From: an uncultured Erysipelotrichaceae bacterium
GTDB taxonomy: Bacteria; Bacillota_I; Bacilli_A; RFN20; CAG-826
Reading direction: 5' to 3'
NCBI GenBank assembly: GCA_900321535.1
Contig: ONWJ01000165.1
Coordinates: forward strand, 1-11,894
DNA: 11,894 bases
Shown: piece after piece, positions 1 to 11,894 of the stretch
How positions within the stretch are numbered: the stretch's first letter is position 1
Layout: every line of letters begins with the position of its first letter
Notes under the pieces: generated by a model
Told to the model about the DNA's origin: nothing
Databases searched by the model: none
What the model saw: only the letters and a program-made list of their open reading frames with translations
Translations under genes and position numbers: made by a program

Positions 1-27
1 CTGCAATTCCAGATCGATAGGGGATAG
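1..27 (+). CDS. C-terminal end of an upstream gene, probably a paralogue of the next gene
   Basis: The frame starting at base 1 reads LQFQIDRG and then TAG at 25-27, one base before the ATG at 29. These residues resemble the end of the next protein (VQFKIVREM), and the DNA is also similar (ctgcaattccagatcg against gtgcaattcaaaatcg). The simplest reading is the 3' end of a second SipW-type exported protein lying in tandem with the gene at 29. Only 8 codons are visible, so the identity is an inference from this short match and the one-base spacing. Confidence 0.55.
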   Translation: MQFQIDRG

Positions 28-28
28 T

Positions 29-1102
29 ATGGACAAGCGAGGGAAACTCATATTGGCGATGTTAATTGCCTCCACTGGTTTATCCGCGGGGGCAGTTTCG
101 TTTTCTTTGGCGTGGTACGCGAATGCCTCTACTGTTGGGGTGCGATATATTCAGATGGATATACGCGCTGAAAGGGCGTTAGAGATCAAACGCACCGAAG
201 AAGAATATAGCGAATACACTTCTGGCTATGACCGTAAAGACCTCAATCAAGTCGCGGTTTTCGATGCGGTTTCAACGATGTTTGAAGGCGACTGGAATGG
301 CGAAAACGCTGCAGAACCCACCTTTTTTACCTACAAAGCCTTCTTTGTTCCGGATTCTGGCGTCCCTTATCGCGAGGCGATGCACGGTGGTTTTTTGATG
401 CAGCATTTTTATCTGAAAGCCGATGACGATGTCTATGTTGGACTCGATCCGCTTTTATGCTCTATCACCCCAGACGAGGCTTTTAATTTATCGCGCGCGA
501 ACGCGTTACACGGGCAAAAGGGTTACGAGGATTTCACGGTTGAGGAAATCTATCAACGCCTCAACGCCCTCCAAAACGCGATGCGCGTGTCCGTATACGA
601 TGTTTCCGAACATCAGCATTATATCTTCGACCCGCATAAAGAAGGGGAGACCTATTATGGGGGCATCCTCGATAATGACGGCGAAGATCCTTATTTTGAC
701 TACTACACCCAAGATGGCATCTCCAAAGAAGTCGTCTATGGGGAATTCAATGACCCGTCTTTGATTCGTTACAAGCAGACGCCTCTAGAAGAAGATATCC
801 CGTTAGTTGGGGAGAGAACTTGCTTCAATGCCGCGCATAAAAAAGGCGTCTATGTCTTCGATGAAGAAGCTTCCTATCTAGCAGGGCTACGCTTCAAGGA
901 AGAGCCTTCCATCGATTGGCGGACGCTGCCGACGGATTCTAAATACAAAGAGAATCCATTCATCCTGAAATGCTATCGCGGCGAGCCTAAGGAAATCGTG
1001 GTCAGCATGTATCTAGAAGGCTGGGACAAAGACTGTGTCAATGCGATTATGGGAGCTAGCTTCCACGCTCAAGTGCAATTCAAAATCGTAAGGGAGATGT
1101 GA
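29..1102 (+). CDS. SipW-type exported/surface protein
   Basis: 357-residue protein with a basic N-terminus (MDKRGK), a hydrophobic segment at about residues 7-28 and a likely cleavage region around SLAWYANAS. This layout is typical of signal peptides processed by SipW-type peptidases (TasA/camelysin-like substrates), and such a peptidase is encoded in the same operon at 5119. The mature part is acidic, rich in Tyr, Phe and Asp, and has no second membrane segment, so it is probably outside the cell. The C-terminus has a YLEGWDKDC motif (about residues 328-336); from memory this resembles the end of other SipW-dependent proteins. The mature part has four Cys. An AGGGG ribosome binding site (19-23) lies 5 nt before the ATG. 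The stop abuts the next gene. I recognise no enzyme fold; a fibre or matrix subunit, or an accessory to one, is a guess. Confidence 0.75.
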   Translation: MDKRGKLILAMLIASTGLSAGAVSFSLAWYANASTVGVRYIQMDIRAERALEIKRTEEEYSEYTSGYDRKDLNQVAVFDAVSTMFEGDWNGENAAEPTFFTYKAFFVPDSGVPYREAMHGGFLMQHFYLKADDDVYVGLDPLLCSITPDEAFNLSRANALHGQKGYEDFTVEEIYQRLNALQNAMRVSVYDVSEHQHYIFDPHKEGETYYGGILDNDGEDPYFDYYTQDGISKEVVYGEFNDPSLIRYKQTPLEEDIPLVGERTCFNAAHKKGVYVFDEEASYLAGLRFKEEPSIDWRTLPTDSKYKENPFILKCYRGEPKEIVVSMYLEGWDKDCVNAIMGASFHAQVQFKIVREM

Positions 1103-1104
1103 TT

Positions 1105-2631
1105 ATGGGACCTTATTTCGAGTATCTGCGTGAAATGATTATCCGAGTCTTCGGTGACCTCGGAAAGTTTTTCGGCAAAGCCTTTGGTTCGCCTTGGGCT
1201 GATGTTCCGACCAATTTCAGCGATTACAATTCCTATTTAGCCACCTATTCCGCCTCATTCGGCTTCTGGGGATGGTTCTTCTGGGTTTTGTTCTTGATTC
1301 TTTTCCTCGGCGTCATCGGCGGCATCCTTTTCTTGCTCTTCATCTTGCTCCGTAAATACATCCGCTTCGTCAAGAAAGAGCTCGATAAAGATGATCTCCG
1401 TAAGCAAGTCGAGACCTTGAACTATGAGCTTTATCAAGCCACCCAAGAGAAAAACCGCATCCTCAATCTCAAAGTCGGTTACATGGGCTTGAAGACAGAA
1501 GATGGCAAGAAGGAAGAAGAGGTCAAAGAAGGCGAAACGCCGATCCTTGATACCCGCTTCCCCAAACTCATCTCGGTCGACCAAGCGTATCGTGGCACGA
1601 ACATGGATATCCCATTCCGTCCGGGCCTCTCCTTAGAAGAAATCTGCAACGCGTTCCGTAACTTTGCGGCGTCTAACCTCGGTTTATTCTACAAAATCGA
1701 CGTCATTCGTCAGTTATTCGCTGGTATTGCAACCTCCAAACTCATCATCTTGGAAGGTATCTCTGGTACTGGTAAAACCTCGATGGCGTACGCCCTTGGC
1801 AAATTCTTCGTCCATGATTCTGCGATCATCGCGGTCCAACCATCTTGGAAAGACCGTTCCGAACTTCTTGGTTACTACAACGAATTCACCAAGAAATTCA
1901 ATGAATCCGAATTCTTGAAAGCCTTGTATGCGACGGGTTACCGTAAAGACCCATCCATCATCACCCTCGACGAAATGAACTTGGCGCGTATCGAATATTA
2001 CTTCGCCGAATTCCTCTCGGTCATGGAAATGAGAGATACCGGCGCCTGGGAAATCGACTTGATCCCGAATGTGGTGGAAGGCGACCCAGCCCTTCTTAAA
2101 GACGGCAAACTCGCCATCCCGCAGAACGTCATCTTCTTTGGCACCGCGAACAACGACGACTCCACCTTCACCATTTCCGATAAGGTTTATGACCGTGCTA
2201 TCTCGCTCTTCTTCGACGATAAGGGCCGTCCATTTGATGCGCCAGCCCAAGAGCCGATGCCCATTGCTTATGGCCAGCTCAAATCCTTGTTCGATGAAGC
2301 CATCCGTCAGAACCCAATCTCTGAATCGATGATGAAGAAATTCTCGGACCTTGATGACTTTGTCATTAAGAAATTCAAGCTTGCCTTCGGTAACCGTATC
2401 TTGAAGCAACTTGAAACCTTCATCCCAACCTATGTCGCTTGCGGCGGCAAAGAAGTCGATGGCTTCGATTTCATCTTCACCAACAAGATCTTGAAGAAAT
2501 TCGAATCCCTCAACATCGCCTTCTTGAAGGATGAGCTCAAGCAGCTCGATGCCTTCTTGGATAAGACCTATGGCAAGGGCACCTTCCCAATGGCCCATAA
2601 CTACATCGAAGGACTCATCAAGAACAATTAA
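1105..2631 (+). CDS. Membrane-anchored McrB-like AAA+ ATPase (AAA_5 type)
   Basis: 508 residues from the ATG at 1105. A GTG at 1099 is also in frame, but GGGAG at 1092-1096 sits 8 nt from the ATG and only 2 nt from the GTG. A long hydrophobic segment (about 53-82) is followed by a charged, probably helical stretch (about 84-120) and then the ATPase domain. Walker A is GISGTGKTS (218-226, Lys224), Walker B is IITLDEMN (285-292, Asp289-Glu290), sensor 1 is at FGTANN (Asn349), and Arg364 in VYDRA is a candidate arginine finger. The segment VQPSWKDRSELLGYY between Walker A and B is characteristic of the McrB/AAA_5 group. McrB proteins couple NTP hydrolysis to an endonuclease partner; here the membrane anchor and the absence of a recognisable nuclease or methylase argue against classical restriction. 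The next gene, 10 nt downstream, is the likely partner. Codon choice is strongly C-ending (atc, ctc, ttc), unlike the more mixed use in the gene at 29. Confidence 0.85.
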   Translation: MGPYFEYLREMIIRVFGDLGKFFGKAFGSPWADVPTNFSDYNSYLATYSASFGFWGWFFWVLFLILFLGVIGGILFLLFILLRKYIRFVKKELDKDDLRKQVETLNYELYQATQEKNRILNLKVGYMGLKTEDGKKEEEVKEGETPILDTRFPKLISVDQAYRGTNMDIPFRPGLSLEEICNAFRNFAASNLGLFYKIDVIRQLFAGIATSKLIILEGISGTGKTSMAYALGKFFVHDSAIIAVQPSWKDRSELLGYYNEFTKKFNESEFLKALYATGYRKDPSIITLDEMNLARIEYYFAEFLSVMEMRDTGAWEIDLIPNVVEGDPALLKDGKLAIPQNVIFFGTANNDDSTFTISDKVYDRAISLFFDDKGRPFDAPAQEPMPIAYGQLKSLFDEAIRQNPISESMMKKFSDLDDFVIKKFKLAFGNRILKQLETFIPTYVACGGKEVDGFDFIFTNKILKKFESLNIAFLKDELKQLDAFLDKTYGKGTFPMAHNYIEGLIKNN

Positions 2632-2641
2632 TTAAGCGAAA

Positions 2642-5122
2642 ATGGCCGACTCCTCTAGCGAAAATCTGTTTAAGAAGTACGTTGAGAAGATGAAGCGCCT
2701 CACCGATAACGGAGACGAGGAGCAGATTCTCAACGAGCTTTCCAGCGGCAAAAACACCTACATGAAGATGAGCCGTCTGGAGACCTCTTCTTATGACCCG
2801 GCTTGGATCAATAAGATCGAAGGCGTCATTTTCGATTTAGGAGAAATCATTGCCAATCCGCGTGAAGTCACCCAGTCTATCGGTGATATCTCTCCGATTG
2901 AATTGGCCAAGAAAATCAAAGGCGAATCGGTCCAGCACCTTGCTTCTCATACCCAATACATCAAAGAAGTCGATGATTATGGCAATGTCATCCCTTCGAA
3001 AATCCTCTCTTTCTATAACGAAGAGAATATCATCACCTATGAGAACCGCTTCATCGCGACCTTCATCCGTAAATTGTTGTTATTTATTGAAAAACGTTAC
3101 GAATTCGCGGTGAAATTCGCTCGCCTCCATGACCAAGAGACGTTGTATCTAAAGAACCATTCCTTTGTCGATGGGGCAGAAGTCGAGATCGAGACCAAAG
3201 TCAAAATCGTCTCTGAGTCTCAAACCGCGGCCTCGAAGGCTAACAACGCTTATTTCGCCCGTATCGAAGAAGTCCGTGAATACGTCCGTTATTACTATAA
3301 CTCCCCGTTCATGAAGATCTTCAAGACGGAGAATAACGTCCGTAATCCGATCGTTTTGACCAATATTCTTCGTAAGAACCCGAAGTATCGTCATTGCTAC
3401 GAAGTCTATAAATACCTCGAATCCTACACTGGATTAGGTATCGACTATCGTATGGATGAAAACTACGACTTGCTCACCGACGAAGAACTCGCCGAACTCA
3501 ATTTCTCGTTGTTTGGTTCCTATTTGTCGGCGCATGGCAAGAAACGTTCCAATAACGTCAAACATCGCGTCAAGATCTATAAACCAAAGGTCCTCACCTC
3601 CATGGATGATGAGACCTTTGTCTATGGTCCATTGCTTGAAGGGCCGCTTCAATTCGTGCGCGTCGATGAAGGATATCAACGTTATCTCGAGTCGATGGTG
3701 CCTCAAGATCTCCCGCTTCATCCGCATAAGAAAGTCCGCGAATACTACGCCGAGCAGTATCAAGAAAGAAAAGATTACCGCAGATGGCTGCAAGAACGCG
3801 ACGCTTTGCTGCGCAGAAAGCAAAGAGAAGTCCGCAACTTCGAGCTTGAGGTCGAAGATGTTTTGGCCAAGCGCGAAGCCGAGAAACTTCGTCTCGCCGA
3901 ACTCGAGAAAGCCCTCATCCAGAAAGAAGAGGAAGATGCCCTCAACCGTGTCCGTCGCCAGATCATCGAAGCTGCTCTGCGCGACCGCATGATGGATACG
4001 CCTCCGGATGAAGCGTTTGATCCTGCCAACCATATTGGCCCGATGCTTGGAGAAGGGGAACCGGTTATCCAAATCCATCAAAGCGATGTGGAATGGGATC
4101 CAAACGACATCATCCCGAACCAAGAAGTTCCAAATTACTTCCATCCTGGCAATCATACCGGGGAAGGCGCTTTGGATTCTTATCATGAAGGCACGCTTAC
4201 GCCTCCTGGAGAAGAAGTCGAAGAACTCAAGTTTAAAGATCCTTCTGAATACGAAAAGAAAGAGCCAATTCCAGAAGAAGCTCAACCCGTTGAAACTCCT
4301 GTTGAAGAGGAAGAAATCTTTGATGATGACGCCCTCATCGACGTCATGGACGAGCAAAAGAAGAAAGAGGAAGAGCTGGTCGCCGCAATCGAAGAAGCGC
4401 AAGAAACCAAACCGAAGCCTGCTCCTGTCCGTTCGCTTCTTGGCACCTATGGAGTTAGAAACGGCAAGCAAATCCGTTATGTCGTTCGCAAGATCCGCCC
4501 AGATCAACACGCGAACGGTCATTTGGTCGATCCAAAGCAACCTAGAACGGTGGAGGAGCCAGTAGAAAATAAACCGTTGCCACCTGAAGAAGCGCTTTTG
4601 CAATCCCAAGATCAGGTCTCTCCCGTTGATGGAAGCATCCTGATAGAAAGTGCAGCGGAGGCTTCAAATAACGTTGAAGTCAATGACCAAGTAGAGGCTT
4701 CTCCTTTTGCCGCTCAAGAACAACCTGGCGAGCAACTCTCCACTCCTCCAAGGAAACGCCGCTACGTCGTCCGCAAGATCCGTCCAGATCAACACGCGAA
4801 TGGACATCTTATCGCGCCGCTTCCGCCAACGATTATCAAAATCCCTGCAAAAAAGGCGAATTCCCCAGAATCCCTGCAAAACGCGGGTGAATTTGGAAAA
4901 GAGCCTGGTTCTGCAGCGAATTCTTCCGGAAACCTTGCAGAATCCGCTTCAATGAAAAAAGAAAAGCCAACGGAAGGATCTTTCGTCGTCAAAACCTTAG
5001 AAGGGTATTACGTCGAAGACGGCAAATATACGATGAACAAATCGGAAGCCAAAGTCTTCCATGATTTCAACAAAGCCTACGCCATCAAAGTGGAATGCGG
5101 TGGAAAGGTGGTCAAGATATGA
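2642..5122 (+). CDS. DUF2357-like protein with coiled coil, acidic linker and repeated basic motif; probable ATPase partner
   Basis: 826 residues, no signal peptide or membrane segment, so probably cytoplasmic. The N-terminal third (about 40-330) carries features I associate with DUF2357 proteins: TYENRFIATFIRKLLLFIEKR-like text, then NPIVLTNILRKNPKYRHCYE with YLESYTGLGIDY. DUF2357 proteins commonly pair with McrB-like ATPases and carry a C-terminal PD-(D/E)XK nuclease. I see no convincing nuclease motif here; instead there is a charged coiled coil (about 364-450), an acidic Pro/Glu linker (about 451-605), two copies of RYVVRKIRPDQHANGHL (612-628 and 707-723), and a small C-terminal unit (about 779-826) with GYYVEDGKYT and GGKVVKI. 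It starts 10 nt after the ATPase gene with only a weak ribosome binding site, suggesting coupled translation. The last bases overlap the next gene as ATGA. The family call is from memory and moderate; a scaffold or adaptor role is inference. Confidence 0.6.
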   Translation: MADSSSENLFKKYVEKMKRLTDNGDEEQILNELSSGKNTYMKMSRLETSSYDPAWINKIEGVIFDLGEIIANPREVTQSIGDISPIELAKKIKGESVQHLASHTQYIKEVDDYGNVIPSKILSFYNEENIITYENRFIATFIRKLLLFIEKRYEFAVKFARLHDQETLYLKNHSFVDGAEVEIETKVKIVSESQTAASKANNAYFARIEEVREYVRYYYNSPFMKIFKTENNVRNPIVLTNILRKNPKYRHCYEVYKYLESYTGLGIDYRMDENYDLLTDEELAELNFSLFGSYLSAHGKKRSNNVKHRVKIYKPKVLTSMDDETFVYGPLLEGPLQFVRVDEGYQRYLESMVPQDLPLHPHKKVREYYAEQYQERKDYRRWLQERDALLRRKQREVRNFELEVEDVLAKREAEKLRLAELEKALIQKEEEDALNRVRRQIIEAALRDRMMDTPPDEAFDPANHIGPMLGEGEPVIQIHQSDVEWDPNDIIPNQEVPNYFHPGNHTGEGALDSYHEGTLTPPGEEVEELKFKDPSEYEKKEPIPEEAQPVETPVEEEEIFDDDALIDVMDEQKKKEEELVAAIEEAQETKPKPAPVRSLLGTYGVRNGKQIRYVVRKIRPDQHANGHLVDPKQPRTVEEPVENKPLPPEEALLQSQDQVSPVDGSILIESAAEASNNVEVNDQVEASPFAAQEQPGEQLSTPPRKRRYVVRKIRPDQHANGHLIAPLPPTIIKIPAKKANSPESLQNAGEFGKEPGSAANSSGNLAESASMKKEKPTEGSFVVKTLEGYYVEDGKYTMNKSEAKVFHDFNKAYAIKVECGGKVVKI
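4475..4525 (+). repeat. Copy 1 of a 17-codon repeat (RYVVRKIRPDQHANGHL)
   Basis: Encodes residues 612-628 of the protein at 2642-5122. It is identical in protein to copy 2, but 8 of the 51 bases differ and every difference is synonymous. That pattern points to selection on the peptide rather than a recent DNA duplication. The motif is basic and flanked by acidic and proline-rich linker. Confidence 0.9.
4760..4810 (+). repeat. Copy 2 of the 17-codon repeat (RYVVRKIRPDQHANGHL)
   Basis: Encodes residues 707-723 of the same protein, starting 95 residues after copy 1. It is followed by a proline-containing stretch (APLPPTIIKIPAKK) and sits before the small C-terminal unit. Confidence 0.9.
5104..5111 (+). 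promoter_or_regulatory. Ribosome binding site that decides the signal peptidase start
   Basis: AAAGGTGG lies 7 nt before the ATG at 5119. An in-frame upstream ATG at 5095 has no well-spaced site, so 5119 is the preferred start. That start also gives an ATGA overlap with the upstream stop, the same arrangement as at 6030 and 7568. Confidence 0.6.
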
Positions 5123-6033
5123 GCGAGAAAAAGCAGAAGAAGCCCAAATCCAAAGTCCGCCGCATTTTAGAATGGACTTTCATCGGCATCGTCGGTGCGC
5201 TTTTCATCGCCGTTGCTGCCGGAACCATCGACGCCAAAGTCCATGAAAAGGATAACTTTGGTCAGCCAATTCGTTTTGGAACAGGTTCCTTCTTGGTTTT
5301 GACCAACTCCATGGAGCCAGAATATAAAGTCAATTCCGCGATCATCACCTTTAAAAAGAACCCGGATACCGTCTATGCGGACTGGAAAGCGGGCAAGCAC
5401 GTTGACATCACTTTCTACGATGGCTTCACGGCGAGTAATTCGTTCACTGAGCCAACCAAAACCGGCTCTCAAAATATCCCCAAGACCAACCGCACGACCG
5501 TCAATCGTTCTGGCAGCCTTCCGATGGTCATCACCCACCGTGTCTTCGATATTCATGTCGATGAAAGCAAAACCGCAGGACAAGGACGTTATTATTTCTT
5601 CCTCGAAGGTATCAACGAAGATGCCGCGACATCTTTCGGTGCTTCCGACCAATATCAGGTTATCACCGAAAACTTCATGCTCGGCGTGGTCGTTCTCAAT
5701 TCCCCGGCTTTGGGCGCGGTTTTCCAATTCGTCGCCTCTCCATGGGGACTATTCGTTTTGTTATTGATCCCTGCATTATATCTTGTCATCTCTTCGATGG
5801 TGGACATCGTGGTTACCATGAAGACCAACCAAGAAGAGCAGGAACAAAAGCCAACCCCAGCAAGCCTTACCGAACTTTCAGCCAAAGACCGCGAAAGACT
5901 CAAACAAGAGATGCTCCAGCAAATGCTTGAGAAGAAGCAGCAGGAGAGAGAACGTCAAGCCCAAGAAGAGCAACAAGAGGCTAATCAAGAGCAGCAATCT
6001 AACGAAGAGCAACACAAGGAGGATGAAGCATGA
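5119..6033 (+). CDS. SipW-type (ER-type) signal peptidase I with Gln/Glu-rich tail
   Basis: 304 residues from the ATG at 5119. It has an N-terminal membrane segment (about 14-36), then NSMEP with the probable nucleophile Ser64, and ITHRVFDI with His140 where bacterial-type enzymes have Lys. A Ser-His arrangement defines the ER/SipW class of signal peptidase, which removes signal peptides on the outer face of the membrane. Asp168 or Asp177 in the NED...GASDQ region could complete the catalytic site. A second membrane segment lies at about 212-237, followed by a cytoplasmic tail of about 65 residues that is very rich in Gln, Glu and Lys and looks like a coiled coil. The exported protein at 29-1102 and its upstream paralogue are the likely substrates, making this a dedicated processing enzyme. 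The tail could tether the peptidase to other operon products; that is inference. Confidence 0.85.
   Translation: MSEKKQKKPKSKVRRILEWTFIGIVGALFIAVAAGTIDAKVHEKDNFGQPIRFGTGSFLVLTNSMEPEYKVNSAIITFKKNPDTVYADWKAGKHVDITFYDGFTASNSFTEPTKTGSQNIPKTNRTTVNRSGSLPMVITHRVFDIHVDESKTAGQGRYYFFLEGINEDAATSFGASDQYQVITENFMLGVVVLNSPALGAVFQFVASPWGLFVLLLIPALYLVISSMVDIVVTMKTNQEEQEQKPTPASLTELSAKDRERLKQEMLQQMLEKKQQERERQAQEEQQEANQEQQSNEEQHKEDEA
6016..6022 (+). promoter_or_regulatory. Strong ribosome binding site for the EAL gene
   Basis: AAGGAGG inside the 3' end of the signal peptidase gene, 7 nt before the ATG at 6030. It supports efficient coupled translation at the ATGA junction. Confidence 0.7.
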
Positions 6034-7571
6034 AATCGAAACGAATCCTGTTCATCCTGACGACGGCCTCCGGTGCCCTTTACGGCGCGATTATCATCAC
6101 CTCCGCGATTCTTTTTGGAATCGGGGTGCTTGATGGTCAACCATTCTGGTCCATTTTCGTGCTTGTCATGCTCACGATTGCGGCGGGTCTATTCATGCGC
6201 TTCATCACGCGTTATCTTTCCCAAAGAACGTTGTACGATTCCTTGCAGCTTGAAAACCTTTATACCCTTGGTCAGCGTTCTTCCTTCTATAACCTTTACG
6301 CCTTCCAAACTCGTGTTGTCGCGAAACGCTTAGGCATCCAATACATCAAGCAGCCGCAGCATATCATCGCTTTTACCAGCGCGGTCCACGGCTCATCTGC
6401 TGCCTATGCAAGAAGCTCCGAACAAAACGACCTCAACTCCCGCACCGCAACGGAGCTCAACCGCATTTTCAGTTCCAAGAAAATCAAAATGAGCCGCAGA
6501 AACAACGTATTCTGCTTCGATAGAGGCGTCTTCTTAATCTATAACTTCGGCATGAACAATCAGGAGATCAAGGATTTGATCATCACCATCCGCGATGCCA
6601 TTTATGAGATCTCCCAAAACCATGTCTACCATATTCAGGTTCAACCGTTCTTCGGCGTGGTCGAAGCCAAGCCAAACGAATCCTTGCTCAGCCAAATCGA
6701 CAACGCGACCCTTACCCGTGATTATGCCGAACGCAACTTCGAATCCTTTGCCTATTACACCCCGAACATGAGGAAAGAGGTTTCCTATAACCAAATCGAG
6801 GAAATCATCGCCGCCTTCGAGGCTGGAGAATTCGTGGTCTATTATCAGCCGAAGTTCTCTCTTAACAAGAAAGAATTCATTTCCTCGGAAGCCTTGATTC
6901 GTTGGAACTCTCCAAAATATGGCTTATTAGGCCCGGCGAAATTCATGGAGAAGATCGAAGCCGCAGGCTTGGTCCATGAAGTGGATACCTATGTCTTCCG
7001 CGCCGTCTGCGCAGACTTAAGCGAAGCCAAACGTAGGGGTAGAAGGGTACTTCCTGTTTCCATTAATTTCTCGTTGTTTGAGTTCTACGCGATGGACTTC
7101 TTAAGCTTTGTCATGGATACGATCCATTTCTATGAAATCGATCCTTCGTTGATTGAAATTGAGATTACCGAAACCACCTCTCAAGCCAACCAATTCCTCT
7201 CCTTATCCACGATCCGTAAACTCAAAGAAAACGGGTTACGCGTTTTGATGGATGACTTCGGCATCGGCTATTCAAATATCGGAAACCTCCGCAAAATCCC
7301 CTTCGATGCCATCAAAATCGATAAATCTTACATCGATGATATCGTTGAAGACGTCAAGGCCAGAGAAATCGTCAAGACCTTGATCACCATGGGCAAGACG
7401 GTCGGTCTAGAAGTCATCGCCGAAGGCGTTGACTCCCAAGAGAAGATCGATATTCTCCGCCGCGCGAAATGCGATACCATCCAAGGCTTCTATTACGCAC
7501 CGGCGTTATCGAAAGAGAAATTCGATGCCCTTCTGCGTGAGAATCCATTTGAAGGAGGCAAGAAAAAATGA
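6030..7571 (+). CDS. Membrane c-di-GMP phosphodiesterase (degenerate GGDEF + intact EAL)
   Basis: 513 residues. Two membrane segments (about 6-31 and 36-58) are followed by a GGDEF-like fold (about 75-235) whose signature is replaced by DRGVF (164-168), so it should not make c-di-GMP. The C-terminal EAL domain (about 250-505) keeps every known catalytic position: Glu287 of EAL, Asn346, Glu378, Asp408-Asp409 in DDFGIGYSN, Lys429, Glu465 in AEGVD and Gln485 in QGFYY. From Asn346 onward the spacings between them equal those of characterised EAL enzymes such as RocR. It should hydrolyse c-di-GMP to pGpG at the cytoplasmic face of the membrane, with the degenerate GGDEF domain possibly acting as a nucleotide sensor. 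It overlaps both neighbours by ATGA, so it is co-expressed with the signal peptidase and the nucleosidase-like protein. Confidence 0.92.
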   Translation: MKSKRILFILTTASGALYGAIIITSAILFGIGVLDGQPFWSIFVLVMLTIAAGLFMRFITRYLSQRTLYDSLQLENLYTLGQRSSFYNLYAFQTRVVAKRLGIQYIKQPQHIIAFTSAVHGSSAAYARSSEQNDLNSRTATELNRIFSSKKIKMSRRNNVFCFDRGVFLIYNFGMNNQEIKDLIITIRDAIYEISQNHVYHIQVQPFFGVVEAKPNESLLSQIDNATLTRDYAERNFESFAYYTPNMRKEVSYNQIEEIIAAFEAGEFVVYYQPKFSLNKKEFISSEALIRWNSPKYGLLGPAKFMEKIEAAGLVHEVDTYVFRAVCADLSEAKRRGRRVLPVSINFSLFEFYAMDFLSFVMDTIHFYEIDPSLIEIEITETTSQANQFLSLSTIRKLKENGLRVLMDDFGIGYSNIGNLRKIPFDAIKIDKSYIDDIVEDVKAREIVKTLITMGKTVGLEVIAEGVDSQEKIDILRRAKCDTIQGFYYAPALSKEKFDALLRENPFEGGKKK

Positions 7572-8302
7572 TCATGATCGTTGGCTCTACCCACGACGAC
7601 ATCCTCTATTTCTCATCCATCATCACCGGAAAGAGAGAGGAAGTCGTTTTGGACCATATCCGAGTGGAGATCGGGAAGATCTTCAATCAAGAAGTCTTGC
7701 TGGTGAAGGATATCTACACCAACTACCTTTCCTCCGCGATTACCCTTTATCTCATTCAAAAGTATTACATCATCCTTTGCTTTGCCGTCGGAAGGTGTCT
7801 AGCGTACACCAAAGACTGGCAAATCGGGCAGATTGCCTTATCTCAGCATACTTATTCAGGGGACGTTGACCAGATGGCGGAAGCCGATGCTAGACTTGGC
7901 CAAATCCCGGGATTCCCAGCCTACTACGTAACCCAAGAAGATATTCTTGGCTATCTGCAAAACGCGTTTGAAGCGCGTACCTTCTCAGAGGTGCATCGCG
8001 CCGTCTATTTCTCCTCGAATCATGTTTATTCGGCTCGAAATGAACTCGAGGCATTATCTGCGAATGATAGATTATTCGGCGCGAGCGAGCGAGTGGTGCT
8101 AGAAAGCACGTTCGGTGGAATCGCTTTATCTTGCTATCTTTTCCACGTTCCTTTCGTAGCCGCGAAAGTCATCACCGGATTCCTTGATCAAAAGCGCACC
8201 GTCGAAGAATATGCGAAGTCTTTAAGCAAATACGCGGATATCGGCAAAGCCATTGTCGCGACCATCGGTGAGATTTCGCGTAATGACGTTATTGGAGGTT
8301 AG
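7568..8302 (+). CDS. MTA/SAH nucleosidase-like protein lacking catalytic residues (probable pseudoenzyme)
   Basis: 244 residues, close to the usual length (about 230) of 5'-methylthioadenosine/S-adenosylhomocysteine nucleosidase (MTAN, PNP_UDP family). Family landmarks are visible: an N-terminal IMIVG strand, VEIGKI, SGDVDQMAEADARLGQIPGFPAYY (matching the DVDxxxFGYExGQxPGxPA region), and IALSCYLFHVPFVAAKVI (matching IAHVCxxFxVPFVVVRAI). Aligned by eye to E. coli MTAN, all three key residues are changed: Glu12 to His9, Glu174 to Thr181 and Asp197 to Gly204. The last two keep the same 23-residue spacing. The GD(S/A)F loop is also absent. Nucleosidase activity is therefore unlikely; a nucleotide-binding or structural role beside the c-di-GMP proteins is inference. 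GAAGGAGG (7551-7558) lies 9 nt before the start; ATGA overlap upstream, 2 nt gap downstream. Confidence 0.72.
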   Translation: MIMIVGSTHDDILYFSSIITGKREEVVLDHIRVEIGKIFNQEVLLVKDIYTNYLSSAITLYLIQKYYIILCFAVGRCLAYTKDWQIGQIALSQHTYSGDVDQMAEADARLGQIPGFPAYYVTQEDILGYLQNAFEARTFSEVHRAVYFSSNHVYSARNELEALSANDRLFGASERVVLESTFGGIALSCYLFHVPFVAAKVITGFLDQKRTVEEYAKSLSKYADIGKAIVATIGEISRNDVIGG

Positions 8303-8304
8303 TT

Positions 8305-11300
8305 ATGGCGAAAAAGAAACAAAATAACAAAACCTTCACCTTATCCTTCTTGTTCAATGTTGGAACCATCATTCTGGTCGCGTTGCTTGGCCTATTGGCC
8401 GCGGTTTTGATTGTCTTCGCGACCTTATGGGGCAAGACTCGTCAATCGGTCTATCTTGTCTTGCTGATCGTCTTATCATTGGCCTTGTTGATCGCTTTCG
8501 GCGTCGCCATGTTCTTCATCACCAAGTTGCTAAGAAGATATTACATGGATGGCTTATTCAAGATCACGTTGACCAATTATCATGCGATCAACCATGGCAA
8601 AACCCAGTTGACCCCATATCCGGTAACCTTCGTTGAAGAGTTCTCCGCCTTAAACGAAGAAATCGATAAACTTAACGTCACCTTCAAAAACATCTCCTTC
8701 GCTTATGCTCATTCGGATTATTCCAATTTAGAGCTTGAGCGTGTGGAAGGACTTGATGATGTCATCACCTACGCTTCCTTCCAAAAGCAACTTACCAATA
8801 TCATCGCCAACGCGATGTCATTCCGTAACTTGTTGGTGGAAGTCTATTATGAGATTGGCGAAGAGACCCTCAGCAACGAGGAAATCAACAAATTCGTCAA
8901 GGAAATGCGCAAGAAATTCGCTTCTTTCCCGAATACCTTATGCATCTTAGCGGAGGACCGCACGAGCTTCTATTTCTTCATCCCACGCATCGATTCGCTT
9001 TCCGTCATACAAGAGAAATTGACCTTGTTGATGCCGGCTTTAGCCATCAATAAGCACACGATGGATGGCTTTGTGTCCTTGCCTGCCCATTTCTCGGTCG
9101 TTTGCTATCCATTCTCTTCTTTGCACGAACTTCTTTCTGACCTTCGTTACGCGAAACGTCAAGGGAAACTCGCCGCGGTTTATCTTCCAAACCGTATCCA
9201 TTATCCTGGACCAATCGACGTTGGCCGCAACGCGATGTACCTCAACCAGATGTCGAAGATCTTGTTCAATCTCCGTTCTTTGAATGCGGATTCTGCCAAC
9301 AAAGAAGAGATCCGCCAAGGCATCGCTGAAACCTTAACCGCGCTTACCAAAGAGCTTCGCTTTGAATCCGCCGGCATCGTTGCCTTCGGACAAGAGGAAG
9401 CTGGCTTTGCGGTTTTAGACCATGTTGGATCCAACAAGCCATTCTCCATGGGCATGCGTATCGAAGACGATATCATGGCCGCGATCTCCGCTTCCGAAGA
9501 CAGTGATCATTCTTTCTATTTCTCAAGCCGTGACCACGTTACCATCGCTTTAGGCAGGGCGTGCGATCGTTTTGGCATCTCTAGCGGCTTCTTCTATTCC
9601 ATCGTCAGGGAAGGCAAGAAGATTGGCTTCATCTTCTTCGTGAATACTTCTGGCGACCATTTCATGGATTCTTACTTGAAAGAAGCGTTGACCGCAGCCT
9701 GCTACCACATTTCTTCTAGCTTCGTCATCGGACGCGTCATGGAAGGGATGGTGGAATCCAATCGTTTGCTTGATTCCTTCTTGGCCTATGAAGACGCGGC
9801 TACTTACCAAGTAGAACGCGGCTCCTTCCGCATCGTTAGTTATTCTTCTAACTTCCCGCGTGTTGTTGGAATGGAACCTCCAGTTGGAGAGGTCTGCCAC
9901 CGCGCATTCTTTGGTTTAGCCACGCCTTGCCGCGGCTGCCCGCTGGTGAAAGGGAATCGCCGTACCGTTCAAATCAATGGACAAACCTATTCCGTCTCCA
10001 TGACCATGGACGCGAAAAGAGGTGTCAATTCCACCTTGCTTTTAAAGCGTATCAATGAGGCGGAAGAAGGGCTTGACCGTTATGACCATGACCTATTAAT
10101 CAATTCCTTCTATTCCTTATTAGAAGAAGCCAAGAAGCATTATCTTGTCGGTGATAAGGGCTATATCTTATTGCTTCAGGTGGCGAACCATGTTCAACTG
10201 TTAGAACGCTTTGGCTCAGAAGGCTTGCTCCTTGTCTACCGTAACTTCTTAGAGAAGATCAAAGGCATGATGAAAGGCGCAGAACAAATCTACGCCTTCG
10301 ATTCTCAAACCTTTGGATTATTCTTGCCAAATGATGGTCAAATTGACGTCTTGAATACCTGCGAGGTCATCTTTACCTTCACCAAAGGCATCACTTATCA
10401 AGGCGAGGATAAGTACGATCTTCAACTCAACTATCGACCAATGTCTTATCCATCTTCTTATGCGACCGCGAACGACTTCTTCCGTCATGTTTACCGTCAA
10501 CTCAAAGAAGATAAACGTGTGCAAAACGGCAAAGACATCGTCTACTTCGATGATACCGACTATGTCCGTCCAGCATCTAGACGTGAATTCATCCTCTCCG
10601 TCATCGACGAGCAATTCGGTAAAGAGACCTTCCGTGTCTCTCTCCAGCCGATGGTTCGTTCTGGCACGAAAAAGATCTACGGCGCAGAAATTCTTCTCCG
10701 TATCCAAGACGAATACCGTCATATCGTCTTTAACCCGGATGAACTCGTCCGTGTCGCGGAAGAAAACGGCAAGATTCCTCTGATTACCCGTGCCTTGCTC
10801 CGTTATGTTGCGAACTTCTATCAAAACACCTCTGCCAAAGTATTAGATGACATGGGCTTCATTCGCATCTCACTCAACACCGAGGTGTCCTTGTTCACCG
10901 ATCCTTCGTTTGCAGACGACCTCGCCTCCTTTATCAAGACTGCGCGTCTTCCAAACGAATTCCTCTCCTTCGAAATTCCAGAGAAGGACGCCAGCGATCG
11001 TTTCGAGGAGTGCAAACGCATCGTTAAGATTCTTCGCGCGAACCACTCCGAGGTTGTCATCGACCAGTATACCGGACGCTTCTTGAGCTTGGATAGGGTC
11101 CTAGAACTTGGTATCCACGATATTAAGGTTTCCCGTAACTTGGTCACCAACATTGACTCCGATCAACGCAAACTCAAAGATATCAAAGCCTTGCTTGATG
11201 AAGCCAAGGCCAAAGGCATCTCAGCGACCGTCGTCGGTGTTGAGAACATCGACCAATACAACCTCCTCCATCAAATCAATCCAAAGCTCAATCTTCAGGG

Positions 11301-11373
11301 CTATTACTTCTATCGACCGCTCGAACGCGACGCGCTTATCGATGCGCTCCGTAGCAACCGCTCGGTTGGGTAG
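8305..11373 (+). CDS. Large membrane multi-domain GGDEF/GAF/PAS/GGDEF/EAL protein, apparently non-catalytic
   Basis: 1022 residues; GGAGGT (8294-8299) lies 5 nt before the ATG. Order: two membrane segments (about 18-41 and 48-72); a degenerate GGDEF-like domain (about 150-297, signature DRTSF at 218-222); a GAF-like region (about 315-475); a PAS-like region (about 490-590) with Cys531, Cys542 and Cys545 in CHR...PCRGCPL; a second degenerate GGDEF (about 603-745, signature DSQTF at 666-670); and a degenerate EAL domain (about 770-1015). The EAL domain keeps Glu795 (as EIL), Asn858, Glu890, Asp920, Lys941 and Gln998, but the second Asp of the DD pair is Gln921 and the AEGVE glutamate is Val977, so metal binding and hydrolysis should fail. 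It may bind c-di-GMP or another nucleotide and act as a receptor. It is the last gene of the operon, followed by a hairpin terminator. GAF and PAS assignments rest on pattern and position only. Confidence 0.8.
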   Translation: MAKKKQNNKTFTLSFLFNVGTIILVALLGLLAAVLIVFATLWGKTRQSVYLVLLIVLSLALLIAFGVAMFFITKLLRRYYMDGLFKITLTNYHAINHGKTQLTPYPVTFVEEFSALNEEIDKLNVTFKNISFAYAHSDYSNLELERVEGLDDVITYASFQKQLTNIIANAMSFRNLLVEVYYEIGEETLSNEEINKFVKEMRKKFASFPNTLCILAEDRTSFYFFIPRIDSLSVIQEKLTLLMPALAINKHTMDGFVSLPAHFSVVCYPFSSLHELLSDLRYAKRQGKLAAVYLPNRIHYPGPIDVGRNAMYLNQMSKILFNLRSLNADSANKEEIRQGIAETLTALTKELRFESAGIVAFGQEEAGFAVLDHVGSNKPFSMGMRIEDDIMAAISASEDSDHSFYFSSRDHVTIALGRACDRFGISSGFFYSIVREGKKIGFIFFVNTSGDHFMDSYLKEALTAACYHISSSFVIGRVMEGMVESNRLLDSFLAYEDAATYQVERGSFRIVSYSSNFPRVVGMEPPVGEVCHRAFFGLATPCRGCPLVKGNRRTVQINGQTYSVSMTMDAKRGVNSTLLLKRINEAEEGLDRYDHDLLINSFYSLLEEAKKHYLVGDKGYILLLQVANHVQLLERFGSEGLLLVYRNFLEKIKGMMKGAEQIYAFDSQTFGLFLPNDGQIDVLNTCEVIFTFTKGITYQGEDKYDLQLNYRPMSYPSSYATANDFFRHVYRQLKEDKRVQNGKDIVYFDDTDYVRPASRREFILSVIDEQFGKETFRVSLQPMVRSGTKKIYGAEILLRIQDEYRHIVFNPDELVRVAEENGKIPLITRALLRYVANFYQNTSAKVLDDMGFIRISLNTEVSLFTDPSFADDLASFIKTARLPNEFLSFEIPEKDASDRFEECKRIVKILRANHSEVVIDQYTGRFLSLDRVLELGIHDIKVSRNLVTNIDSDQRKLKDIKALLDEAKAKGISATVVGVENIDQYNLLHQINPKLNLQGYYFYRPLERDALIDALRSNRSVG

Positions 11374-11380
11374 GATAAAT

Positions 11381-11410
11381 GAAATGGACGGCTCAACGGC
11401 CGTCCATTTC
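11381..11410 (+). terminator. Hairpin terminator at the end of the operon, possibly bidirectional
   Basis: GAAATGGACGGC (11381-11392) pairs perfectly with GCCGTCCATTTC (11399-11410) around a 6-nt loop, starting 7 nt after the stop at 11371-11373. The following T-tract is weak (gttatata). It lies between convergent genes, so it may also serve the possible small gene at 11427-11669 on the minus strand. Confidence 0.8.
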
Positions 11411-11426
11411 GTTATATAAGCAGACT

Positions 11427-11669
11427 TTATAAAAGATCCCTTTTTCCAAGCAATAAGGTCATATGATGGGGAATTGTAAGGATATCGCCATTTTTGCCGA
11501 CGTTATCATCGCCGATTTTGATGCACTTTGTAGGACCATAATGTTCAGGATGAACCATAACGGTTTTGGTTGATTTGGCGTTGCTGTTTTGCCGTATTGG
11601 CATACCCAGAAAAAGCACATGCGGAGAGTTTTTCTTCGGCTTTTCCAGAAAGCGTCTATTAATTGGCAT
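11427..11669 (-). CDS. Possible small hypothetical protein
   Basis: 80 codons on the minus strand in a region that no other gene explains. Codon choice resembles the neighbours (atc, ggc, gtc, gat) and AGGAG (11682-11686 on the plus strand as ctcct) lies upstream, though at a long 12-nt spacing. The protein is basic, with a mix of short hydrophobic strands (HVLFLGMPI, KTVMVHPEHYG, GDILTIPHHMTLLLG) and no membrane segment or signal peptide. I do not recognise the family. It sits downstream of a minus-strand terminator, so it would need its own promoter, and I see no good one. It could be a remnant of a larger gene. Confidence 0.4.
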   Translation of the reverse strand: MPINRRFLEKPKKNSPHVLFLGMPIRQNSNAKSTKTVMVHPEHYGPTKCIKIGDDNVGKNGDILTIPHHMTLLLGKRDLL

Positions 11670-11730
11670 TTTTCGCCAAGTCTCCTAAATTCCGAGCGAT
11701 TTTTCAGTTTCGGCCCAAAAAGGATAGATC

Positions 11731-11758
11731 AAAAAAGCCCTGAATTTTCATCAGGGCT
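11731..11758 (-). terminator. Rho-independent terminator of the minus-strand gene
   Basis: On the minus strand AGCCCTGA and TCAGGGCT form an 8-bp stem around a 7-nt loop, followed directly by a run of T (the A-run at 11731-11736 on the plus strand). It begins 5 nt after the stop codon of the gene at 11764-11894. Confidence 0.9.
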
Positions 11759-11763
11759 AGATG

Positions 11764-11894
11764 TTATTTTGCCTCTTTGATTTCGGCTTCAAACGCTTCG
11801 ATTTGCTCGTTCTTCCTATGGGTGATCCAATAAGGCACGACAAAGAACAATGGTATGATCTGACCCGTGATCAGCATGAAAATGAAGGTCGGAA
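11764..11894 (-). CDS. C-terminal end of a membrane protein (partial)
   Basis: The minus strand encodes 42 residues followed by TAA (11764-11766); the gene continues beyond the window. The visible part has a hydrophobic helix (FIFMLITGQIIPLFFVVPYW) followed by a charged cytoplasmic tail (HRKNEQIEAFEAEIKEAK). This is the usual ending of a polytopic transporter-type protein, but the family cannot be told from it. A strong terminator follows directly. Confidence 0.75.
   Translation of the reverse strand, partial: PTFIFMLITGQIIPLFFVVPYWITHRKNEQIEAFEAEIKEAK

Follow-up and report, generated by a model that had tools for sequence, protein, structure and literature searches.

A putative c-di-GMP-controlled surface-protein export operon on a CoCoPALM core in an uncultured Erysipelotrichaceae bacterium

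Organization of the operon

The window, by which we mean the whole stretch of 11,894 nucleotides analyzed here (contig ONWJ01000165.1), derives from a rumen-type gut bacterium and holds seven complete genes (g1 to g7) and a 27-base gene remnant, tightly packed on the forward strand as one operon with a strong hairpin at its end. The remnant (1..27) consists of the last eight codons and the stop codon of a surface-protein gene, and reads LQFQIDRG-stop; it resembles LQFQINRAL, the C-terminus encoded by the immediately upstream surface-protein gene of the related locus L032. As these bases are the end of another surface-protein gene, the operon extends upstream past the start of the contig. A search of the window's genome for this first upstream gene, performed without a positive control, gave no match.

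The first complete gene, g1 (29..1102), encodes a surface protein of 357 amino acids with an N-terminal signal/transmembrane segment. It is followed by g2 (1099..2631, GTG start) for an McrB-like AAA+ ATPase, g3 (2642..5122) for a DUF2357 protein (similar to the McrC N-domain) with a coiled coil and a long charged tail, and g4 (5119..6033, alternative start at 5095) for a SipW-like (ER-type) signal peptidase. Downstream lie g5 (6030..7571), coding for a transmembrane protein with a degenerate GGDEF-like region and a predicted EAL phosphodiesterase, g6 (7568..8302), coding for a predicted pseudoenzyme of the MTA/SAH-nucleosidase fold, and g7 (8305..11373), coding for a transmembrane protein with degenerate GGDEF-like and EAL domains. 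Adjacent genes overlap by four nucleotides at g1/g2 (GTGA) and at g3/g4, g4/g5 and g5/g6 (ATGA in each case), and are separated by 10 nucleotides between g2 and g3 and by 2 between g6 and g7. The terminator-like hairpin (11378..11413; -25.2 kcal/mol, z -6.65) was not equaled by any of 200 shuffled sequences. These coordinates agree with an earlier sequence-only reading, which had described seven full genes and one partial gene with gaps of at most 10 nt, three ATGA overlaps and a hairpin.

A probable CoCoPALM core

The g2 protein matches AAA_5 over the cut-off in a Pfam profile search (7.6e-5), the McrB structure 6hz4 (E 0.0011) and the PADLOC candidate model PDC-M26A (4.1e-40). Its Walker A (GISGTGKTS) and Walker B (LDEMN) motifs are accompanied by an N-x-D motif (NND), which is common to all 41 aligned ATPase rows. 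The N-terminus shows a hydrophobic stretch (residues 51-88) followed by a charged, coiled-coil-like helix, and no Pfam match to a modified-base-binding domain. For g3, the DUF2357 match is below the cut-off (20.5 bits versus 23.3), and 20 of 39 g3 orthologues match this family. When a g3 profile was compared with solved structures, its strong matches were confined to the charged tail and fell on charged coiled-coil-like chains. No Pfam nuclease family was found in any of the 39 orthologues (E 0.01), a PD-(D/E)xK nuclease in this McrC homologue included. None of the seven window proteins matches a nuclease or methylase family over the cut-off (Pfam, NCBIfam, PADLOC), in line with what the sequence-only reading had stated.

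The peptidase g4 matches the SipW family NF046067 at 2.4e-9, with 37 bits and thus below the cut-off of 190. In its family the catalytic Ser and His are present in 32/32 sequences and the third catalytic residue, Asp, in 23/32 (L067 and L068 are left out of these counts as positional mis-assignments); the window has Ile at this third place, and the Asp is replaced across the window's clade. Of 79 loci, 73 have a recognized peptidase close to the ATPase, as do 11 of the 12 loci L071-L082, which represent another form of the ATPase locus; no peptidase was recognized beside the ATPase in the more distant relatives L083-L087. Peptidases of the SipW type also occur away from the ATPase: across 31 genomes TIGR02228 gave 49 matches, of which 24 have an ATPase match within 6 kb. 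In four Ruminococcus loci, each from a different genome and including R. albus KH2T6, DUF2357 and the SipW-like peptidase form a single protein that carries the Ser and His motifs.

A CoCoPALM clade was named, and left undescribed, by Bell et al. (2024, eLife, PMC11090510), and placed as a branch of the Type IV restriction systems. Its features as given there are an NxD McrB-like motor with an N-terminal transmembrane segment and (FtsB-like) coiled coil, a McrC-like coiled-coil partner and a linked signal peptidase (PMC11090510). The window encodes an NxD motif, a McrC-like partner with a coiled coil and a linked signal peptidase gene (g4), and the predicted core of the operon, comprising a transmembrane-anchored NxD McrB-like AAA+ protein, a DUF2357 partner lacking a recognized nuclease and a SipW-like peptidase, fits CoCoPALM. 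The sequence-only reading had known of no described system with this gene set, which does not hold for the core, named in that paper. An ATPase relative is present in 29 of 31 genomes of the same genus, that of the window included.

The putative surface substrate g1, studied with a 39-member alignment, has no Pfam or NCBIfam match over the cut-off, and its profile gave nothing against solved structures (best E 0.52). The SipW-signal model TIGR04088 does not match the window protein, and matches 1 of 39 g1 orthologues weakly, below the cut-off; neither this model nor those for TasA and camelysin match the surface proteins over the cut-off. The signal peptide of g1 can be called SipW-type by eye only.

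An EAL enzyme and two pseudoenzymes

The EAL domain of g5 (Pfam, 3.3e-61) has intact catalytic residues, and 28 g5 orthologues read ENEEDDKEQ at the nine key positions, for which we assumed the catalytic set E, N, E, E, D, D, K, E, Q in scoring; g5 is thus an EAL phosphodiesterase with a complete catalytic set, and predicted to be active. Searching with its first half as a protein query retrieved 27 relatives, all with EAL. In g7 (EAL, 7.1e-40) seven of the nine key residues are kept and the second Asp and third Glu are lost, with 11 orthologues reading ENEEDQKVQ; there is no GGDEF motif, and a LapD model matches below the cut-off (2.8e-7). The g7 protein is likely to act as a c-di-GMP receptor.

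The g6 protein matches PF01048 (Pfam, E 4.7e-8), structure 6po4 (2.9e-8) and, below the cut-off, TIGR01704 (1.7e-10). At the positions of Glu12 and Asp197, presumably catalytic in MTA/SAH nucleosidases, Glu and Asp are absent from 26/26 family members, whereas the Glu174 place is D/E in 25/26 (L068 and L070 are left out as positional mis-assignments). From these residues g6 is predicted to be a dead protein with this fold, and the PF01048 match corrects its earlier assignment to the c-di-GMP proteins; the suggestion of one active EAL enzyme and two pseudoenzymes stands.

Conservation of gene order and EAL linkage

Of 40 related loci, 25 have the order AAA - DUF2357 - peptidase - EAL (or a gene at the EAL place) - g6 family, which is beyond chance, and these include a second operon in the window's own genome; of the remainder, eight are cut by contig ends and seven are other variants. 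The arrangement is therefore present in many genomes, and one tight operon unites the c-di-GMP genes with the ATPase/DUF2357 pair in this lineage; a single occurrence, or a separation of the two sets, would have spoken against the sequence-only reading. Counting active and dead forms alike, 43 of 50 loci with full flanks have an EAL-domain gene at a distance of up to 8 kb on the same strand, as do 22 of 28 in the set L131-L170 (L112, for which the ORF script found no ATPase frame, was dropped from the EAL and peptidase neighbor counts). In 20 such genomes, chosen by us, the EAL density is 130 per about 41 Mb, and therefore less than one EAL gene is expected by chance in 28 loci. Once L133 and L140, as members of the window's family, are removed from this more distant set, EAL adjoins CoCoPALM in 21 of 26. 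Cultured species with relatives of the locus are Ruminococcus albus and Paracholeplasma vituli. Since order-level relatives have a similar core but no c-di-GMP genes with it, control by c-di-GMP appears to be lineage-specific.

A c-di-GMP-I riboswitch upstream of related operons

The window gives no Rfam match; it begins inside the operon, and the leader lies outside the assembly. In related operons with an active EAL and at least 3.5 kb of upstream contig, a same-strand c-di-GMP-I riboswitch was found upstream in 17/17, versus 1/26 ATPase loci without an active EAL, a comparison group in which six loci, including the positive L046, are truncated downstream ahead of the EAL place. When 6 kb of flank is required, the counts are 13/13 and 0/21 (Fisher p 4e-11 and 1e-9 for 3.5 and 6 kb, respectively, for rows that are not independent). 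The closest controls, the paralogous EAL-less operons L055, L056, L057 and L059, have no riboswitch (0/4). On a tree of the AAA proteins, leaving out duplicates of a contig and loci missing the relevant flank, active EAL changes six times and the riboswitch follows in at most four of six independent pairs, with none in the opposite direction; the median p of 0.125 does not reach significance.

Outside the window's family, L161 and L164 have an active EAL without the riboswitch, and L136 and L149 have the riboswitch with EAL absent nearby. In L065 a riboswitch is present and the EAL genes failed the activity pattern; its flank is too short for counting. Among 71 riboswitches in 61 genomes, found with stricter filters that lose weak matches, 43 are not near any fetched ATPase locus. 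Leader pairing of the ON type reached p <=0.05 in only 18 of 47 sites. A scan of six genomes for c-di-GMP-II riboswitches found none, and gave nothing in the control genomes either. From the sister species, the operon is predicted to be headed by a c-di-GMP-sensing riboswitch, which would lie ahead of the first base of the window.

In four species (G009, G010, G013 and G014), both EAL matches are g5 and g7 (in G013 with g7 on a separate contig), both riboswitches found sit in the operon, no HD-GYP match was found, and the two GGDEF matches are adjacent and away from the operon. The sole EAL genes and riboswitches found thus face one pair of diguanylate cyclases, in what is seemingly a closed circuit. 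Counts of GGDEF, HD-GYP and riboswitches in G028 gave two GGDEF matches, no HD-GYP match and two riboswitches, each of them located in the operon. PilZ was found in none of the 31 genomes, and the GGDEF counts exclude G023. The window's own genome has 13 GGDEF, 7 EAL and 2 HD-GYP matches, therefore c-di-GMP has other jobs there too.

Proposed function and alternatives

We propose, with a probability of roughly 0.7, that the window contains the larger part of an operon for surface-protein export and assembly, built on a CoCoPALM core and controlled by c-di-GMP, which would switch on a membrane AAA+/signal-peptidase complex. The riboswitches in relatives, the fusion of DUF2357 to the peptidase and the lack of a nuclease family in 39 orthologues agree with the earlier suggestion of a c-di-GMP-gated surface-assembly machine rather than a restriction system; assembly itself is what we infer. 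In this model, diguanylate cyclases encoded at other genomic sites would supply the c-di-GMP, which would bind the leader riboswitch and permit transcription, a step modeled on the nearest relatives since the leader of this operon is absent from the assembly. Sec would export the surface proteins by means of their special signal peptides, to be processed by the co-encoded peptidase. The membrane-anchored AAA+ ring would work at the same membrane site, under activation by a DUF2357 partner with a coiled coil that would extend to the peptidase, and would probably pull, sort or release precursors that are then assembled as a surface layer or fiber. Degradation of c-di-GMP by g5 would lower the signal and the degenerate g7 may read it, perhaps together with g6 as a nucleoside-binding sensor, so that the two activities would provide feedback.

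AAA+ rings commonly extract membrane substrates, and the Ruminococcus fusion puts the DUF2357 partner at the peptidase. Both would also suit a quality-control or extraction machine that clears misprocessed surface precursors instead of an assembly motor; we found no protease domain in g2 or g3 (Pfam, NCBIfam), and consider this possible but the less probable reading, albeit one hard to tell from assembly by sequence. That two unrelated modules share the operon, namely c-di-GMP-controlled SipW and surface proteins next to an ATPase/DUF2357 pair with a separate job, would explain why the pair also occurs without c-di-GMP genes and, in L083-L086, without a recognized peptidase, but is unlikely given the fusion and the frequency of the peptidase near the ATPase in both forms of the locus. 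A defense role, in which an McrBC-type module would use its surface proteins, peptidase and c-di-GMP genes to sense phage or kill the cell, is likewise unlikely: the match to PDC-M26A and the description of the family as a Type IV restriction branch (PMC11090510) favor it, whereas the lack of a recognized nuclease (on which a restriction system was rejected) or methylase, the presence in nearly all genomes of the genus, unlike a patchy defense island, and the linkage to riboswitch and surface proteins argue against it.

Extending the proposed surface-protein operon to the family, we regard it as an evenly balanced prospect that CoCoPALM is an unrecognized class of AAA+-powered machine for surface-protein secretion and assembly in Firmicutes, with a restriction-type motor that has been relocated to the membrane, where it is coupled with a SipW-type peptidase, and that it serves several lineages as the main or only c-di-GMP output through a riboswitch. 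McrB-type motors are known as parts of DNA restriction; a c-di-GMP-switched branch tied to surface proteins, with a peptidase-fused partner, would put the fold to a new use. Likewise, c-di-GMP in gut Firmicutes would gain a concrete target, and the four seemingly closed genomes, with one cyclase pair, one intact EAL enzyme, two riboswitches and one operon, make the question directly testable.

Comparison with known systems

Pairs of active and dead EAL proteins are known from systems of the LapD/FimX type, which g5 and g7 resemble in combining a putative membrane c-di-GMP receptor of degenerate GGDEF/EAL domains with an active enzyme; the output differs, and no periplasmic protease target is seen in the window. 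E. coli McrBC (6hz4) shares the AAA+ fold and the DUF2357 partner, whereas the window has a membrane segment, NxD instead of NxxD, and no recognized nuclease or base-binding domain. As in SipW-TasA of B. subtilis and sipW-bsaA of C. perfringens (PMC7395162), a dedicated SipW-type peptidase gene adjoins the putative surface substrates, although those of the window match no TasA or camelysin model. In C. perfringens SipW is required for secretion and polymerization of the BsaA filament; the operon, sipW-bsaABCRSD, is under two-component system control, and the parts of that paper seen mention no ATPase/DUF2357 pair or EAL gene (PMC7395162).

The core itself resembles CoCoPALM, with its NxD McrB-like motor carrying an N-terminal transmembrane segment and coiled coil, its McrC-like coiled-coil partner and its linked signal peptidase (PMC11090510). 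The main text of that paper, to which a supplement may add, contains neither "c-di-GMP" nor "EAL domain", and the parts seen make no mention of surface substrates, a riboswitch or a peptidase fusion. To this family the present analysis adds the kept gene order, the riboswitch association, the circuit in four species, the adjacency of EAL in distant loci and the Ruminococcus fusion.

Operon Architecture and Conservation

The window makes up an entire contig in a draft assembly of 1.32 Mb. Among named genomes, its closest relatives are drafts labelled Erysipelotrichaceae, Bacillales or Bacilli, and many of these come from rumen or other gut samples. Positions 29 to 11373 of the + strand hold seven complete genes (g1 to g7), with gaps or overlaps of at most 10 bases. 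Ahead of them, bases 1-27 are the 3' end of a further surface-protein gene, and a strong hairpin follows g7. Promoter-like matches show no excess in the window (10, with 12.5 expected from shuffles). Past the operon end lies a short minus-strand open frame (11427-11669).

Of 61 genomes, 44 have a relative of the g2 ATPase; within the same genus the count is 29 of 31, the window's own genome included. The order ATPase, DUF2357 protein, peptidase, EAL protein (or another gene at the EAL place) and g6 family was found at 25 of the 40 fetched loci; the others are truncated at contig ends (8) or represent other variants (7). The window's own genome carries a second, paralogous operon (contig C194, locus L063), in which the gene at the EAL position is degenerate and has lost the EAL motifs. 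Order-level relatives (L072, L074, L076-L080) carry a second form resembling CoCoPALM, the clade with an NxD McrB-like motor, a McrC-like partner and a linked signal peptidase, that has no c-di-GMP genes. Named by reading the sequences, its genes encode, in order, small surface proteins, a peptidase, an ATPase of 600 residues and a DUF2357 protein; next come the ATPase and the permease of an ABC transporter, and last secreted proteins, some of them large. No peptidase was recognized at the more distant ATPase loci L083-L087. A pattern search of named genomes gave at least 583 ATPase relatives, the best 80 of which were retained. Two Firmicute-type operons lie on contigs filed under Gammaproteobacteria and Omnitrophota (L109, L134), which are probably misbinned.

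Predicted Motor, Partner and Peptidase

The g1 product has a single N-terminal hydrophobic segment, and profile searches of the window protein found no known domain. The g2 protein is a McrB-type AAA+ ATPase with complete Walker motifs and a hydrophobic stretch at residues 51-88; the NxD motif is kept in all 41 aligned rows of its family. For g3, the DUF2357 match of the window protein falls slightly below the cut-off, 20 of 39 orthologues match, and none of the 39 matches a Pfam nuclease family. Its charged tail differs strongly in length between orthologues (the L108 protein reaches 2331 aa). A 16-residue repeat, YVVRKIRPDQHANGHL, occurs twice in the window's g3 tail, at 4478-4525 and 4763-4810.

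The SipW-like peptidase g4 (5119-6033) belongs to a family in which the catalytic Ser and His are each conserved in 32/32 members. The third catalytic residue, Asp, is present in 23/32 and replaced by Ile, Thr or Ala in nine, the window's clade included; the window's g4 is itself one of these nine. At four Ruminococcus loci (L142, L143, L147 and L144, the last from R. albus KH2T6), one open frame, 973-998 residues long, encodes DUF2357 together with a coiled-coil-like stretch and a SipW-like peptidase; the peptidase part retains both the Ser and the His motif and also has a GDxN stretch. Since fused proteins usually function jointly, the signal peptidase is very likely where the McrC-like partner acts.

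The c-di-GMP Module

The EAL domain of g5 is intact. In g7, hydrophobic segments accompany an EAL domain that retains 7 of 9 key residues, the second Asp and third Glu being gone, and the GGDEF motif is absent. The g6 protein has the MTA/SAH-nucleosidase fold, whose active enzymes use the acids Glu12, Asp197 and Glu174; the Glu12 and Asp197 places are altered in 26/26 family members, and the Glu174 place holds D or E in 25/26. From the residues kept or lost, g5 looks like the one active c-di-GMP enzyme and g7 would be a receptor-like c-di-GMP protein, while g6 is by the same measure a dead enzyme, not of the c-di-GMP kind.

In four genomes that are 86 to 95% complete (G009, G010, G013, G014), the c-di-GMP set found comprises one adjacent GGDEF gene pair, two EAL genes and two c-di-GMP-I riboswitch aptamers. 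Both EAL genes are g5 and g7 of the operon, the last part of which lies on a second contig in G013. Both aptamers are also inside the operon, the second preceding three more secreted or surface-protein genes. The GGDEF motifs are intact in both adjacent genes of G009; these two diguanylate cyclase genes (L088, 7989-10261) overlap by 4 bases and are the only GGDEF matches in that genome. HD-GYP was found in none of the four genomes and twice in the window's genome; PilZ was found in none of 31 genomes. The same-genus genomes G001, G005, G015 and G029 gave no GGDEF matches and have no visible active-EAL operon, the G001 operon being truncated after the peptidase.

EAL-domain genes also accompany more distant ATPase loci (the L131-L170 set): at 22 of the 28 loci with full flanks, a same-strand one is found no more than 8 kb away, and leaving out L133 and L140, which belong to the window's family, gives 21 of 26. 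At the EAL match density of 20 genomes of this sort, 130 matches across about 41 Mb, less than one would be expected in 28 loci. Positions and architectures differ from the window's family: the proteins are either intact, often of about 760 residues, or small and dead, of about 250 to 300 residues, and both kinds occur together at L157, L161 and L169. Ruminococcus-type loci (L137, L142-L144, L155, L162, L163) encode, directly upstream of CoCoPALM, stand-alone EAL proteins (~250 aa) that have lost most of the key residues; no riboswitch was found at the four of these scanned (L142, L144, L155, L162).

Riboswitches Upstream of Active-EAL Operons

The 61 genomes contain 71 c-di-GMP-I aptamers, and one lies upstream of the operon at all six scanned loci of the window's kind. 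With at least 3.5 kb of contig before the ATPase, an upstream same-strand aptamer was found at 17/17 active-EAL operons versus 1/26 loci lacking an active EAL. Of these 26, six (L046, L058, L064, L066, L081, L087) end downstream before the EAL place, among them the sole positive, L046. With a 6 kb flank the counts are 13/13 versus 0/21. Three EAL-less paralogous operons without an aptamer (L056, L057, L059) share genomes with positive ones and therefore serve as internal controls. The aptamer is present in all of the window's nearest relatives on the ATPase tree (L032, L035, L036, L037).

Outside the family, 11 of 24 scanned loci have an aptamer: 9/11 loci with an intact EAL versus 2/13 loci without one (p 0.003). 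In the window's family, none was found at the four EAL-less loci scanned alongside. The rows in these comparisons are related by descent; on the ATPase tree, EAL and aptamer shift together in up to four of six independent pairs and are opposed in none (median p 0.125). A fetched ATPase locus lies near 28 of the 71 aptamers, and therefore many of these genomes have other riboswitch targets. In some leaders the aptamer 3' strand can alternatively pair with a segment before a T run, with p of 0.05 or less in 18/47 sites, a hint that c-di-GMP may be an ON signal.

Discussion

The gene content, riboswitches and fusion fit a putative membrane AAA+/signal-peptidase complex under c-di-GMP control. The complex, with its dedicated peptidase, would act on surface proteins, the ATPase acting putatively on their precursors; it would be made at high c-di-GMP, with the operon's own EAL protein as the brake.

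No paper linking a McrB-like motor/DUF2357 pair, SipW and c-di-GMP or its riboswitch was found by title or abstract opening, in a search of mostly open-access literature. Bell et al. (2024; PMC11090510) mention CoCoPALM by name in passing and defer it to a later paper. On the peptidase side, C. perfringens requires SipW to secrete and polymerize its BsaA filaments (PMC7395162).
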